Assembly: GCF_019739195.1 (NCBI RefSeq)
Contig: NZ_JAHHDS010000003.1
Span: 1,922,001-1,986,000 of the forward strand
DNA from: Microcella sp.
GTDB taxonomy: Bacteria > Actinomycetota > Actinomycetes > Actinomycetales > Microbacteriaceae
DNA: 64,000 nucleotides
Direction of reading: 5' to 3'
A program made the position numbers and the translations under genes. How positions within the stretch are numbered: the stretch's first letter is position 1; each line of letters starts with the position of its first letter. The notes under the pieces were generated by a model. The model worked only from the letters and a program-made list of their open reading frames with translations, ran no database searches and was not told the DNA's origin. Shown here piece by piece: positions 1 through 64,000 of this stretch.

Positions 1-1
1 T

Positions 2-1213
2 ATTCCCGACGCCGATCTGCAGAGCATGCGTGAGCAGGCGACGGGCTTCACGCCCGCCGAGCTGTCACGGGCAGCCGACGTCGTCAACCGCGCGCTCACC
101 GAGATGACCGGGGCCACATCGCCCCGGCTGCACCTCGAGCTCATGACCGCGCGCGTGCTGGTCGCACTGGGCGGTGAGCCTGCGGCGAGCACTCGGAGGC
201 CCACGCCAGCGGTGTCTGCCCCGGCGACTGCGGGGCCCGCTCCCGCGACGACGGCTCCCGCTCCCGCGACGACGGCACCCGCGCCGACCGCGTCTGATGC
301 CACGCCTGCCGCCGCGGCACCTGCGTCACAGCCGACGGCACCTACCACCACCCCTGCCGCTGTCGAGCCGCCCCCCGTTGAGCAACCTGCGGCGGCGGCC
401 GAGCCGCTCACTCTGGAGCGCATGCAGGCGGCGTGGCCCGCCGTGCTCGACGCCGTGCAGCAGGCCAAGCGCAGCTCGTGGACGGTCATGTTCGCGTCGA
501 CTCCGGCGGCACTCGACGGCGACGTGCTGACGATCAGTTTCACGAACGAGTCCGACGCCGCCGCCTTCAGGGTTCGGGCAGCGCCCACCGAGAGCGTCAG
601 CGAACACGTTCGCGCCGCGATTCAGCAGGTCACCGGCGCGCGGGTGAAGTTCATGATCCGCGTCGAGCCGGGCAAGGGCGACGCAGGGTCGGGCACTGCC
701 GAGCGGTCGCCGACCGAGACTGCTGCAGCGGCGGATGCTCCCGCCGACCCTGACCCGGCGCAGGCGCTGAGGGCCGCGGAGCCCGACGAGCCTGCGGCCG
801 CGCCACCCGCCCGCGCTACGAAGCCCAGCAAGACGGCACCATTAGCCCCCAGTGCCGCGACGACCGAGTGGGCCGTCGCGGCTATTCCCGGCGCCGACGA
901 GCAGACAGTTGCTCCCGCTGCTCCTGCCAGCGCACCGACGGCGGAGGCCGCGCCCGCCGCAGCCGAGGTCGAGGCGGCTCCTGAGCCTGCGGTGAAGGCG
1001 CCCGCCCCGCACGCCTCCGACGGCACGGGCCGCCAGAGGTACGGCGAGGCCGTCGTGCGCGAGATGCTCGGTGCGACCTTCCTGCTCGAAGAGTCTCTCG
1101 AACCCGCCGTGTCGCCCCAGCCCGCCTCGGCGATCGCGGCACCCGCCGCGCAAGCCGACCCCAACCGACCGTCGAGCGCCGACGCCCCCGACCCCTTCCG
1201 AGACGAGTTCTGA
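2..1213 (+). CDS. dnaX: DNA polymerase III subunit gamma/tau, C-terminal part (5' end outside window)
   Basis: The frame is open from the first bases of the window, so the ATPase domains lie upstream. The fragment begins in the helical domain III (sequence around [11 protein letters not shown] and [16 protein letters not shown]), followed by a Pro/Ala/Thr-rich linker with short APATT repeats. A folded alpha-subunit-binding-like domain comes next (about fragment residues 140-225, starting [14 protein letters not shown]), then a second low-complexity stretch and a conserved-looking tail ([14 protein letters not shown]). It is the clamp-loader/replisome organiser. recR starts 1 bp after the stop, the usual bacterial dnaX-recR pairing. 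No internal frameshift for a short gamma form is visible in the part present. Confidence 0.9.
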
Positions 1214-1214
1214 C

Positions 1215-1814
1215 GTGTACGACGGCATCATTCAAGACCTCATCGACGAATTCGGCCGACTGCCCGGCATCGGGCCCAAATCGGCGCAGCGCATCGCCTT
1301 CCACATCCTGCAGACAGAGTCGTTCGATGTCGGCCGCCTCGCGCAACTGCTCGTCGACGTGCGCGAGAAGGTGCGCTTCTGTGAGATCTGCGGCAACGTC
1401 GCAGAAGAGGCGCAGTGCTCGATCTGCCGCGACGTGCGTCGCAGCCCGACCACCATCTGCGTCGTCGAAGAGGCGAAAGACGTCGTCGCGATCGAGCGTA
1501 CGCGCGAGTTCCGCGGGCTGTACCACGTGCTCGGCGGCGCGATCAGTCCGATCGACGGCATCGGCCCCGACGATCTGCGCATCGCGCAGCTGCTTACCCG
1601 GCTCAACGACGGCACGGTCACCGAGGTCATCATCGCGACCGACCCGAACCTCGAGGGGGAGGCGACGGCCACCTACCTCACCCGCCTGCTGGTGCAGCCG
1701 GGCCTGCGCGTCTCGCGACTGGCCAGCGGCCTGCCGGTCGGCGGCGACCTCGAGTATGCCGACGAAGTGACGCTCGGTCGAGCGTTCGAAGGTCGGCGCA
1801 CCGTCGAGCGCTAG
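1215..1814 (+). CDS. recR: Recombination mediator protein RecR
   Basis: A 199-residue protein, the normal RecR length, that acts with RecF and RecO in loading RecA at gaps. It has the N-terminal helix-hairpin-helix ([15 protein letters not shown]), the four-cysteine zinc motif (CEIC...CSIC, about residues 55-72) and the Toprim domain ([19 protein letters not shown]). The GTG at 1215 is chosen because it gives the family N-terminus [18 protein letters not shown] and lies directly behind the dnaX stop. Upstream in-frame ATGs fall inside dnaX and would add unrelated sequence. Probably co-transcribed with dnaX. Confidence 0.96.
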
Positions 1815-1820
1815 GGGCCA

Positions 1821-1883
1821 TTGCAACTGAAGTTGCATTAAGCGTGGTGATCGCGTAGCGTCTCTATCGCAACAGAAGTTGCG
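1821..1883. promoter_or_regulatory. Two palindromic operators before the SRPBCC-TetR operon
   Basis: Palindrome 1 is TGCAACTGAAGTTGCA (1822-1837) and palindrome 2 is CGCAACAGAAGTTGCG (1868-1883). They share the core GCAAC-N4-GTTGC with centres 46 bp apart. The second abuts the ribosome binding site AGAAAGGA (1886-1893). Position and symmetry fit autorepression by the TetR-family protein encoded by the second gene of the operon; that link is an inference. Confidence 0.7.
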
Positions 1884-1901
1884 TAAGAAAGGATGCTCCG
1901 T

Positions 1902-2378
1902 ATGACTGCCACCTCCACCGAATCCGTCACCGCCTCGGCCTTCCGGGTCGAGATCGTGACGAGCATCGAGATCGATCGACCCGCAGCCGCCGTCTGGTCG
2001 GCGCTTGTCGATCGCGATCGCTATCCGCAGTGGAACACCTTCATCCGCACCTGGAGCGGCGACCTCGCCGTCGGTGCTCGCCAGCTCGTGCGCATCGAGC
2101 CGACCAAGACGAGCGGTCAGACCTTCCGCCCGCGCATCACCGACCTTGAACCCGGTCGACTTCTGGTCTGGCTCGGGCGGGTTGGACTGCCCGGCGTGCT
2201 CGACGGTCGACACCGCTTCGAGATCGAACCGATCGATGCACATCACAGCCGGCTCGTGCACAGCGAGGTCCTGACGGGGATGCTCGTGCCTGTGTTCCGC
2301 CGCATGCTGACGGTCGACACCCCCGCGGCCTTCAGCCGCATGAACGCCGACCTCGCAGCTCGAACGGTGGCGGCGTGA
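1902..2378 (+). CDS. SRPBCC (START/polyketide-cyclase-like) family protein
   Basis: A 158-residue protein of the SRPBCC fold: it opens with a beta strand and the typical IEIDRPAAAVWSALVDRDRYPQWNTFI segment, and continues with RPRITDLEPGRLLVWLGRVG. Such proteins bind hydrophobic ligands in a deep cavity; the ligand cannot be read from sequence. The ATG at 1902 is preferred because AGAAAGGA lies 8 nt upstream; the ATG at 1893 would overlap that site. The stop overlaps the GTG of the TetR gene by 3 bp, so the regulator is co-translated and may sense the same ligand. Confidence 0.85.
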   Translation: MTATSTESVTASAFRVEIVTSIEIDRPAAAVWSALVDRDRYPQWNTFIRTWSGDLAVGARQLVRIEPTKTSGQTFRPRITDLEPGRLLVWLGRVGLPGVLDGRHRFEIEPIDAHHSRLVHSEVLTGMLVPVFRRMLTVDTPAAFSRMNADLAARTVAA

Positions 2379-2947
2379 CCTCCGCGACCGAACCGCGTCG
2401 TCGTGGCGCCGTCGTTGAGGCGACCGTGCTCGACACCACGATCGCGCTACTGGCCGAACGCGGCGCGGGCCTTACCGTCGACGACGTCGCCGCGGTGAGC
2501 GGAGTGCACAAGACCACGATCTATCGGCGCTTCGAGACGCGCGAGCTGCTCATCGCCGCCGCGATCCGCCGCGTCGGCGAAGCCGTCGTCCCCCCGGTGG
2601 ACGGCGCAGACCCGCGCGCCGCGATCGAGGCGCTGGCCGTGTCGGTGGCCGCCGCGCTGCGCACACCACAGGGCGCCAACATCTTGCGCGGCGCGATCGC
2701 CGCCTCGGCGACCGCCCCCGACCTCGTCGCGCTCGCCGACGAGTTCTTCCGACATCGGTACGGGCTCGCCCTCGTGCCCTTGCGGCGACTTGTCGAGTCG
2801 GGCGCTCTGCGCCACGACCTCGATGTGGTCGTCGTCTGGGAGCAGATCGTCAACCCGATGCACGTGCGCGCACTGTGCGGGCGAGCGACGACCGATGCAG
2901 AAGCGCGCCAACTCGTCGAGCTGGCGCTGCGCGGCGCGCGGGCCTGA
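2375..2947 (+). CDS. TetR/AcrR-family transcriptional regulator
   Basis: A 190-residue regulator with a TetR N-terminal helix-turn-helix (ERGAGLTVDDVAAVSGVHKTTIYRRFETRELLIAA, about residues 28-65) and an all-helical ligand/dimer domain of the TetR C-terminal type. GTG at 2375 gives a GTGA overlap with the SRPBCC gene. It is the obvious candidate to bind the two GCAAC-N4-GTTGC palindromes before the operon. The ligand is unknown. Confidence 0.9.
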   Translation: MTSATEPRRRGAVVEATVLDTTIALLAERGAGLTVDDVAAVSGVHKTTIYRRFETRELLIAAAIRRVGEAVVPPVDGADPRAAIEALAVSVAAALRTPQGANILRGAIAASATAPDLVALADEFFRHRYGLALVPLRRLVESGALRHDLDVVVVWEQIVNPMHVRALCGRATTDAEARQLVELALRGARA

Positions 2948-3039
2948 GACGTGCGATGCTCGGACGCCGTGTTGACCCTCCACGGCACAGCAGACCCGCG
3001 TTCCGTGCCGCCCATGCCGCGGCGGGCATCCCCCAGCGG

Positions 3040-3151
3040 TAGAATCGTCGCTCAGGCTCGCCATCGCGGTCGTGCCGTTGCCGCAGAGGCGTGATCCAGC
3101 GCCTGCCGCGCCGCCACCGACATTCGTCCCCACCCCGCCAGGAGTTCTACC
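3040..3151 (+). promoter_or_regulatory. Likely lysC-asd promoter and 5' leader
   Basis: The -10-like hexamer TAGAAT is at 3040-3045; no good -35 is seen. This would give a leader of about 100 nt before the GTG at 3152, which has AGGAG about 9 nt upstream. No recognised lysine riboswitch features are visible in it. The rest of the gap 2948-3039 shows nothing further. Confidence 0.5.
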
Positions 3152-5475
<2,324 letters not shown>

Positions 5476-5480
5476 CCACG

Positions 5481-6251
5481 GTGCCGGCCCCCGTCGAGAG
5501 CTACGCCGCGGTCGGCGACAGCTTCACCGAGGGCATGGGCGACGAACGCCCCGACGGCACGCCGCGCGGCTGGGCCGACCTCGTCGCCGCGGCGCTGGCC
5601 CACGCGCACGGAGGAACCATCGGCTACGCGAACCTCGCCATCCGCGGTCGACTGCTCGCGCCCATCGTCGACGCGCAAGTGCCCGCGGCAATAGCCCTGC
5701 GGCCGCAGCTACTGAGCATCAACGGCGGCGGCAACGACATTCTGCGACCACGCGTCTCGATTTCTGCTGTGGCCGATCGGCTCGTGGCGGCGGCGATGCG
5801 GGCGAGCGACGCGGAAATTCGCACTCTCGTCGTGAGCGGTGGCAACCCGACGCGGCACATTCCTCTCGGTGCGCGTTTCGAACGTCGCGGCGATGCGTTG
5901 GCCGACGCCGTGCGCACCCGCCTCGAGGGCAGCGGCGTGCTGTTCGTCGACAACTGGTTCGACGAGCGCTTGCCGGCACTGCAGTACTGGTCGATCGACC
6001 GCCTGCACTTGAACACGCACGGTCACACGGTCGTCGCGAGCAACGTGCTCGCGGCCCTCGAGGTGCCGATTGCCGGGGCGGTCATGGCTCCCGATGCGGG
6101 CGACGAGCTCGAGCGACCGCGCACGGCCGAGTACTGGCGCCGCTATGTGCTGCCCTGGATCGGTCGCCGGCTCACCGGTCGATCGTCGGGCGATGACCGC
6201 GACCCGAAGCGTCCGAGCCTCGAACCGGTCGACGTCGCAGCACTCTCGTGA
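5481..6251 (+). CDS. SGNH/GDSL hydrolase family protein (cytosolic)
   Basis: A 256-residue esterase/lipase-like protein without signal peptide. Block I is AVGDSFTEGMGD with the nucleophile serine, block III is NGGGNDILRP, and the catalytic Asp/His pair is in DRLHLNTHGHTVVA (about residues 172-185). The C-terminal extension after residue 200 is charged and not part of the core fold. It starts at GTG 5481, 5 bp behind asd, and its stop overlaps the next SGNH frame, so it is probably read from the asd transcript. Substrate unknown. Confidence 0.88.
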   Translation: MPAPVESYAAVGDSFTEGMGDERPDGTPRGWADLVAAALAHAHGGTIGYANLAIRGRLLAPIVDAQVPAAIALRPQLLSINGGGNDILRPRVSISAVADRLVAAAMRASDAEIRTLVVSGGNPTRHIPLGARFERRGDALADAVRTRLEGSGVLFVDNWFDERLPALQYWSIDRLHLNTHGHTVVASNVLAALEVPIAGAVMAPDAGDELERPRTAEYWRRYVLPWIGRRLTGRSSGDDRDPKRPSLEPVDVAALS

Positions 6252-6286
6252 CCGTTGTGGGCGAACCCTCAGCCCCTCCGCATCGA

Positions 6287-6961
6287 ATGGTCACCATGAT
6301 CTCTCGTCGTTCAGCGCTCGCTGCCGCCGTTTTCGCACTCGGCGCCGCGCTCGTCGGCTGCGCATCCGTCGACGATCCGTCATCGACCCTGCCCGCTGAC
6401 GCTCCGCTCATCGCGTTCTACGGCGATTCGTACACGCTCGGCACGGGGGCGACGAGCCCGAGCGTGCGCTGGTCGACCCGCATCGCCGAGAGTCGGGGCT
6501 GGCGCGAGTTCAATCCGAGCGTCAACGGGCTCGGATTCATCAACAACCGCACGCTGTTCGGCGACGGCGACGTGCCATCGATGATCATCGAGCAGCAACC
6601 CGACCTCATCATGGTGACGATGGGGCTCAACGACAACTTCTCTTTCCCCTTCGCCGCCGACGCGATTGAGGCGCAGATCACGACCGATCTGCGGCGGCTG
6701 CGCGACGGGGTGCCGGATGCCCGCATCATCGTCGTCGAACCCTTCTGGTACACCGCTCAGCAACCGGAGTCGGTCGGCATCATCATCGACTGGGTGCGCG
6801 CGGGCGCTGCCGCCATCGGTGCCGACTACATCGAGGGCGCGTCGACCTGGATCGCGGGGCGAGACGGCGAGATGGCTGACGACGGCCTGCACCCGAACGA
6901 CGAGGGCTATACGCTCATGACCCGCCGCATGGACGCGGCACTGCTCGAGCTCGGGCTCTGA
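6287..6961 (+). CDS. SGNH/GDSL hydrolase lipoprotein
   Basis: A second, divergent SGNH hydrolase with a lipoprotein signal peptide: Arg-Arg, a hydrophobic stretch and a lipobox ending LVGC, so it is expected on the outer face of the membrane. Block I is FYGDSYTLGTG, a GLNDNF block follows, and the catalytic pair is in DGLHPNDEGY near the C-terminus. Candidate starts are ATG 6287, ATG 6296 and an upstream GTG 6248; the ATGs give a signal peptide of normal length. The tandem with the preceding cytosolic hydrolase suggests related substrates on two sides of the membrane, which is inference. Confidence 0.82.
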   Translation: MVTMISRRSALAAAVFALGAALVGCASVDDPSSTLPADAPLIAFYGDSYTLGTGATSPSVRWSTRIAESRGWREFNPSVNGLGFINNRTLFGDGDVPSMIIEQQPDLIMVTMGLNDNFSFPFAADAIEAQITTDLRRLRDGVPDARIIVVEPFWYTAQQPESVGIIIDWVRAGAAAIGADYIEGASTWIAGRDGEMADDGLHPNDEGYTLMTRRMDAALLELGL

Positions 6962-6970
6962 CGCCGCGCG

Positions 6971-7900
6971 TCAGCGATCGGGTGACAGTGCCGCGGCGAT
7001 GATGATGAGCGCGGGCAGCGCGAAGAGCGTCGACAGCAGCACGGCGTCTCGGGCCATGGCGACGTGCCGATCGAACCGATGCGCCCAGGCGAAAACATGT
7101 TGCGCGGCGGGTAGGGCGGCCAGCACGACGACCGCGAAGAGCGCCTCGGGGCCGAGTGCGAACACGAAGCTGCCGACCGCCCACGCGATCACCGGCATGA
7201 GCACCGACTTCAGCAGCGTCGCGAGCAGCACGTCGCGGCGTCCGCTGCCGGGGGCGAGCACACGAGCGCCGTGCAGCGACATGCCGAAGAGCAACAACAC
7301 CACCGGCACCGCCGCCCCTCCGACCAGACGAAACGGTTCAAGAACCTGCTCGGGCACGGGAACCTGCAGAGCAGCGATGAGCAGCCCGAGAGCGGAAGCG
7401 ATCAGAATCGGGTTGCGCACCGGCTGCAGGGCGATGCGCGCCCACGAGGTCTTTCCGCTCGTGCTGGCGTCGAGAATGGCGAGCGCGATGGGCGCGAAGA
7501 TTGTGAGATTCACGAGGATGACCGGAGCCGCGAGCGCGGCGTCGCCGAGCACGTAGAGCGCGATCGGCAGACCGATGTTGTTGGCGTTCACGTAGCCCGA
7601 GGCGAGGGCAACGATCGTGGTCTCGGGCACGCCGCGGCGCCAGATCAGTCGCGCGACGAGCGAGGCGATCACGAAGCAGCTCACCGCCGCGATCATCGAG
7701 ACGGGCACCAGGGTCGAGAAGAGCACTTTCGGCTCAGACTGCGAGAGCACGGTGAGCAAGAGCGCTGGCGTCAGCACGAAGAACGAGAGTCGCGAGAGCA
7801 CCTGGTCGGCGCGCTCGCCGAGCAGCCCGATGCGCGCGATCACCCAGCCCACGAGAATGATCGCGGCGATGACTGCGAACCCGGTGATGACGCCGATCAC
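6971..7900 (-). CDS. AEC (auxin efflux carrier) family transporter
   Basis: A 309-residue membrane protein with about ten hydrophobic segments in two repeats. It opens VITGFAVIAAIILVGWVIARIGLLG and contains the family-typical Asn in NANNIGLPIALYVLG. Bacterial AEC proteins export or exchange small organic acids such as malate or malonate; the substrate here is not evident. The GTG start at 7900 follows a CAGGCT hexamer (7907-7912 on this strand) by 6 nt, so it may be leaderless. It converges with the SGNH gene with only 9 bp between stops. Confidence 0.88.
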   Translation of the reverse strand: MIGVITGFAVIAAIILVGWVIARIGLLGERADQVLSRLSFFVLTPALLLTVLSQSEPKVLFSTLVPVSMIAAVSCFVIASLVARLIWRRGVPETTIVALASGYVNANNIGLPIALYVLGDAALAAPVILVNLTIFAPIALAILDASTSGKTSWARIALQPVRNPILIASALGLLIAALQVPVPEQVLEPFRLVGGAAVPVVLLLFGMSLHGARVLAPGSGRRDVLLATLLKSVLMPVIAWAVGSFVFALGPEALFAVVVLAALPAAQHVFAWAHRFDRHVAMARDAVLLSTLFALPALIIIAAALSPDR

Positions 7901-7929
7901 GGCATCAGCCTGTCACGACCGGCGCATGG

Positions 7930-8772
7930 TCATGACCGCGCGGCGGCGGTCGGTCGGCCGACGATCGGCGAGGTGACACTGCCGATGCGCTCGATATCGA
8001 CCGTCACTACGTCGCCGTCGTTGAGCAGCACCGGGGGCGTGCGCACGTAACCCACGCCTTCAGGCGTGCCGGTCACGATGATGTCACCGGGGTTCAGGGT
8101 CAGCGTGCGGCTCACGAGGGCGAGCACCTCGCCGAGCTCGAAGATCATGTCGCGAGTGTTGCCGTCTTGCATGGTCTCGCCGTTGACGATCGCCCGCACG
8201 CGCAGGCCCTCACGCAGGTCGCCGACCTCGTCAGCGGTCACGAGGTCGCCCATCGGGCCCGAGTCGTCGGCGTTCTTGCCCAGGGTCCACTGGGCAGTGA
8301 GCTTCTGCGCGCGACGGGCGGAGAGATCGTTGAAGGCGGCATAACCGAAGACCGCAGCACGGGCCGTGTCGGCGTCGGCGACCGCGATGGGCGCCCCGAC
8401 GACGGCGGCGATCTCGGCCTCCCAGTCGAGACCGGCCTCATCGACCGGCACCGCCACGGGGGCACCGTCGGTGACGAGCGACGCGGTCCAGCGACCGAAG
8501 ATCATCGGGTGGGCGGGAGGTTCGAACTTGCCTTCGGCTGCGTGGGCTCGATAGTTGAGACCGAGGCAGAGAATGCGGGCGCCGTCGGGTACGGGATGCG
8601 CGAGGGTAGCGCCGTCGACAGGGATGCGCTCGGTCACTTGAGCGGCGCGCTCGAGGCCGGCTGCGGGGTCAGCCCAGAAGGACGCGACCGTACCGAGAGG
8701 AATGAGGTGGTCGCCGTCGCGGGCCGCGACAAGCCGCTCGCCCTCGGGGGTGACCATGCCGACGATGCGCAC
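7930..8772 (-). CDS. Fumarylacetoacetate hydrolase (FAH) family protein
   Basis: A 280-residue enzyme of the FAH/2-hydroxyhepta-2,4-diene-1,7-dioate isomerase family, which cleaves or tautomerises carbonyl acids in aromatic degradation. The C-terminal FAH domain includes LCLGLNYRAHAAEGK, the metal-binding DWEAEIAAVVG, FNDLSARRAQ, and the GDIIVTGTPEGVGYVR loop. The start at GTG 8772 is chosen because AGGAGG lies 8 nt upstream on this strand; an ATG at 8818 has no such site. Divergent from the FCD-GntR gene, which probably controls it. Confidence 0.88.
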   Translation of the reverse strand: MRIVGMVTPEGERLVAARDGDHLIPLGTVASFWADPAAGLERAAQVTERIPVDGATLAHPVPDGARILCLGLNYRAHAAEGKFEPPAHPMIFGRWTASLVTDGAPVAVPVDEAGLDWEAEIAAVVGAPIAVADADTARAAVFGYAAFNDLSARRAQKLTAQWTLGKNADDSGPMGDLVTADEVGDLREGLRVRAIVNGETMQDGNTRDMIFELGEVLALVSRTLTLNPGDIIVTGTPEGVGYVRTPPVLLNDGDVVTVDIERIGSVTSPIVGRPTAAARS

Positions 8773-8820
8773 GAGAGAGACCTCCTGATCGGAGCGCACA
8801 GGCGGCGCTCGCCTAAACAT

Positions 8821-8877
8821 TACAACGTTTCGTAGGTTTGTCTAGAAATCCCTCGCGAGGACTGTTAGCGTGCGGGC
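8821..8877. promoter_or_regulatory. Divergent FAH / GntR control region
   Basis: An AT-richer island. On the + strand TAGCGT (8866-8871) is followed by 6 nt and the gntR ATG, which suggests a leaderless transcript. An imperfect palindrome TACAACGTTTCGTA (8821-8834) lies between the two genes and is a weak candidate operator for the GntR protein. Confidence 0.45.
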
Positions 8878-9573
8878 ATGGTCACCGAGGCTCCTGCCAC
8901 GCGCGCGCAGGCGCTCGCCGCGACGATCGAGCGCACGATCACCGAGCAGGGCCTGCAGCCCGGCGACGCCCTCGGCACGATCGAGAGCTGGCGCGAGACT
9001 TCGGGGTTCGCCCGGGCCTCGGTCAGCGAGGCCCTTCGGCTGCTGGTCGATCGCGGGCTGGTCGAGATCAGACCCGGCCGCGGTGGGGGTGTCTTCGTTG
9101 CCCGCACAGGTCCGGTTGTGCGACTGCGCCACACGCTCATCAGCGTGCACGGCGAGGCCACGACGCTCGCCGACGCCATCGCGATTCGTGAGTCGCTTGA
9201 GCCTCTGCTCGTGCTCGATGCCGCTCGGTCGCGCACCGCTGCGCATACGCGGGCTCTGCGCAGCAAGCTGGCGAAGCTCGAGTCGGCGCTCGACGATCAC
9301 GATGCCTTCATCCGCGCCGTCTGGGTGTTGCACGAGCAGATCGCCGCCATCACGCCCAACGAGATGCTGCGGGCGATCTACCTCACCATGATGCACATCA
9401 TCAGTGATCGAGCGGAGGTCGCCGTGAGCGATGCGAACGACACCCACCTGGCCGAGGACTACCGTCAGCATCGACTCGCGGTGCACCGCGAGCTGGTCGA
9501 CGCGATCGAGGCGGGCGACCTCGAGCGGGCATCCCGTGCTGTGGCGGCGCACTCCGACGAGGCCGGCGCGTGA
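8878..9573 (+). CDS. FadR-subfamily GntR transcriptional regulator (FCD domain)
   Basis: A 231-residue regulator. The N-terminal winged helix includes the GntR recognition segment GFARASVSEALRLLVDRGLVEIRPGRGGGVFV, followed by an FCD ligand domain (LADAIAIRESLEPLLVLDAARSR onward). FCD regulators usually respond to organic acids or CoA-related metabolites. It is divergent from the FAH gene and its stop overlaps the CaiB gene by GTGA, so it heads the operon running to 14085 and probably controls that and the FAH gene. Confidence 0.92.
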   Translation: MVTEAPATRAQALAATIERTITEQGLQPGDALGTIESWRETSGFARASVSEALRLLVDRGLVEIRPGRGGGVFVARTGPVVRLRHTLISVHGEATTLADAIAIRESLEPLLVLDAARSRTAAHTRALRSKLAKLESALDDHDAFIRAVWVLHEQIAAITPNEMLRAIYLTMMHIISDRAEVAVSDANDTHLAEDYRQHRLAVHRELVDAIEAGDLERASRAVAAHSDEAGA

Positions 9574-10763
9574 CCGGGCCGCTCGCCGGTGTGGTCGTCG
9601 TCGACCTGAGCCGAGCACTCGCCGGTCCGCACGCGGCGATGATGCTCGGCGACCTCGGCGCGCACGTCATCAAGGTGGAGTCGCCCGGCATCGGAGACGA
9701 CACCCGCGGCTGGGGCCCGCCGTTCGTCGGGCCGCCCGAGGCGCGCGAGAGCACCTACTTTCTCTCGGCGAATCGCAACAAGCAGTCGATCGAGCTCGAC
9801 CTCAAGAGCCCCGACGACCTCGCGACCCTGCGGGCGATGGTGCGCCGGGCCGATGTGCTCATCGAGAACTTCAGGCCCGGCGTGCTCGACCGGCTCGGAC
9901 TAGACGCTGCGACGCTGCATGAACTGAACCCCCGGCTCGTCGTGCTCGCCATCTCGGGCTTCGGGCATGACGGCCCCGAAGGCGGTCGCGCGGGCTACGA
10001 CCAGATCGCCCAGGGCGAGGCCGGGCTCATGTCACTCACGGGCTCGAGCCCCGACGACGTGCAGCGCGTGGGCGTGCCCATCGGTGATCTGCTCGCCGGC
10101 ATGTACGGTGCCTACGGCGTGCTCGCTGCTCTGCACGAACGCGAGTCGACGGGCCGCGGTCAGGTCGTGCGCACGAGCCTGCTCGCAGCCATCGTCGGCG
10201 TTCATGCCTTTCAGGGCACACGATTTACCGTCGCAGGCGAAGTCGGTCGCGCGCAGGGCAATCACCACCCGAGCGTCGCGCCCTACGGATTGTTTGCGAC
10301 CGGTGACGGCCGCATTCAGCTCGCCGTCGGCAGCGAGTCGCTGTGGCGCGCGCTGTGCGAGGTCATCGACCTCGACCCGTCGAGCCCCGACTTCGCCACG
10401 AACGCTGCGCGCGTGGCGAATCGCGAGGCGCTCATTGCGGCGATTGAGCACGCTTTCGCCGAGCACTCAAGCGCCGACCTGCTCGAGCGACTCGAGGCGG
10501 CGGGCATTCCCGCCGGCGTCGTGCGCTCGATCGACGAGGTCTACACCTGGCCGCAGACGCGGTCGCAAGGTCTTGTCGTCGAGGTTGACCATGCGACGCT
10601 CGGCACCATCGAACTGCCCGGCCCGCCTCTGCGCTTCTTCGACGCCGACGGCATCGAGCAGACCCGCCGCGAACACGTCGCCCCGCCCACACTCGGTCAG
10701 CACGGCGATGCCGTGCGGGCGTGGCTCGGCGAGTTGCCCGACGAGGCGAGTGCCGAGTGGTGA
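9570..10763 (+). CDS. CaiB/BaiF-type (class III) CoA-transferase
   Basis: A 397-residue protein of the family III CoA-transferases, which move CoA between carboxylic acids through an enzyme-bound aspartyl-CoA intermediate. Recognisable segments are VVVDLSRALAGPHAAMMLGDLGAHVIKVE, SIELDLKSPDDL, VLIENFRPGVLDRLGL, ISGFGHDGPEGGRAGYDQIAQGEAG (which carries the region of the catalytic Asp) and PIGDLLAGMYGAYGVLAAL. It starts at the GTGA overlap with the regulator. With the carboxyltransferase behind it, it probably activates a dicarboxylic or aromatic acid; the substrate is not determinable. Confidence 0.93.
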   Translation: MTGPLAGVVVVDLSRALAGPHAAMMLGDLGAHVIKVESPGIGDDTRGWGPPFVGPPEARESTYFLSANRNKQSIELDLKSPDDLATLRAMVRRADVLIENFRPGVLDRLGLDAATLHELNPRLVVLAISGFGHDGPEGGRAGYDQIAQGEAGLMSLTGSSPDDVQRVGVPIGDLLAGMYGAYGVLAALHERESTGRGQVVRTSLLAAIVGVHAFQGTRFTVAGEVGRAQGNHHPSVAPYGLFATGDGRIQLAVGSESLWRALCEVIDLDPSSPDFATNAARVANREALIAAIEHAFAEHSSADLLERLEAAGIPAGVVRSIDEVYTWPQTRSQGLVVEVDHATLGTIELPGPPLRFFDADGIEQTRREHVAPPTLGQHGDAVRAWLGELPDEASAEW

Positions 10764-10773
10764 GCGGCGACGC

Positions 10774-12288
10774 ATGAGCATCGACCGGCCCGATGCGCGC
10801 ACGCTCATCGACCTCACTCTCGACCCGGGCAGCTTCGACTCGTGGGATACCGACGCGCGGCAGCCCGACGTCGGCGAAGAGTACGCGCGTCAGCTCGTCG
10901 AGGCGCGCGAGCGCACGGGCGTGACCGAGGCGGTCGTGACCGGCGCCGGAACCTTGAACGGGCATCCGGTCGCCGTCATCGTCGGAGAGTTCGGCTTTCT
11001 CGCCGGCTCGATCGGCACGGTCGCCGCGGATCGCATCACCGCGGCACTGCGGCGCGCCACCGCTGAGCGGCTGCCGGTGCTGGCCGCCCCCGTCTCGGGC
11101 GGCACGCGCATGCAGGAGGGCACGGCCGCCTTTACTCGCATGGTCGACATCACGGCCGCGGTCGTCGACCACAAAGCGGCTGGTCTGCTCTACCTGGTGT
11201 ATCAGCGCCACCCGACGACGGGCGGGGTCTTCGCCTCGTGGGGATCGCTCGGCCACATCACGGTCGCGCAGCCGGGGGCGCTCATCGGCTTTCTCGGCCC
11301 GAAGGTGTACGCGGCGCTGCACGGCCGCGAGTTTCCGCCCGGCGTGCAGTCGGCCGAGAACCTGCTCGCGCACGGTCTTGTCGACGCCGTGCTCGAGCCG
11401 CGTCACCTGCGGCCGATGATCGCGCGCGTGCTGTCGATCGTCGCGGCGCCGGAAACGCCGACGCCGGTCGATGCACCGTCGCCTGCAGGCGACGAACCCG
11501 ATGCGTGGGATGCCGTGCTCATCTCGCGCCGCCCTGGCAGGCCCGGCGTGCGCACGCTGCTGCGCCTCGCGGCGACCGACGTGGTACCCCTCTCGGGCAC
11601 GTCAGAAGGTGAGACCGAGAAGGCATCGACGGTCTCGCTCGCGCGCATCGGCGATCACGGTGTCGTCGTGGTGGGGCTCGACCGGCATGCGCAGTCGTTC
11701 GACGGGCCGCTCGGCCCCGGCGCCCTGCGTCAGGCGCGACGCGGCATGGCGCTCGCCGCTGAGCTCGGCCTGCCGCTCGTCACGATCATCGACACTCCCG
11801 GTGCCGCCCTGTCGCGCGAGGCCGAAGAGGGCGGCCTCGGCGGCGAGATCGCTCGGTGTCTCGCGGCCCTCATTATGCTGCCCGTGCCGACGGTGTCGGT
11901 CATCATGGGCCAGGGCACCGGCGGAGCCGCGCTCGCACTACTTCCAGCAGACCGGGTGATCGCCGCCCGTCACGGCTGGCTCGCGCCTCTGCCGCCCGAG
12001 GGAGCGAGCGTCATCCGTCACGGCGACATCGAGCACGCCGCAGCGATGGCCCGGGCGCAGGGCATCACCGCTCACCAGCTGCACCGCCAGGGTCTCGTCG
12101 ACGCCGTGGTCGACGAGCGGCCCAGTGCCGAGCTCGAGCCCGAGCAGTTCTGTCGACGGCTCGGCGAGCAGATTCGCGCGCAGATCACGCACGCCCGCAA
12201 CGCCGACATCGCCGGTCGCGCGACCCGCCGCGCACGCCATGCCCAGCCGTTCCGCATCGACGAGGAGGTCGACCATGCCCGCTCATGA
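10774..12288 (+). CDS. Acyl-CoA carboxyltransferase-like protein, beta and alpha halves fused
   Basis: A 504-residue protein with two crotonase-fold carboxyltransferase halves. The N-terminal half resembles AccD/MdcD (VTEAVVTGAGTLNGHPVAVIVGEFGFLAGSIG, APVSGGTRMQEG). The C-terminal half resembles AccA/MdcE (GMALAAELGLPLVTIIDTPGAALSREAEEGGLGGEIARCL, then IMGQGTGGAALALLPADRV). No biotin-carrier or zinc-finger motif is visible. Next to a CoA-transferase, a malonate-decarboxylase-like or acyl-CoA (de)carboxylation role is possible. It overlaps the next gene by 14 bp. Confidence 0.82.
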   Translation: MSIDRPDARTLIDLTLDPGSFDSWDTDARQPDVGEEYARQLVEARERTGVTEAVVTGAGTLNGHPVAVIVGEFGFLAGSIGTVAADRITAALRRATAERLPVLAAPVSGGTRMQEGTAAFTRMVDITAAVVDHKAAGLLYLVYQRHPTTGGVFASWGSLGHITVAQPGALIGFLGPKVYAALHGREFPPGVQSAENLLAHGLVDAVLEPRHLRPMIARVLSIVAAPETPTPVDAPSPAGDEPDAWDAVLISRRPGRPGVRTLLRLAATDVVPLSGTSEGETEKASTVSLARIGDHGVVVVGLDRHAQSFDGPLGPGALRQARRGMALAAELGLPLVTIIDTPGAALSREAEEGGLGGEIARCLAALIMLPVPTVSVIMGQGTGGAALALLPADRVIAARHGWLAPLPPEGASVIRHGDIEHAAAMARAQGITAHQLHRQGLVDAVVDERPSAELEPEQFCRRLGEQIRAQITHARNADIAGRATRRARHAQPFRIDEEVDHARS

Positions 12289-13264
12289 CGTGCACGCCCA
12301 CTACTACCCACCCGAGTACGTCGCCGTCGTGCGCGAGGTCGCGGCAGAAGAGGGCCGCGCGGGCGAGGTCGCCCGGGCTTTCCTGCAGCACCGCATCATC
12401 ACGAAGGTGCCCACTTTTCTCGGCGACCTCGACGACCGGCTGCGTCTCATGGACGCCGCGGGCATCGAGCTTCAGGCCCTGAGCTTCGCCTCGCTGAACA
12501 TCTGGCACCGCGACGCCGCAACGCGGTCGCGTCTCGTACAGGCCTTCAACGACGGGTGCTCGGCCGTGGTCGCCCGGCACCCCGACCGCTTTCGACTGCT
12601 CGCCTCGCTTCCTCTGCCGCACGTCGACGAGGCGGTGGCAGAGGCCCATCGGGCCCGCACCCTTCCGGGATTCGCCGGCTACAGCATCCCGACCCACATC
12701 GACACGGTGCCTATCGATGCCGAGCAGTGGCAGCCGGTCTACGCGGCGATGGCCGAGGAGAGTGCCCTCGTCATCACGCACCCCGACGGCTTCTGCGCTC
12801 CGGGCGCCCTCGCTGACCACGGCATGGAGTGGGCCATCGGCGCACCCTTCGAAGACACCATCGCGGCCGTGCGCCTGCTCGCCTCGGGTCTGCTCGATGA
12901 GCACCCCGCGCTGACCTGGGTGATTCCGCACCTCGGCGGAACGCTGCCGTTCTTACTGCACCGGCTGCTGTGGCGCTGGAAGCTCGAGACCGAGATGCTC
13001 GGCACCGATGACCACGCCGCGACCTCGCTCGAGCGGCTGCTGTTCGAGACCGCGAACTGCTCGCCGCACACACTGCGCTTGGCGCTCGAGGTGCTGCCTG
13101 CCGGCCGCATTGTCTTCGGCACCGACTACCCCTTCGTCGACCCGGCCGACCTCGTGCGACCCGTGCAGCTCGTGCGCGACGCGCTCGACGAGACCGAGGC
13201 CGAAGCCATTCTTTCCGGCCGCATCGCCCCCCTGCTCACCCCGACCCGGATGGACGCTTCATGA
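12275..13264 (+). CDS. Amidohydrolase 2 / ACMSD-family protein
   Basis: A 329-residue TIM-barrel metalloprotein of the ACMSD (amino-carboxymuconate-semialdehyde decarboxylase) family, which holds both decarboxylases and hydrolases. It starts with the metal ligands of DVHAHYYP, followed by LASLPLPHVDEAVAEAHRA, VITHPDGF, WVIPHLGGTLPFLLHRLL and the final metal Asp in IVFGTDYPFVD. An AGGAGG is 6 nt before ATG 12275, inside the upstream gene, so it is strongly translated. A paralogous amidohydrolase ends the ABC operon at 26872-27876. Confidence 0.88.
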   Translation: MPAHDVHAHYYPPEYVAVVREVAAEEGRAGEVARAFLQHRIITKVPTFLGDLDDRLRLMDAAGIELQALSFASLNIWHRDAATRSRLVQAFNDGCSAVVARHPDRFRLLASLPLPHVDEAVAEAHRARTLPGFAGYSIPTHIDTVPIDAEQWQPVYAAMAEESALVITHPDGFCAPGALADHGMEWAIGAPFEDTIAAVRLLASGLLDEHPALTWVIPHLGGTLPFLLHRLLWRWKLETEMLGTDDHAATSLERLLFETANCSPHTLRLALEVLPAGRIVFGTDYPFVDPADLVRPVQLVRDALDETEAEAILSGRIAPLLTPTRMDAS

Positions 13265-14085
13265 CCACGACCCCGCAGCGCTGGCCCGGAGACCGCACCG
13301 GCGCGGTCGCCATCTCGATCATGTTCGAGCAGTGGGATGCCGGGGTCGCCCCGGGCCTCGGCCCCATGGGCAACCCGCTGCCGGCCGGGGCCCTCGACCA
13401 CCAGGCTGTCTCGTGGGCCGACTACGGCTGGCGCACGGGTGTCTGGGCGGCTCTTGAGCTGCTCGAGAAAGAGCAGATCGCGGCCACCTTCTACGTCAGC
13501 GGCATGCTGACCGAGACGGCTCCGGATGCTGTGCGCGCGATCGCAGAGGCCGGTCACGAGATCGCGGGGCACTCGTGGGCGCAGAATCGCATTCCGGCAC
13601 TCATCGGCCGGGAGGAGGAGAGCGCCGAGATCGCGCGTTGCACCGAGGCGCTCGCGGCGGTGAGTGGGCAGCGCCCGCGGGGCTGGATCAGCCCGCGCTG
13701 CACGCCGAGCGCCAGCACGAGCGAGCTGCTGGCAGGGCAGGGCTACGAGTGGCACGGCGACGTGTTCGACGCCGACCAGCCCTATTGGCGCGAGACGCCC
13801 GAGGGCCGCATCGTTGCCCTGCCCTTTGGTATGGAGATCAACGATCTGCCGATGACCGTGCGCTACGGCCAGCCGACGCGCGAGCTCGTCTCGAGTTTTG
13901 CTTTCGAGGCCGCCGCGATCGCTCGCGGCCCGCGGCCCGGCCACGTCGACGTGACGCTGCACGCGCACGTCGGCTGCCGCCCCGCCGGTCTGCTCGCGCT
14001 GACGCAGATCATCGCCGAAGCACGACGGCTCGATTTCTGGATCGCCACGCGGGGCGATCTCGTCGACCACTTCGTGGATGAGTAG
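13261..14085 (+). CDS. Polysaccharide-deacetylase / PuuE-like family protein
   Basis: A 274-residue NodB-fold protein. It has the fold's Thr-Phe-Tyr strand (IAATFYVSGMLTETAPDAVRAIAEAGHEIAGHSWAQN), with the GHSW histidine as a typical metal ligand, SPRCTPSASTSELLAGQGYEWHGD, and a late HVDVTLHAHVGCRP segment. There is no signal peptide, so a cytosolic small-molecule amidase role (as for PuuE/allantoinase-like relatives) is more likely than wall deacetylation. ATGA overlap with the amidohydrolase; last gene of the GntR-headed operon. Confidence 0.82.
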   Translation: MTTTPQRWPGDRTGAVAISIMFEQWDAGVAPGLGPMGNPLPAGALDHQAVSWADYGWRTGVWAALELLEKEQIAATFYVSGMLTETAPDAVRAIAEAGHEIAGHSWAQNRIPALIGREEESAEIARCTEALAAVSGQRPRGWISPRCTPSASTSELLAGQGYEWHGDVFDADQPYWRETPEGRIVALPFGMEINDLPMTVRYGQPTRELVSSFAFEAAAIARGPRPGHVDVTLHAHVGCRPAGLLALTQIIAEARRLDFWIATRGDLVDHFVDE

Positions 14086-14102
14086 ACGGCGCGCTGGTCG
14101 AG

Positions 14103-14906
14103 CTAGCGCGCGGGCGGCTCGGCCACGTGGCCGAGGCGCTCGCTCATACGCCGAGCAGCGTCGTTGACGGCGGCGCCGACTTCGTCGATCGACAGCTTCT
14201 GCAGCCGGTCCATCGGGCTACTGAGGGTGAGCGCCCCGGCGCATCGCCCCGTGGCATCGAAGAACGGGGCCGCGACACCCCCGCCATTGGGCACCCAGCG
14301 CCCGGGGCTGTACGAGTACCCGAGGCGCACGTCTTCAGCGAGCTGAGCGCGCACGGCTTCGGGGTCGGTGAGGCTCACGTCGGTGTGGGCGACGATCGGC
14401 TGCTCGAGAATGCGGTCGCGCTCGTCGCGAGTCAGTCCGCTGAGAATGGCCATACCTGAGGCACCGCTCACGAGCGGGAACGGCTTGCCCATCTCGATGA
14501 CGTAGCGAATGGTGTTGTCGCAATCGACCTTTGACCGGTACACGAGCGTGTCGTCGACGCGGGCGACGGCGTAGCAGGTCTCGTTGAACCGGCCGACGAG
14601 TTCTTTCAGCAGAGGCTCGGCCGCTTTGGCGAGCGAGTCGCGCTCTGACAGCGCTGCAACGATCGAGAACAGTCGCGGACCAGCCGCGTACACCCCACGC
14701 TCGCGCTCTTGCTCGACGTAGCCGAGCTCTTCGAAGTGGGTGAGGATACGGCTGACGGCGCTGCGGTCGATGCCGGTGCGGCGAGCCGCCTCGCGCACGC
14801 CGATGCCGTCGACGTGGGTCGCCACGAGTTCGAGCAGCGTGATGGCGCGCACGAGCATGCCCGACTTCTGTGACGCGGCGGTCGACGAACTCTCCATAGC
14901 GGCCAT
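14103..14906 (-). CDS. IclR-family transcriptional regulator
   Basis: A 267-residue regulator. The N-terminal winged helix is LVRAITLLELVATHVDGIGVREAARRTGIDRSAVSRILTHFEELGYVEQ (split here only for reading); the C-terminal IclR effector domain contains DTLVYRSKVDC, GKPFPLVSGASGMAILSGL and GYSYSPGRWVPNGGGVAAPFFD. ATG 14906 is taken as the start, with ATG 14897 as alternative. Divergent from the ThDP-enzyme gene and facing a clear CAAGAC/GTCTTG palindrome that recurs before the ABC operon at 23.1 kb. Confidence 0.93.
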   Translation of the reverse strand: MAAMESSSTAASQKSGMLVRAITLLELVATHVDGIGVREAARRTGIDRSAVSRILTHFEELGYVEQERERGVYAAGPRLFSIVAALSERDSLAKAAEPLLKELVGRFNETCYAVARVDDTLVYRSKVDCDNTIRYVIEMGKPFPLVSGASGMAILSGLTRDERDRILEQPIVAHTDVSLTDPEAVRAQLAEDVRLGYSYSPGRWVPNGGGVAAPFFDATGRCAGALTLSSPMDRLQKLSIDEVGAAVNDAARRMSERLGHVAEPPAR

Positions 14907-14933
14907 GCTACTGAAACTCGCTCCAGTCCCGGC

Positions 14934-14990
14934 TTGACACCATCGCAGAGGAAAGGGAAGATAACAAGACAACGTCTTGATAAACAAGAC
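14934..14990. promoter_or_regulatory. IclR operator and promoter of the ThDP-enzyme operon
   Basis: TTGACA at 14934-14939 is a good -35; GATAAC at 14960-14965 is the likeliest -10, though the spacer is then a long 20 bp. The perfect palindrome CAAGAC-AAC-GTCTTG (14965-14979) overlaps the -10 edge, and a third half site CAAGAC follows at 14985-14990. The placement suggests repression by the adjacent IclR protein. Confidence 0.75.
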
Positions 14991-15068
14991 ACGAGCACAA
15001 CAGGCCAGCTGGGTCTCACGGTCATTGCGACTGCAGGGTTCCGAGGTCGTGACGACGAAGGAGTCATC

Positions 15069-16760
15069 ATGACGAACATGACGGGCGCGCAGTATCTGTC
15101 GCGCGCACTCGACGCATACGGCGTCGACGCCGTATTCCTCGTACCCACTGCGCTGAGCGCGACTTTGGTGGCGATGGAGAACGAGACGTCGATCAAGCGC
15201 ATCGTGACCCACGGCGAGAAGGCCGCCGCCTACATGGCCGACGGCTACGCGCGCGCCACCGGCAAGCCCGGCATCTGCATGGCCCAGAACATCGGCGCCG
15301 CCAATCTCGCAGCCGGCCTGCGCGACGCCTACCTCGGCTGCTCGCCCGTCATCGCTCTCACCGGCGGCCCCTACGAGTGGAGCCGTGGCCGCAATTACTA
15401 CCAAGAGATCGAAGACTTTCCGCTCTTCAAGCCCGTGACGAAGTCGAGCCGTCAGGTCTTCGACGTGGCGCGCCTTCCCGACCAGCTCGACCAGGCCTTC
15501 CGCGATGCCACGACGGGCAAGCCCGGCCCGACGCACCTCGAGCTCGCCGGCCACACGGGCGACATCATTGAGAACCAGTCGTTCGAGGCCACGGTGCCGA
15601 CGCCCGGCGATCGCCGAAGCCCCGCCCTGCGCGTGGCGCCTGACCCCGAGGCCATCGCGGCGGCGGTGGCGGCTCTGCGCTCGGCAGAGCGACCCGTGAT
15701 TGTCTCGGGCGGCGGCGTGCGCACGTCGGGTGCGGCAGCCGAAGTCGTCGCGCTCGCCGAGCGGCTCGGTGCGCCCATCGCGACCTCGCTCAACGGCAAA
15801 GAGACCGTGCCGGGCGACCACCCGCTGTCGATCGGAATCCCGGGGCTGTACGCCCGCGCGAGTGCCAACCAGATCATTCTCGAAGCCGACCTCGTGATGT
15901 ACGTCGGCAGTCAGACCGGCAGCCAGGTGACGCTCACCTGGCAGGTTCCTCCGACGAGCACGCGCGTCGTGCACCTCGACATCGAGCCGACCGAGCTGGG
16001 CCGCCACTACCCCGACACCGTGGCCGTCGTCGCGGATGCTCGCCTGGGCCTCACCGCCCTGCTTGAGGCGCTCGGCTCGGTCGACACTGGGCCAACTCAG
16101 CAGTGGCGCGACCGCGCCGCCGAGCTGACCGCTCGGTGGCGTGAGAGCGTCTCGTCGTTGACCTCTGACGACGTTGAGCCGATGCGGCCCGAGCGACTGG
16201 TCACGCAGCTGAACGGGCTTCTGCCCGACAATGCCATCGTCGTGAGCGACACCGGGCACGCGGGCATGTGGACGGCGGGCTACCTCGACTTGACGCAGCC
16301 CGACCAGGGTTTCTTGCGCGCTGCGGGGTCGCTGGGCTGGGGTCTGCCGGCCGGCATCGGTGCGCAGATCGCGCGCCCCGACGCCCAGGTCGTCGTCTTC
16401 ACGGGCGACGGCGGACTCTTCTACCACTTGAGCGAACTCGAGACCGCCGCCCGCTGGAACGTGCCGCTGACGATCGTCGTGAACGACAACCGCTCGCTCA
16501 ATCAAGAGATCAACCCGTACACGGTCGCCTACGGCGGTGAGCTCACCGGGCGTCACCACGAGCTGTGGCACTTCGACGACGTCAACCTGGCGACCGTGGC
16601 CGAGAGCCTCGGGGTCACCGGAATCCGCGTCACCAAGTCGAGCGAACTCGCCCCCGCCATGGCCCGCGCCGCCGAGATCAACGGCCCCGTGCTGATCGAC
16701 GTGGTCTCCGACATCGATGCGGTCGCGCCCAAGGGCTCAGCCGCGCGCGCGCAGAACTGA
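15069..16760 (+). CDS. Thiamine-diphosphate-dependent enzyme (acetolactate-synthase-like)
   Basis: A 563-residue ThDP enzyme with the usual three domains. The N-terminal PYR domain has the catalytic Glu in THGEKAAAYMADGYARATG, the middle domain has RPVIVSGGGVRTSGAAAEVVALAERLGAPIAT, and the C-terminal PP domain has the ThDP/Mg motif from GDGGLFYHLSELETA to NDNRSLNQ. A carboligase or alpha-keto-acid decarboxylase role fits; the product is unknown. ATG 15069 has GAAGGAG 5 nt upstream. First gene of a cluster with an acyl-CoA ligase, cyclase, dehydrogenase and thiolase, under the IclR palindrome. Confidence 0.92.
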   Translation: MTNMTGAQYLSRALDAYGVDAVFLVPTALSATLVAMENETSIKRIVTHGEKAAAYMADGYARATGKPGICMAQNIGAANLAAGLRDAYLGCSPVIALTGGPYEWSRGRNYYQEIEDFPLFKPVTKSSRQVFDVARLPDQLDQAFRDATTGKPGPTHLELAGHTGDIIENQSFEATVPTPGDRRSPALRVAPDPEAIAAAVAALRSAERPVIVSGGGVRTSGAAAEVVALAERLGAPIATSLNGKETVPGDHPLSIGIPGLYARASANQIILEADLVMYVGSQTGSQVTLTWQVPPTSTRVVHLDIEPTELGRHYPDTVAVVADARLGLTALLEALGSVDTGPTQQWRDRAAELTARWRESVSSLTSDDVEPMRPERLVTQLNGLLPDNAIVVSDTGHAGMWTAGYLDLTQPDQGFLRAAGSLGWGLPAGIGAQIARPDAQVVVFTGDGGLFYHLSELETAARWNVPLTIVVNDNRSLNQEINPYTVAYGGELTGRHHELWHFDDVNLATVAESLGVTGIRVTKSSELAPAMARAAEINGPVLIDVVSDIDAVAPKGSAARAQN

Positions 16761-16790
16761 CCGATGGCCCCGGCTCTGAGAAGGACATCC

Positions 16791-18398
16791 ATGACCCCCC
16801 ACGACCTCACGGTGCGCGCGTTCCTCGAGAACGCCGTCGAGCGCAACACCGCCGAGCCATACCTCATCTGGACCGGTTCCGACACGGCGAGCGAACAGCA
16901 GTCGTACGAGCAGTTCAATGCTCACGTCGACGCCGCCGCGGCGTACTGGCACCACATGGGCGTGCGCAAGGGCGATCGTGTGGCGTTCATGGCTGATAAC
17001 AGCCCCGGCTTCTTGCACGCCTGGCTCGGACTCGCGAAGATCGGCGCCGTGCTCGTCGCGGTCAACACCGGGTTCAAGCTCGCCGAGGCGCAGTATCTCA
17101 TCGAGCACTCCGAAGCGCGGTTCGCCCTCATCGATCCGGCCCACGCCGAGCTCTTCCACCGCATCGGCGAGAACGCACCGGGTCTGCACTCGACCCTCGT
17201 GCTCGGCGAGGCCGAGGGCTACGACGACTTCATCGCGGGCGCCACGCAGCTCGACGGCCGGGCGCCGAGCGTCGACCTCGACCCCGACGACCTCATCTCG
17301 CTCATCTACACCTCGGGCACGACCGGCCGACCCAAGGGCGTCATGCAGTCGCACCGCAACTACGTCATGACGGGCCAGGCGTTTCCGCACTGGATGAAGA
17401 TGCAGCGCGGCGATCGCATCTACGCGTGCCTCCCGCTCTTCCACATCAACTCGCAGGCCTACTCGACGATGGGCGCCATCGGCACCGAGGGTGCGATGGT
17501 GCTCGCACCGCGCTTCAGCGCCACTCGCTTCTGGCCCGACGTGCGCGAGCACGGCGTGACGATGTTCAACATGATCGGCGCGATGACGGTCATCCTGTCG
17601 AAGAAAGAGCCGAGCCCCGACGACCGCGACCACAAGGTGCGCGTCGCCTACGGCGTGCCCGCGCTGCCGCATGCCGTGCGCACCTCGATCGAGGAGCGTT
17701 TCGGCATCGCGTGCGTCTCGGGTTTCGGCATGAGTGAGACGACCTACGGTCTGCTCGAGCCGATCGACGAGCCGCGGCACCCCGACTCGATGGGCGTGCC
17801 ACGGTCGCACCCCGACCCTGCCTACCCCGCTACCGAGGCGAGGATCGTCGACGCCAATGGCGTCGAGGTGCCGCGCGGTGAGATCGGCGAGCTCGTGCTG
17901 CGCAACGCGGCCATGATGCTCGGCTACTTCAAAGACCCCGAGAAGACCGCCGAGGCACTGCGCGAGGGCTGGCTCTACACGGGTGACAGCGCGTGGCAGG
18001 CCGACGACGGCTACTTCTACTTCGTTGACCGCAAGAAAGATATCGTGCGGCGTCGCGGCGAGAATGTCTCGTCGCTCGAGGTCGAGATGGTCGTCAACAC
18101 GCACCCCGCGGTGCAAGAGTCGGCCGTCATCGGGGTGCCCTCTGACCTCACCGACGAAGAGCTGTGCGTCTTCGTCGTGCCGCGAGACGGGCAGACCATC
18201 GACCCGGCCGCGATCATCGCGTGGTGCGACGAGAACCTCGCCGCCTTCAAGGTGCCGCGCTTCGTCGAGACCGTCGACGCCCTGCCGAAAACCCCCACAG
18301 CCAAGATCGAGAAGCACCGACTGCGCTCGGGCGACTACGGCGTGGGCGAGCGCTTCGACGGGGGAGTTCGCTCGACCAAAGCAGCATCGCGCGGCTAG
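16791..18398 (+). CDS. AMP-forming acyl-CoA ligase (class I adenylate-forming)
   Basis: A 535-residue enzyme that adenylates a carboxylic acid and transfers it to CoA. The P-loop-like motif is YTSGTTGRPKGVM, then FGMSETTYGLLEP, the hinge region GWLYTGDSAWQADDGYFYFVDRKKDIVRRRGENVSS (given in parts by position, about residues 385-425) and the C-terminal catalytic lysine in PKTPTAKIEKHRL. GAGAAGGA precedes ATG 16791. The acid substrate is not predictable from these motifs; the neighbours suggest an aromatic or branched acid. Confidence 0.93.
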   Translation: MTPHDLTVRAFLENAVERNTAEPYLIWTGSDTASEQQSYEQFNAHVDAAAAYWHHMGVRKGDRVAFMADNSPGFLHAWLGLAKIGAVLVAVNTGFKLAEAQYLIEHSEARFALIDPAHAELFHRIGENAPGLHSTLVLGEAEGYDDFIAGATQLDGRAPSVDLDPDDLISLIYTSGTTGRPKGVMQSHRNYVMTGQAFPHWMKMQRGDRIYACLPLFHINSQAYSTMGAIGTEGAMVLAPRFSATRFWPDVREHGVTMFNMIGAMTVILSKKEPSPDDRDHKVRVAYGVPALPHAVRTSIEERFGIACVSGFGMSETTYGLLEPIDEPRHPDSMGVPRSHPDPAYPATEARIVDANGVEVPRGEIGELVLRNAAMMLGYFKDPEKTAEALREGWLYTGDSAWQADDGYFYFVDRKKDIVRRRGENVSSLEVEMVVNTHPAVQESAVIGVPSDLTDEELCVFVVPRDGQTIDPAAIIAWCDENLAAFKVPRFVETVDALPKTPTAKIEKHRLRSGDYGVGERFDGGVRSTKAASRG

Positions 18399-18469
18399 CG
18401 CCGAGCATCCGTTCTCGCTCCACCCGTACCTCAGACCGATCGATCACCAGCAAGAGAAAGAAGAACACG

Positions 18470-19441
18470 ATGGCAGAGACGCCGAATGTCGAGACCGTGC
18501 GCGCGCTCGTGAAGCAGTACTCCAACTGGGGTCGCTGGGGTGCCGACGATGATCGCGGCACCTTGAACCACCTGACGCCGGAGCGTGTCGCGGCCGCGGC
18601 CGCGTGCATCCGCTCGGGCAAGCGCATCTCGATGGCGCTGCCGATGGATGCCACGGGTCCGCAGGTGAGTGGCGGCTTCGGTGGGCGCTTCAACCCCATT
18701 CACCTCATGTTCCGCGACGGCGGCGACATCGCCATGGGCACGGTCGTCGACGAGTTCTACCAGGGCAACGACCGCCACCTGCGCGGCACCGACGACCTCA
18801 TCATCATGGCGCTGCAGTCGTCGACCCAGTGGGATGCGCTCGCGCACATCTTCTTCGACGGCCACATGTACAACGGCTTTACCCCCGACCAGGTCACGAG
18901 CAAGGGCGCCAAGGTCGGTGCCGTCGGCGTCGCGGCCGATCAGATGGCGGGTCGCGGCGTGCTACTCGACATCGCGCGCCTCAAGGGCGTCGACGCGCTC
19001 GACCCTGGTTACGCCATCACCGCTGACGATCTCGAGGCCGCCGAGAAGATGCACGGCGTCACCGTCGGCGCCGGCGACTTCCTCATGGTGCGCACCGGCA
19101 TGACCGGCGAGCGCAAGGGCAAGTGGGGCGACTACGCTGGCGGCCCCGCCCCGGGGCTCGGGCTCGAGTCGATCCCGTTCATTCACGGCCGCGACATCGC
19201 GGGCCTCGCCGTCGACACCTGGGGCATGGAGGTGCTGCCGAACCAGACGCCCGACGTCTTCCAGCCCCTGCACTGCGTCTTCATCGTCGGCATGGGCCTC
19301 TGGGTGGGCGAGATCTTCGACTTCGAGGCGCTCGCCGACGACTGCGCCGACGACGGCCAGTACGACTTCTTCTTCTGCGCCCCGCCGATGACGTTCACGC
19401 GCGCCGTCGGGTCGCCCGTGAACCCCATGGCGATCAAGTGA
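18470..19441 (+). CDS. Cyclase family protein (metal-dependent hydrolase, kynurenine-formamidase-like)
   Basis: A 323-residue member of the cyclase superfamily. The metal-binding motif is represented by SSTQWDALAHIFFDGHMYNG (about residues 105-125), and GDFLMVRTGMTGERKGKW and FIHGRDIAGLAVDTWGMEV are family-typical. Relatives hydrolyse lactones, N-formyl amides or isatins. ATG 18470 follows GAGAAAGAAG. The stop is contained in the GTGA start of the dehydrogenase gene. Confidence 0.88.
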   Translation: MAETPNVETVRALVKQYSNWGRWGADDDRGTLNHLTPERVAAAAACIRSGKRISMALPMDATGPQVSGGFGGRFNPIHLMFRDGGDIAMGTVVDEFYQGNDRHLRGTDDLIIMALQSSTQWDALAHIFFDGHMYNGFTPDQVTSKGAKVGAVGVAADQMAGRGVLLDIARLKGVDALDPGYAITADDLEAAEKMHGVTVGAGDFLMVRTGMTGERKGKWGDYAGGPAPGLGLESIPFIHGRDIAGLAVDTWGMEVLPNQTPDVFQPLHCVFIVGMGLWVGEIFDFEALADDCADDGQYDFFFCAPPMTFTRAVGSPVNPMAIK

Positions 19442-20532
19442 CGCGTCCACGGGCCGACTCCTATTCGATCGCCGTACTGCCGGGCGACGGCATCGGCCAT
19501 GAGGTCATGGGGCCGGCGATCGAGGTCGTCGACCTGGTCGCCGAGCACCAGGGCTTCTCGGTCGACTGGACGACCTACCCGTGGAGCTGCGGGTTCTACC
19601 ACGAGCACGGCGTGATGATGCCCGACGACGGTATCGATCAGTTGGCCGATCACGACGCCATCTTCTTGGGCGCGGTCGGTGACCCCTCGCTGCCCGACCA
19701 CCTCTCGCTGTGGGGGCTGCTGATTCCGATCAGGCGCGCCTTTCAGCAGTACATCAACCTGCGGCCCGCGCTGCTGCTGCCCGGCGTTGTGAGCCCGTTG
19801 CGCGACACCTCGCGCGGCATCGACATTCTCGTCGTGCGTGAGAACAGCGAGGGCGAGTACAGCGAGGTGGGCGGCCGCGTCTTTCCCGGCACGCCCGACG
19901 AGTTCGCCGTGCAAGAGGCGATCTTCTCGCGGCGGGGCACTGAGCGCGCGATCGAGTACGCGGTCTCGCTCGCGCAGAAGCGGCAGAAGAGAGTGGTCTC
20001 GGCGACGAAGTCGAACGGCATCATTCACTCGATGACGTTCTGGGACGAGGTGTTTCACGATGTCATGGCCCGCCACCCCGAGATCGAGGGTCGGCTTATG
20101 CACGTCGACGCCCTTGCGGCGCGCTTCGTGAGCCACCCGCATGACCTCGACGTCGTGGTCGGCTCCAACCTCTTCGGCGACATCCTGACCGACATCGGTG
20201 CGGTCATCGTGGGCAGCATGGGCATGGCGCCCTCGGCGAACCTCAACCCGACGGGCGAGTTTCCGTCGATGTTCGAGCCCGTGCACGGCTCGGCTCCCGA
20301 CATCGCCGGGCAGGGCATCGCGAACCCGATCGGCCAGATCTGGTCGGCCGCGATGATGCTCGAGCACCTCGGTCGCCCCGAGGCGCATGATGTGATCATG
20401 ACCGCCATCCACCACGTACTCGGCGAGACCGACATGCGCACTCCCGATCTGGGCGGCACCGCGACGACGACCGAGGTTGCCGACGCCGTGCGCACCGCTG
20501 TGCGTCACGCCCTGACGGTGGAGGCAGCATGA
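19438..20532 (+). CDS. Tartrate/D-malate/isopropylmalate-type decarboxylating dehydrogenase
   Basis: A 364-residue beta-decarboxylating dehydrogenase that oxidises a 2-hydroxy acid with NAD. Motifs: IAVLPGDGIGHEVMGPAIEV, VVRENSEGEYSEVGGR (substrate Arg/Glu loop), SATKSNGIIHSMTFWDEV, VGSNLFGDILTDIGAVIVGSMGMAPSANL and FEPVHGSAPDIAGQGIANP. The ENSEGEY segment is as in tartrate/D-malate dehydrogenases rather than LeuB. GTG 19438 gives a GTGA overlap. It may feed malate- or tartrate-like products of the cluster into central metabolism. Confidence 0.9.
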   Translation: MTRPRADSYSIAVLPGDGIGHEVMGPAIEVVDLVAEHQGFSVDWTTYPWSCGFYHEHGVMMPDDGIDQLADHDAIFLGAVGDPSLPDHLSLWGLLIPIRRAFQQYINLRPALLLPGVVSPLRDTSRGIDILVVRENSEGEYSEVGGRVFPGTPDEFAVQEAIFSRRGTERAIEYAVSLAQKRQKRVVSATKSNGIIHSMTFWDEVFHDVMARHPEIEGRLMHVDALAARFVSHPHDLDVVVGSNLFGDILTDIGAVIVGSMGMAPSANLNPTGEFPSMFEPVHGSAPDIAGQGIANPIGQIWSAAMMLEHLGRPEAHDVIMTAIHHVLGETDMRTPDLGGTATTTEVADAVRTAVRHALTVEAA

Positions 20533-20954
20533 GCGCTCCGACACGACCGCCGATCACGCCGCGAGGTGAGGAGAAGGTCTTCTTCGACCGCCTGCGCGAG
20601 CATAAGCTGGTCTTTCAACGCTGCGCGGGATGCTCGCACGCGGTCTTCCCGCTGCGCACCGTGTGCCCGCACTGCTTCGGCGAGTCGCTCGACCTCGAGC
20701 GCGCCGCCGGAACGGGCACCGTGTACTCGTTCACGGCGCAGGCCCGCGCATCCCACCCATTCTTCGCCGCCGACGTGCCGTACACGCTCGTGCTCGTCGA
20801 CCTCGATGAAGGCGTGCGCGTCTTCGCGAACCTCGTGGACTGCCCGCCTGATGACGTCAGCGTCGGCATGCCCGTCGAGGCCGTCTTCGACGACGTCGAG
20901 CCCGAGCTGACCCTGCTGAGGTTCCGGCCCGTCTCGATCGAGGAGCAGTCATGA
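20529..20954 (+). CDS. Zn-ribbon / OB-fold protein (DUF35)
   Basis: A 141-residue DUF35 protein: a zinc ribbon with two CxxC pairs (CAGC and CPHC, about residues 31-53) followed by an OB-fold (GTVYSFTAQARASHPFF, YTLVLVDLDEGVRVFANLVDC). Such proteins pair with SCP2-type thiolases and form a joint complex; the thiolase follows with an ATGA overlap, and this gene itself overlaps the dehydrogenase by ATGA. Confidence 0.92.
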   Translation: MSAPTRPPITPRGEEKVFFDRLREHKLVFQRCAGCSHAVFPLRTVCPHCFGESLDLERAAGTGTVYSFTAQARASHPFFAADVPYTLVLVDLDEGVRVFANLVDCPPDDVSVGMPVEAVFDDVEPELTLLRFRPVSIEEQS

Positions 20955-22096
20955 GTATCCGCGGCACGAGCGCCATCGTGGGCGCCGCCCAGCTCGACAC
21001 CTTCAAGACCGACGGCAAGTCGCCCGTGGGCCTCATGGCTGTTGCCGTGAACCGGGCGCTGGCCGATGCGGGCTTGACGCTCGCCGACGTCGACGGGCTC
21101 TTCACAGCCTCGTCGTACTACGCCTTCCCGACCCTGACGCTCGCCGAATACCTCGGCATCCATCCGCGGCACATGGATTCGACCGCGCTCGGGGGCTGCT
21201 CGTTCATCGCGCAGCTCGGACACGCGGCCGCGGCGATTCAGGCAGGGCTGTGCGACGTGGCTGTGGTCGCCTACGGCAGCACCCAGCGCACTGACGCGGG
21301 CAAGCTCGTGAGCATGGCCGAGAGCTCGCCCTACGAGCAGCCCTACGGTCTCATCCACCCGATTGGCGCGTTTGGCATGGTCGCGCAGCGGCACATGGCG
21401 CAGTACGGCACGACGAGCGAGCAGCTCGCGCAGTACGCGGTCTCGGCGCGCGAGTGGGCCCTGCTGACCGACACCGCGCCGTACCCCACCCCGCTCACCG
21501 TCGACGAGGTGTTGAACTCGGGAGTCATCACGAGCCCGCTGCACAAGCTCGATTGCTGCCTCGTCACCGACGGCGGCGCGGCGGTCGTACTGGTCTCGGC
21601 CGAGCGCGCACGTGATCTGCGCGACAACCCCGTGTACCTGCTGGGCTCAGGCGAAGCAGTCAATCACCGCAACGTGAGTCAGATGCCCGACCTCACCGCC
21701 ACCGAGGCCGCTCGCAGCTCGCAGCGAGCGCTGCAGATGGCGGGCGTCACGCTCGATCAGATTGACACCGCGCACGTCTACGACGCCTTCACGATCAGCT
21801 TGCTCGTGCTGCTCGAAGATCTCGGTTTCTGCGCCAAGGGCGAGGGGGGCGCTTTCGTGGAGAACGGCAACCTCGCCCCCGGCGGCTCGCTCGCGCTGAA
21901 CACGAACGGCGCGGGGCTTGCCCAGGTGCATCCGGGCATGCTCGGCATGTTCTTGATCATCGAGGCCGTGCAGCAGTTGCGCGGTGACGCGGGCCGACGC
22001 CAGGTGCCCGATGCGCGGCTGTCGCTCGTGCACGGCATGGGGCTCACCCTCGCAGCCCACGCCACCGCCGTGCTGTCGACGCAGCCCGAACCCTGA
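20951..22096 (+). CDS. Thiolase family protein (SCP2/acetyl-CoA acetyltransferase type)
   Basis: A 381-residue thiolase-fold enzyme for C-C cleavage or condensation of acyl-CoA esters. The reactive Cys is in ALGGCSFIAQLGHAAAAI (about residue 82), with ITSPLHKLDCCLVTDGGAAVVL, NTNGAGLAQVHPGM and the C-terminal LVHGMGLTLAAHA. It belongs to the group that works with a DUF35 partner, encoded immediately upstream (ATGA overlap). Confidence 0.92.
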   Translation: MSIRGTSAIVGAAQLDTFKTDGKSPVGLMAVAVNRALADAGLTLADVDGLFTASSYYAFPTLTLAEYLGIHPRHMDSTALGGCSFIAQLGHAAAAIQAGLCDVAVVAYGSTQRTDAGKLVSMAESSPYEQPYGLIHPIGAFGMVAQRHMAQYGTTSEQLAQYAVSAREWALLTDTAPYPTPLTVDEVLNSGVITSPLHKLDCCLVTDGGAAVVLVSAERARDLRDNPVYLLGSGEAVNHRNVSQMPDLTATEAARSSQRALQMAGVTLDQIDTAHVYDAFTISLLVLLEDLGFCAKGEGGAFVENGNLAPGGSLALNTNGAGLAQVHPGMLGMFLIIEAVQQLRGDAGRRQVPDARLSLVHGMGLTLAAHATAVLSTQPEP

Positions 22097-22125
22097 CCCA
22101 CCACCGATAGAAAGCAGTGCCTCCC

Positions 22126-23079
22126 ATGCAGTCGTGCGATCGCCTCTCGATCACCGTGCTCGTCGACAACTACATCGACATGCTCATGCCCAACACGGCG
22201 ACGATCCGCCGTCAGGGCATGCCCGAGCACTTCCTGCCGCGCCGCGGCACGCCGCTGGCCGAGAACGGTATCTCCTTCCTGCTGAAGGCCACGACGGCCG
22301 GGCGCACGACGACGATCCTGTTCGATGCGGGCATGAGCGGAATCCCGATCATCCACAACGCGAAGGTGCTGGGGGTCGACTGGGACGAGATCGACCAAGT
22401 GGTGCTGAGCCACGGGCACCCCGACCACTTCGGCGGCATCTATGCGGCGCTCGAGGCGATGGGCAGGCGCGTGCCGCTCATCGTGCACCCCTCGGCGTTC
22501 CATCCCCGGTCGATCAAGCGGCCCGACATGATGATCCAGTACTTCAACCGCGGGCTCACTGAGCACGAGCTCGTCGAGGCTGGCGCTGCCGTCGTGGCGG
22601 TGCGCGAGCCCCTCGACATCGCCCCGGGCATCATGACGAGCGGTGAGATTCCGATCTCGGTCGATTTCGAGCACGAGGTGCCGGCGGGCCGCATGAGCAT
22701 CCGCGACGGTCACGTGCACCCCGACCCCATCGACGACTACCTGACGCTCATCATCAACGTGACCGGCGTCGGGCTCGTGGTGCTCGACCCGTGCGGGCAT
22801 TCGGGCGTGCTGAGCTCTCTCGACCACGCGCAGAAGCTCACGGGCGTGGATGCCCTGCACGGCGTGCTCGGAGGCTTCCACCTCGGCCACGCGGGAATCA
22901 CCCAGCAGAAGATCGATCAGACCGTGGCCGGCCTCGGCGAGCGAGGCCTCAAGCTCATCGCGCCGATGCACTGCAGCGGATTCCGCGCCCAGCGCGCAGT
23001 CGCTGAGGCGCTTCCGGAGTCGTTCGCGCTCATGACGGCGGGTGCCGAGCTCGTCATCGAGGCGTCGAGCGCGGCCTGA
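22126..23079 (+). CDS. Metallo-beta-lactamase-fold hydrolase
   Basis: A 317-residue MBL-fold protein with the dinuclear metal motif LSHGHPDHFGGI (HxHxDH, about residue 90) and later metal histidines in GGFHLGHAG and PMHCSG. It resembles the branch containing methanopterin-related and periplasmic hydrolases; no signal peptide is seen. ATG 22126 is preferred over GTG 22117 because AGAAAG lies 12 nt versus 3 nt upstream. Last gene of the run beginning at 15069. Confidence 0.85.
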   Translation: MQSCDRLSITVLVDNYIDMLMPNTATIRRQGMPEHFLPRRGTPLAENGISFLLKATTAGRTTTILFDAGMSGIPIIHNAKVLGVDWDEIDQVVLSHGHPDHFGGIYAALEAMGRRVPLIVHPSAFHPRSIKRPDMMIQYFNRGLTEHELVEAGAAVVAVREPLDIAPGIMTSGEIPISVDFEHEVPAGRMSIRDGHVHPDPIDDYLTLIINVTGVGLVVLDPCGHSGVLSSLDHAQKLTGVDALHGVLGGFHLGHAGITQQKIDQTVAGLGERGLKLIAPMHCSGFRAQRAVAEALPESFALMTAGAELVIEASSAA

Positions 23080-23123
23080 GCATCCCGCAAAAATCACGAT
23101 TTGAAACCAGTAGCCCAAAAAAT

Positions 23124-23163
23124 AAGACACTGTCTTGACATTGGCCCACCGGGCTGTCAGATT
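23124..23163 (+). promoter_or_regulatory. Second IclR-type operator with promoter of the ABC importer
   Basis: AAGAC-ACT-GTCTT (23124-23136) has the same AAGAC-N3-GTCTT symmetry as the site at 14966. Its right arm runs into a perfect -35 TTGACA (23135-23140), with CAGATT (23158-23163) as a possible -10 at a 17-bp spacer. The overlap predicts repression. The remaining leader, 23164-23262, shows only AAAGGAG before the start. Confidence 0.75.
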
Positions 23164-23262
23164 TACCAGTACGACGCGCGTACCCGGCTCGAGAGCCAGG
23201 CGAGCGGCACCACCGACACACACCGCACTACCCCAATGCACCGGACCAAAGGAGATTCGAGC

Positions 23263-24360
23263 ATGAAGAAGCATCTGCAGTTCGCGGCCATCGCCGCAGT
23301 CGGCGCCCTCGCTCTGAGCGCCTGCACCGCGCCCGCCACCGACCCCGGTGCCGAGCCCGGCGAAGAGCGCTACGAGATCACGATGGCCATGGCCTCGGGT
23401 GACACCTACACCGCCGAATGGTGGGGCTGGCTCGCTGCTCAAGAGCTGGGCTACTACGACGAGCTGGGTCTCGACGTCGAGTTCGTCGCCGCAGGCGGCT
23501 CAGGCTCGGCGATGGAGCAGGTCATCGCGGGCAACGCCGACGCGGGCAACCCCTCGGCACCGGCCTTCGGTGAGGCGGCTCTCGTCGGCCTTCCCGTCGT
23601 GAACATCTTCACGTATTCGAATGGAGCGATCTTCGGCATCTTCGTGCCCGAAGACGGCCCGTTCCAGTCGATCGCCGAGATGCGGGGCGCCAACATCGGC
23701 ATCTCCGAGGCCGGCGGCGGCGAGGTCGCGTTCCTCGAGGCCGCACTGCGTGCCGAAGGAATCGACCCCATCACCGACGTGCAGCTGATTCCGATCGGCG
23801 ACGGCGGACCGGAGACCCTGGCCGCGCTCGACAACGGCTCGGTCGACGTGTACTCCACGGCCTACAACGACATCTTTGCGATTCAGACGGCCGGCGTGAA
23901 CCTCGTCGACCTGACTCCCGCCATCTACAACACGTTCCCGGCCCGTGGCATCATCACGACGCAGGACACTCTGTCGAGCAAGGGTGAGGCGCTCGAGCGC
24001 TTCGCTCGCGGAACCGCGATGGGAATCTACTTCTGCTACGAGAACCTCGAGGCGTGCCGCGACCTCATGAAGGGTGCGATCCCGCAGGCCTTCGAGCAGA
24101 ACGCTGATGGCGTCTCGCAGGGCGACCTGCGATTCGAGCTGGCCACGACCCAGGTGCGCCCTGTCGACTTCGACAACATCGGCCAGCACGATGTGGACGG
24201 CACCCAGGCCTTCGTCGACCTGATCCAGTCGACGTCGCCTGACTACATCGCTGTGGACGCGAACGACATCCTGTTCGACGGCTTCATCGCCTCGGCGAAC
24301 GAATTCGATCGCGCTCGCGTCGCCGCGGATGCTGCTGCCTACGAGTTCCAGAACCAGTAG
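23263..24360 (+). CDS. ABC transporter substrate-binding lipoprotein (NMT1/SsuA-like)
   Basis: A 365-residue lipoprotein: signal peptide with lipobox ALSAC (Cys about residue 24), an acidic linker, then an NMT1/THI5-like periplasmic-binding domain (TAEWWGWLAAQELGYYDELGLDVEFV, GGSGSAMEQVIAGNADAGN, RGIITTQDTLSSKGEAL). Proteins of this group bind sulfonates, taurine, pyrimidine precursors or aromatic acids. It heads a four-gene transporter/amidohydrolase operon and carries the IclR-type palindrome upstream. Confidence 0.92.
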   Translation: MKKHLQFAAIAAVGALALSACTAPATDPGAEPGEERYEITMAMASGDTYTAEWWGWLAAQELGYYDELGLDVEFVAAGGSGSAMEQVIAGNADAGNPSAPAFGEAALVGLPVVNIFTYSNGAIFGIFVPEDGPFQSIAEMRGANIGISEAGGGEVAFLEAALRAEGIDPITDVQLIPIGDGGPETLAALDNGSVDVYSTAYNDIFAIQTAGVNLVDLTPAIYNTFPARGIITTQDTLSSKGEALERFARGTAMGIYFCYENLEACRDLMKGAIPQAFEQNADGVSQGDLRFELATTQVRPVDFDNIGQHDVDGTQAFVDLIQSTSPDYIAVDANDILFDGFIASANEFDRARVAADAAAYEFQNQ

Positions 24361-24414
24361 ACCAGCCGCACCGGTTCAGCTGATTTTCACTATCGAGAAC
24401 TGAGAAAGAACACC

Positions 24415-25191
24415 ATGACGACCATGACCCAGACCGCACCCCTCGTGAGAGTCGACGGCGTGACGAAGCGCTTCGGCTCCGGTGACAAGGAAATGGTCGC
24501 CCTGAGTGGGCTGAACCTCGAGGTCCGGGAGGGAGAGTTCCTCTCCCTCCTGGGCCCGAGTGGCTGCGGGAAGTCGACCGCCCTCAACATCATGGGCGGC
24601 CTTCTCGACGCGACCGAGGGCACTGTCACATTCAGCGGCGAGCCGCTCACCGAGCCCAACCGGCACATCGGAATGATGTTCCAACAAGCGGTGATGTTCC
24701 CCTGGCGCACGACCCTCGAGAACGTGCTGCTGCCCGTCGAGATCTTCGGCGAGAAGAAGAAAGACTTCATCCCGAAAGCCGAAGAGCTGCTCGAGATGGT
24801 CGGCATCAAAGATTTCCGCGACTCTTACCCCTGGCAACTGTCGGGAGGTATGCAGCAGCGCGCCGCTCTGTGCCGCGTGCTCTTGCACGACCCCAAGCTG
24901 CTGCTGCTCGACGAGCCGTTCGGTGCGCTCGACGAGTTCACCCGCGAGGCGATGAACCAAGAGCTTCTGCGCCTGCAGGACTACTCGAAGTCGACTGCGG
25001 TGCTCGTGACGCACAACATCACCGAGGCGGTGTTCATGAGCGACCGCGTCGCCGTCATGAGCGCTCGCCCCGGACGACTCGTCGACATCATCGAGGTGCC
25101 GTTCGATCGGCCCCGCCGCCCCGACCTTCAGACGACCACGGAGTTCATCAAGCTCGTCGCGAAGGCCCGCCAGATGCTGGAGCTGCAGTGA
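24415..25191 (+). CDS. ABC transporter ATP-binding protein (SsuB/TauB-like)
   Basis: A 258-residue ATPase with Walker [11 protein letters not shown]-loop MMFQQAVMFPW, signature LSGGMQQR, Walker B LLLLDEPFGALDEFTR and the switch His in VTHNITEAV. The TMD pair behind it completes an importer of the nitrate/sulfonate/taurine family. The stop overlaps the first permease by GTGA. Confidence 0.95.
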   Translation: MTTMTQTAPLVRVDGVTKRFGSGDKEMVALSGLNLEVREGEFLSLLGPSGCGKSTALNIMGGLLDATEGTVTFSGEPLTEPNRHIGMMFQQAVMFPWRTTLENVLLPVEIFGEKKKDFIPKAEELLEMVGIKDFRDSYPWQLSGGMQQRAALCRVLLHDPKLLLLDEPFGALDEFTREAMNQELLRLQDYSKSTAVLVTHNITEAVFMSDRVAVMSARPGRLVDIIEVPFDRPRRPDLQTTTEFIKLVAKARQMLELQ

Positions 25192-26033
25192 CCACCACCG
25201 CGCCCCCGCCGGCTCCGGCCCGAAGCGCACCAGCGCCCGGGCCGACCTGGTGGGAGCGTTTCCGAGGCGGTTCGGCTTGGATCGTCATCACGACGGTCGC
25301 CATCATCATCGCGGTATGGGAATTCTTCCCGCAGCTAGGGTTCGTCAACCGGGTGCTGTTCCCGACATTCAGCGAGACGGTCGTCGCTTTCGTCCAGCTC
25401 GTAGGTGGCGGCTATTGGTGGGACGACCTCGCCAAGACGATGTCGGCGGTTGCGATCGCCTGGGTCATCGGCGTCGCCTTCGGCTTCACGATGGGCGTCG
25501 TGCTCGGCACGTCACCCTTCATGCGCCAGGCCATCACCCCCTACGCCATCGCCGTTCAGGCACTGCCCAAGGTCGTGCTCGCCCCCCTGCTCATCGGGTG
25601 GCTCGGGTTCGGCCCGGAGAGCAAGATCGCCCTCGCGGTCATCATCTGCTTCTTCCCGGTCTGGATCGACACGATGGTCGGCCTTGCTCTGCCATCGGCC
25701 AATGAGTTCAAGCTCATGAAGTCGCTCAAGGCCAGCCGCTGGCAGGTCTTCACGAAGCTGCAGCTGCCTTCTGCTCTGCCGATGATCATGGTGGGCGTGA
25801 AGCACGCACTGCTGCTGGCCTTCACTGGCGTGATCGTCGCCGAGATCTTGTCGGCGTCAGACGGCGGGCTCGGCAAGCTCACGAAAGAATTCGCATCCCA
25901 GCTGAACATGGGCCTGGTGTACTCGGTCGTCACGATCGTGGTCATTCTCTCGATCACGCTCGTCTCCATCGCCGATGTCGTCGAGCGCCGTGTCGTGTTC
26001 TGGTCTGAAGAGTCGAGGGCGAGAAGAAAATGA
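25188..26033 (+). CDS. ABC transporter permease (SsuC/TauC-like), first
   Basis: A 281-residue permease with a Pro/Ala-rich cytosolic N-terminus, about six membrane helices (first IVITTVAIIIAVWEFF) and the EAA-like coupling segment (LMKSLKASRWQVFTKLQLPSALPMI). GTG 25188 is the GTGA overlap start. Together with the next gene it forms a heterodimeric channel, unlike the single-permease TauC/SsuC systems. Confidence 0.93.
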   Translation: MTTTAPPPAPARSAPAPGPTWWERFRGGSAWIVITTVAIIIAVWEFFPQLGFVNRVLFPTFSETVVAFVQLVGGGYWWDDLAKTMSAVAIAWVIGVAFGFTMGVVLGTSPFMRQAITPYAIAVQALPKVVLAPLLIGWLGFGPESKIALAVIICFFPVWIDTMVGLALPSANEFKLMKSLKASRWQVFTKLQLPSALPMIMVGVKHALLLAFTGVIVAEILSASDGGLGKLTKEFASQLNMGLVYSVVTIVVILSITLVSIADVVERRVVFWSEESRARRK

Positions 26034-26875
26034 CGAGAACCGAAGTGATGGCGCAGATCGCCGTCGACAGCTCACCGAAGAAAAAGAACTTCCTGCGCTC
26101 GCCCTACCTGCTGACGCTCGCGCTGCTGCCGATCATCCTTGCGGTGTGGTGGCTCGCCACCACCGTCACCAAGTCGGTTCCGGCGATTCTGCTGCCGACG
26201 CCTGAGTCTGTCTGGGCAGCTTTTCCGCGGGTGCTCGGCGCCGATGGGTTCGGCGACCAGGTGATCCGAACCCTCACCGAGATCGCGGGTGGTTTCGCGC
26301 TCGGAGCATCGGTCGGATTCTTCCTCGGCGTGCTTCTCAGCTCATCGAGCCGGCTGCGCGCAGCGTACCTGCCGTTCCTCTCGGCACTCGAGGCGATTCC
26401 GACGGTGATCCTCGCGCCGATCATCATCGCCTGGATCGGATTCGGCATCGAGGGCAAGATTCTGCAGGCTGCGATCGCGTGCTTCTACGCCGTCTTCATC
26501 ACGACGCTGTCGGGTCTCGGCCTCGCCGAGCCCAACGCTGTCGCGCTTATGAAGTCGCTTCGGGCGTCGAAGTGGCAGACCATGGTCAAGCTGCGTATTC
26601 CGACCGCGCTGCCCGTCATCTTCGGTGGCCTGCAGCTCGGTGCGACGACCGCCATCATCGGCGCCATCGTGTCGGAGTTCATCGGTGCGACGGGTGGCCT
26701 TGGCTATCTCATGCTGCGGTACCGCTCGAGCTTCGACACCGCCGCTTACTGGGTCATCATCTTCCTCTTCCTCGTGATCGGCCTGGTGGTCTACCTGACC
26801 ATCTGGTACATCGAGAAGCGCTTCGTGTTCTGGCGACGCATCGAGGTCACGCGGCCCGATCTGGAGAAGCAGTGA
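26030..26875 (+). CDS. ABC transporter permease (SsuC/TauC-like), second
   Basis: A 281-residue paralogue of the preceding permease: Lys-rich N-terminus, first helix PYLLTLALLPIILAVWW, EAA segment ALMKSLRASKWQTMVKLRIPTALPVI. ATGA overlap upstream, GTGA overlap downstream with the amidohydrolase gene, so importer and enzyme are translated together. Confidence 0.93.
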   Translation: MTRTEVMAQIAVDSSPKKKNFLRSPYLLTLALLPIILAVWWLATTVTKSVPAILLPTPESVWAAFPRVLGADGFGDQVIRTLTEIAGGFALGASVGFFLGVLLSSSSRLRAAYLPFLSALEAIPTVILAPIIIAWIGFGIEGKILQAAIACFYAVFITTLSGLGLAEPNAVALMKSLRASKWQTMVKLRIPTALPVIFGGLQLGATTAIIGAIVSEFIGATGGLGYLMLRYRSSFDTAAYWVIIFLFLVIGLVVYLTIWYIEKRFVFWRRIEVTRPDLEKQ

Positions 26876-27876
26876 GCATCGACATTCACGCGCACACCGT
26901 GCCGCGCGGCTTCATCGCCGAACTGGCGCACGAGGTGCCGGAGGCGGCTCCTGCGCTCGTGCAGCGCGGCGACGAGTGGTGGTTTCAGTACCCGAGCGGG
27001 CGCATGAGCGGCCCGATTCCGCTGGGCATGGTCGACACCGAAGCGCGCCTTGCCGACATGGATGCTGCCGGTGTGCAGCTGCAGGCTCTGAGCGTGCCGC
27101 CGCCGCACTTCAACTACCGTCTCGACGACCAGGCAGCGGCGGTGGCCGCGCGACTGCACAACGACGCGATGATCGCCATGGCTCGGCAGCACCCCGAGCG
27201 CTTCGTCGTGCTCGGGCACCTGCCGATGCAGAGCGAGCAGGCCGCGCACGACGAGCTGCAGCGCCTCATCGCGATCGACGAGGTCGTCGGTCTCGAGCTC
27301 GGCACCAACGTGGCGGGCGCGAACCTGGGCGACGGGCAGTACGCCTCGGTCTGGCAGGCGATCGACGCGAGCGGCCTCGCCGTGGTGCTGCACCCCGGTG
27401 CTGACGTCGCCGGCATGGATCGCATGCACGACTACTTCATGCACAACTACGTGGGCAACCCCACCGACTCGACGATCGCCGCGGCGTCGCTGCTCTTTCA
27501 GGGCGTGCTCTCGCGCAACACGGCCCTGCGGGTGGCGCTGCTGCACGGCGGCGGCTTCGTGCCGTACCAGATCGGCCGGTTCGACCACGCCTGGTCGGTG
27601 CGGCCCGAGGCGCGCGAGCACCTCGACGTGGCGCCGTCGAGCCTGCTGCACCGCTTCTGGTTCGACTCGCTCACGCACGACGACCTCTCGCTGAGGTTCT
27701 TGCACGACCGCGTCGGCGACGACCGTCTCGTTCTCGGTAGCGACTACCCGTTCGACATGGCCGACAGCGACCCGGTGGGCTCGCTGAAGCGCGCTCTCGC
27801 CGATCGGCCCGACGCTGTGCGCAAGGCGCTCGATGACAACCCGCGAGAACTCTTGACTCGGCGCCCCGGCGCCTAA
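26872..27876 (+). CDS. Amidohydrolase 2 / ACMSD-family protein, co-transcribed with importer
   Basis: A 334-residue metal-dependent TIM-barrel protein with DIHAHTVPRGF at the N-terminus, VLGHLPMQS, VVLHPGADVAGMDRMHDYF, VALLHGGGFVPYQIGRFDHAW and the final Asp in RLVLGSDYPFDMAD. The family includes decarboxylases of hydroxybenzoates and semialdehydes. The GTGA overlap with the permease suggests that it acts early on the imported compound. Confidence 0.88.
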   Translation: MSIDIHAHTVPRGFIAELAHEVPEAAPALVQRGDEWWFQYPSGRMSGPIPLGMVDTEARLADMDAAGVQLQALSVPPPHFNYRLDDQAAAVAARLHNDAMIAMARQHPERFVVLGHLPMQSEQAAHDELQRLIAIDEVVGLELGTNVAGANLGDGQYASVWQAIDASGLAVVLHPGADVAGMDRMHDYFMHNYVGNPTDSTIAAASLLFQGVLSRNTALRVALLHGGGFVPYQIGRFDHAWSVRPEAREHLDVAPSSLLHRFWFDSLTHDDLSLRFLHDRVGDDRLVLGSDYPFDMADSDPVGSLKRALADRPDAVRKALDDNPRELLTRRPGA

Positions 27877-27990
27877 TCAGGCTCGGCCGCTCAGCGGTCG
27901 GGAATCGGCGGGGTCGAGCGGGTGGTGCCCGACCCCGCCGAGCACCATGCCCTGCACCCCACACCGTCTCGAGCAGAAAGGCGCATCGCC

Positions 27991-28734
27991 GTGGTGTTCG
28001 TCTTCATCGCTCTCGCGGTCATGTTCGGTGCCATGGCCCAGCGAGTCTCGGGCATGGGCTTTGCACTCGTCGTCGCGCCCGTGCTCGTGCTGCTCATCGG
28101 CCCCTTCGAGGGCGTGTTGCTGGTCAATCTCTGCGGGGCGGTGTCGGCGTCGATCGTCATCAGCAGGGTCTGGCGCTTCATCGACTGGCGTCAGTTCTCG
28201 ATGCTGGCGGTGCCCGCGATCAGCGCGATCGTGCCGGGTGCCTTTCTGTCGGTGCTCATCGGCGGGCCCGTGCTGCAGATCGTCGTCGGCGGCATCCTCG
28301 TCGTGGCGCTCACGAGCTCGCTGCTCATGAACTACTTCGACCGGCGGGTCGCGCAGGCTCCTGCTGCGCTCATCGCGGGCACAGCATCCGGCTTCATGAG
28401 CGCCACCGCCGGCGTCGGCGGGCCCGGAATGAGCGTCTACGCGATCTTGACGCGCTGGGAGCAGAAGTCGTTCGCCGCGACGATCCAGCCCATCTTCGTG
28501 CTCATCGGCGTGACATCGTTCGTCATGAAGGTGCTGCTCAACGACACGGGCCTGCCCGACTACGACTGGTGGCTCTGGGTGCTCATCATCGCGTGCACCG
28601 TCGTCGGCCTCGCGCTCGGCGAGTTCGTCTCGCGCTGGGTGAGCGTGCGCGCGGCACGGGTGACGGTGATTGTCATCTCGTACCTCGGCGGAGTACTTGC
28701 CATCATCGACGGCGCCGCAGGGCTGCTGGGCTGA
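27991..28734 (+). CDS. TauE/SafE family membrane exporter (first)
   Basis: A 247-residue protein with about seven to eight membrane helices and the repeated TauE/SafE pattern (MAQRVSGMGFALVVAPVLVLLIGPFEGVLLVNL and ISATAGVGG-like GFMSATAGVGGPGMSVYAI). The family exports sulfite, sulfoacetate or related anions. The start is GTG 27991, with AGAAAGG 9 nt upstream. It lies 114 bp behind the amidohydrolase; a waste-anion exporter would suit a sulfonate-like substrate of the cluster, but this is not proven. Confidence 0.88.
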   Translation: MVFVFIALAVMFGAMAQRVSGMGFALVVAPVLVLLIGPFEGVLLVNLCGAVSASIVISRVWRFIDWRQFSMLAVPAISAIVPGAFLSVLIGGPVLQIVVGGILVVALTSSLLMNYFDRRVAQAPAALIAGTASGFMSATAGVGGPGMSVYAILTRWEQKSFAATIQPIFVLIGVTSFVMKVLLNDTGLPDYDWWLWVLIIACTVVGLALGEFVSRWVSVRAARVTVIVISYLGGVLAIIDGAAGLLG

Positions 28735-28749
28735 CGCCGCGCGTGCGGC

Positions 28750-29505
28750 TCAGTCGCGCGGCTTCACCGGCCGTAACGCCATCTGCACGATAACGACGAG
28801 CAGCAGTGCGGCGAAGAGCCAGCCCGACACCTGGGCAGGAACGAGAAATGCCAGCCAGACGCCGACGAGCGACATCGCAGCGGCAGCAAGACCCATCAGC
28901 ACGGCATCGCGCCAGCGCACCAGGCCGCCGCGCAGATTCGGAATCGATCCGGCAATCGCACCGGGAATGAGGGCGAGCAGCGACGTGCCTTTCGCGAGCA
29001 AGTCGCCGATGCCGAACACGGCGATGAGCACCGGCACGGCGATGATGCCGCCGCCCACCCCGAGCAGGCCGGCGACAATGCCCATGAGCAGGCCGAGCGC
29101 GATGAGACCGAGCACCGAGACGACGCTGTAGTCGAACGCCCCGTCGCGCACAGGCGCCACGATGATGAGCCGCAGCGCGCTGACGAGCAGCCCTGCGATG
29201 AACAGCCACTTGAGCCAGGTGAGTGACAGTCGCCGCAGCAGCAGCGCGCCGAGAGGGGTGCCGGCGACCGCCCCGACAGCGATGATCGCCGCCGCGACGA
29301 GCTCGATCTCGCCGCGCGCCCCGTAGAGCGAGGCGCTCAGCGCGGCGGGCGGGATGATCGCGAGAAGCGATGTGGCGGATGCTCGCCGCTGGTCGAACCG
29401 CAACCACGACATCATGAGCGGCACCATGATGAACCCGCCGCCCACGCCGAAGAGCCCGGCGAAGAGGCCCCCGATTGCTCCGATGGCAAGAAGGGGCAGA
29501 ATCAC
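28750..29505 (-). CDS. TauE/SafE family membrane exporter (second)
   Basis: A 251-residue TauE/SafE protein, about eight helices, with the family glycine loops GGLFAGLFGVGGGFIMVPLM and GIVAGLLGVGGGIIAVPVLIAVFG in both halves. It is convergent with the first exporter (15 bp between stops) but clearly different in sequence, so not a recent duplicate. GTG 29505 follows TAGGCT (29512-29517, this strand) by 6 nt, a leaderless arrangement. Confidence 0.9.
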   Translation of the reverse strand: MILPLLAIGAIGGLFAGLFGVGGGFIMVPLMMSWLRFDQRRASATSLLAIIPPAALSASLYGARGEIELVAAAIIAVGAVAGTPLGALLLRRLSLTWLKWLFIAGLLVSALRLIIVAPVRDGAFDYSVVSVLGLIALGLLMGIVAGLLGVGGGIIAVPVLIAVFGIGDLLAKGTSLLALIPGAIAGSIPNLRGGLVRWRDAVLMGLAAAAMSLVGVWLAFLVPAQVSGWLFAALLLVVIVQMALRPVKPRD

Positions 29506-29511
29506 CGGGCC

Positions 29512-29562
29512 AGCCTAGCCGTGCACGGCAGCGCCCCTGTTGAGCCGGACTAAACTGAGACG
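29512..29562. promoter_or_regulatory. Divergent leaderless promoters, tauE-like / mqo
   Basis: The minus-strand -10 is TAGGCT (29512-29517), 6 nt from GTG 29505. The plus-strand -10 is TAAACT (29551-29556), 6 nt from GTG 29563. No ribosome binding site fits either gene. Confidence 0.6.
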
Positions 29563-31065
29563 GTGACTGAAGCCATCGACGCGGGCCCCCGCGGACCCCA
29601 TACCGTCGACGCAGTGCTCATCGGCGCCGGCATCATGAGTGCGACGCTCGCCACGATGCTGCAGCAGCTCGAACCGACGTGGGATATCCGCATCTATGAG
29701 CGCCTCGGCGAGGTCGCGCTCGAGAGCTCGAACCCCTGGAACAACGCCGGCACGGGCCACGCGGCCCTCTGCGAGCTCAACTACACGCCCGAGCGGCCCG
29801 ACGGCTCGATCGAGATCTCGAAGGCCGTGGCGATCAACGAGCAGTTCCAGGTCTCGCGCCAGTTCTGGTCGCACCTGGTCGACGAGGGGCGGCTGCCCGA
29901 CCCCGGTGCGTTCCTCAGTGCCACACCCCACATGAGCCTCGTCTGGGGCGAGAAGAACGTCGAGTACCTGCGCAAGCGCCATGAGGCACTGAAAGACCAC
30001 CCGCTTTTCGCAGGCCTGGAGTACTCAGAAGACCCTGTTCAGATTCACCAGTGGGCTCCGCTGCTCATGCCGGGCCGCTCGAAGCACGAGCCGGTCGCAG
30101 CTACGCGTACGACGGCCGGTACCGACGTCGACTTCGGCGCCCTCACCCGGCTGCTCATCGAGGGCTTGGAGTCGAGCGGCATGCCGGTGCGTCTCGAGCA
30201 TCGCGTGACGGGCATCCGTCGCACGAAAGAGGGCCTCTGGAAGCTGACGATGCGCCACGAGGTCGGCGGCACGCCGCTCGAGATCACGTCGCGGTTTGTC
30301 TTTGTCGGCGCGGGCGGGCACGCCCTGCCGCTGCTGCAAAAGAGCGGCATCCCCGAGATTCGCGGCTTCGGCGGCTTTCCGGTCAGCGGCGGCTGGATGC
30401 GTTGCGATGACCCCGCGATCGTCGCGCAGCACCACGCGAAGGTCTACGGCAAGGCCTCGGTCGGTGCGCCGCCGATGTCGGTGCCGCACCTCGACACGCG
30501 CGTCGTCGACGGCACGGCCAGCCTGCTGTTCGGGCCGTACGCGGGCTTCACGCCCAAGTTCTTGAAGACCGGGTCGTGGTTCGACCTGTTCGGGTCGATC
30601 CGATGGCACAACATCGTGCCCATGCTGCAGGTCGCCGTGCGCAATCTCGATCTCGTCACCTATCTGGTGGGCGAGCTGCTGGCCTCGCGGTCGAAGAAGC
30701 TCGACGCTCTGCGCGACTTCTACCCGAAGGCCGACGGCGACGACTGGTACGAGCTCACTGCAGGCCAGCGCGTGCAGATCATCAAGAACGAGCCCGGCAA
30801 GGGCGGCGTGCTGCAGTTCGGCACCGAGGTTGTCGCCTCGGCCGATGGCTCGATCGCAGGTCTGCTCGGGGCATCTCCGGGCGCCTCGACCGCGGCGCCG
30901 ATCATGCTCGATCTGATCGAACGGTGCTTCCCCGACCGGCTCGAGGCGTGGAAGCCGGCGTTGCAGCGCATGGTGCCGAGCTACGGGCGCAGCATCGCCG
31001 ATGACCCTGGGCTCGCGACCGAGGTGCTCGCGAGCACCGCGACGTCGCTCGCCATCACGCGCTGA
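29563..31065 (+). CDS. mqo: Malate:quinone oxidoreductase
   Basis: A 500-residue FAD enzyme of the membrane surface that oxidises malate to oxaloacetate and reduces quinone, replacing or supplementing NAD-malate dehydrogenase in the citrate cycle. It has the FAD-binding motif VLIGAGIMSATLATMLQQLEP, SSNPWNNAGTGHAALCELNYTP, the GFGGFPVSGGWMRC region, GPYAGFTPKFLK and the C-terminal LLGASPGASTAAPIML, all typical of Mqo. The length is normal. Monocistronic with its own leaderless promoter. Confidence 0.96.
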   Translation: MTEAIDAGPRGPHTVDAVLIGAGIMSATLATMLQQLEPTWDIRIYERLGEVALESSNPWNNAGTGHAALCELNYTPERPDGSIEISKAVAINEQFQVSRQFWSHLVDEGRLPDPGAFLSATPHMSLVWGEKNVEYLRKRHEALKDHPLFAGLEYSEDPVQIHQWAPLLMPGRSKHEPVAATRTTAGTDVDFGALTRLLIEGLESSGMPVRLEHRVTGIRRTKEGLWKLTMRHEVGGTPLEITSRFVFVGAGGHALPLLQKSGIPEIRGFGGFPVSGGWMRCDDPAIVAQHHAKVYGKASVGAPPMSVPHLDTRVVDGTASLLFGPYAGFTPKFLKTGSWFDLFGSIRWHNIVPMLQVAVRNLDLVTYLVGELLASRSKKLDALRDFYPKADGDDWYELTAGQRVQIIKNEPGKGGVLQFGTEVVASADGSIAGLLGASPGASTAAPIMLDLIERCFPDRLEAWKPALQRMVPSYGRSIADDPGLATEVLASTATSLAITR

Positions 31066-31092
31066 CCGGAGCTCACATCCCCTAGCGTTCAC

Positions 31093-31108
31093 ATACCCCC
31101 GGGGGTAT
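31093..31108. promoter_or_regulatory. CsoR/CstR-like palindrome over the -10 of the TDT exporter
   Basis: The sequence ATACCCCCGGGGGTAT is a perfect 16-bp palindrome. The -10-like TATTAT (31106-31111) overlaps its right end, and ATG 31119 lies 7 nt after that hexamer. Palindromes of this ATACC-GC-core type are bound by CsoR/RcnR/CstR repressors (copper, nickel/cobalt or persulfide sensors). No such repressor gene is in the window. Confidence 0.7.
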
Positions 31109-31118
31109 TATGGGCGTC

Positions 31119-32186
31119 ATGGATGCTGCTGCCACCACTGATCGGATCGCCACGCTGCACCCTGCCTGGGGCGCGGCCCTCATGAGCCTCAGCGGTGCCG
31201 CGCTCGTCTCGTTGCGCGACCCCCTGCCCGGTCTCGAACTCGACGCGGTCATCGGTCTGGCGCTGCTGGTTCTCTCTGCGCTCGCCGCGCTGGCCCTCTC
31301 GGGGGTCATGATCGTGCGTGTCGTGCGGCACAACGCTGCCTTTCTGGCAGACCTCGCCAACCCGGGCATCGGCGCCATGATCGCCTCGTGGCCTGCAGGC
31401 CTGCAGGTCTTCGCGCTCGCCGTGCTGCAGGCGGGGGTCGCAGGGGCGATGCCTGCCGAGCCGGCGCTCATCGTCGGCATGGTGGCGTTCGTGCCCGGCG
31501 TCATTGGCACCCTCGTCTCGGGCTATGCCTTCTACACGCGCATCATCGGCGTCGCAGAGGTGCCCCACGCGGCGGTCTCGGGCAGCTGGTTCGTGCCAGT
31601 GGTGCCGCTCGTGCTCACGCCGAGCATCCTGTCGCGCGCCCTCGAACTGGGCCTGCCCGGTGACGCGACCGTCTGGGCGTTTGTTTCGCTCATCGCGTGG
31701 GGCATTGGTTTCACCCTGTTTCTCATGCTCGCCTCGATCATCGGCAGCCGCTTGCTGGTGGCTGCGCCGCCCTCGCCGCATCAGGCTCCGAGCTGGTGGG
31801 GCTGGCTCGCTCCTCTCGGCGCTGGCGGTGTCGGGCTGCTGGCGAGCGTCGAGCTCGCGAGCGCAGCCGGGGTCGTCGAGGGCGCTGAGGGCATCGCCCT
31901 GCTGCTGGTGACGGTCATGTGGGGCTTCTCGGCCTGGTGGCTGCTGCTGGCGGTGCGCATCATCGTGAAAGAGCGGCGCTCGATGCACTTTCACCTCGGC
32001 TGGTGGGGCTTCGGGTTTCCGACCGCCGCCTTCGTGAACCTCACGGCGGTCGTCGCTCGCCGATGGGAGCTCGAGTGGCTGGTCGCACTCGACCCCGTGC
32101 TGTGGGTCGCCGTGCTCGCCGTGATCGCTACGCTCATCGTGCTGACCCTGCGGGGCCTGCGCAGCGGCGCCACCTGGGCGCGCTGA
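31119..32186 (+). CDS. TDT-family transporter (TehA/SSU1-like)
   Basis: A 355-residue protein with about ten membrane helices and TDT-family features (LHPAWGAALMSLSGAAL, MHFHLGWWGFGFPTAAFVNLT). The family contains TehA, malate permeases and SSU1-type sulfite pumps. ATG 31119 is preferred over ATG 31110, because the -10 at 31106-31111 would make 31119 the leaderless start. Two TauE/SafE proteins nearby and a CstR-like operator make sulfite or another sulfur anion plausible; this is inference. Confidence 0.82.
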   Translation: MDAAATTDRIATLHPAWGAALMSLSGAALVSLRDPLPGLELDAVIGLALLVLSALAALALSGVMIVRVVRHNAAFLADLANPGIGAMIASWPAGLQVFALAVLQAGVAGAMPAEPALIVGMVAFVPGVIGTLVSGYAFYTRIIGVAEVPHAAVSGSWFVPVVPLVLTPSILSRALELGLPGDATVWAFVSLIAWGIGFTLFLMLASIIGSRLLVAAPPSPHQAPSWWGWLAPLGAGGVGLLASVELASAAGVVEGAEGIALLLVTVMWGFSAWWLLLAVRIIVKERRSMHFHLGWWGFGFPTAAFVNLTAVVARRWELEWLVALDPVLWVAVLAVIATLIVLTLRGLRSGATWAR

Positions 32187-32216
32187 CCTCACCTGACGAC
32201 CAGGAGCACCGCACCG

Positions 32217-33200
32217 ATGCCGCTGCGCGAGATCACCGAACCTGTCGACCTGTGCCTGCCGAACGGCCGGCTGAACCCGGCAGCGGTCGGGCGCACTCGC
32301 ACGGCCCTGCACCGCTCGCCCCTGCGCGGCTGGGGCCGCACCAAGCGCTGGGAGTACTGGGGCGTCATGACCCCCGACTGGTTCGTGGGTCTCACGATCT
32401 CGAGCCTCGACTACGCGGCCGTGCCCTCGATCTACCTCGTGAACCGTGCGACGGGTGAGCACCGCACGATCGGCGCGCTCGTTCCGCTCGCGCGCGGCAC
32501 GAGCATCCCCGACATCCTGCCGCCCTTCGAGGCGAGCACGCGGTGGGGCCGTGGCAACGAGCTGCGGATGACCTCCGCGAGCTCGACCACGAGCATCCGC
32601 GGCACCGCACCGGGGTTCGCGATCGACGTGACGAGCCCCGACGCCGGCGACGCGCTCGGCGTGGTCGTGCCGTGGAGCGACCGGCTCTTCCAGTACACGC
32701 TGAAAGACGTGGCCCGGCCGGTGTCGGGCACACTGACCGTCGATGGCCGCGACTACCCAGTGGGGGAGGGTAGCTGGGCTGTTCTCGACCGGGGTCGCGG
32801 CCGGTGGCCGTACCGCATGACGTGGAACTGGGCCGCGGGCTCGGGGCTCGTCGACGGCCGCCGCATCGGCCTGCAGCTGGGCGGAGAGTGGACCGACGGC
32901 ACCGGCTCGACCGAGAACGCGCTGTTCGTCGACGGCGTGCAGCACTACATCAACGAAGAGCTGGCCTGGCACTACGACCTCGACGATGAGCTCTCGCCGT
33001 GGCGCATCGTCGGCGAGCATGCCGACGTGACGCTCACGCCGTGGCACCGCCGGGTTGAGCGCACGAACGCGCTCGTCGTGGCGAGCACGATCCACCAGGC
33101 GCTGGGCACCTGGAGCGGGTGGATGCTCGACTCAAGCTGCACTCGCGTCAGCGTCGACGGCCTCACCGGCTGGGCCGAGCAGGCGCAGAACCGGTGGTAG
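32217..33200 (+). CDS. DUF2804 domain-containing protein
   Basis: A 327-residue protein matching the DUF2804 pattern (GWGRTKRWEYWGVMTPDWFVGLTISSLDYA, WPYRMTWNWAAGSG, RIGLQLGGEWTDGTGSTENALFVDG). The fold is thought to be beta-rich and lipocalin-like, of unknown function. No signal peptide. CAGGAGC precedes ATG 32217. It lies 30 bp behind the TDT gene and may share its transcript. Confidence 0.85.
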   Translation: MPLREITEPVDLCLPNGRLNPAAVGRTRTALHRSPLRGWGRTKRWEYWGVMTPDWFVGLTISSLDYAAVPSIYLVNRATGEHRTIGALVPLARGTSIPDILPPFEASTRWGRGNELRMTSASSTTSIRGTAPGFAIDVTSPDAGDALGVVVPWSDRLFQYTLKDVARPVSGTLTVDGRDYPVGEGSWAVLDRGRGRWPYRMTWNWAAGSGLVDGRRIGLQLGGEWTDGTGSTENALFVDGVQHYINEELAWHYDLDDELSPWRIVGEHADVTLTPWHRRVERTNALVVASTIHQALGTWSGWMLDSSCTRVSVDGLTGWAEQAQNRW

Positions 33201-33242
33201 GCGCGGCGCTGACCTGACCCGCTCGGCTCTGCGCGCGCTCGA

Positions 33243-33248
33243 TAGGCT
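33243..33248 (+). promoter_or_regulatory. Leaderless -10 element (TAGGCT)
   Basis: TAGGCT followed by 7 nt and GTG 33256; no ribosome binding site is present. Confidence 0.5.
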
Positions 33249-33255
33249 CAATGGC

Positions 33256-33786
33256 GTGCATGACGACGAGAAAGATGCCCGGCGTCTCGCCGCCACTCGC
33301 CTCGCCCTCATCTCGGCCACTCTTGTCTACGCCGCCGTCGCGATGACGGTCGTGTTCGCCGGGCCCGACGTCGTCGTCGGCCACTTCGGCGCGAGCGGGC
33401 AGCCCACTCGCCGTGATGCCACCGGCCCGTTCGTGCTCTCCCTTTCGCTCGTCCTCCTCGGGCTTCTTGCGCTCTTCGTGTCGATGCCGACACTCATACG
33501 ACGCATTCCGATTGAGTTCGTGAATGTGCCAAACAGAGAACGGTGGAACACCCCCGCGCGGCGCCGTGTGCTCGCACGCCGACTCGCCGCCGACCTAAAC
33601 CTCATCGGCGTGGCGACGGTTTTGCTCTTGACGTCGGCCCTCGTGCTCAGTGCTCTGGGCGGGATCGATGTCGACCTGCCCGGTTGGATCTTTCTGCTGA
33701 TGCTTGCCGCCTACCTTTGGTGCGTCGGCGTGTTGCTTGTGCAGATGATGGTCGGCAAGCGTTATCAGCCTCCCGCAGACGCCTGA
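33256..33786 (+). CDS. DUF1648-like membrane protein
   Basis: A 176-residue integral membrane protein with four hydrophobic segments. The first is LALISATLVYAAVAMTVVF, and the DUF1648-like VVGHFGASGQPTRRDATGPF segment follows it directly. Proteins with this domain resemble SdpI immunity proteins, but only the N-terminal half is recognisable here. Start GTG 33256 fits the TAGGCT leaderless promoter; upstream starts would run into the DUF2804 gene. Confidence 0.7.
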   Translation: MHDDEKDARRLAATRLALISATLVYAAVAMTVVFAGPDVVVGHFGASGQPTRRDATGPFVLSLSLVLLGLLALFVSMPTLIRRIPIEFVNVPNRERWNTPARRRVLARRLAADLNLIGVATVLLLTSALVLSALGGIDVDLPGWIFLLMLAAYLWCVGVLLVQMMVGKRYQPPADA

Positions 33787-33802
33787 CGGCGGCCACGCGC
33801 CC

Positions 33803-34960
33803 TCAGTTGCGGGCGGCTCCGTCTGAGGCCGTGACGACAAAGGTGTCGGGCTGGCCGAAGGCGTGCTCGCCGAACGCGTTGTCGATCGCGACCTGCACGC
33901 GCGAGAGGTCGTCGACCTTGACGAGCGCAATCGCCGCACCGCCGAAGCCTCCACCCGTCATGCGCGCGCCAATCGCGCCGGCACCGACAGCGGTCTCGAC
34001 GGCGAGGTCGAGCTCGGGCACCGAGATCTCGAAGTCGTCGCGCATGCTGCGGTGCGAGGCATCGAGCAGCTCGCCGATCGCCGACGCACCCTCGGCCCGC
34101 AGTACGGCGACAGTGTCGAGCACCCGCTGATTCTCGGTGATGACGTGACGGATGCGCCGGAAGGTCACGTCGTCGAGCAGCTGCTGCGCGCGCGGCAGGT
34201 CGTCAACCGTCAGATCGCGCAGAGAGGATGCGCCCATCGCGGCAGCCCCGCGCTCACACGCGGCGCGGCGCTCGCCGTACCCGCCCGTGGCGTGACTGTG
34301 CTTGACCCCGGTGTCGATGACGAGAATGGCGAGGCCCGCCTCGGCGAGCCCGAGCGGCACGAGCTCGCTCTCGAGCGAGCGGCAGTCGAGAAACACCGCA
34401 TGGTCGACCTGGCCGAGCAGCGACGCCGACTGGTCCATGATGCCGGTCGGTGCGCCGACGGCGACGTTCTCGGCACGCTGCCCGACGCGCGCGAGCGTGC
34501 GACGGTCGAGCCCGAGCTGCCACACGTCATTGAGAGCGAGCGCGACGGCGCTCTCGATGGCCGCTGAGCTCGAGAGGCCAGCGCCGACGGGCACGTCGGA
34601 ATCGATGAACAGGTCGACTCCGGGCACGGCGCCGAGGTCGGCACCGAACTCGCTGAACGCCCAGGCCACTCCCAAGGGGTACGCCGACCATCCGTCGAGC
34701 GCCTGCGGCGCGAGAGCATCCAGATCGATCTCGGCCAGCTCGTCGGCGAAGGTGCTCGCGACGCGCACTCGACGGTCGTCGCGCGCGCCGAGCGCAATGA
34801 CTGTGCGGCGGTCGATCGCGAAGGGCAGCACGAAGCCTTCGTTGTAGTCCGTGTGCTCGCCGATGAGGTTGACGCGGCCGGGGGCCGACCAAAGACCATC
34901 GGGCGCGTGCCCGAAGACGGCCTCGAAGCCGTCGCGCGCGTCGTCGCGAATGTCAGTCAT
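33803..34960 (-). CDS. galK: Galactokinase
   Basis: A 385-residue GHMP kinase that phosphorylates D-galactose in the Leloir pathway. Signature APGRVNLIGEHTDYNEGFVLPFAID, ATP loop PVGAGLSSSAAIESAVALAL, and the C-terminal motif RMTGGGFGGAAIALV. ATG 34960 is used because it gives the family N-terminus and overlaps the galT stop by 8 bp; an upstream in-frame start at 34984 lies inside galT. Confidence 0.96.
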   Translation of the reverse strand: MTDIRDDARDGFEAVFGHAPDGLWSAPGRVNLIGEHTDYNEGFVLPFAIDRRTVIALGARDDRRVRVASTFADELAEIDLDALAPQALDGWSAYPLGVAWAFSEFGADLGAVPGVDLFIDSDVPVGAGLSSSAAIESAVALALNDVWQLGLDRRTLARVGQRAENVAVGAPTGIMDQSASLLGQVDHAVFLDCRSLESELVPLGLAEAGLAILVIDTGVKHSHATGGYGERRAACERGAAAMGASSLRDLTVDDLPRAQQLLDDVTFRRIRHVITENQRVLDTVAVLRAEGASAIGELLDASHRSMRDDFEISVPELDLAVETAVGAGAIGARMTGGGFGGAAIALVKVDDLSRVQVAIDNAFGEHAFGQPDTFVVTASDGAARN

Positions 34961-36062
34961 TGCCGGTGCTCTCGATTCCCTCACGGATGAACGTGGCCTG
35001 CGCTTCGGGGGCGACGTCGCCGATGAAGGCGCCCATCGCGGCCTCCGAGCCGGCCAGATACTTCAGTCTGTCAGCGCCGCGACGCGGGCTCGTCACCTGC
35101 AGCATGAGCCGCACGGTGTCGCGCCCGACGTGCACGGGCGCTTGGTGCCACGCGGCGATGTAGGGCGTCGGCGTCGGGTAGAGCGCGTCGATGCCGCGTA
35201 AGAGGCGACGATAGAACGGTGCCAGTTCGTCTTTCTCGGCTTCGGTGAGGGCGGCGAAGTCGGGCACGTGGCGATGCGGCAGCACGTGCACCTCGATCGG
35301 CCAGCGCGCGGCGAACGGCACAAAGGCGGTGAAGTGGTCACCGTGCAGTACGACGCGATCGCCGGCCTGCTCGCTCTCGAGCACGCGCGCGAAGAGGTCG
35401 GGCCCGACCGCGTCGATCGACCGCAGCAGCGTGCTCGTGCGCGGGGTGACGAAGGGGTAGGCGTAGATCTGCCCGTGCGGGTGCGGCAGCGTGACGCCGA
35501 TCTCGGCGCCGCGGTTCTCGAAGGGGAACACCTGCTGAATGCCGGGCAGCGCGCTGAGCGCGGCCGTGCGGTGCGCCCAGGCCTCGATGACGGTGCGGGC
35601 TCGACTCACCGACTGCGAGCCGAACGAGCCTTCGTGCTCGGGCGAGAAGCAGACGACCTCGCAGCGCCCGACGCTCGTGCGGCTGCGGCCGATGCCGATC
35701 TCGGCGAGATCATCCAGCCCCTGCGGAGCGTTCTCATGCGTGAGGGCCGGGCCGAAGCTGGGGGAGCGGTTCTCGAAGACGGCGACGTCGTAGTTGCTCG
35801 GAATCTCGCTGGGGTTGGCCTCGCTTGCCGGCGCGAGCGGGTCTTGGTCGGGCGGCGGCATGAACACGCGGTTCTGCCGATTGCTCGCGATTGACACCCA
35901 CTCGCCGGTGAGCACGTCTTGCCGCATGCTCGCCGTCTCGGGCCGCGGGTCGAGCACGCGCCGGTCGATCGAGCGTTCGGCGCCGAGCGTGGTGTCGGCG
36001 TCGTCGACGTAGATGAGCTCGCGGCCGTCGGCGAGCGTCGTGGAGTGGAAGCGGATCGTCAC
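34953..36062 (-). CDS. galT: Galactose-1-phosphate uridylyltransferase
   Basis: A 369-residue enzyme that swaps UMP between UDP-glucose and galactose-1-phosphate. The active-site HPH motif is in VTLPHPHGQIYAYPF, with upstream metal/UDP segments FENRSPSFGP and EVVCFSPEHEGSF. GTG 36062 follows TACGAT (36069-36074, this strand) by 6 nt, so translation is probably leaderless. First gene of galTK, divergent from a DeoR regulator. Confidence 0.95.
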   Translation of the reverse strand: MTIRFHSTTLADGRELIYVDDADTTLGAERSIDRRVLDPRPETASMRQDVLTGEWVSIASNRQNRVFMPPPDQDPLAPASEANPSEIPSNYDVAVFENRSPSFGPALTHENAPQGLDDLAEIGIGRSRTSVGRCEVVCFSPEHEGSFGSQSVSRARTVIEAWAHRTAALSALPGIQQVFPFENRGAEIGVTLPHPHGQIYAYPFVTPRTSTLLRSIDAVGPDLFARVLESEQAGDRVVLHGDHFTAFVPFAARWPIEVHVLPHRHVPDFAALTEAEKDELAPFYRRLLRGIDALYPTPTPYIAAWHQAPVHVGRDTVRLMLQVTSPRRGADRLKYLAGSEAAMGAFIGDVAPEAQATFIREGIESTGND

Positions 36063-36068
36063 CTCAGA

Positions 36069-36133
36069 ATCGTACGGGCCGAAGCTTGCGTTCTCGCAAA
36101 CAGTAAGCTTTCGATATCGACGGGTTTCGAAAG
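36069..36133. promoter_or_regulatory. Divergent galTK / deoR control region
   Basis: The minus-strand -10 TACGAT is at 36069-36074. An inverted repeat CTTTCGA (36108-36114) / TCGAAAG (36127-36133) with a 12-nt spacer lies on the regulator side and is a candidate DeoR-family operator. GAGGA before ATG 36146 is the regulator's ribosome binding site. Confidence 0.55.
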
Positions 36134-36145
36134 GGGCGAGGAACG

Positions 36146-36943
36146 ATGGATGCTGCGCCGCAGCGCCGCGAACGGCTCGCGGGTCTCGTGGCCGACCGCG
36201 GATTCGCCCGCGTGGTCGACCTCGCCCGCACCCTCGACGTGAGCGAGGTGACCGTGCGCACCGACCTCGCCGCCCTCGAGGCCGAGGGCCGGCTCACACG
36301 CGTGCACGGCGGCGCGATGCCGCGCGGGCTCGTTGCCGAGCGTGAGAGCAGCCTCGAGCAGTCGCGCACTCGCCTCACTCGAGCCAAGCAGGCGATCGCC
36401 GCCGAGACGGCTGCCCGCGTGCGATCGGGTGAGAGCATCCTGCTCGATGTCGGATCGACGACGCTCGCTGTCGCGCACGCCCTCGTCGCGCGACGCGACC
36501 TCAGCGAGCTCGTCATCGTGACGAACGGTCTCGCCATCGCCCTCGCGCTCGAGCCGGCGATTCCGCGGTTCACGGTCGTCGTCACGGGCGGCACCGTGCG
36601 GTCGCTGCAGCACTCTCTCGTGAACCCGCTCGCCACCACTCTGCTCGACGATGTGCGGGTCGACCTGGCCATTCTCGGCGCGACCGGCATCGAGGCTGAG
36701 GCGGGCGCGACCAACGTGAATCTGCCCGAGGCTGAGGTCAAGCGGCGCATGGTGGCGAGCGCCGCCCGCCGGGTGCTCGCGGCCGACTCGTCAAAGCTCG
36801 GCCAGGTGCACCTCGGCCGTGTGGCGGCTCTCGACGAACTCGACGAGCTCATCACCGACGATCGCGCGAGCGCTGCCCAACTCGACCCGCTGCGCCGTGC
36901 CGGACTGCGGGTCACCACCGTCGCGCTCTCGCGCGTACAGTGA
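36146..36943 (+). CDS. DeoR/GlpR-family transcriptional regulator
   Basis: A 265-residue regulator: N-terminal DeoR helix-turn-helix (RFRERLAGLVADRG-type start, then VVDLARTLDVSEVTVRTDLAALEAEGRLTRVHGGA), then the sugar-phosphate-isomerase-like DeoRC domain (ILLDVGSTTLAVAHAL, VVTGGTVRSLQHSLVNPLA, DSSKLGQVHLGRV). Such proteins respond to a phosphorylated sugar; here galactose-1-phosphate or a related ester is likely because it is flanked by galTK and galM. Stop to galM start is 4 nt. Confidence 0.92.
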   Translation: MDAAPQRRERLAGLVADRGFARVVDLARTLDVSEVTVRTDLAALEAEGRLTRVHGGAMPRGLVAERESSLEQSRTRLTRAKQAIAAETAARVRSGESILLDVGSTTLAVAHALVARRDLSELVIVTNGLAIALALEPAIPRFTVVVTGGTVRSLQHSLVNPLATTLLDDVRVDLAILGATGIEAEAGATNVNLPEAEVKRRMVASAARRVLAADSSKLGQVHLGRVAALDELDELITDDRASAAQLDPLRRAGLRVTTVALSRVQ

Positions 36944-36947
36944 CCGC

Positions 36948-37871
36948 ATGAGCACTCCTCCCACGGGCGAGCAGTATGCCCTGCACCACGACGGAGCCCA
37001 CGGTCCGGTCGAGGCCGTCATCACGACCGTCGCCACCGCGCTGCGTCACCTCACCGTCGACGGGCACGACCTCGTGCAGGGTTTCCCCGAGACCTCCACG
37101 CCGCCCTACGGCTGCGGCATCGTGCTGGTTCCGTGGCCGAATCGCGTGCGAGATGGGCGGTGGATGCTCGACGACGAGGTCAGGCAGCTCGACCTCACCG
37201 AGGTCGACAAGAGCAACGCGATTCACGGCCTGCTGCGCAACACCTCGTACCAACTGGTCGAGCGTCGCGACGACGCTGTGACCCTGGGGGCCGCGGTCGT
37301 GCCGCAGCACGGCTGGCCGTTCCACCTCTGGACGACCGTCGAGTACCGCCTGACGGGCAACGGCGTCACGGTGACGCACGCCGTGACGAACCTCGGCGAG
37401 CGTGCGGCGCCCTACGCAGTGGGCACGCACCCGTTCATCCGCGTCGGCTCGCACCCCGTCGACGAGCTCACGATCACCGCGCGCACGGTCGAGCACGTCA
37501 TGGTCGACGATCGGCTCAACCCGGTCGGGCTCGAGCCGGCGATCGGCGAATGGGATCTCACCGAGGGCCGGGTCGTGGGCGAGCTCGCCCTCGACGACGC
37601 GTTCCGCGTCGAGCCCGACCCCGACGGAGTCGTGCGCACCGTGCTCTCGGCTCCCGACGGCACCGAGACCGAGGTGTGGCAGAACGGCGACTGGCCGTGG
37701 CTGCAGCTGTTCATCACGCGATCGTTCCCGACCGCCGACGGCCCCGTCACGGCCATCGCCGTCGAGCCCATGACCGCACCGGCCGACGCCCTCAACTCGG
37801 GTGTAGGCCTTCGGTGGATCGAGCCCGGCGCCTCGTGGTCGGGCAGCTGGGGCATCTGCCGCCCGGCCTGA
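36948..37871 (+). CDS. galM: Aldose 1-epimerase family protein
   Basis: A 307-residue mutarotase-fold protein that interconverts alpha and beta anomers of galactose or a related hexose. Segments GIVLVPWPNRVRDGRW, SNAIHGLLRNTSYQLVER, PHGWPF-like QHGWPFHLWTTVEY, AVGTHPFIRVG and the late Glu in IAVEPMTAPADALNSG match the actinobacterial epimerase branch. Its place behind the DeoR gene and next to galTK supports the Leloir role. Confidence 0.88.
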   Translation: MSTPPTGEQYALHHDGAHGPVEAVITTVATALRHLTVDGHDLVQGFPETSTPPYGCGIVLVPWPNRVRDGRWMLDDEVRQLDLTEVDKSNAIHGLLRNTSYQLVERRDDAVTLGAAVVPQHGWPFHLWTTVEYRLTGNGVTVTHAVTNLGERAAPYAVGTHPFIRVGSHPVDELTITARTVEHVMVDDRLNPVGLEPAIGEWDLTEGRVVGELALDDAFRVEPDPDGVVRTVLSAPDGTETEVWQNGDWPWLQLFITRSFPTADGPVTAIAVEPMTAPADALNSGVGLRWIEPGASWSGSWGICRPA

Positions 37872-37953
37872 GCGAGCATCCGTCGCCCGCGAACGGGGGG
37901 TGACCGGCGGCCGCGTGGCCTGGTTGTATGGGCACAGGGGTTGGGGGGAACCG

Positions 37954-37989
37954 CCCTCGCGTGCGTGACGCACGCTGCTCGAGGGGGAG
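37954..37989 (+). promoter_or_regulatory. Leader hairpin overlapping a ribosome binding site
   Basis: The arms CCCTCG (37954-37959) and CGAGGG (37980-37985) enclose GCGTGCG-TGA-CGCACGC (37959-37975), a seven-pair stem with a TGA loop. The right outer arm is part of GAGGGGGAG (37981-37989), the only ribosome binding site of the gene at 37996, so pairing would hide it. Confidence 0.5.
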
Positions 37990-37995
37990 TCGCAG

Positions 37996-38403
37996 ATGGC
38001 TGTATCGCCGAAGACCATTGTGCTGGTCGTCGTAGGACTCGTGGTCGTGGGCGGCGGTTTCGTCGCGGCGCCCGCGCTCGGCGATGCCTTCACCCAGTCG
38101 GTGGCCCCGCCCGCCGACATTCTGGGCGATGACGTCGAGTTCGCGGTCAACGCCAACGGCGAGACGTACGGCAGCCCGATCAACGACCGGGTGCCCGACC
38201 TGATTCTTACGCGCGCTGAGGGGGGAAAGATCGGCTACGTGCGCGTGAGCGAGCTCGAGCACGCCCGCAACGTCAGAAGCTCGACCGCCGACCCGAATGC
38301 CGTCTTCGATATCGACGTCTACGAGTCTGACGGAGAGACGACCATCGGCATCTTCCGCGTGCTCGACGACACCCCGGGACCGCGCGACGGTTTCAACAAT
38401 TAA
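37996..38403 (+). CDS. Small exported or membrane-anchored protein, unknown function
   Basis: A 135-residue protein with an N-terminal hydrophobic helix (TIVLVVVGLVVVGGGFVAAPAL, about residues 7-28) that is a signal anchor or signal peptide, followed by a soluble domain with NANGETYGSPINDRVPDLILTRAEGGKIGYVRVSELE. No family recognised. It has a strong ribosome binding site under a leader hairpin. Its TAA ends exactly at a 17-bp copy of the tRNA-Lys 3' end. Confidence 0.75.
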   Translation: MAVSPKTIVLVVVGLVVVGGGFVAAPALGDAFTQSVAPPADILGDDVEFAVNANGETYGSPINDRVPDLILTRAEGGKIGYVRVSELEHARNVRSSTADPNAVFDIDVYESDGETTIGIFRVLDDTPGPRDGFNN

Positions 38404-38419
38404 GTAGGCCCCGTCGGGC
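38403..38419. repeat. 17-bp duplicate of the tRNA-Lys 3' end
   Basis: AGTAGGCCCCGTCGGGC occurs here and again at 38457-38473, where it covers the last 15 nt of the tRNA plus 2 nt. The copies are direct repeats 54 bp apart. Between them is a hairpin GCACGC-GAGA-GCGTGC (38418-38433). It may be a scar of tRNA-targeted integration or a local duplication. Confidence 0.7.
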
Positions 38420-38458
38420 ACGCGAGAGCGTGCAGTGCACGGTCTCGCCTTAAGGTAG

Positions 38459-38531
<73 letters not shown>

Positions 38532-38575
38532 TTGCCTCTCTAATCTATCGCGTCGCCGGGTTCAGCGCGTCGGGC

Positions 38576-38581
38576 TAGCGT
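38576..38581 (+). promoter_or_regulatory. Leaderless -10 element (TAGCGT)
   Basis: TAGCGT followed by 7 nt and ATG 38589; no Shine-Dalgarno at the right distance. Confidence 0.5.
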
Positions 38582-38588
38582 GGAGCGC

Positions 38589-39221
38589 ATGGTCGATCAG
38601 CCGCGCCGCCCCGTGCGCCTGCCCAGCGAGGCCTTCGACGTGCAGCCGGGCGGGCTCGATCCCGCAGTCACCATGCGCATCGCGCACGACTCGGCGCGCG
38701 CGCTCGTGCACCGAGTGCGGGCGAGCGACGACCCCGACCTCATCGAGCGCATGGTCGCCTACACCGACGAGCACGGCCTCGATGTGCTCGCCGAGCTGTG
38801 GTCGCAGTCGGGCCCGCGCACCCTGCCGGGGGCACTCTGGCGCCTGTCGCTGCTGCGCGCGCTCGTGCGGGGCGATGCGGCGGGGGCTGCGCTCGTGTTC
38901 CAGCGCGGCAGCGAAGTGCTCTCGACGGCCGACGTGGTCATCGCCGGCGCCGAGAGCCCGACGGGGCCCGACGAAATTCTGCGGCTTGCCGACCAGGTGC
39001 TGCGCGGCGCCTACGACGGCGACTTCGCGGTCGCGCTCGATCGAGCCGCCGCCTTCTGCCGCACCTCTGCGGCCGGTGCGGCCGATCTCGCCGACGACGC
39101 GGATGCTGCGCTCGACGACGCCCGCGCCAGCGACTTCACAACCCGCGCCGCCCGATTGGCCGCGACCGCGCGCGACTTCACGGCCTGCGCGCGCCTCGAG
39201 CGGGCGGGCACGCTCGACTGA
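38589..39221 (+). CDS. Conserved-looking soluble protein of unknown function
   Basis: A 210-residue, largely helical, Ala/Asp-rich protein without signal or membrane segment. Recognisable stretches are LPSEAFDVQPGGLDPAVTMRIAHDSARALVHRVR and PGALWRLSLLRALVRGDAAGA. I do not recognise the family. The Ala-rich C-terminal third could be coiled coil. ATG 38589 is chosen over GTG 38580, because TAGCGT at 38576-38581 makes it a leaderless start. Followed by a strong hairpin. Confidence 0.75.
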   Translation: MVDQPRRPVRLPSEAFDVQPGGLDPAVTMRIAHDSARALVHRVRASDDPDLIERMVAYTDEHGLDVLAELWSQSGPRTLPGALWRLSLLRALVRGDAAGAALVFQRGSEVLSTADVVIAGAESPTGPDEILRLADQVLRGAYDGDFAVALDRAAAFCRTSAAGAADLADDADAALDDARASDFTTRAARLAATARDFTACARLERAGTLD

Positions 39222-39223
39222 GC

Positions 39224-39267
39224 CCGAGCATCCGTCGCCCGCCGGGCCCCTGCTCGCGGATGCTCGG
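39224..39267 (+). terminator. Hairpin behind the 38589 gene
   Basis: CCGAGCATCCG (39224-39234) pairs perfectly with CGGATGCTCGG (39257-39267), 11 bp with a 22-nt loop, directly after the stop. No T-run follows. Both arms contain the octamer GGATGCTC that is over-represented in the window. Confidence 0.5.
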
Positions 39268-39301
39268 AATAGGCGACCAGCCTGCGCGGTTACACTGCTC
39301 T

Positions 39302-39383
39302 AGCCGGGCCGCAGTAACCCCGGGCTCCATTTTTCGCCGCTACGAGCGGCCACTCGCCGAGAGGCGTTCTGCGGTCCGGCTTT
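39302..39383 (+). ncRNA. Candidate structured small RNA or leader element
   Basis: A 13-bp closing stem pairs AGCCGGGCCGCAG (39302-39314) with CTGCGGTCCGGCT (39369-39381), one G-T pair. Inside are GCCGC-TACGA-GCGGC (39336-39350) and CGCC-GAGA-GGCG (39355-39366), the latter capped by a GNRA-type loop. A -10-like TACACT (39291-39296) would start RNA at 39302, the first paired base, and TTT follows the 3' arm. The rest of the gap to 39483 has CAGG/CCTG and ACCCCC/GGGGGT hairpins (39407-39421, 39453-39469). No known riboswitch class matched by eye. Confidence 0.5.
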
Positions 39384-39483
39384 CGCATGCCCGCTGACGG
39401 TAGCTACAGGGTCGAAACCTGAGAGTGCGCTGAGCAACATCCATCGTGGCAAACCCCCGCTGCGGGGGTGCCGAACACGATGC

Positions 39484-39939
39484 ATGTCACCGACTGCACG
39501 TATCACTCGCTCAGGGCTCGCGCTCGTCGCGCTGCCGGCACTGCTCGCCGTTCTCGTCGGATGCACCGGGGTCACTCCGGGCGCGCCCGATGAGCCGATG
39601 AGCGCGTCGGAGGCCGCGGTTGAAGCCGGCCCGAACGAGGTCGTCACTCTCTCGCTGCGCTTCATGCCAGAAGACATCACCGTGCCCGTGGGCACCACCG
39701 TCACCTGGCGCAACGGCGAGACCATCGGGCACACGATCACCTCGGGTGCCTGGGGCGACGTCAACGAGAGCACGGGCCTGCGCGGGTCGCAGACGGCTGA
39801 CGGACTGTTCGATCACGCACTCGCGCCGATGGGGCAGGAGGGTGACACGTTCTCGTTCACCTTCGACGAGCCGGGGGAGTACCTGTACTTCTGCCAGCCG
39901 CACTTGACGATGAACGCTCGCGTGATCGTCGAAGGCTGA
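39484..39939 (+). CDS. Cupredoxin-domain lipoprotein (plastocyanin-like)
   Basis: A 151-residue lipoprotein with lipobox LVGC (Cys about residue 27) and one cupredoxin domain. Type-1 copper ligands are visible: His in ETIGHTITSG, then Cys, His and Met in YFCQPHLTMNARVIV. It should act on the outer membrane face as an electron carrier or copper-binding protein. It begins the block that ends with sigK-rskA, and a structured leader precedes it. Confidence 0.9.
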   Translation: MSPTARITRSGLALVALPALLAVLVGCTGVTPGAPDEPMSASEAAVEAGPNEVVTLSLRFMPEDITVPVGTTVTWRNGETIGHTITSGAWGDVNESTGLRGSQTADGLFDHALAPMGQEGDTFSFTFDEPGEYLYFCQPHLTMNARVIVEG

Positions 39940-40010
39940 GTTCAGGCTCAGCATCACCGCACCACCTGTGACACCAATCAGCACCACAACCAACTAAGGG
40001 GAATCACATC

Positions 40011-40682
40011 ATGCGCAAGACCACTGCATTCGCCGGCCTCGGCCTGGCTGCCGCTCTCGTTCTCTCCGGATGCGCCACGGCCACCGAGGCCGAAGCGCCC
40101 ATGGACGAGACTGACGAGACGGTCATGATCGACACCGTCAACAGCGACGGCTCGGCGCTGCGCGCCCAGCTCACCGCACTTCTCGCCGACCACGTGTACC
40201 TCGCGGCCGCGGCGATCGACCAGGCCATCGCCGACGGCGGAGACCTCACCACCGCCGACGTGCAGGCCGCTGTCGCCGTGCTCGACGAGAACTCGGTCGA
40301 GGTTGCCGCCCTCGTGGGCTCGGCCTACCCCGACGCCGAGCAGCCGTTCCTCGACTCATGGCGCTCGCACATCCCGTTCTTCGTCAACTACACGCTCGGC
40401 AAGGCGACCGGTGACGAGGCTGCGGCCGAGCAGGCTGTCGCCGACCTCAACGGTTACGCCGTGTCGTTCGGTCAGCTGATCAACTCGGTCGTTCCCGAGC
40501 TGCCGGCCGAGGCCGTGCAGGGCGAGCTCGAGATGCACGCCGTCTCGCTGCTCGCGGCGATCGACGCCAACCTCGCCGGTGACCCGGCGTACTTCAGCCT
40601 TCTGAAGGAAGCCGCCGGCCACATGCCGATGACCGCGACGGCGCTCGCCGGTGGCATCGCGGCCAACCTGGGTATCCAGTAG
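40011..40682 (+). CDS. Helical two-repeat lipoprotein
   Basis: A 223-residue lipoprotein (lipobox LSGC, about residue 21), then an acidic linker and a helical domain with two related halves: LRAQLTALLADHVYLAAAAI ... FLDSWRSHIPFFVNYTLGKATG, and a second half ending in HAVSLLAAIDANLAGDPAYF. Similar proteins occur as extracytoplasmic helical bundles of unknown role, sometimes labelled copper-amine-oxidase-like; nothing here shows an oxidase. AAGGGGA precedes the ATG. Ends before a strong GC hairpin. Confidence 0.78.
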   Translation: MRKTTAFAGLGLAAALVLSGCATATEAEAPMDETDETVMIDTVNSDGSALRAQLTALLADHVYLAAAAIDQAIADGGDLTTADVQAAVAVLDENSVEVAALVGSAYPDAEQPFLDSWRSHIPFFVNYTLGKATGDEAAAEQAVADLNGYAVSFGQLINSVVPELPAEAVQGELEMHAVSLLAAIDANLAGDPAYFSLLKEAAGHMPMTATALAGGIAANLGIQ

Positions 40683-40738
40683 GTCGCACCACGTGACGCA
40701 GTGGCCAGTCCTTCGCAGAACTGAGCACTGACCACTGG

Positions 40739-40773
40739 CCGGTGGGGAGGGGACCCGAGTCCCGCCCCGCCGG
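40739..40773 (+). terminator. Very stable GC hairpin behind the helical lipoprotein
   Basis: CCGGTGGGGAGGGGAC (40739-40754) pairs with GTCCCGCCCCGCCGG (40759-40773) around a CCGA loop, with one bulge/mismatch. No T-run follows, so it is either a Rho-assisted terminator or an attenuator reducing read-through to the sigK part. A weaker hairpin AGTGGcCAGT/ACTGaCCACT precedes it. Confidence 0.55.
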
Positions 40774-40819
40774 CCATCACCGTTTCCGCACCGTCCGACC
40801 GTCTCGAAAGGCCGTTCCC

Positions 40820-41251
40820 ATGCACGCTCTGCGCATCATCATCGTGACCATCGCGGCCGCCAGCCTCATCGTCAACGCGGTCATCCACCTCACCCTCGCG
40901 GGCTCGTACGACGCGATCACGGGCACGCTCATCGGGCAGGGCGACCTGTTCCGCATCCAGGCGGTCGTCAACATCGCTGTCGCGGCGCTGCTGCTCGTCA
41001 GTCTTCGCTATCGGCGGTGGGCCGGCGTCGTCTCGTTCGCTGCCGTCGCCGTCGCCGCGGGCGGGCTGGCACTCGTGGTCATCACCGCGGTCGTGCCGCT
41101 CAATCTCAGCGCTCTCGGCCTGCCCTACCTGTTCGAGCCGATTTGGTTCGCCGACAAGGTCGTCTCAGCCCTCGTGCAGGGCATCGCGCTCATTGCAGCG
41201 GCTCTGTCGGCCGCCCTCAGTTTTCGCCGCGCAGGCACCGTACAGCCCTAG
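40820..41251 (+). CDS. Four-helix integral membrane protein, unknown function
   Basis: A 143-residue protein with four hydrophobic helices (IIIVTIAAASLIVNAVIHLTLA; IQAVVNIAVAALLLVSL; VVSFAAVAVAAGGLALVVI; ALVQGIALIAAALSAALSF) and a short outside loop PYLFEPIWFADK. No family assigned. ATG 40820 has GAAAGG 8 nt upstream. It lies 18 bp before sigK and probably belongs to the same transcript; the layout recalls SigK-linked membrane redox loci of mycobacteria only loosely. Confidence 0.78.
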   Translation: MHALRIIIVTIAAASLIVNAVIHLTLAGSYDAITGTLIGQGDLFRIQAVVNIAVAALLLVSLRYRRWAGVVSFAAVAVAAGGLALVVITAVVPLNLSALGLPYLFEPIWFADKVVSALVQGIALIAAALSAALSFRRAGTVQP

Positions 41252-41269
41252 ATCAGGTGCACTACTGCG

Positions 41270-41878
41270 ATGCTGGTACTCGTGCCCCCCGAAATCGACG
41301 TCGATGAGACAGCTCCGGCCGCTGATGCAACGGTCGAGACCACGAACGCCCTGCTGCTGCGGGTCGCGCAGGGCGACCAGCGAGCGTTCAGCGAGCTTTA
41401 CGACGTCATCGCGCCGCGCATGCTGGGCCTCGTGCGCCACGTGCTGAAAGACCACGCGCAGTCAGAAGAGGTGGTGCAGGAGGTGCTGCTCGAGGTGTGG
41501 CAAACCGCTCCCCGCTTCGATCCGAATAAGGGAAAAGCGGTGACGTGGATGCTCACTATGGCCCACCGGAGAGCGATCGATCGCGTACGCAGTGCGCAGT
41601 CGTCGCGCGACCGGGACACCAGGATCGGCATCCGTGATCTCGATCGAGAGTTCGATTCGGTCGCAGAGAGCGTCGAGATCCGCATCGAACACGATCGAGT
41701 GGAGAAGGCCTTGAGCCGGTTGAGCGAGTTGCAGAGGCAGGCTGTGGAGCTTGCCTACTACGGCGGCTACAGCCACAGCGAGGTCTCCGAGATGCTCGGA
41801 GTACCGATGGGCACGGTCAAGACTCGACTGCGCGACGGCATGATGCGGTTGCGCACAGAATTGGGGGTGGCGTCATGA
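41270..41878 (+). CDS. sigK: ECF RNA polymerase sigma factor, SigK type
   Basis: A 202-residue ECF sigma factor. Region 2 runs AFSELYDVIAPRMLGLVRHVLKDHAQSEEVVQEV to MLTMAHRRAIDRVRSAQ; region 4 is LSELQRQAVELAYYGGYSHSEVSEMLGVPMGTVKTRLRDGM. The RF-DP-KGKAVTWM and AHRRAIDRVR pattern together with an RskA partner is SigK-like. It overlaps the anti-sigma gene by ATGA. Its regulon probably includes the two lipoproteins upstream, but I could not identify a shared promoter motif. Confidence 0.92.
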   Translation: MLVLVPPEIDVDETAPAADATVETTNALLLRVAQGDQRAFSELYDVIAPRMLGLVRHVLKDHAQSEEVVQEVLLEVWQTAPRFDPNKGKAVTWMLTMAHRRAIDRVRSAQSSRDRDTRIGIRDLDREFDSVAESVEIRIEHDRVEKALSRLSELQRQAVELAYYGGYSHSEVSEMLGVPMGTVKTRLRDGMMRLRTELGVAS

Positions 41879-42597
41879 GTCGACGCGACGAAGACGAAGG
41901 CACCGGCGCCGTGCACGACGACGTGATGAACGACGACGAGTTCGCCGATGTGCGCACCGCCCTGGGGCTCGCGGTGCCGCCCGTCGCGCCGTCGCCCGGA
42001 ATGAAGAGTGCGCTCATGGCGGCGATCGCCACGACGCCGCAGGTCGCACCGCTCGCTGCCGTGACTCCGCTTGATGAGAGTCCGGCAGCTGCCGTGTCTG
42101 CCTCGCCGACGACCTCGGCCGAGACTCGGGCGCAGGCCCGCTGGTTTTCACGGCCGGCAACGCTCGTGATGGCGGCTGCCGCGGCCGTTGCGCTGTTCTT
42201 TGGGGGCGTGCTCGCCGCCGATCTGGTCAGCCCGAGCGCCCCGAGCGCGGCCGACCAGCTCGCCGCGATCGTCGCGGCACCCGACGTGTCGACGGTCGTG
42301 TCGCCCGTTGCCGGCGGTGGCACCTCGACTCTCGTCGCGAGCGAGACGGCGGGCCTCTCGGCCATGGTCTTCGAAGGTCTGCAGCCGCTCAGCGACGATG
42401 AGCGCTACGCGCTCTGGTACATCACCGACGGCGTGCCGACGCCCGCGGGCCTGTTCGCTGTGACCGGAGACGGCGCGGTCGTGCAGGTGCTCGAGGGCAC
42501 CTTCGAGGCGGGCACGATCGTCGGGGTGACCGTCGAGCCCGCGTCGGGCAGCCCGGCACCGACCTCCGACCCGATCGTGGCGATCGCCACGGCCTAG
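41875..42597 (+). CDS. rskA: Anti-sigma factor, RskA type
   Basis: A 240-residue protein with a short cytosolic N-terminal part, one membrane helix (TLVMAAAAAVALFFGGVLAADLV, about residues 99-121) and an extracytoplasmic RskA C-terminal domain (AMVFEGLQPLSDDERYALWYITDGVPTPAGLFAV). The canonical zinc-binding anti-sigma motif is absent; the N-terminus is reduced and Pro/Ala-rich, so how it grips SigK is unclear. ATGA overlap with sigK. Confidence 0.88.
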   Translation: MSRRDEDEGTGAVHDDVMNDDEFADVRTALGLAVPPVAPSPGMKSALMAAIATTPQVAPLAAVTPLDESPAAAVSASPTTSAETRAQARWFSRPATLVMAAAAAVALFFGGVLAADLVSPSAPSAADQLAAIVAAPDVSTVVSPVAGGGTSTLVASETAGLSAMVFEGLQPLSDDERYALWYITDGVPTPAGLFAVTGDGAVVQVLEGTFEAGTIVGVTVEPASGSPAPTSDPIVAIATA

Positions 42598-42608
42598 AGA
42601 ACAGAGAT

Positions 42609-43031
42609 TCAGGGAGCGGGCAGGAGTTCGGCGACGAGCGCCTGGACGCGGCCCTTGATGTCGTCGCGGATCACGCGCACCGACTCGATGCCCTGCCCGG
42701 CAGGGTCGTCGAGCTCCCAGTCTTCGTAGCGCTTGCCCGGGAAGATCGGACACGCGTCTCCGCACCCCATGGTGATGACCACGTCTGACTCTTTGACCGA
42801 TTCGGTCGTCAGTACTCTCGGCACGTTGTGAGCGATGTCGATGCCCTCTTCGGCCATGGCCTCGACCGCGATCGGGTTGATCTGGTCTTTCGGTTCCGAC
42901 CCCGCCGACAGCACAGTCACACGGTCGCCCGCCAGGTGCTGCAGATACCCGGCAGCCATCTGCGATCGGCCGGCGTTGTGCACACACACGAAGAGAACAG
43001 TCGGTCGATGGGGGGCGTGGGTTGAGGTCAC
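42609..43031 (-). CDS. arsC: Arsenate reductase, LMW-phosphatase type
   Basis: A 140-residue enzyme of the low-molecular-weight tyrosine-phosphatase fold. The nucleophile loop is VHNAGRSQM preceded by FVC (Cys about residue 14), with SAGSEPKDQINPIAVEAM, TMGCGDACPIFPGKRYEDWELDDPAGQG. The N-terminal motif and single-domain form match mycothiol-dependent arsenate reductases of actinobacteria. GTG 43031 follows TATACT by 6 nt, so it is probably leaderless. Divergent from an aquaporin gene. Confidence 0.9.
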   Translation of the reverse strand: MTSTHAPHRPTVLFVCVHNAGRSQMAAGYLQHLAGDRVTVLSAGSEPKDQINPIAVEAMAEEGIDIAHNVPRVLTTESVKESDVVITMGCGDACPIFPGKRYEDWELDDPAGQGIESVRVIRDDIKGRVQALVAELLPAP

Positions 43032-43073
43032 CCGAGGAGTATAGGCGGGCACGGAGGCCATACAGTATCCAGC
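43032..43073. promoter_or_regulatory. Divergent leaderless promoters, arsC / aquaporin
   Basis: The minus-strand -10 is TATACT (43038-43043), 6 nt from GTG 43031. The plus-strand -10 is TACAGT (43061-43066), 7 nt from GTG 43074. No clear ArsR palindrome between them. Confidence 0.65.
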
Positions 43074-43781
43074 GTGACCGCCGAGCCTACTGATCCGTCT
43101 GCGATCGCAGCGGCCCCGCCGTTGGTGACTCGCCTCGCTGCCGAGACCCTCGGCAGCGGCGTGCTCGGCGGCACCGTGATCGCATCGGGCATCATGGCGA
43201 CGCTCATCTCGAGCGACGTCGGGGTGCAGCTGCTCATCAACGCCGTGTCGACCGGCGCCGCGCTCACCGTGCTCATTCTCGTGCTGGGGCCTGTCAGCGG
43301 GGCCCAACTCAACCCCGCCGTCACCGCGGCACTCGCCGCCGATGGTCGAGTTCCTCTGCGCGAGATCCTGCCCACCATCGCTGCACAGCTCGTCGGTTTC
43401 GTGCTCGGCGCGATCGTTGCGAACCTCATGTTCAGCGGGGCCGCCGTGTCATTCAGCACGACGGTGCGCGGCGAGCCCGGGCTGCTGCTGGGCGAGGTGG
43501 TCGCCACGGCGGGGCTCGTGGCGGTCATCCTGACCCTCGTGGCCCGCGACCAGCGGGGTTGGATTCCCGCCGCGGTCGGGCTCTACATCACGAGCGCTTA
43601 CTTCGCGACGAGCTCTACGAGCTTCGCCAACCCCGGCATCACGATCGGCCGGATGCTGAGCGAGAGCTTCGCGGGTATCGCCCCGGAGAGCGCACCCCTT
43701 TTCGTCGCCGCGCAGTTGATCGGTGCCGCGATCGGCCTGCTGCTCGTACGGCTCGTCATGGAGCCTCGCGCGCGACGGTAG
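43074..43781 (+). CDS. MIP-family channel (aquaporin, AqpS-like by context)
   Basis: A 235-residue protein with six membrane helices and the two aquaporin half-loops SGAQLNPAVTAAL (NPA) and ANPGITIGRM (NPG instead of NPA). The altered second box suggests neutral solute rather than strict water selectivity. Aquaporins of the AqpS/Fps1 kind let arsenite out after ArsC reduction, and the divergent pairing with arsC supports that role; other small solutes remain possible. Confidence 0.88.
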   Translation: MTAEPTDPSAIAAAPPLVTRLAAETLGSGVLGGTVIASGIMATLISSDVGVQLLINAVSTGAALTVLILVLGPVSGAQLNPAVTAALAADGRVPLREILPTIAAQLVGFVLGAIVANLMFSGAAVSFSTTVRGEPGLLLGEVVATAGLVAVILTLVARDQRGWIPAAVGLYITSAYFATSSTSFANPGITIGRMLSESFAGIAPESAPLFVAAQLIGAAIGLLLVRLVMEPRARR

Positions 43782-43808
43782 TCATTCAGCGCTTCGGTGT
43801 CGCCCGCC

Positions 43809-43826
43809 GTTCACCGGCCGTTAACC
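43809..43826 (+). promoter_or_regulatory. PHO box upstream of pstS (first system)
   Basis: GTTCACC (43809-43815) and GTTAACC (43820-43826) form an 11-bp direct repeat, the actinobacterial PhoP box pattern, in gene orientation, 208 bp before ATG 44035. The rest of the gap 43782-44034 has no other obvious element. Confidence 0.78.
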
Positions 43827-44034
43827 GAAACCGTCGATGCTGACGTCAGGTTCGCGGAGGAACCACCAGTGCGCGGGGTTCTCAGCGCGATGAGCCATGC
43901 ACACCGTATTGCCCTGTTGGATTCTCTCCGTTTACTTGCTGTCCATACGCACTGACTTCCATGAAGACGTCAGCCACCGGTTGGCACGTCACATTCTGGT
44001 AGGCGGCCCCCACGCCGCCAACGAAGGGATCGCA

Positions 44035-45021
44035 ATGTCCACCAAGTACAGCAAGTCGGCGGCGTTCGCCGCCACGCTCGCTGCAGCCGCGCTGTTCCTC
44101 AGCGCCTGCGCGGGCACGACCGAGACCGACGAGCCCGCTGAGGGTGGCGAGGCGCTGAGCGGCGCCGTCGTCATCGACGGCTCGTCGACGGTTGCTCCGA
44201 ACACCGAGGTTGCCGCCGAGCTGTTCCAAGAGGTCCAGCCCGACGTGCAGGTCTCCGTGGGTGTCTCCGGCACCGGCGGTGGTTTCGAGAAGTTCTGCAA
44301 CGGCGAGACCGACATCTCCGAGGCCTCGCGCCGCATCGCCGACGACGAGATCGCAGCCTGTGAGGCGAACGGCATCGAGTTCGTCGAGCTCGGCGTTGCG
44401 AACGACGGCCTCGCGGTCGTCGTCAACCCTGAGAACGACTTCGTCGACTGCCTCACCGTTGACGAGATCTCGTCGATGTGGCGTCCCGAGGCTCCGGTGA
44501 CCAACTGGGCCGACGTGCGCGCGGGCTTCCCCGACCTCGAGATCACGCTCTATGGCCCCGGCACCGACTCGGGCACGTTCGACTTCTTCACCGACGAGAT
44601 CAACGGTGACAGCGGCGCCATCAACCCGGCCTACAACGACATCGGAGAAGACGACAACGCTGCAGTGCTCGGTGTTGCCGGCGCCCCGGGCAACTCGGCC
44701 TTCATTCCGCTCTCGTTCGTCGAGGCCGCGGGCGACCAGGTTCGTGCCATCGCGATCGAGAACGAGGCCGGCGAGTGCGTCGAGCCCTCGCTCGACACCG
44801 TGCTGACGGGCGAGTACAACCCGCTCGGACGCCAGCTGTTCGTGTACCCCTCGGCCGAGGCGCTGACGAAGCCGCAGGTGCTCGCGTTCCTCGAGTTCTA
44901 CATCACCAACCAGGCGACCATCGCCGAGACCGCGGGTTTCATTCCGCTGAACGACGACCAGGAAGCAGAGGCCCTCGCGGCTCTGCAGTCGCTGGTCGGC
45001 TATGGGCTTGCCCGGGTTTGA
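44035..45021 (+). CDS. pstS: Phosphate ABC transporter substrate-binding lipoprotein, 3' end altered by IS
   Basis: A 328-residue lipoprotein (lipobox LSAC) of the PstS family with the phosphate-binding motif IDGSSTVAPNTEV, SVGVSGTGGGFEKFCNGETDISEASR and LYGPGTDSGTFDFF. The original protein ended ...LQSLVG followed by TAA; the IS3-family element at 45003 splits that stop codon, changes it to TAT and adds YGLARV before a TGA inside the element. The added six residues are unlikely to harm the fold. pstC now starts 1255 bp downstream, behind the insertion. Confidence 0.95.
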   Translation: MSTKYSKSAAFAATLAAAALFLSACAGTTETDEPAEGGEALSGAVVIDGSSTVAPNTEVAAELFQEVQPDVQVSVGVSGTGGGFEKFCNGETDISEASRRIADDEIAACEANGIEFVELGVANDGLAVVVNPENDFVDCLTVDEISSMWRPEAPVTNWADVRAGFPDLEITLYGPGTDSGTFDFFTDEINGDSGAINPAYNDIGEDDNAAVLGVAGAPGNSAFIPLSFVEAAGDQVRAIAIENEAGECVEPSLDTVLTGEYNPLGRQLFVYPSAEALTKPQVLAFLEFYITNQATIAETAGFIPLNDDQEAEALAALQSLVGYGLARV

Positions 45022-45065
45022 CGGACATCGTGACAGCGACCTATTGGTCGCGGGAAGGTGTTCTC

Positions 45066-45347
45066 ATGGCTCGGGAGTTTTCGCAGGAGTTCAAGGATCA
45101 AGTCGTCGAGCTCTACCGGCGCGGTCGAACGTTCAAGGACCTCGCGAGGGAGTTCGACCTGTCGGCCACGACCATCTCGAACTGGGTGAGAGTGGCCGAC
45201 AAGAAATCTGCGCAGCCGCCACCCGGGGAGCCGCCGGAATCGGATAAGGCCAAAGTTGCCCGGCTCGAGCGGGAGCTCGCAGAACGCAATGAGGAGTTAG
45301 AGGTTCTGGGAAAAGCATTGGCCTTCTTCGCCAGGCGACACCGATAG
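45066..45347 (+). CDS. IS3-family transposase OrfA
   Basis: A 93-residue protein with the OrfA helix-turn-helix (EFKDQVVELYRRGRTFKDLAREFDLSATTISNWVR) and a C-terminal leucine-zipper-like coiled coil (VARLERELAERNEELEVLGKAL). A slippery heptamer G-GGA-AAA (45308-45314) followed by a CCGATAG/CTATCGG hairpin (45341-45358) should make part of the ribosomes shift -1 and produce the OrfAB transposase. Confidence 0.95.
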   Translation: MAREFSQEFKDQVVELYRRGRTFKDLAREFDLSATTISNWVRVADKKSAQPPPGEPPESDKAKVARLERELAERNEELEVLGKALAFFARRHR

Positions 45348-45403
45348 AGATCTATCGGTGGATCGCGGCGGAGAAGGCAAGAGCTCCTTCTCGACGCGTC
45401 ACG

Positions 45404-46201
45404 ATGCTGTGTCGCGTGCTCGGGGTCTCCCGTTCGGGCTACTACGACTGGATCTCTCGCGGCCCGAGTCGGCATGATCTCGAGGATGCCGCCGCGCTGG
45501 AGAAGATCGAGGCGATTCACGCCGACTTTCCCTATTACGGAGCTCCGCGCATGCATCAAGCTTTGCTGTTGCAGGGGATGCGGATCGGCCGGCATCGGGT
45601 GGCGAGATTGCTCCGTGAGAACGGCCTGCACGCGCGTCGCGGGCGCATCGGAACCCGCAAACGCTCTGTTCCAACGGTGAGACGGGTCGAGATCATCGAC
45701 GTCGTGCAACGCCACTTCGTTGCCGCAGCAGCGAACCGGTTGTGGTTCACCGACCTCACGATGATTCGCACCGGGGAAGGGTGGCTGCACGCCGCCGTCG
45801 TGCTCGATGCGTTCAATCGGGAAGTGATCTCTTGGGCCACGGATTCGAAGGAGGCTCCCGGGACGGTCATGACCGCCTTGCGAGAGGCAATCAAGATCCG
45901 CCAACCATCGCCGGGATGCGTCATCCACTCGGACCGCGGATACCAGTTCACATCCCACGACTGGATCAACCTCGCTGCTGAACACTCGATGACAGTCTCG
46001 ATCGGGGAGCGAAAGGATCCACGCGACAACGCCGTGATGGAATCCTGGTTCGCTTCAATGAAGAACGAAGAGCTCTATCCCGTCGGGCAGCCCGCTACGC
46101 GGGCCAATGCGAGGGCGAGGCTATTCGGCTATATCTGGTCCTACAACAACCACAGGTTGCATTCCAGCCTTGGTTACAAGTCGCCGATTCACTACAACTG
46201 A
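45404..46201 (+). CDS. IS3-family transposase OrfB (integrase catalytic part)
   Basis: A 265-residue frame from the first ATG; the same frame is open upstream to the slippery site near 45311 (TPIEIYRWIAAEKARAP), so the functional product is OrfAB. The HTH_21 segment is VSRSGYYDWISRGP. The DDE residues are Asp in WFTDLTMI, Asp in HSDRGYQFTS and Glu in NAVMESWFASMKNEE, with 35 residues between the last two, the DD(35)E spacing of this family. No frame damage is seen. Confidence 0.95.
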   Translation: MLCRVLGVSRSGYYDWISRGPSRHDLEDAAALEKIEAIHADFPYYGAPRMHQALLLQGMRIGRHRVARLLRENGLHARRGRIGTRKRSVPTVRRVEIIDVVQRHFVAAAANRLWFTDLTMIRTGEGWLHAAVVLDAFNREVISWATDSKEAPGTVMTALREAIKIRQPSPGCVIHSDRGYQFTSHDWINLAAEHSMTVSIGERKDPRDNAVMESWFASMKNEELYPVGQPATRANARARLFGYIWSYNNHRLHSSLGYKSPIHYN

Positions 46202-46275
46202 AGCTGCAAACGGCAACCGTCCGTCAAACCCGGGCAAGCCCACTAACCACCACCTCGAGATAAGGCAGTCCAGGA

Positions 46276-47238
46276 ATGGCCACGTCCACGATCATCAGCC
46301 CGACTGATGCACCGTTCTCGCTCGAACTGAAGCGGAACCGCATCGGCGAGAAGGTGATCGTGGCGTGGCTGTTCCTGGCTGCCGCTCTGGCGGTGCTGAT
46401 CACGATCGGCATCGTCTTCTCGCTCATCCTGCCGACGATCGAGTTCTTCCGTGAAGTCTCGATCTTCCAGTTCTTCTCGATGGAGCCGTGGGCGCCACTC
46501 TTCGCCGACCCGACCTACGGCGTCGTGCACATCGTTGCGGGCACCGCAGCGATCGTGCTCTACTCCTCGATCGTCTCGCTGCCGGCCGGGCTCGGTTCCG
46601 CCATCTACATGAGCGAATACGCGGGCCCCCGCATGCGCAAGATCCTGCAGCCGCTCCTCGAGATTCTTGAGGGTATTCCCACGGTCGTCTACGGCATCTT
46701 CGCCCTCTTCTTCGTGGGCCCCCTGCTGAAAGACAATTGGCCCACCTGGCTGCCCGGCAAGCTCGGTGAAGAACCCGGCTTCCAATTCGTGCTTGCCGCT
46801 GGCCTCGTTCTGGGTGTCATGATCATTCCCACGGTCGCGTCGGTCGCCTACGATTCGATGAACGCGGTGCCCCGCGCCCTGCGCGAAGCGGCCTATGGTC
46901 TCGGCAGCACCCGCATGCAGGTCGCCACCCGGGTGATCGTGCCGAGCGCGCTCTCGGGCATCATCGCCTCGTTCGTGCTCGGCCTCTCTCGAGCCGTTGG
47001 CGAGACCATCGTCGTGCTCATGGCGGCGGGTGCCATCGCCAACATCACCCTGTGGCCCAATGACCCCATCCTCACCATGACTGCGTTCATCGGCCGCACG
47101 GCGACCGGCGACATCTCGACCGGTACGACGGCGTACTACACGGTCTTCGCGGTCGGCACCCTGCTCTTCCTCACCACCCTGACGGTCAACATGATCGCGA
47201 TCGCGCTCGTGCGCCGGTTCCGAGAGGTCTACGAATGA
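46276..47238 (+). CDS. pstC: Phosphate ABC transporter permease PstC (first system)
   Basis: A 320-residue permease with six to seven helices, the PstC-typical extracytoplasmic loop after helix 1 and the coupling segment [44 protein letters not shown] is conserved. It was originally about 15 bp behind the pstS stop region and is now separated from it by the IS, so its expression depends on read-through or a promoter in the IS end. ATGA overlap with pstA. Confidence 0.95.
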
Positions 47239-48158
47239 GCAAGTCTTCCGGTCGCACCCGAGTGGCCGTCAAGGCGGCATCGAGTTCGACGATTCGACTC
47301 GATCGCGTCGGTGTCGACATCAAGGGCGAGCTCTTCAGGGCAGTTCTGCTCTTCTCGATCTTGCTGGGTGTCGTCATGCTCGCGACGCTGCTCATCTTCG
47401 TCGCTATCCGCGGTTCCGACCGACTCGACCTCAATCTCTTCACGCAGCTCCCGTCGTCGATCGACGTGGGTACATCGGGCTTCCTGCCGGCCATCGTGGG
47501 CACGACCTACGTCATGCTCGGCACGCTCGTGACGATCGTTCCGCTCGGCGTCAGTGCGGCGATCTACCTCGAGGAGTACGCGAACCGCGACCGCTGGTAC
47601 AACCGCATCATCGAGGTCAACATCCAGAACCTGGCCGCCGTACCGTCGATCGTGTTCGGCATTCTCGGCCTCGCCTTCATCGTGCGCGGCCCGCTCAACC
47701 TCGGCTTCGTCGCCTTCGCGGGCTCGCTCACCCTCGCCATGATGGTGCTGCCGACCGTGATCATCGCCTCGCGCGAGGCCATTCGCGGAGTGCCCCCGAC
47801 GCTGCGCGACGCCTCGATGGGCCTCGGCGCGACCAAGTGGCAGACGACGTGGCGCCAAGTGCTGCCGCTCTCGATTCCCGGCATCGTTACGGGCACGATC
47901 CTGGCCATGTCGCGCGCCATCGGCGAGACCGCTCCGCTGCTGCTCGTTGGCGCGACCACCTTCGTGCGATTCCTGCCCGAGAGCGCCTTCGAGGGCGCCT
48001 ACAGTGCGATCCCTGTGCAGATCTACCAGTGGGCCGTGCGGCCCCAAGACGAGTTCCGGGTTCTCGCCGCTGCCGGCGCACTCGTGCTCGTTGCCCTGCT
48101 GCTCGTCATGAACTCGTTCGCCATCTGGCTGCGTGCGCGCTCGCGCAAAGAGTTCTAG
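47235..48158 (+). CDS. pstA: Phosphate ABC transporter permease PstA (first system)
   Basis: A 307-residue permease with the PstA core ([46 protein letters not shown]) and coupling segment [44 protein letters not shown]. Lys/Arg-rich N-terminus on the inside. Starts in an ATGA overlap with pstC. Confidence 0.95.
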
Positions 48159-48196
48159 ACCCGATTCCGACCTCCATCCTGAGAGAGCTGAAGCTG

Positions 48197-49021
48197 ATGA
48201 CCGACGTCGCCCCCCAGACCCGCCCCGAGTCGTGGCCGCACCGTACGGTGTTCACGATCAATGATCTGAACGTGTACTACGGCGGGTTCCACGCCGTGAC
48301 CGGGGTCGACCTCGCGTTCGGCATGAACGAGATCACCGCTCTGATCGGCCCCTCGGGCTGCGGCAAGTCAACCGTGCTGCGGTCGCTCAACCGCATGAAC
48401 GATCTGATTCCGACCGCTCGCGTCGAGGGACGCGTCGAGTACCACGGCATCGACATCTACGGCCCGAAGATCGACCCGATCGAGGTGCGCCGCCGCATTG
48501 GCATGGTGTTTCAAAAGCCCAACCCGTTTCCGAAGTCGATCTACGACAACATCGCCTACGGTCCTCGCGTGACAGGCATGGCGGTCGACGACATGGACGA
48601 GCTCGTCGAGAGCACACTGCGCCGTGCGGCGCTCTGGGACGAAGTGAAAGACAAGCTCAAGCAGAACGCCTACGGGCTCTCGGGCGGTCAGCAGCAGCGG
48701 CTCTGCATCGCCCGGGCGATTGCGACCGACCCCGATGTGATCTTGATGGACGAGCCGTGCTCTGCCCTCGACCCGATCGCCACGGGGCGCATCGAAGACC
48801 TCATGCATGAGCTGCGCGACACCTACTCGATCGTCATCGTGACGCACAACATGCAGCAGGCCGCGCGCGTCTCCGACCGCACGGCTTTCTTCAGCGTGCA
48901 GCAGAAAGACGACAACAGCGACCGCACGGGTGTGCTCGTCGAGTTCGGTGAGACGACTCAGATCTTCGAGCAGCCGAAAGACGAGCGCACCGAGGGCTAT
49001 ATCTCCGGCCGCTTCGGGTAG
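48197..49021 (+). CDS. pstB: Phosphate ABC transporter ATP-binding protein PstB (first system)
   Basis: A 274-residue ATPase with Walker [10 protein letters not shown], the PstB-typical Q-loop [18 protein letters not shown], signature LSGGQQQR, Walker [21 protein letters not shown] and [18 protein letters not shown]. The insert [10 protein letters not shown] before the C-terminal part is longer than in the second PstB. Its stop is 12 bp from that of the convergent pstB copy; no terminator hairpin lies between them. Confidence 0.96.
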
Positions 49022-49033
49022 GGCTCGGTCGAC

Positions 49034-49813
49034 CTAGCCGAACTTGCCGGAGACGTAGTCTTCGGTCGCCTGAACGCTCGGGTTCGAGAAGATCGTCGCC
49101 GTTTCGTCGTACTCGATGAGCTTGCCGGGGAGCCCGGTGCCCGCGATCGTGAAGAAGGCGGTCTTGTCAGATACCCGACTCGCCTGCTGCATGTTGTGCG
49201 TGACGATGACGATCGTGTACTCGTCTTTGAGCTCTTCGATGAGGTCTTCGATGGCGAGCGTCGAGATGGGGTCGAGGGCCGAGCACGGTTCGTCCATGAG
49301 CAGTACATCGGGCGACACTGCGATGGCACGGGCGATGCAGAGCCGCTGCTGCTGACCGCCCGAGAGGCTCGCGCCCGGTCGGTCGAGGCGGTCTTTCACC
49401 TCGTTCCAGAGGTTCGCACCCTTCAGCGACTGCTCGACAAGGTCGTCGGCGTCGTGCTTCGAGATGCGCCGGTTGTTGAGCTTCACCCCGGCGATGACGT
49501 TGTCGCGAATCGACATGGTCGGGAAGGGGTTCGGGCGCTGGAACACCATGCCCACCTGCCGACGCACAAGCACGGGGTCGACGCCCGGTGCGTAGAGGTT
49601 GTCGCCGTCGATGAGCACCTCGCCTTCGACGCGGGCGCCCGGAATCACTTCGTGCATGCGGTTGAGGGTGCGCAAGAACGTCGACTTGCCGCAGCCCGAG
49701 GGGCCGATGAAGGCCGTGACGCTGCGCGGCTCGATCGTGAGGCTGACGCCTTCCACGGCGAGGAAGCTGCCGTAGTAGACGTTGAGATCGGTGACTTCGA
49801 TGCGTTTCGACAA
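49034..49813 (-). CDS. pstB: Phosphate ABC transporter ATP-binding protein PstB (second system)
   Basis: A 259-residue PstB with Walker [11 protein letters not shown]-loop [19 protein letters not shown], signature LSGGQQQR, Walker [21 protein letters not shown]. Sequence differs widely from the first PstB (for example in the segment after Walker A), so the two systems are not recent duplicates. Last gene of the minus-strand pst operon. Confidence 0.96.
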
Positions 49814-49843
49814 AGCAGAGGGCTCCTGGCTCGAGGCGTCGGA

Positions 49844-50929
49844 CTATCGGCGCGTGCGCGGCGTGAAGTAGCGGGTGATGAGGCGGGCGATGAGGTTGAG
49901 TGCCATGACGATGAGAATGAGAGTCAGGGCGCCGGTCCAGGCGCGTTCGAGATAGAACTCGACTTGCGAGCCGGGGTTCGCGTACTGGGTGTACACGAAG
50001 ACCGGCAGACTCTGCATGCGCTCACTGAACGGGTTGTAGTTCATGCTCGAGGTGAACCCGGCCACGATGAGCAGCGGTGCCGTCTCGCCGATGACACGGG
50101 CGATCGCGAGCGTGATGCCGGTGACGATGCCCGCACCGGCGGTGGGCAGCACGACCTTCGCGACGGTGCGCCACTTCGGCACGCCGAGCGCATACGAGGC
50201 CTCGCGCAGCTCGTCGGGCACCAGCTTGAGCATCTCTTCGCTCGATCGCACGACCACGGGAATCATGAGCACCGCGAGCGCGACCGAGCCCGCGAAGCCC
50301 ATGCGCACGCCCTCGCCGAAGATGAGGGCGAAGAGCGCATAGGCGAAGAGCCCCGCCACAATGGAGGGAATCCCGGTCATGACGTCGACGAAGAAGGTGA
50401 TGGCCCGCTTAAGCGGGCCTCGCCCGTACTCGACGAGGTAGATCGCGGCGAACAGACCGACCGGCACCGAGATGATCGTCGCGAGGGCCGTGATCTGCAG
50501 CGTGCCGACGATCGCATGCAGTGCACCGCCGCCCTCGCCGATGACGCTGCGCATCGAATGCGTGAAGAAGGTGAGGTCGAAGCGTGCCGCGCCGTTGACG
50601 ACCACCGTGTAGAGCAGCGAGATCAGAGGCAGCAGAGCGATGACGAAGGCCGTGATGACGAGCGAGGTGACGAGCCGGTCGGTGGCGGCACGACGGCCCT
50701 CCGCGGCGCTCGAGATGACCGTGATGAGCACGTCGTAGAGCACGACGCCGACGAGCACGGCCAGCACGATCGGAAACTCGGGAAGCACCCCGGCCGCTGC
50801 GAGCAGTGCGATGATGCTGATCCCGGCCGCGAGCGAGGCCCCGAACAGGGTCGGCGCGAACCACCGAGGCAGACGCCCTGACGTGTAACTGTTGGCCTGC
50901 ATGCGTGTGTTCGTCGTCGTGGAGGTCAT
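49844..50929 (-). CDS. pstA: Phosphate ABC transporter permease PstA (second system)
   Basis: A 361-residue permease, longer than the first PstA because of extra N-terminal helices (TLFGASLAAGISIIALLAAAGVL; PIVLAVLVGVVLYDVLITV) before the conserved core. Core motifs: GTLQITALATIISVPVGLFAAIYLVEYG, DVMTGIPSIVAGLFAYALFALIFG, ELREASYALGVPKWRTVAKVVLPTAGAGI and [19 protein letters not shown] overlap with pstC. Confidence 0.94.
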   Translation of the reverse strand: MTSTTTNTRMQANSYTSGRLPRWFAPTLFGASLAAGISIIALLAAAGVLPEFPIVLAVLVGVVLYDVLITVISSAAEGRRAATDRLVTSLVITAFVIALLPLISLLYTVVVNGAARFDLTFFTHSMRSVIGEGGGALHAIVGTLQITALATIISVPVGLFAAIYLVEYGRGPLKRAITFFVDVMTGIPSIVAGLFAYALFALIFGEGVRMGFAGSVALAVLMIPVVVRSSEEMLKLVPDELREASYALGVPKWRTVAKVVLPTAGAGIVTGITLAIARVIGETAPLLIVAGFTSSMNYNPFSERMQSLPVFVYTQYANPGSQVEFYLERAWTGALTLILIVMALNLIARLITRYFTPRTRR

Positions 50930-51891
50930 CGTGACTCCAGCGATCGCTCATGGCGGTTGACGACCGCGCGGGCGATCGAGTTCACCACCAGGGTGATGAC
51001 GAAGAGGATGAGGCCGGTGGCGATGAGGGCATTGACCTGAAGGCCGGCCGATTCGGGAAAGTTCAGGGCGATGTTGGCGGCGATCGTCGACGGGTTCTCG
51101 GGAGTCAGAATGGCGAGGCTGATGATTGCGGAGGGCGAGAGCACCATGGCGACCGCCATGGTCTCACCGAGCGCACGGCCGAGACCGAGCATCGAGGCCG
51201 ACACGATGCCCGAACGAGCGTAGGGGAAGACCGTCATGCGGATCATCTCCCAGCGGGTCGCGCCGAGCGCATAGGCCGCTTCTTCATGCAGCACCGGAGT
51301 CTGCACGAAAACCTCGCGGCACAGCGCAGTGATGATCGGCAGCACCATCACGGCGAGCACGATGGCCACCGTCAGCACCGTGCGCCCGGTGCCCGAGGCC
51401 GGCGGAGCGAAGAGGGGGAACCAACCCACGTTCTCGGTCAGCCACTGGTAGAACGGCACCGCGGCAGGGGCGAGCACGGTGATACCCCAGAGCCCGTAGA
51501 CGACGCTCGGCACCGCAGCGAGCAGGTCGATGATGTAGCCGAGCGGTTGGGCCAGTCGCCGCGGGGCGTAGTGGGAGATGAACAGCGCGATGCCGATGGC
51601 GATCGGGATCGCGATGACGAGGGCGATCGCGGCAGCCCACACCGTGCCGAAGGCGAGCGGGGCTACGTAGTGCCAGAAGCTCTCGGGCTCGCCGCGCAGG
51701 TCGGCGGGGTCGGCGAGCAGCGCGGGCAGCGACTGCGCGACGAGGAAGATGGCGACGGCGGCGAGCGCGACGAGAATCGTGACCCCTGCGCCGAGGGCGA
51801 GGCGGCGGAAGATGACGTCGCCCAAACGGGCCTGGATGCCTGAGCGCCCGCTCGCCGCATCACTCACGGTCGGCGTCGTCGCCCCGGTCAC
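50926..51891 (-). CDS. pstC: Phosphate ABC transporter permease PstC (second system)
   Basis: A 321-residue permease with the PstC core (FGTVWAAAIALVIAIPIAIGIALFISHYAPRR, DLLAAVPSVVYGLWGITVLAP) and coupling segment LHEEAAYALGATRWEMIRMTVFPYARSGIVSAS, LGRALGETMAVAMVL. Overlaps pstS upstream by 4 bp and pstA downstream by 4 bp. Confidence 0.95.
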   Translation of the reverse strand: MTGATTPTVSDAASGRSGIQARLGDVIFRRLALGAGVTILVALAAVAIFLVAQSLPALLADPADLRGEPESFWHYVAPLAFGTVWAAAIALVIAIPIAIGIALFISHYAPRRLAQPLGYIIDLLAAVPSVVYGLWGITVLAPAAVPFYQWLTENVGWFPLFAPPASGTGRTVLTVAIVLAVMVLPIITALCREVFVQTPVLHEEAAYALGATRWEMIRMTVFPYARSGIVSASMLGLGRALGETMAVAMVLSPSAIISLAILTPENPSTIAANIALNFPESAGLQVNALIATGLILFVITLVVNSIARAVVNRHERSLESR

Positions 51892-52964
51892 CGGATGCTC
51901 GCAATCGCCGCGAGCACGCGCACCGCGAGGTCGTCGCTGATCGGCGCGGAGCCGGCGAACTCAGCTGACACGGCCTGCCCTTCGTCGCTCGCCACGAACT
52001 CGAGATACCCCCGCACGAGGGCCGCGATCTCGGGGTCGCGATACTGCTGGCACGCGATGACATAGCTGACCAGCACGAGGGGGTACGTGCCAGGCTCGGT
52101 CGTCGTGCGGTCGATGTCGAGCGCCAGGTCGCCGTCGGCGCGGCCCTCTTCGAGCGGCGAGACGGCGACGACCGCGGCGGCGGCCTCGGGCGTGAAGTCG
52201 ACGAACTCATCGCCGACCTTGAGCGCAGCGATACCGAGGTCGCCAGCACGGCTGGCATCGGCATACCCGATGGTGTTGAGCCCATTCGTCACGGCATTGA
52301 CGACGCCCGAGTTGCCCTGCGCCGACTCGCCGCCGAAGGGCCACGAGTCGGCCGCCTCGGCACCCCAGGCATCGGGAGCGGCTTGCGCCAGGTAGTCGGT
52401 GAAGTTCTTCGTCGTGCCCGAGGCATCAGAGCGATGCACTGCGGTGATGGTCGCGGCAGGCAGGCGAGCATCCGGGTTCAGAGCCTCGATCGCCGGGTCG
52501 TTCCAGCGCGTGATGTCACCTCGGAAGATGAGCGCCGTCGTCTCGGCGTCGAGCTGCAGCCGGTCGACGCCGTCGACGTTGAAGATGATCGCGAGTGGCG
52601 AGATATAGAGCGGCAGATCGATGCCCGTAGTGCCTTCGACGCACGATCCGAAGTCGCCGGCCAGTTCGTCGGCCGAGAGCGCCGAATCAGAGCCGGCGAA
52701 GTCGACGCCGCCGGCGAGGAAGGCCTCGCGGCCGGCACCTGAGCCGGAGGGCTCGTAGTTGATCGTGAGGCCGCCATTGGCGTTCTGAATGGTAGCGATC
52801 CAGGCCTCTTGTGCGGCGCTCTGCGCCGACGATCCAGCGCCGTCGATCGTGCCGATCAGGCTGCCCGGCAGCACTTCACGGCCGATCTCATTGGCGGCGC
52901 ACCCGGAGGCGACGAGCGCGACCAGGGCGGCGAGAGCGCCGAAAGCGAGTCGCGGAGCGAGCAC
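51888..52964 (-). CDS. pstS: Phosphate ABC transporter substrate-binding lipoprotein PstS (second system)
   Basis: A 358-residue lipoprotein (lipobox VASGC, Cys about residue 22) with phosphate-binding segments IDGAGSSAQSAAQEAWI, YEPSGSGAGREAFLAGGVDFAGSDSALS and RSDASGTTKNFTDYL. This is the mycobacterial-type PstS, a different subfamily from the first PstS of the window. GTG 52964 has AAAGGA upstream. A PHO-box-like repeat lies 81 bp before it. Confidence 0.95.
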   Translation of the reverse strand: MLAPRLAFGALAALVALVASGCAANEIGREVLPGSLIGTIDGAGSSAQSAAQEAWIATIQNANGGLTINYEPSGSGAGREAFLAGGVDFAGSDSALSADELAGDFGSCVEGTTGIDLPLYISPLAIIFNVDGVDRLQLDAETTALIFRGDITRWNDPAIEALNPDARLPAATITAVHRSDASGTTKNFTDYLAQAAPDAWGAEAADSWPFGGESAQGNSGVVNAVTNGLNTIGYADASRAGDLGIAALKVGDEFVDFTPEAAAAVVAVSPLEEGRADGDLALDIDRTTTEPGTYPLVLVSYVIACQQYRDPEIAALVRGYLEFVASDEGQAVSAEFAGSAPISDDLAVRVLAAIASIR

Positions 52965-53044
52965 CCGGGTCCTTTCGATGGAGGTCGATCAGCACGACGG
53001 CGTGACGCATCGGCGTCGCCACGAAGTCAAGCACATTCGCGGCC

Positions 53045-53066
53045 CAAAGGTTAACAGCCGGTAAAT
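53045..53066 (-). promoter_or_regulatory. PHO box upstream of the second pstS
   Basis: Read on the minus strand: (A)TTTACCGGCT then GTTAACCTTTG, an 11-bp direct repeat of the GTTnACC type in gene orientation. The first unit is degenerate. The remaining gap 52965-53044 shows no other motif. Confidence 0.6.
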
Positions 53067-53081
53067 GCGACGGCGGCTCGT

Positions 53082-54044
53082 TCAGTCGATCGCGGGGGAG
53101 TGCGTCTCGACGGCGACGAGGCGGGGCGGCTCGGTCTCCCGGGCGAAGTGCATGATGGTGTACTCACCGGTCGACAGCGCCGCGCTGCGGCGCAACTCCG
53201 ACGATATCGCCGAGCCGGCAAGGTCGGCCGCGGCGGCGATGATCTGCGGAATCACCGGGCCGTGGCTGCACATCACCGTCGTCTTGCCACGACCGACGCG
53301 CTTCGCCACCTGACGGCGCACGCGCTCGCTGTCGCCCGAGTAGGCATCTTGGCTGATGCTGCGAGCCTCGACAACCGGCACGCCGGTCGCTTCTGCTGTG
53401 GGGGCGATCGTGGCGACGCAGCGGGCGGCCGGGCTCGTCACGAGCACCTCCGGCCCGAAGGCGGCGATGCCGCCCGCGACCGACGCCGACTGCTCGAGCC
53501 CGAGGTGCAGCAGCGGTCGGGTGTGATCGGGGCCGTCCCACTGCTCGTGCGGCATGGCTTTGCCGTGCCGCAGCACGACGAGCGCGAAGGTGCGGGCATG
53601 ACCTGCCTCGACCTGGGCGGCGAAGCGCTCGACGACGTCGGCGTCGTGCTCGTAGGTCAGGCGCTTGGCCGCTTTGCTGAGGGCCACCCACTCGAGCGCC
53701 AGAATCTCGCCGTTGGCCTCGTAGCTGTGGCGCTCGGCCGCACCGGGGTCGACTTCGGCTGACCAGTAGTGCACGACCTTGTCGCGACCGTTGGGCAGCA
53801 GGTACTCGACGGTGCCGAGCGGAGCGCCGAGCACCACGTCGAAGCCTGTCTCTTCGGCGATCTCACGCACCGCGGTGTGCGGCAGGGTCTCGCCCGGGTC
53901 GACTTTGCCCTTGGGCAGCGAGACGTCTTTGTGCTGCGTGCGATGCACGAGCAGAATGCGCACCTTGCCGTCGACGAGCTTCCACACGACAGCACCCGCC
54001 GCGTACACGGTCGAGGAACGGGTCGCGGTGGATGCGGGCGTCAT
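53082..54044 (-). CDS. mutT1: NUDIX hydrolase with histidine-phosphatase domain (MutT1-like)
   Basis: A 320-residue two-domain protein. The N-terminal NUDIX box is [25 protein letters not shown] (split around [15 protein letters not shown]), about residues 45-70. The C-terminal histidine-phosphatase domain has the RHG motif in [11 protein letters not shown] and the second His in [12 protein letters not shown]. It matches mycobacterial MutT1, which hydrolyses 8-oxo-dGTP and diadenosine polyphosphates. Coupled to ppk by a 4-bp overlap, the same pairing as in mycobacteria. Confidence 0.93.
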
Positions 54045-56236
54045 GCGCGGGCGCCTCCCGATCGGCGCCGACTCGCGATCGCAGTCATGACGACATTCTG
54101 CAGGTCATCAAGGGGTTCACCGCGCTTATCGCGATGCACCCGCTTCCAGTCGCCCGTCGGCTGCAGGTGCCACGACGCCGTCGTGTCGCTCATCGTGGTC
54201 GTGAACAGGTCATCGATCTGGGCCACGTGGGCAGGGTCGGTGATGCGGATGAGCGCCTCGATGCGGCGGTCGAGATTGCGGTGCATCATGTCGGCGCTGC
54301 CGATGTAGATCTGCGGGTCGCCACTGTTGTGGAAGGCGAAGATGCGCGAGTGCTCGAGGTAGCGGCCGAGCACACTGCGCACGCGGATGGTCGAGCTGAG
54401 ATCATCCACGCCCGGAACCAGCGCGCACACTCCACGCACGACGACGTCGACCGGCACGCCCGCCTGGCTGGCGCGGTACAGAGCGTCGATGATCGCTTCG
54501 TCGACGAGCGAGTTGACCTTGATGCGGATTCCCGACGGGCGGCCGGCGCGGGCGTTTTCGGTCTCGGTGCGGATGAGCTTGAGCAAACCGCGGCGCAGGT
54601 AACGCGGCGCGACGAGCATGCGCTTGAACTTCTTCTCGATGGCATAGCCCGAGAGCTCGTTGAAGAGCCGTGTGAGATCTTTGCCGACCTGGTCGTCGGT
54701 CGTGAAGAGACCGAGGTCTTCATAGATGCGACTGGTCTTGGGGTTGTAGTTGCCGGTGCCGATGTGGGCGTAGTGCTTGAGCGCCCCTCCCATTTCTTGC
54801 CGCACGACGAGCGCGAGCTTGCAGTGCGTCTTGAGCCCGACGAGGCCGTAGACGACGTGCACGCCCGCCTTTTCGAGCTTGCGCGCCCACTCGATGTTGT
54901 TCTGCTCGTCGAAGCGGGCCTTGATCTCGACGAGGGCGAGCACGGCCTTGCCCGACTCGGCCGCGTGGATCAGCGCCTGGATGATCGGGCTGTCGCCGCT
55001 CGTGCGGTAGAGAGTCTGCTTGATGGCGAGCACGTTGGGGTCGCGGGCGGCCTGCTCGAGAAAGGCCTGCACGCTCGTCGCGAACGACTCGTAGGGGTGA
55101 TGCACGAGCACGTCGTCACGCGCGATCGCCGCGAAGATGTCGGACTGGGCGCCGGGCTCGGCAGGCTGGAACTGCACGGGGGTCACCGGCACGTGCTTGG
55201 GGTACTTGAGGTTCGGCCGGTCGATCTTGCCGATCTCGAAGAGGCCCCCGAGGTCGAGCGGCGCCGGCAGCCGATAGACCTCTTGCTCGGTGATGCCGAG
55301 CTCGCGCACCAGCAGACCGAGCGTGAGGTCATCCATGTCGTCGGTGATCTCGAGACGGATGGGCGGGCCGAAGCGACGCCGCAGCAGTTCGCGCTCGAGG
55401 GCCTGGATGAGGTTCTCGGTCTCGTCTTCTTCGATCTCGACGTCTTCGTTGCGGGTGACGCGGAACTCGTGGTGCTCGAGAATTTCCATGCCGGGAAAAA
55501 GTTGCACGAGGTGGTTGCTGATGAGGTCTTCGAGTGTCAAGAACCGCACGCGGCCGGTGCCGTCGTCGGGCAGCTGCACGAAGCGCGGTAGCACTTGCGG
55601 CACCTTCAGGCGCGCGAACTCGACCTTCTCGGTCTTCGGGTTGCGCACGCGCACCGAGAGGTTGAGTGAGAGCCCCGAGATGTAGGGAAACGGGTGCGCG
55701 GGGTCGACTGCCAGCGGCATGAGCACCGGGAAGATCTGGTCGGTGAAGATCTCGTCGACGCGCGTTCGGTCGGCTTCGCTGAGGTCGCTCCACGCCTCGA
55801 TGTGGATGCCGGCGTCGTCGAGCTGCGGCTTGACGAGCTCGTGGAACACCGCGATGTGCCGCAGCTGCAGCTCGAGCGCGAGCGCGTTGATATCGGCGAG
55901 CACGTCTCCCGGTGCACGGCCCGTGTTGGTCGGCACCGCCAGACCCGTGACGATGCGGCGCTTGAGGCCCGCAACGCGCACCATGAAGAACTCGTCGAGG
56001 TTGCTCGCGAAGATCGCCAAGAAGTTGACGCGCTCGAGCAGCGGCACCGCCTCGTCTTCGGCGAGTTCGAGCACGCGCTGATTGAACCGCAACCAACTCA
56101 ACTCACGGTCGAGGTAGCGCTCGACGGGCAGAGTGCCGTCGTCGTCGCTCGTCGACTCGTCATAGTCGTCGACAAAGTCGCCGCCCACGCCGCCGTCGAC
56201 TTGGTACCCCGTGTCGGTGACTGAGTCGTCGTGCAT
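54041..56236 (-). CDS. ppk: Polyphosphate kinase 1
   Basis: A 731-residue enzyme that makes polyphosphate reversibly from ATP. N-domain start [33 protein letters not shown]; the phosphorylated histidine lies in [23 protein letters not shown] and the second catalytic His region is [18 protein letters not shown]. The acidic N-terminal 35 residues are not part of the core. ATG 56236 follows CACAAT (56243-56248, this strand) by 6 nt. A PHO-box-like repeat stands 51-68 bp upstream, so phosphate control is likely. Confidence 0.96.
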
Positions 56237-56242
56237 GGCGCC

Positions 56243-56331
56243 ATTGTGTCAGCAATCGCCCAACGGCTTCACGGTGGTCGACGCACGTTCACCGCTCGTT
56301 CACGCACAGCGCCTTCACTGGTCACGTGACC
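56243..56331. promoter_or_regulatory. ppk divergent region: PHO box and CACGTG palindrome
   Basis: GTTCACC (56287-56293) and GTTCACG (56298-56304) are an 11-bp direct repeat, in + orientation. A perfect palindrome GGTCACGTGACC follows at 56320-56331. The leaderless -10 of ppk (CACAAT, minus strand) is at 56243-56248. The site can serve ppk, the + strand gene at 56372, or both. Confidence 0.68.
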
Positions 56332-56371
56332 GTCGATTCGGCGGCGCATCTGAGCGGCGGGGGGCGGTGCG

Positions 56372-57016
56372 ATGACGGTGCAGACGCCGGATGCTCTCGC
56401 CATCGTCGAGCGCGTCGCCGACAGGCTCGTGGGCAAGTACGTGGGTCAGTTCGAGCTCGCGCAGGTGCGAGACATCGTGATCGACAGCCTGCGCCGCTAT
56501 CGGCACCTCGATCACCCCTCGCAGCACGCCCGCGCTCTCACGGCGCAGCTCGCCGACGACAGGCTCGACGCCCTGCTGTGGATCGAGCGCACGCGCGAGC
56601 TGCCGCGGCCGCCCTCGGTGCTCTTCCTCTGCTCGGGCAACGCTGGCCGGTCGCAGCTCGCGGCCGCGGTGCTGCGCGCGATCACGCCCGCCGGCACCCG
56701 CATCGTGAGCGCAGGAGATCGGCCGGCAGCGCGCATCCTGCCCGCCGTGATCGAGACGCTCGACGAAGTGGGCGTGCCCCTCTTCGGCGAGTACCCCAAG
56801 CCGGCGACGCCCGAGTTCATCGCCGCGGCCGACCACATCATCGTGCTCAACTGCAACGACTCGCTCGACGAGCTCGAGGGGCATGCGTTTCGCACCTGGA
56901 GCATCGCGCTCGACAGCACGAGCGGCAAGGCAGGCATCAGGCACACGCGCGACCTCATCGCCGCTCACGTGCGCGAACTCGCTCGAGAGTTCGGCATCGA
57001 GGTGCGACCACTGTAG
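56372..57016 (+). CDS. Arsenate-reductase/LMW-phosphatase protein with N-terminal three-helix domain
   Basis: A 214-residue protein. Residues 1-75 form a helical domain (IVERVADRLVGKYVGQFELAQVRDIVIDSL) of the three-helix-bundle type. Residues 80-214 are an LMW-phosphatase/ArsC domain with nucleophile loop CSGNAGRS (Cys87), SAGDRPAARILPAVIETLDEVG and a second cysteine in VLNCND (Cys161). This two-cysteine, helical-bundle form resembles the thioredoxin-linked ArsC1' of Corynebacterium, so arsenate reduction is likely. A PHO box lies 68 bp upstream, in this gene's orientation. Confidence 0.82.
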   Translation: MTVQTPDALAIVERVADRLVGKYVGQFELAQVRDIVIDSLRRYRHLDHPSQHARALTAQLADDRLDALLWIERTRELPRPPSVLFLCSGNAGRSQLAAAVLRAITPAGTRIVSAGDRPAARILPAVIETLDEVGVPLFGEYPKPATPEFIAAADHIIVLNCNDSLDELEGHAFRTWSIALDSTSGKAGIRHTRDLIAAHVRELAREFGIEVRPL

Positions 57017-57038
57017 CAGCGCACCGACCTCGAGTTAT

Positions 57039-57072
57039 TTGACATATATCTAATCTCTGGCACACTGGGGCC
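57039..57072 (+). promoter_or_regulatory. arsR promoter
   Basis: TTGACA (57039-57044), 16-bp spacer, CACACT (57061-57066), then 6 nt to ATG 57073, so a leaderless start is likely. The AT-rich ATATATCTAATCTC in the spacer is a candidate ArsR binding site. No ribosome binding site is seen. Confidence 0.6.
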
Positions 57073-57432
57073 ATGCCGACGATGCTTCCCGTGCTCACCG
57101 ATACCGCACCGATCTGCTGCGAGCCCATCGGCTCAGCCGCTGCGCTGAGTCGCGACGAAGCCGAGCAGCTCGCTCTGCGGCTGAAGGCGCTCGCCGACCC
57201 GACGCGACTGCAACTGCTCACTGCGCTGCTCACGGCCCCTGACGGCACTGCCTGCACGTGCGATCTCGCCCCTGCCGTCGATCTGACCGAAGGCACCGTG
57301 AGCCACCACTTGAAGCGCCTGGAGAGCGCTGGCCTCGTGAGCAAGGAGCGCCGGGGGCTCAACGTGCACTACCGCGCCGAATCCGAGGCGATCCACGCCA
57401 TCGCGCGCGCCCTCAACGCCGGCTGCTGCTGA
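57073..57432 (+). CDS. arsR: ArsR/SmtB-family metalloregulator
   Basis: A 119-residue winged-helix repressor with the ArsR core ALRLKALADPTRLQLLTALL and recognition helix LTEGTVSHHLKRLESAGLV. Metal-site candidates are adjacent Cys15-Cys16 (ICCEP) plus Cys61 and Cys63 (TACTCDL); this N-terminal CC plus helix cysteine layout is that of the arsenite sensor ArsR1 of Corynebacterium glutamicum rather than E. coli ArsR. The protein also ends in GCC. It is followed after 35 bp by a Cys-Cys peptide gene. Confidence 0.93.
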   Translation: MPTMLPVLTDTAPICCEPIGSAAALSRDEAEQLALRLKALADPTRLQLLTALLTAPDGTACTCDLAPAVDLTEGTVSHHLKRLESAGLVSKERRGLNVHYRAESEAIHAIARALNAGCC

Positions 57433-57467
57433 GCCGCCGGCCCACCGAAAGAAAGATGGGAGTCACC

Positions 57468-57560
57468 ATGACCGCACTGCGTTCGATGATCGCGTTCGGC
57501 CCCTGCTGCGCCGAGGCCTGCTGCACCGACGGGTGTTGCGGCTCGACCGGCTGCTGCTGA
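57468..57560 (+). CDS. 30-residue cysteine-pair peptide
   Basis: A very short frame: MTALRSMIAFG, then four Cys-Cys pairs spaced by 3-4 residues (PCC, AEACC, TDGCC, GSTGCC) ending at the stop; 8 of the last 20 residues are Cys. GGGAG lies 5 nt before ATG 57468; an upstream in-frame ATG at 57456 would add MGVT. It lies 35 bp behind arsR on the same strand, so it should be induced with it. Sequestration of arsenite or a soft metal is plausible, as is a regulatory or decoy peptide. No family recognised. Confidence 0.65.
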   Translation: MTALRSMIAFGPCCAEACCTDGCCGSTGCC

Positions 57561-57570
57561 GCCCGCCCCG

Positions 57571-58263
57571 TCAGGCCCCGACGCGGCTCGGGGCCTGCTC
57601 GGGATCGTCTTCGTGCACCGTGAAGCGATAGCCCACGTTGCGCACTGTGCCGATGAGCGACTCCATGTCGCCGAGCTTCGCGCGCAGACGCCGCACGTGC
57701 ACGTCGACCGTGCGCGTGCCGCCGAAGTAGTCGTAGCCCCACACCTCGCTGAGCAGTTGCTCGCGCGTGAAGACGCGGCTGGGGTGCGTGGCGAAGAAGC
57801 GCAGCAGCTCGAACTCTTTGAACGTGAGATCGAGCGTGCGGCCGTGCACCTTCGCCGAGTAGCTCGCCTCGTCGATCGTGACGCCCGAGGCGCGAATCAT
57901 GCTCGACCCCTCGTCGCGCGACTGGCGCCCGATGGCGAGCCGCACGCGAGCATCCACCTCGGCGGGCCCCGCCGTCTCGAGCAGCACGTCGTCGATGCCC
58001 CACTCGGCATTGACGGCCGTGAGGCCGCCCTCGGTCAGCACGACGATGATCGGTGAGCCGGCGCCCGTCGTGGTCAAGATCTTGCAGAGCGACTTGGCGC
58101 TCTGCAGGTCGGCACGGGCATCCACAATGATCACGTCGGCGGGAGGCGCGCCGACGAGAGCCGCCGGTTCCGCCGGAATGCGGCGAACCCGGTGACTGAG
58201 CAGGCCCAGCGCGGGAAGAACGTCGGTGTTCACCTGCGAGGTCAGGATCAACAGCTGCGCCAT
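57571..58263 (-). CDS. glnR: OmpR-type winged-helix regulator, GlnR-like
   Basis: A 230-residue orphan response-regulator-like protein. The receiver half ([71 protein letters not shown]) lacks the usual acidic pair after strand 1, as in actinobacterial GlnR. The DNA-binding half is [53 protein letters not shown]. GlnR controls nitrogen genes and is often found near pst/phoY genes. ATG 58263 has GGAGGA upstream and TACACT further up. Confidence 0.82.
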
Positions 58264-58303
58264 GAGTCCTCCACACGGTGTCTCGCTCAGTGTACAAGCG
58301 CCC

Positions 58304-58315
58304 TAGCATGGAGGC
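58304..58315 (+). promoter_or_regulatory. Leaderless -10 element (TAGCAT)
   Basis: TAGCAT (58304-58309) plus GGAGGC (6 nt) before ATG 58316; the GGAGG is too close to the ATG to act as a ribosome binding site. Confidence 0.5.
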
Positions 58316-58594
58316 ATGTCTCGCACCGTGGCGACCGCGTTGCCGGTCTGGCTTGCGGTCGTCGGCGCGCTCGCGGTCGTAGCCGTGCTCGTGCCCGTGG
58401 CGGGCTGGTGGTCGCTGCTGCCCGCGATCGCCGCGGGGGCCGTGCTGCTGACCTTCGTCATTCAGGTCAGCCTGCAGTCGAAAGACGGGCTTGTCTCTCG
58501 CATGCTCGTGACCGTCTCGGGCGTCGTCGTGCTGCTGCTCATCGCCTCGGCGGGCACGGCCATCGTGCAGGCAGCGCTCGGTTCGGCATCGTAG
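58316..58594 (+). CDS. Small membrane protein, unknown function
   Basis: A 92-residue protein with three hydrophobic helices (PVWLAVVGALAVVAVLVPVAG; SLLPAIAAGAVLLTFVIQVSL; MLVTVSGVVVLLLIASAGTAIV). No family recognised. Leaderless start after TAGCAT. Divergent from the GlnR-like gene. Confidence 0.75.
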   Translation: MSRTVATALPVWLAVVGALAVVAVLVPVAGWWSLLPAIAAGAVLLTFVIQVSLQSKDGLVSRMLVTVSGVVVLLLIASAGTAIVQAALGSAS

Positions 58595-58603
58595 ACTGGT
58601 CTC
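58592..58603 (+). promoter_or_regulatory. Leaderless -10 element (TAGACT)
   Basis: TAGACT (58592-58597) overlaps the stop codon of the preceding gene and is followed by GGTCTC and ATG 58604. Confidence 0.5.
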
Positions 58604-58714
58604 ATGCTTCTCGCCCTTGAGATCTTCTTCCTCGGCCTGCTCGGGCTGGCGACGCTCTCGATCGGCTTCGTCTCGGTCGTCGTGCTCGTCAACCTGTATC
58701 GCGGCCAGCGCTGA
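58604..58714 (+). CDS. 36-residue single-helix membrane protein
   Basis: A small frame, MLLALEIFFLGLLGLATLSIG ... VNLYRGQR (the shown part is the N-terminal 21 of 36 residues without the middle FVSVVVL). It is almost entirely one membrane helix with a positively charged cytosolic tail. It has its own TAGACT element 6 nt upstream and lies 14 bp before the nitrobindin-like gene, so it may lead that operon. Function unknown; similar size to small membrane regulators. Confidence 0.6.
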   Translation: MLLALEIFFLGLLGLATLSIGFVSVVVLVNLYRGQR

Positions 58715-58728
58715 GCGCGTCGCGCGCG

Positions 58729-59325
58729 ATGTTCTCGCTCGACTCGAGCCTGCCCGCAGAGCTCGCTCCGCTCTCGTGGCTCATCGGAGTCTGGGACGGC
58801 ACCGGAGTGGTGCACTACGCCGACGGCGACCGCATTCGCGAGCACGAGTTCGGGCAGCGCGTGAGCTTCAGCCATGACGGCCTGAACTACCTCAACTACT
58901 CGTCGACCACGTGGCTGCTCGACGATGCGAACACGCCGCTCAACGCTGAGGCCGGCTACTGGCGGCTGCACCGGCCCGCGCACGCCGGTGACCCCGGACC
59001 GGGCATGCTGCCGGGTGAAGGGGCCCGACCGTTCGCGACAGCCGATGAGGTCGAGACGCTGCGCTCGCCGCAAGGTGGGTTCGAAGTCGAGGTGGCACTG
59101 ATCCACCCGGGTGGCGTGAGCGAGCTCTACCTCGGCCGCGTTGCCGATGCCCGCATCGACCTGCAGACCGACGCGGTCATGCGCTCGGCGAGCGCGAAGG
59201 AGTACACGGCTGCCACCCGGCTCTACGGCCTCGTCGAGGGCAAGTTGCTCTGGGCATGGGATATCGCCGCGCTCGGCAACGACCTGCGCACGCACGCCTC
59301 AGGAACCCTGCATCGTGGCGAGTAA
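58729..59325 (+). CDS. FABP-like / nitrobindin heme-binding family protein
   Basis: A 198-residue beta-barrel protein of the actinobacterial FABP-like (DUF1794/nitrobindin) family. The GxWxGxG signature is in PLSWLIGVWDGTGVVHY, with HEFGQRVSFSHDGLNYLNY; the family's heme-ligand His would be near the C-terminus (LRTHASGTLHRG). It overlaps the YgfZ-like gene by 11 bp, a common actinobacterial pairing with Fe-S/heme maintenance. Confidence 0.9.
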   Translation: MFSLDSSLPAELAPLSWLIGVWDGTGVVHYADGDRIREHEFGQRVSFSHDGLNYLNYSSTTWLLDDANTPLNAEAGYWRLHRPAHAGDPGPGMLPGEGARPFATADEVETLRSPQGGFEVEVALIHPGGVSELYLGRVADARIDLQTDAVMRSASAKEYTAATRLYGLVEGKLLWAWDIAALGNDLRTHASGTLHRGE

Positions 59326-60424
59326 CCCGATGCTGAGTCTGCCGGGCTCCGTGCCCGGAGCCGACGGCGTGGCCGACCACTACGGCGACCCGGTTGCCGA
59401 GCAGCGGATGCTCGCCGCAGGCCGCGCCCTCGTCGACCTCAGCGACCGCGGAGTGATCACGGCCACCGGCCCCGACCGCCTGACCTGGCTCGACTCGCTC
59501 ACCTCGCAGTCGCTGACGGCGCTCGAGCCGGGCGCCTCGGCCGAGACTCTTCTGCTCGACCCCAACGGACGCCTCGAACACGCGATGCACGTCGTCGACG
59601 ACGGGGTCACGACCTGGCTGCTCGTCGAGGCCCCGGCCGTCGAGGCGCTCACCGCGTGGCTCGACCGCATGCGGTTCATGATGCGCGTCGAGGTCGCCGA
59701 CGTGTCGGAGCAGTGGGCGACTCTCGCCCAGCTGGGCTCTGAGCTCCTCGTCGAGCCGGCCGCGCCGAACGGGCAGCCCTTGCTCTGGCGTGACCCCTGG
59801 GTCGAGGTGCAGAGCGGCGGTTGGCAGTACGCGGCCGAGAGCGAGCATCCGTCGGCCTCGTACGCTGTCGCCGAGGTGCTCGTCGAGCGCGCCCGCCTCG
59901 CCGAAGTCGCCGATGCCGTGCGCGCCGGATCGATCGGGGTCGCCGGCACGCTCGCACTCGAGGCCCTGCGTATCGCCGCCTGGCGCCCGCGATTCGGTGC
60001 CGAGGTCGACGAGCGCACGATTCCGCACGAGCTCGACTGGCTGCGTTCGGCCGTGCACCTCACCAAGGGCTGCTATCGCGGGCAAGAGACGGTCGCCAAG
60101 GTGCACAACCTCGGGCACCCCCCGCGCCGGCTCGTGATGCTGCACCTCGACGGCTCTGACGCGCTTCTGCCCGGCCCCGGCACGCCCGTGCTGCTCGAGG
60201 GCGCGAGCGTCGGCACCGTGACGTCGAGCGCGCGGCACCACGAACTCGGGCCGATCGCGCTCGCCGTCGTCAAGCGCTCGCTCGACCCCGCGGCCGCGCT
60301 TGTCGTCGAGACCGAGGGCGTGGCCATCGCCGCCGCGCAGCAGACGATCGTGCCGACCGACGCCGGAGCCACGGCCGGGGTGCCGCGGCTGCCGCGTCTC
60401 GGCGCTGTGCAGCGTCCCGTCTGA
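59315..60424 (+). CDS. ygfZ: YgfZ/GcvT-fold folate-binding protein
   Basis: A 369-residue GcvT-fold protein with the YgfZ signature KGCYRGQETVAKVHNLG (about residue 250) that identifies tetrahydrofolate-dependent Fe-S maintenance proteins. Other segments: RLTWLDSLTSQSLTALEPG and LLLDPNGRLEHAMHVV. GTG 59315 is used, with AGGAACC about 9 nt upstream; ATG 59330 is the alternative. Confidence 0.92.
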   Translation: MASNPMLSLPGSVPGADGVADHYGDPVAEQRMLAAGRALVDLSDRGVITATGPDRLTWLDSLTSQSLTALEPGASAETLLLDPNGRLEHAMHVVDDGVTTWLLVEAPAVEALTAWLDRMRFMMRVEVADVSEQWATLAQLGSELLVEPAAPNGQPLLWRDPWVEVQSGGWQYAAESEHPSASYAVAEVLVERARLAEVADAVRAGSIGVAGTLALEALRIAAWRPRFGAEVDERTIPHELDWLRSAVHLTKGCYRGQETVAKVHNLGHPPRRLVMLHLDGSDALLPGPGTPVLLEGASVGTVTSSARHHELGPIALAVVKRSLDPAAALVVETEGVAIAAAQQTIVPTDAGATAGVPRLPRLGAVQRPV

Positions 60425-60440
60425 GGTCGGGGGCGCCGGC

Positions 60441-61541
60441 GTGAGCGGCAGTGCTGAATCGATGCGGCGGCTCGAGCGCAGCATCCGTCGGCGATTGGAT
60501 GCCCGCGCCGCGCTCGACCGGGTCGTGCGCTCCCTGCCCGCCATCGTGCAGATCGTCGTCGCGGCGACGGCCTCGTACCTCATCGCGCGCGAGCTGCTCG
60601 GGCACGATCTGCCCCTTGTCGCCGTGACAGTGACGATCATCTCGCTCGGGCTCGCGCGTGACGCGACACCTCGCAGAGTGGTCGAGACAGTCATCGGCAT
60701 CAACATCGGCATCGCGGTGGCCGCGCTGCTGGTGCAGGTCATCAGCCAGGGCGCCTGGCAGACCGCCGTCATTCTCGGGCTCACGCTCGTGGTCGCGCGT
60801 GCCGTGTCGCCCTCGGCGGCCTTCGCGATCGCGGCAGCGGTGCAGTCGATGCTCGTCGCCGTGCTGCCGGCGCCCGACGGGGGAGTCTTCGCCCGCAGCC
60901 TCGACGGTCTGGTGGGCGGGGTGATGGCGCTGCTCATCACGGCGCTGATACCGCGTTTCGACCTCGTGCGCCGGCGCGGCGAGGCGACGGCGCTCTACTC
61001 GCTCCTCGACCAGGCGCTCACGAGCCTGCACGAGGCGCTGCGCGCCGGCGACTCGGCGGCCGCCGAGCTCGCGCTCGCGCGCAGCCGTCGCACCCAGCGC
61101 CTCATCGACGAGTGGACAACCTCGCTCGAGAGCGCGCGCGGCGTCGCCTCGTTCTCTCCCTGGCTGCGGTCGCGGCGTGCCCGACTCGCGAACGAGGCGC
61201 AGCTGCTCGCGGTCACCGACCTGATCACGCGCCACGTGCGGGCGATCGCGCGTCGAGTCGAGGTCGTCGTGCGGGAAGGCGAGGGTCGCCCCATTCTCGC
61301 CGCGCTCGTCGAGACCACGGGCGAGGTGGTGCGGCTGCTCGGCCGCAGCCACGACGACGAGGCGGCCCGCTACGCCACGCGCGCCCTGGCCGCGACGCTC
61401 GCCGCGCAGTGCTCGCCCAGCGCCGTTGATGGAGTCTCTGACCAGGTCGTCGTCGTGCTGCTGCGCCCCCTCGTCTTCGACGTGCTCGTGCACCTCGGCA
61501 TGACCCCCGACGAGGCCCGAGCGCAGCTGCCCGCCCTCTGA
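60441..61541 (+). CDS. FUSC-family (aromatic acid exporter-like) membrane protein
   Basis: A 366-residue protein: five to six hydrophobic segments in the first half (LPAIVQIVVAATASYLIAREL; LPLVAVTVTIISLGLA; VVETVIGINIGIAVAALLVQVI; SLDGLVGGVMALLITALIP), then a long cytosolic helical domain. Related to FUSC/AaeB-like proteins. GTG 60441 is 16 bp behind ygfZ. Substrate unknown. Confidence 0.82.
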   Translation: MSGSAESMRRLERSIRRRLDARAALDRVVRSLPAIVQIVVAATASYLIARELLGHDLPLVAVTVTIISLGLARDATPRRVVETVIGINIGIAVAALLVQVISQGAWQTAVILGLTLVVARAVSPSAAFAIAAAVQSMLVAVLPAPDGGVFARSLDGLVGGVMALLITALIPRFDLVRRRGEATALYSLLDQALTSLHEALRAGDSAAAELALARSRRTQRLIDEWTTSLESARGVASFSPWLRSRRARLANEAQLLAVTDLITRHVRAIARRVEVVVREGEGRPILAALVETTGEVVRLLGRSHDDEAARYATRALAATLAAQCSPSAVDGVSDQVVVVLLRPLVFDVLVHLGMTPDEARAQLPAL

Positions 61542-61571
61542 GCCGCGCCGGCGCATGCGCACCCCCGCCAG

Positions 61572-61656
61572 TAACAAATCACGGAACACAGGCACCGACC
61601 GCCCACCACTTCGATGTACTACAGCCCACAGGGCGTCAGATCTCCGTGATTTGTGA
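61572..61656. repeat. 85-bp palindrome-ended element, copy 1
   Basis: The left end is TAACAAATCACGGA (61572-61585) and the right end is TCCGTGATTTGTGA (61643-61656), a perfect 12-bp inverted repeat in the inner part. The 57-bp centre does not resemble that of copy 2. A hairpin CCCCTC-CCGCGC-GAGGGG follows just downstream, and the rest of the gap 61542-61749 shows nothing else. Confidence 0.8.
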
Positions 61657-61749
61657 AACCACCCCTCCCGCGCGAGGGGGTTCGCTGAGGCATCCACAAA
61701 GCGATCACTCGGTGCAACCCGTGGCACAGCTAACGGGCACCCTGCGCAC

Positions 61750-62598
61750 ATGCGACTCCTCACCGAGCTGGCCGCCGAGCGCGGCGGACTCATCCCGACC
61801 TATCGGCTACGGCAACGCGGCGTGAGTCCGCGCCGAATTGCGGCCCTCTGCCACGCAGGCCGCCTCTTCCGCGTGCGACAGGGCTGGTACGTACTGCCGG
61901 GATTGCCACGATCGGCGCTTGAAGCCGTCAGGGTTGGCGGCCAGCTCACGTGCCACCACGCACTCGAGGCGCACGGGGTCTGGGTCGTGCGCGATGCGCG
62001 ACTGCACGTCGCGGTCGACCGCGATGCCACTCAGCTACGCACAGCGCAAGACCCGACGCGTCGGCGTGACAGCGCGGATACTCAGGTTCGGGTGCACTGG
62101 CGCCGAGCATCCACTGCCACCACCGCGATCGTCTCTCCTCTCGAAGAGGCCCTTGATGACTACACGCGCTGCGCGCCGCGCGAGCACGTTGCGGCAGCGG
62201 TCGACAGTGCACTTCATCTGGGGATGATGAGCCCTGGCCATCGTCTTGCCCGGGAGTTCGCCGGCGACGGGGTCATCGGAGTCTGCGAATCCGGAATCGA
62301 GACACTCTTTTGGCTTCGGATGCGCCGTCATCGACTGCCGATCTCAAGACAGGTGCGCTTCTCTGGACTCGGTCGAGTCGACTTTCGGATCGGCGAGCGA
62401 CTCATCATCGAAGTCGACGGGGAAGAGTTTCACGACACCGAGTCGACCTTCGAGAGTGACCGGCACCGTGACGCGCAGTTGTCGACCCTCGGATACCGTG
62501 TTCTGCGCTTCAGCTACCACCTGGTGATGAACGAGTGGCCGTTGGTTGAGGCGGCTGTGATTGCGGCAGTCACGCGCGGAGATCATCTGCGCTCGTAA
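61750..62598 (+). CDS. Winged-helix (AbiEi-like) plus DUF559/Vsr-type nuclease-fold protein
   Basis: A 282-residue protein. The N-terminal part is a winged helix of the AbiEi antitoxin-domain type (LIPTYRLRQRGVSPRRIAALCHAGRLFRVRQGWYVLP). The C-terminal part is a DUF559, PD-(D/E)xK-like domain: ESGIETLFWLRMR, VDFRIGERLIIEVDGEEFHD (Asp and Glu-x-Asp of the metal site), HRDAQLSTLGYRVLRFSYHLVMNEW. Such proteins are common, often multicopy, in this family; function unproven. The gene sits alone between two 85-bp elements with matching ends. Confidence 0.82.
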   Translation: MRLLTELAAERGGLIPTYRLRQRGVSPRRIAALCHAGRLFRVRQGWYVLPGLPRSALEAVRVGGQLTCHHALEAHGVWVVRDARLHVAVDRDATQLRTAQDPTRRRDSADTQVRVHWRRASTATTAIVSPLEEALDDYTRCAPREHVAAAVDSALHLGMMSPGHRLAREFAGDGVIGVCESGIETLFWLRMRRHRLPISRQVRFSGLGRVDFRIGERLIIEVDGEEFHDTESTFESDRHRDAQLSTLGYRVLRFSYHLVMNEWPLVEAAVIAAVTRGDHLRS

Positions 62599-62640
62599 GC
62601 CGTGCGATGACCCCGAGCTGGGCCGTGCCCTGCCCATGCG

Positions 62641-62725
62641 TCACACATCACGGAGATTCAGCAGGTCGCTGACCATGGTCGGCCCGGTGTAAACACATCA
62701 ATGCCCGCACTTCCGTGATTTGTGA
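62641..62725. repeat. 85-bp palindrome-ended element, copy 2
   Basis: The left end is TCACACATCACGGA (62641-62654) and the right end is TCCGTGATTTGTGA (62712-62725). It has exactly the same length and the same ends as copy 1, with an unrelated 57-bp centre. It ends 15 bp before the stop of the convergent methyltransferase gene. Confidence 0.8.
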
Positions 62726-62739
62726 CGGGAGGGTCGGGC

Positions 62740-63516
62740 CTAGGGGCGAGGCGCGACCGCAGACCAGTCGACGGTGAGCTCGCCGAGCCGCCAGCGGGCG
62801 ACGCCATCGTGCACGGGCCAGCCGGCGTCGCGCAGCCCGCGCACCGCGGCGATGAAGCGCTGGCGCGGCGAGAAGGTGGCGAGCGGAGCGTGCCGGGCCC
62901 ACTGGGCGTCGAGCTCGCGCAGCAGGTCGTGCACTCCCTCGCCGGGCACGTTGCGGTGAATGAGCACTTTGGGCAGCCTCTCGGCCACGACCGACGGATG
63001 CTCGACCGAGCCCAGATGCAGCGCCAGAGTCAGCGTGCGCGGGCCGTCGGGGTCGAGCGCCACCCAGCTCGCCACGCGTCCGAGCTCGCTGCAGGTGCCT
63101 TCGAGCAGCACGCCTGCTGGCTGCAGTCGAGACCGCAGCAGCGCCCAGGCCTCGGGCACTTCGCCCTCGTCGTACTGCCGCAGCACGTTAGCGGCGCGGA
63201 TGATCGCTGGGCGACCATCCCCCTCGAGCGGTATCTCGAAGCCGCCCTGCCGAAAAGTCAGGCCTTCGCGGGCGAACGGCGCGGCCGCCCGCACCCGCTC
63301 GGGGTCGATCTCGATGCCGACGACGCGTGCCTCGGGCCGCACGCGACGCAGCCGTTCGAGCAGTTCGAGCGAGGTCCAGTGCGCGGCGCCGTATCCCAGA
63401 TCGACAATGAGGGGGTCGGCCGCTCTGCGCAACACCGGGTGCGCGGCGAGCCAGCGGTCCATGCGCCGCAAGCGGTTGACGCCCGTCGTGCCGCGGGTCA
63501 CCCGCCCTTCTGCCAT
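62740..63516 (-). CDS. Class I SAM-dependent methyltransferase family protein
   Basis: A 258-residue protein with the SAM motif VDLGYGAAHWTSLELLERLR (motif I), the acidic residue after strand 2 in VVGIEIDPERVRAA, and AIIRAANVLRQYDEGEV. Substrate unknown. ATG 63516 follows CAGAAT (63523-63528, this strand) by 6 nt. Divergent from gpm, a frequent arrangement in actinobacteria. Confidence 0.85.
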   Translation of the reverse strand: MAEGRVTRGTTGVNRLRRMDRWLAAHPVLRRAADPLIVDLGYGAAHWTSLELLERLRRVRPEARVVGIEIDPERVRAAAPFAREGLTFRQGGFEIPLEGDGRPAIIRAANVLRQYDEGEVPEAWALLRSRLQPAGVLLEGTCSELGRVASWVALDPDGPRTLTLALHLGSVEHPSVVAERLPKVLIHRNVPGEGVHDLLRELDAQWARHAPLATFSPRQRFIAAVRGLRDAGWPVHDGVARWRLGELTVDWSAVAPRP

Positions 63517-63522
63517 GGGCTT

Positions 63523-63556
63523 ATTCTGCCGCGGCGCCGCTCGGTAGGCTGGCTAC
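63523..63556. promoter_or_regulatory. Divergent leaderless promoters, methyltransferase / gpm
   Basis: Minus strand CAGAAT (63523-63528), 6 nt from ATG 63516; plus strand TAGGCT (63545-63550), 6 nt from ATG 63557. Confidence 0.55.
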
Positions 63557-64000
63557 ATGACCCACACGCTGATCCTGCTGCGCCACGGCCACTCTGTCTG
63601 GAACGAGAAGAACATCTTCACCGGGTGGGTGGATGTCGGCCTCACCGAGCAGGGGCGTGACGAGGCGCGTCGCGCTGGAGAGCTCATCGCGGAGTCGGGA
63701 TTGAACCCGCGGATGCTCTACACGAGCCTGCTCAAGCGCGCGATCCACACCGCCAACATCGCCCTCGAGGTCGCCGATCTCGACTGGCTGCCGGTGAAGC
63801 GCAGCTGGCGGCTCAACGAGCGCCACTACGGCGCTCTGCAGGGCCTCAACAAGGCCGAGACGCTCGAGCAGCACGGCAACGACCTCTTCATGACGTGGCG
63901 CCGCAGCTTCGACACCCCGCCCCCGGTGCTCGACGACGATGCCGAGTACAGCCAGGTGCACGACCCGCGCTACGTCGGCATCGACGGCGAGGTGCCGCGC
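63557..64000 (+). CDS. gpmA: 2,3-bisphosphoglycerate-dependent phosphoglycerate mutase (3' end outside window)
   Basis: The first 148 codons of the glycolytic mutase. The phospho-histidine is in [29 protein letters not shown] (RHG at about residue 10), followed by [17 protein letters not shown] and the proton-donor Glu region [19 protein letters not shown]. Leaderless start after TAGGCT. Confidence 0.96.

Follow-up and report, generated by a model that had tools for sequence, protein, structure and literature searches.

Paired palindromic elements around actinobacterial AbiEi-nuclease genes suggest a possible new type of miniature genomic parasite that has its own enzyme

The window, the whole stretch of 64,000 nucleotides from Microcella sp. 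that was analysed, contains near its end a gene framed by two short palindromic elements, which raises the question of what these elements are and whether they belong with the gene that they enclose. The original prediction, made from the letters of the DNA, described two elements of exactly 85 bp with shared inverted ends and unrelated centres, surrounding a complete gene with an AbiEi-like and a DUF559 domain. Both elements were found where they had been placed (Table 1), and the gene between them matched Pfam AbiEi_4 (E 4e-6) and DUF559 (E 2e-10), in both cases above the Pfam cut-offs. The unit formed by the gene and its elements lies between two convergent host genes and holds a single gene, with no partner gene between these two. 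No terminator-like stem followed by a T run was found in the region 61400-62900 of the window.

Table 1. Features of the window locus (positions in the window)
Feature	Position	Strand	Basis and remarks
Upstream palindromic element, 85 bp	61572..61656	.	Arms TAACAAATCACGGA / TCCGTGATTTGTGA; ends 93 bp 5' of the start codon
Left arm, element 1	61572..61585	+	Arm-sequence search
Right arm, element 1	61643..61656	-	Arm-sequence search
AbiEi-like / DUF559 nuclease fusion gene, 282 aa	61750..62598	+	ORF, Pfam, structure model
N-terminal winged-helix region, about residues 1-62	61750..61935	+	AbiEi_4 at residues 3-50, Foldseek to 6y8q; limits by eye; presumed arm reader
Middle, AbiEi C-terminal-like domain, about residues 63-170	61936..62259	+	PADLOC AbiEi match 3-167, Foldseek; limits by eye
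DUF559 / Vsr-like nuclease domain, about residues 178-282	62281..62595	+	E184, D211, E221, D223, H228; Pfam, profile search, Foldseek, conservation
Downstream palindromic element, 85 bp	62641..62725	.	Arms TCACACATCACGGA / TCCGTGATTTGTGA
Left arm, element 2	62641..62654	+	Arm-sequence search
Right arm, element 2	62712..62725	-	Arm-sequence search

The structure model of the encoded protein shows an AbiEi-like fold joined to a nuclease of the Vsr/EDxHD type that resembles I-Bth0305I. The model was built from 23 aligned relatives and had a mean pLDDT of 93. Foldseek matched it to the S. agalactiae AbiEi antitoxin 6y8q (E 2e-6, TM 0.36/0.47, rmsd 8.0 over 208 columns), the low TM over the domains covered presumably reflecting a differing domain orientation. 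AbiEi profiles of PADLOC also matched the 282-residue protein, and no match to it was found in NCBIfam. For the nuclease part, Foldseek gave the catalytic domain of the homing endonuclease I-Bth0305I (3r3p, TM 0.80 on target), followed by 3hrl and Vsr, and a profile search of PDB sequences retrieved 3hrl (E 4e-8) and 3r3p (E 7e-6). The acidic and histidine residues of this domain, which we take to be the motif named EDxHD, were conserved in nearly all of 146 family members (E184 and D211 in 145 each, E221 and H228 in 141 each), and dN was lower than dS in all 15 of the closest pairs printed, the very closest pair having few changes. Because of this conservation and of the low dN, the gene appears to be under purifying selection and the enzyme is very probably active. 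No transposase domain was detected in the bracketed gene with Pfam or in its structure and, to our knowledge, the Vsr/EDxHD-type nuclease fold is not that of a known transposase.

Matches to the protein were present in all 26 congeneric genomes (2-7 each, some of them partial). In one of these (G001:C1:173800-174554, L070, and L273) the family gene is apparently broken, with a split match and one TGA, and TGCAGGCACAA arms adjoin it. Distant relatives were observed in a 4.9-kb faecal phage record (MT839994.1, 3254-4132) and in Tsukamurella plasmids (NZ_LR134454.1, 56254-57135).

The end motif was not restricted to the window locus. Searching the source genome (G000) for the 14-mer end with up to 2 mismatches gave 15 matches, compared with 1 for a reversed control pattern, so the elements are not due to chance. 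Twelve of the 15 matches pair into 6 elements of 84-85 bp and 3 are unpaired; besides the bracketing pair there are thus four dispersed elements (in L009, L010, L011, and L012). With up to 1 mismatch, end matches were present in 6 of 26 congeneric genomes, the reversed control giving 0 in all 26, and one of these genomes (G007) had 25 matches and 14 elements of 84-85 bp in its fetched regions. An attC-like recombination site or a cassette, which had been suggested for the window, finds no support here: there is a single gene in the window unit, and most elements (4 of the 6 in the source genome and 12 of the 14 in G007) stand apart from the gene. No two of the centres among these 6 and 14 elements were clearly alike, and the window arm family therefore shows no sign of recent copying. 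The centres are indeed unrelated, as predicted, for this arm family in the source genome; the description did not hold for some sister families, the centres of which are partly alignable (those of G790 and a second family of the source genome).

The dispersed elements also speak to the possibility of a defence or toxin-antitoxin device, in which the AbiEi-nuclease fusion would act against invaders and the palindromes would be operators or self-marks. The AbiEi profiles of PADLOC match, and among 72,556 plasmid and 50,697 phage records 4 and 1, respectively, carry relatives, all of them below 60% identity. The window unit, however, consists of one gene with no partner, and the stand-alone dispersed elements would have no evident role in such a device, which we consider very improbable.

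The anatomy of the elements is that of conserved ends held at a nearly fixed distance. Among the elements analysed, 31 of 36 measured 75 bp in G790 and 18 of 22 measured 74 bp in G678. Sequence conservation is largely confined to ends of about 12 bp, with a nearly free middle; in G790 the conserved stretch is longer on one side. The mean z score for folding of the centre was -0.5 in 25 Microcella-type elements, -0.4 in G790, and -0.1 in G678, and these values near zero indicate no strong structure beyond the arms. The sole Rfam match (E 0.42) was below the gathering score and at chance level, and structured centres were rejected as a candidate. Six of the seven single arms tested did not fold on themselves, CTCCACAATTCAGGAG being the one that folds. 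In G678 (L329-L346) we observed two outer-arm types before AATGCAGGAG, TGTCGAA and CAGA-like, which largely go with lengths of 75 and 74, respectively. In another genome, three sites (G096:C1:187557-187620, 2507386-2507449, and 2756004-2756067) carry nested perfect or near-perfect palindromes with CAACTCAGGA-type arms at a spacing of about 22 bp on each side, unlike the fixed-centre elements.

Placement was determined for 106 elements with gene calls from a simple in-house script: 100 are intergenic (40 between convergent, 48 between tandem, and 12 between divergent genes) and 6 lie inside called genes. Elements were enriched between convergent genes: such gaps account for 40 of the 106 elements, but for 18 of the 173 other gaps that measure 100 bp or more in these regions. 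Target-site duplications of 3, 4, 5, 6, 8, or 9 bp did not exceed the null maximum in the 106 elements. Flank matches of 2 bp exceeded the null at one offset per set (8 of 25 and 18 of 81) and may be palindromic arm dinucleotides. The elements inside called coding genes are all 75-bp elements (L331 13197-13272, L346 3093-3168, L347 3191-3266, L351 3005-3080, L353 13172-13247, and L368 12359-12434), and two of these six sites recur in two or three species of one genus (g53).

Bracketing by such elements recurs across the protein family. Searches at the level of the genus, the family, and the phylum, together with named genomes, gave 169 loci, and 146 distinct full-length relatives were kept after leaving out duplicates, short flanks, and partial genes; these 146 are kin and not independent. 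In two of the scans up to 6 and up to 2 candidates were scored per genome, and their counts are lower bounds. Each gene was submitted to a four-arm test, in which the best match among two upstream and two downstream arms was scored (maximum 66). In a first run, 82 of the 146 genes scored above the 95th and 57 above the 99th percentile of 291 re-paired flanks. With a cut-off of 59/66, chosen after this first run, 75 of the 146 family genes were bracketed; among 869 re-paired flanks there were 8 passes, and among 387 other genes, taken from element-rich regions after removal of three family genes by hand, there was 1. In 71 of the 75 bracketed loci the upstream and downstream elements differ in length by at most 1 bp; across family loci, element length ranges from about 45 to 99 bp, and the arm sequence also differs between relatives. 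Seventy-one family genes fell below the cut-off, some of which may have been without elements from the outset. Before this test, several of 30 fetched relatives had been seen to have, on both sides, palindromes with arm sequences of their own. The named bracketed members belong mostly to the Microbacteriaceae and also include Gordonia, Williamsia, and a Corynebacterium-like bacterium. A further bracketed relative (L149, JABBOD010000002.1) lies on a contig labelled as an Acidobacteria MAG, which is possibly a misbinned actinobacterial contig.

These controls bear directly on the simplest alternative, namely that the elements are ordinary transcription terminators or generic intergenic palindromes that happen to lie near family genes. 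Their enrichment between convergent genes speaks for it, but other genes of the same element-rich regions were bracketed in only 1 of 387 cases, the arms differ from gene to gene, and no T-run stem was found in 61400-62900 of the window. Terminators as a full explanation are refuted by the bracketing controls, and we give this alternative hardly any credence. The repeat is therefore not a general one devoid of any link to DUF559 genes; the link between elements and DUF559/AbiEi genes, proposed from a single locus, turned out to be a property of the family.

Arm sequences and proteins vary together to some extent. The Spearman correlation between arm and protein similarity was 0.246 (n=71), the maximum of 300 permutations being 0.123. 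Calculated per domain, it was 0.248 for the winged helix, 0.230 for the middle domain, and 0.179 for the nuclease; that the first two track the arms slightly better than the nuclease is suggestive only. The arm-boundary script chose other palindromes upstream of four loci (L042, L045, L046, and L067), the element of L042 being identified by other scans.

Several arm types form dispersed populations that go with one particular gene. The pattern AATGMAGGA-N40-70-TCCTKCATT occurred in 47 of 398 genomes of the family, with up to 43 copies per genome and 0 for the reversed controls in the rows listed; within one genus (g53), the copy number ranged from 0 to 43. Of the 25 genomes in which at least 5 copies were counted, 24 were used, and the 30 best family-gene loci in them were examined. 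A family gene adjoined the same arm type, with 1 mismatch allowed per arm, in 17 of the 24 genomes (on both sides in 15 and on one side in 2), and in 8 of these 17 a paralogue was also inspected and was not beside this arm type. Two genomes (G077 and G684) have 14 copies each and no family gene at E 1e-10, and their populations are apparent orphans. The remaining five (G061, G566, G581, G079, and G690) do have family genes, the single locus inspected in each not being bracketed by this arm type; a one-sided 85-bp match in G566, with one mismatch per arm, was left out of the count.

A second arm pattern, CAACTCAGG-N44-70-CCTGAGTTG, was present in 17 of 199 genomes, with 0 for the control, and one genome (G135) contains both populations, each with its own bracketed gene (L301 and L444). 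The source genome also harbours a second, independent system, in which a gene (G000:C3:2056783-2057574) lies between two 68-bp elements and four dispersed copies measure 67-68 bp. This system (G000:C3:2056561-2057689, that is L443 1062-2190, with L439-L442) has a paralogous gene and GTTCGCAACTCAGGCTGA-like arms, and the centres of most of its dispersed copies share an inner ATGTG...CACAT-like pair.

We compared the window gap between congeners. In three of them (G007, G018, and G008) the gene is present with palindromic elements on both sides, so that the gene was not seen at the same place devoid of elements. As the protein changes, so do the arms and the length: CAAATCACGGA (79 bp) in the source genome and G007, CAAATGACGGA (68 bp) in G008, and CAAGCGACGGA-like arms (about 67 bp) in G018. 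The gap is nearly empty (4-21 bp) in six congeners (G023, G020, G017, G019, G009, and G010), and no interrupted target site was visible where these host genes lie so close together, as in G023, G020, and G019. In five others (G013, G022, G016, G001, and G025) a single palindromic element with different arms was recognised by eye; the one in G001 is a stand-alone element with CCAAATGCAGGC-like arms.

Elsewhere in these genomes, 5 of the 6 elements of the source genome had an element of G007 at the orthologous place. Among 27 orthologous pairs with the same arms, 4 of which lie inside coding genes, the length was equal within 1 bp in all 27, and the mean identity of the centres was 0.65, compared with 0.56 for shuffled centres. 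The arm identity in such pairs is inflated by the search pattern, the lengths being free within about 15-19 bp. Mapping between genera found an element in the corresponding gap in 8 of 10 cases from g53 to Microcella and in 8 of 8 in the reverse direction, the mappings that lacked one being L333 to L078 (a G007 gap) and L383 (2954) to L080. Differing arm types were found in three cross-genus gaps (L332/L383 with L080/L086; L344 with L071/L084; and L384 with L074, which is less tightly mapped), a fourth (L341 with L073) being ambiguous. Of the 29 family loci that could be read at the tRNA-adjacent gap (L332/L383 with L080/L086), 3 have an element, namely those of G135, G077, and G012, the last of another arm type; the source genome has none there. 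Many elements occupy orthologous positions in different species, which shows slow turnover; this sharing is in part a product of ascertainment, since the regions compared were fetched because they bear elements, and it may be due to hot spots, to vertical descent, or to in-place rewriting.

These gaps bear on the possibility of a homing-like gene drive, in which the nuclease cuts elements of an older arm type and repair replaces them with those of the nuclease gene or with the complete gene unit. In favour of it, the nuclease domain resembles that of a homing endonuclease, one intergenic gap can contain elements of different arm types depending on the species, the outer-arm type in G678 largely goes with the exact length, and some orthologous loci carry one outer-arm type in G678 and the other in G790. 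Against this, the two elements flanking the gene are both intact and the gene interrupts no recognisable site, two elements of G678 (L329 and L333) combine one arm of each outer type, and the flanks at shared gaps are too diverged to tell a replacement from a second insertion. We regard this explanation as improbable, and classical homing into an interrupted site is not what the two intact elements of the locus suggest.

Further information on how the elements spread came from six near-identical pairs, 122-362 bp apart, which were a selection from listed elements and not a systematic sample. In two pairs (L434 and L437), the shared block reaches 6-12 bp beyond the element core on either side, and the flanks are unrelated. 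Three others (L385, L435, and L436) show one break 2-11 bp from the element end, the other end of the block running into the flank, and L438 has no break near the element end. In 5 of the 6 pairs the copied block thus has at least one break close to an element end, at a distance of up to about 12 bases. In addition, the members of an inverted pair 2 kb apart in G790 have in common the element and about 20-30 bp on one side. Elements can therefore be copied as units, often nearby.

We think it moderately probable that the elements are REPIN-like miniature replicators and that their cognate enzyme is the bracketed AbiEi-nuclease, whose cutting at the arms would drive their copying. The data show that genes of the family are recurrently bracketed, that the two elements of a locus match in length, that dispersed populations go with particular genes, that catalytic residues are conserved, and that copied blocks break near element ends; that the protein would bind the arms and cut there, and that this cutting would drive the copying, is inferred. 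The AbiEi part would recognise two inverted arms at a fixed spacing, and recognition by the first domain is a natural guess because AbiEi promoters contain inverted repeats to which the AbiEi proteins themselves bind (PMC7319586). The nuclease would then nick or cut at the arms, and repair or replication would copy the element to a new or an already occupied intergenic site, with machinery that may be that of the host. The same binding upstream of the gene would probably autoregulate it. Co-evolution of the arms and of the specificity of the enzyme would provide each gene with its own arm sequence, its own element length, and possibly its own dispersed population, which could outlive its gene. 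The idea of a miniature transposable unit carrying its own endonuclease, put forward for the window, comes close to this reading. Counting against the reading are the centres of the window arm family, no two of which are clearly alike, the slow turnover, the lack of target-site duplications of 3 bp or more, the nuclease fold, which is not known from transposases, the family genes below the cut-off, the pair L438, the element-rich genomes with no family gene or with an inspected gene not bracketed by their arm type, and the low TM of the AbiEi match.

The main rival is a regulatory or chromosome-organising network that serves the host, in which the AbiEi part binds fixed-spacing palindromes, the flanks of its own gene are autoregulatory operators, and the nuclease is accessory. 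Consistent with it are the promoter binding of AbiEi-family antitoxins just mentioned, the position of the upstream element, whose end lies a median of 102 nt 5' of the start codon across the 75 bracketed genes, the frequent occurrence of elements at orthologous positions with a length conserved within 1 bp in same-arm pairs, and the different arms found in different genera at some orthologous gaps. However, the downstream element is equally part of the pattern, the copy number varies from 0 to 43 within one genus, and positions are not universal, as the tRNA-adjacent gap illustrates. Such a network would also have no need to keep the catalytic residues, and the near-identical copies that break near element ends and the populations that lack a gene suit a replicator better. 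We consider the regulatory network rather unlikely.

More tentatively, and with our doubts somewhat outweighing our confidence, we propose that the elements and enzymes form a new class of replicator that is convergent with REPIN-RAYT: a homing-endonuclease-like nuclease, built on the scaffold of an AbiEi antitoxin, would spread palindromes of locked length and would also rewrite them, in part where they stand, so that the copies in a genome track the specificity of one bracketed gene. If this is true, actinobacterial AbiEi-nuclease fusions now annotated as antitoxins or DUF559 proteins would be replicator enzymes. In that case many DUF559 proteins that now lack a known role would gain a function, a homing-endonuclease-like domain and an antitoxin fold would be linked to the spread of elements, and natural pairs of proteins and target sites would become available for studies of DNA recognition. 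With 146 distinct genes and as many as 43 copies of a single arm type in one genome, the material is large enough for direct tests of specificity, co-evolution, and copying.

No report linking DUF559/AbiEi genes to palindromic elements was found among the matches listed in the open-access literature. The paper that names the MTES_1575 REase describes, in the part available, a Vsr-type domain in another architecture. We see in the data signs of a very small genomic parasite, of a type not yet described and equipped with an enzyme of its own, and the element-gene system appears to depart from each of the known families tested in a defining property.

MITEs are short, non-autonomous elements of near-fixed length with terminal inverted repeats, and the present elements share all four of these traits. 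They differ from MITEs and from DDE insertion sequences in that no target-site duplication of at least 3 bp accompanies them and that the bracketed gene has no transposase domain. With the EDxHD or Vsr-like homing endonucleases (I-Bth0305I), the protein shares the fold of the catalytic domain and the conserved acidic and histidine residues, but no intron, intein, or interrupted target was seen, the nuclease is fused to an AbiEi-like part, and the palindromic flanks are intact. The AbiEi antitoxins of type IV toxin-antitoxin systems (S. agalactiae AbiEi, Rv2827c) likewise have a winged helix and a C-terminal domain (6y8q), and inverted repeats precede the gene as they do in abiE promoters according to excerpts of PMC7319586. 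Here, in contrast, the single-gene window unit has no AbiEii-type partner, a nuclease is fused to the AbiEi-like part, and the elements are also found downstream and dispersed.

The closest comparison is with REPIN-RAYT systems. As far as the available text of PMC3116915 goes, REPINs are short extragenic inverted doublets with a preferred spacing, which are dispersed, form clusters and tandem copies, are cognate to an adjoining gene, and co-evolve with it, and the REPs that compose them are themselves palindromic. The present elements resemble what is described there in being extragenic dispersed inverted doublets with a preferred spacing, in having a cognate gene beside some of the copies, in co-evolution, and in clustering. 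They are unlike REPINs in that the bracketed gene we examined is an AbiEi-nuclease fusion and not a Y1/HuH transposase, that 6 of the 7 single arms do not fold on themselves, compared with the palindromic REPs of that text, and that the length is nearly fixed within a family while the centres diverge. Because the gene is not a RAYT and most of the single arms tested are not palindromes, the elements are not REPINs by membership. The logic of the system nevertheless resembles that of REPIN-RAYT: REPIN-kind palindromes are tied to RAYT transposases in the accessible portions of PMC3116915, and the same logic of one gene for one element family is found here with a gene that has no transposase domain.
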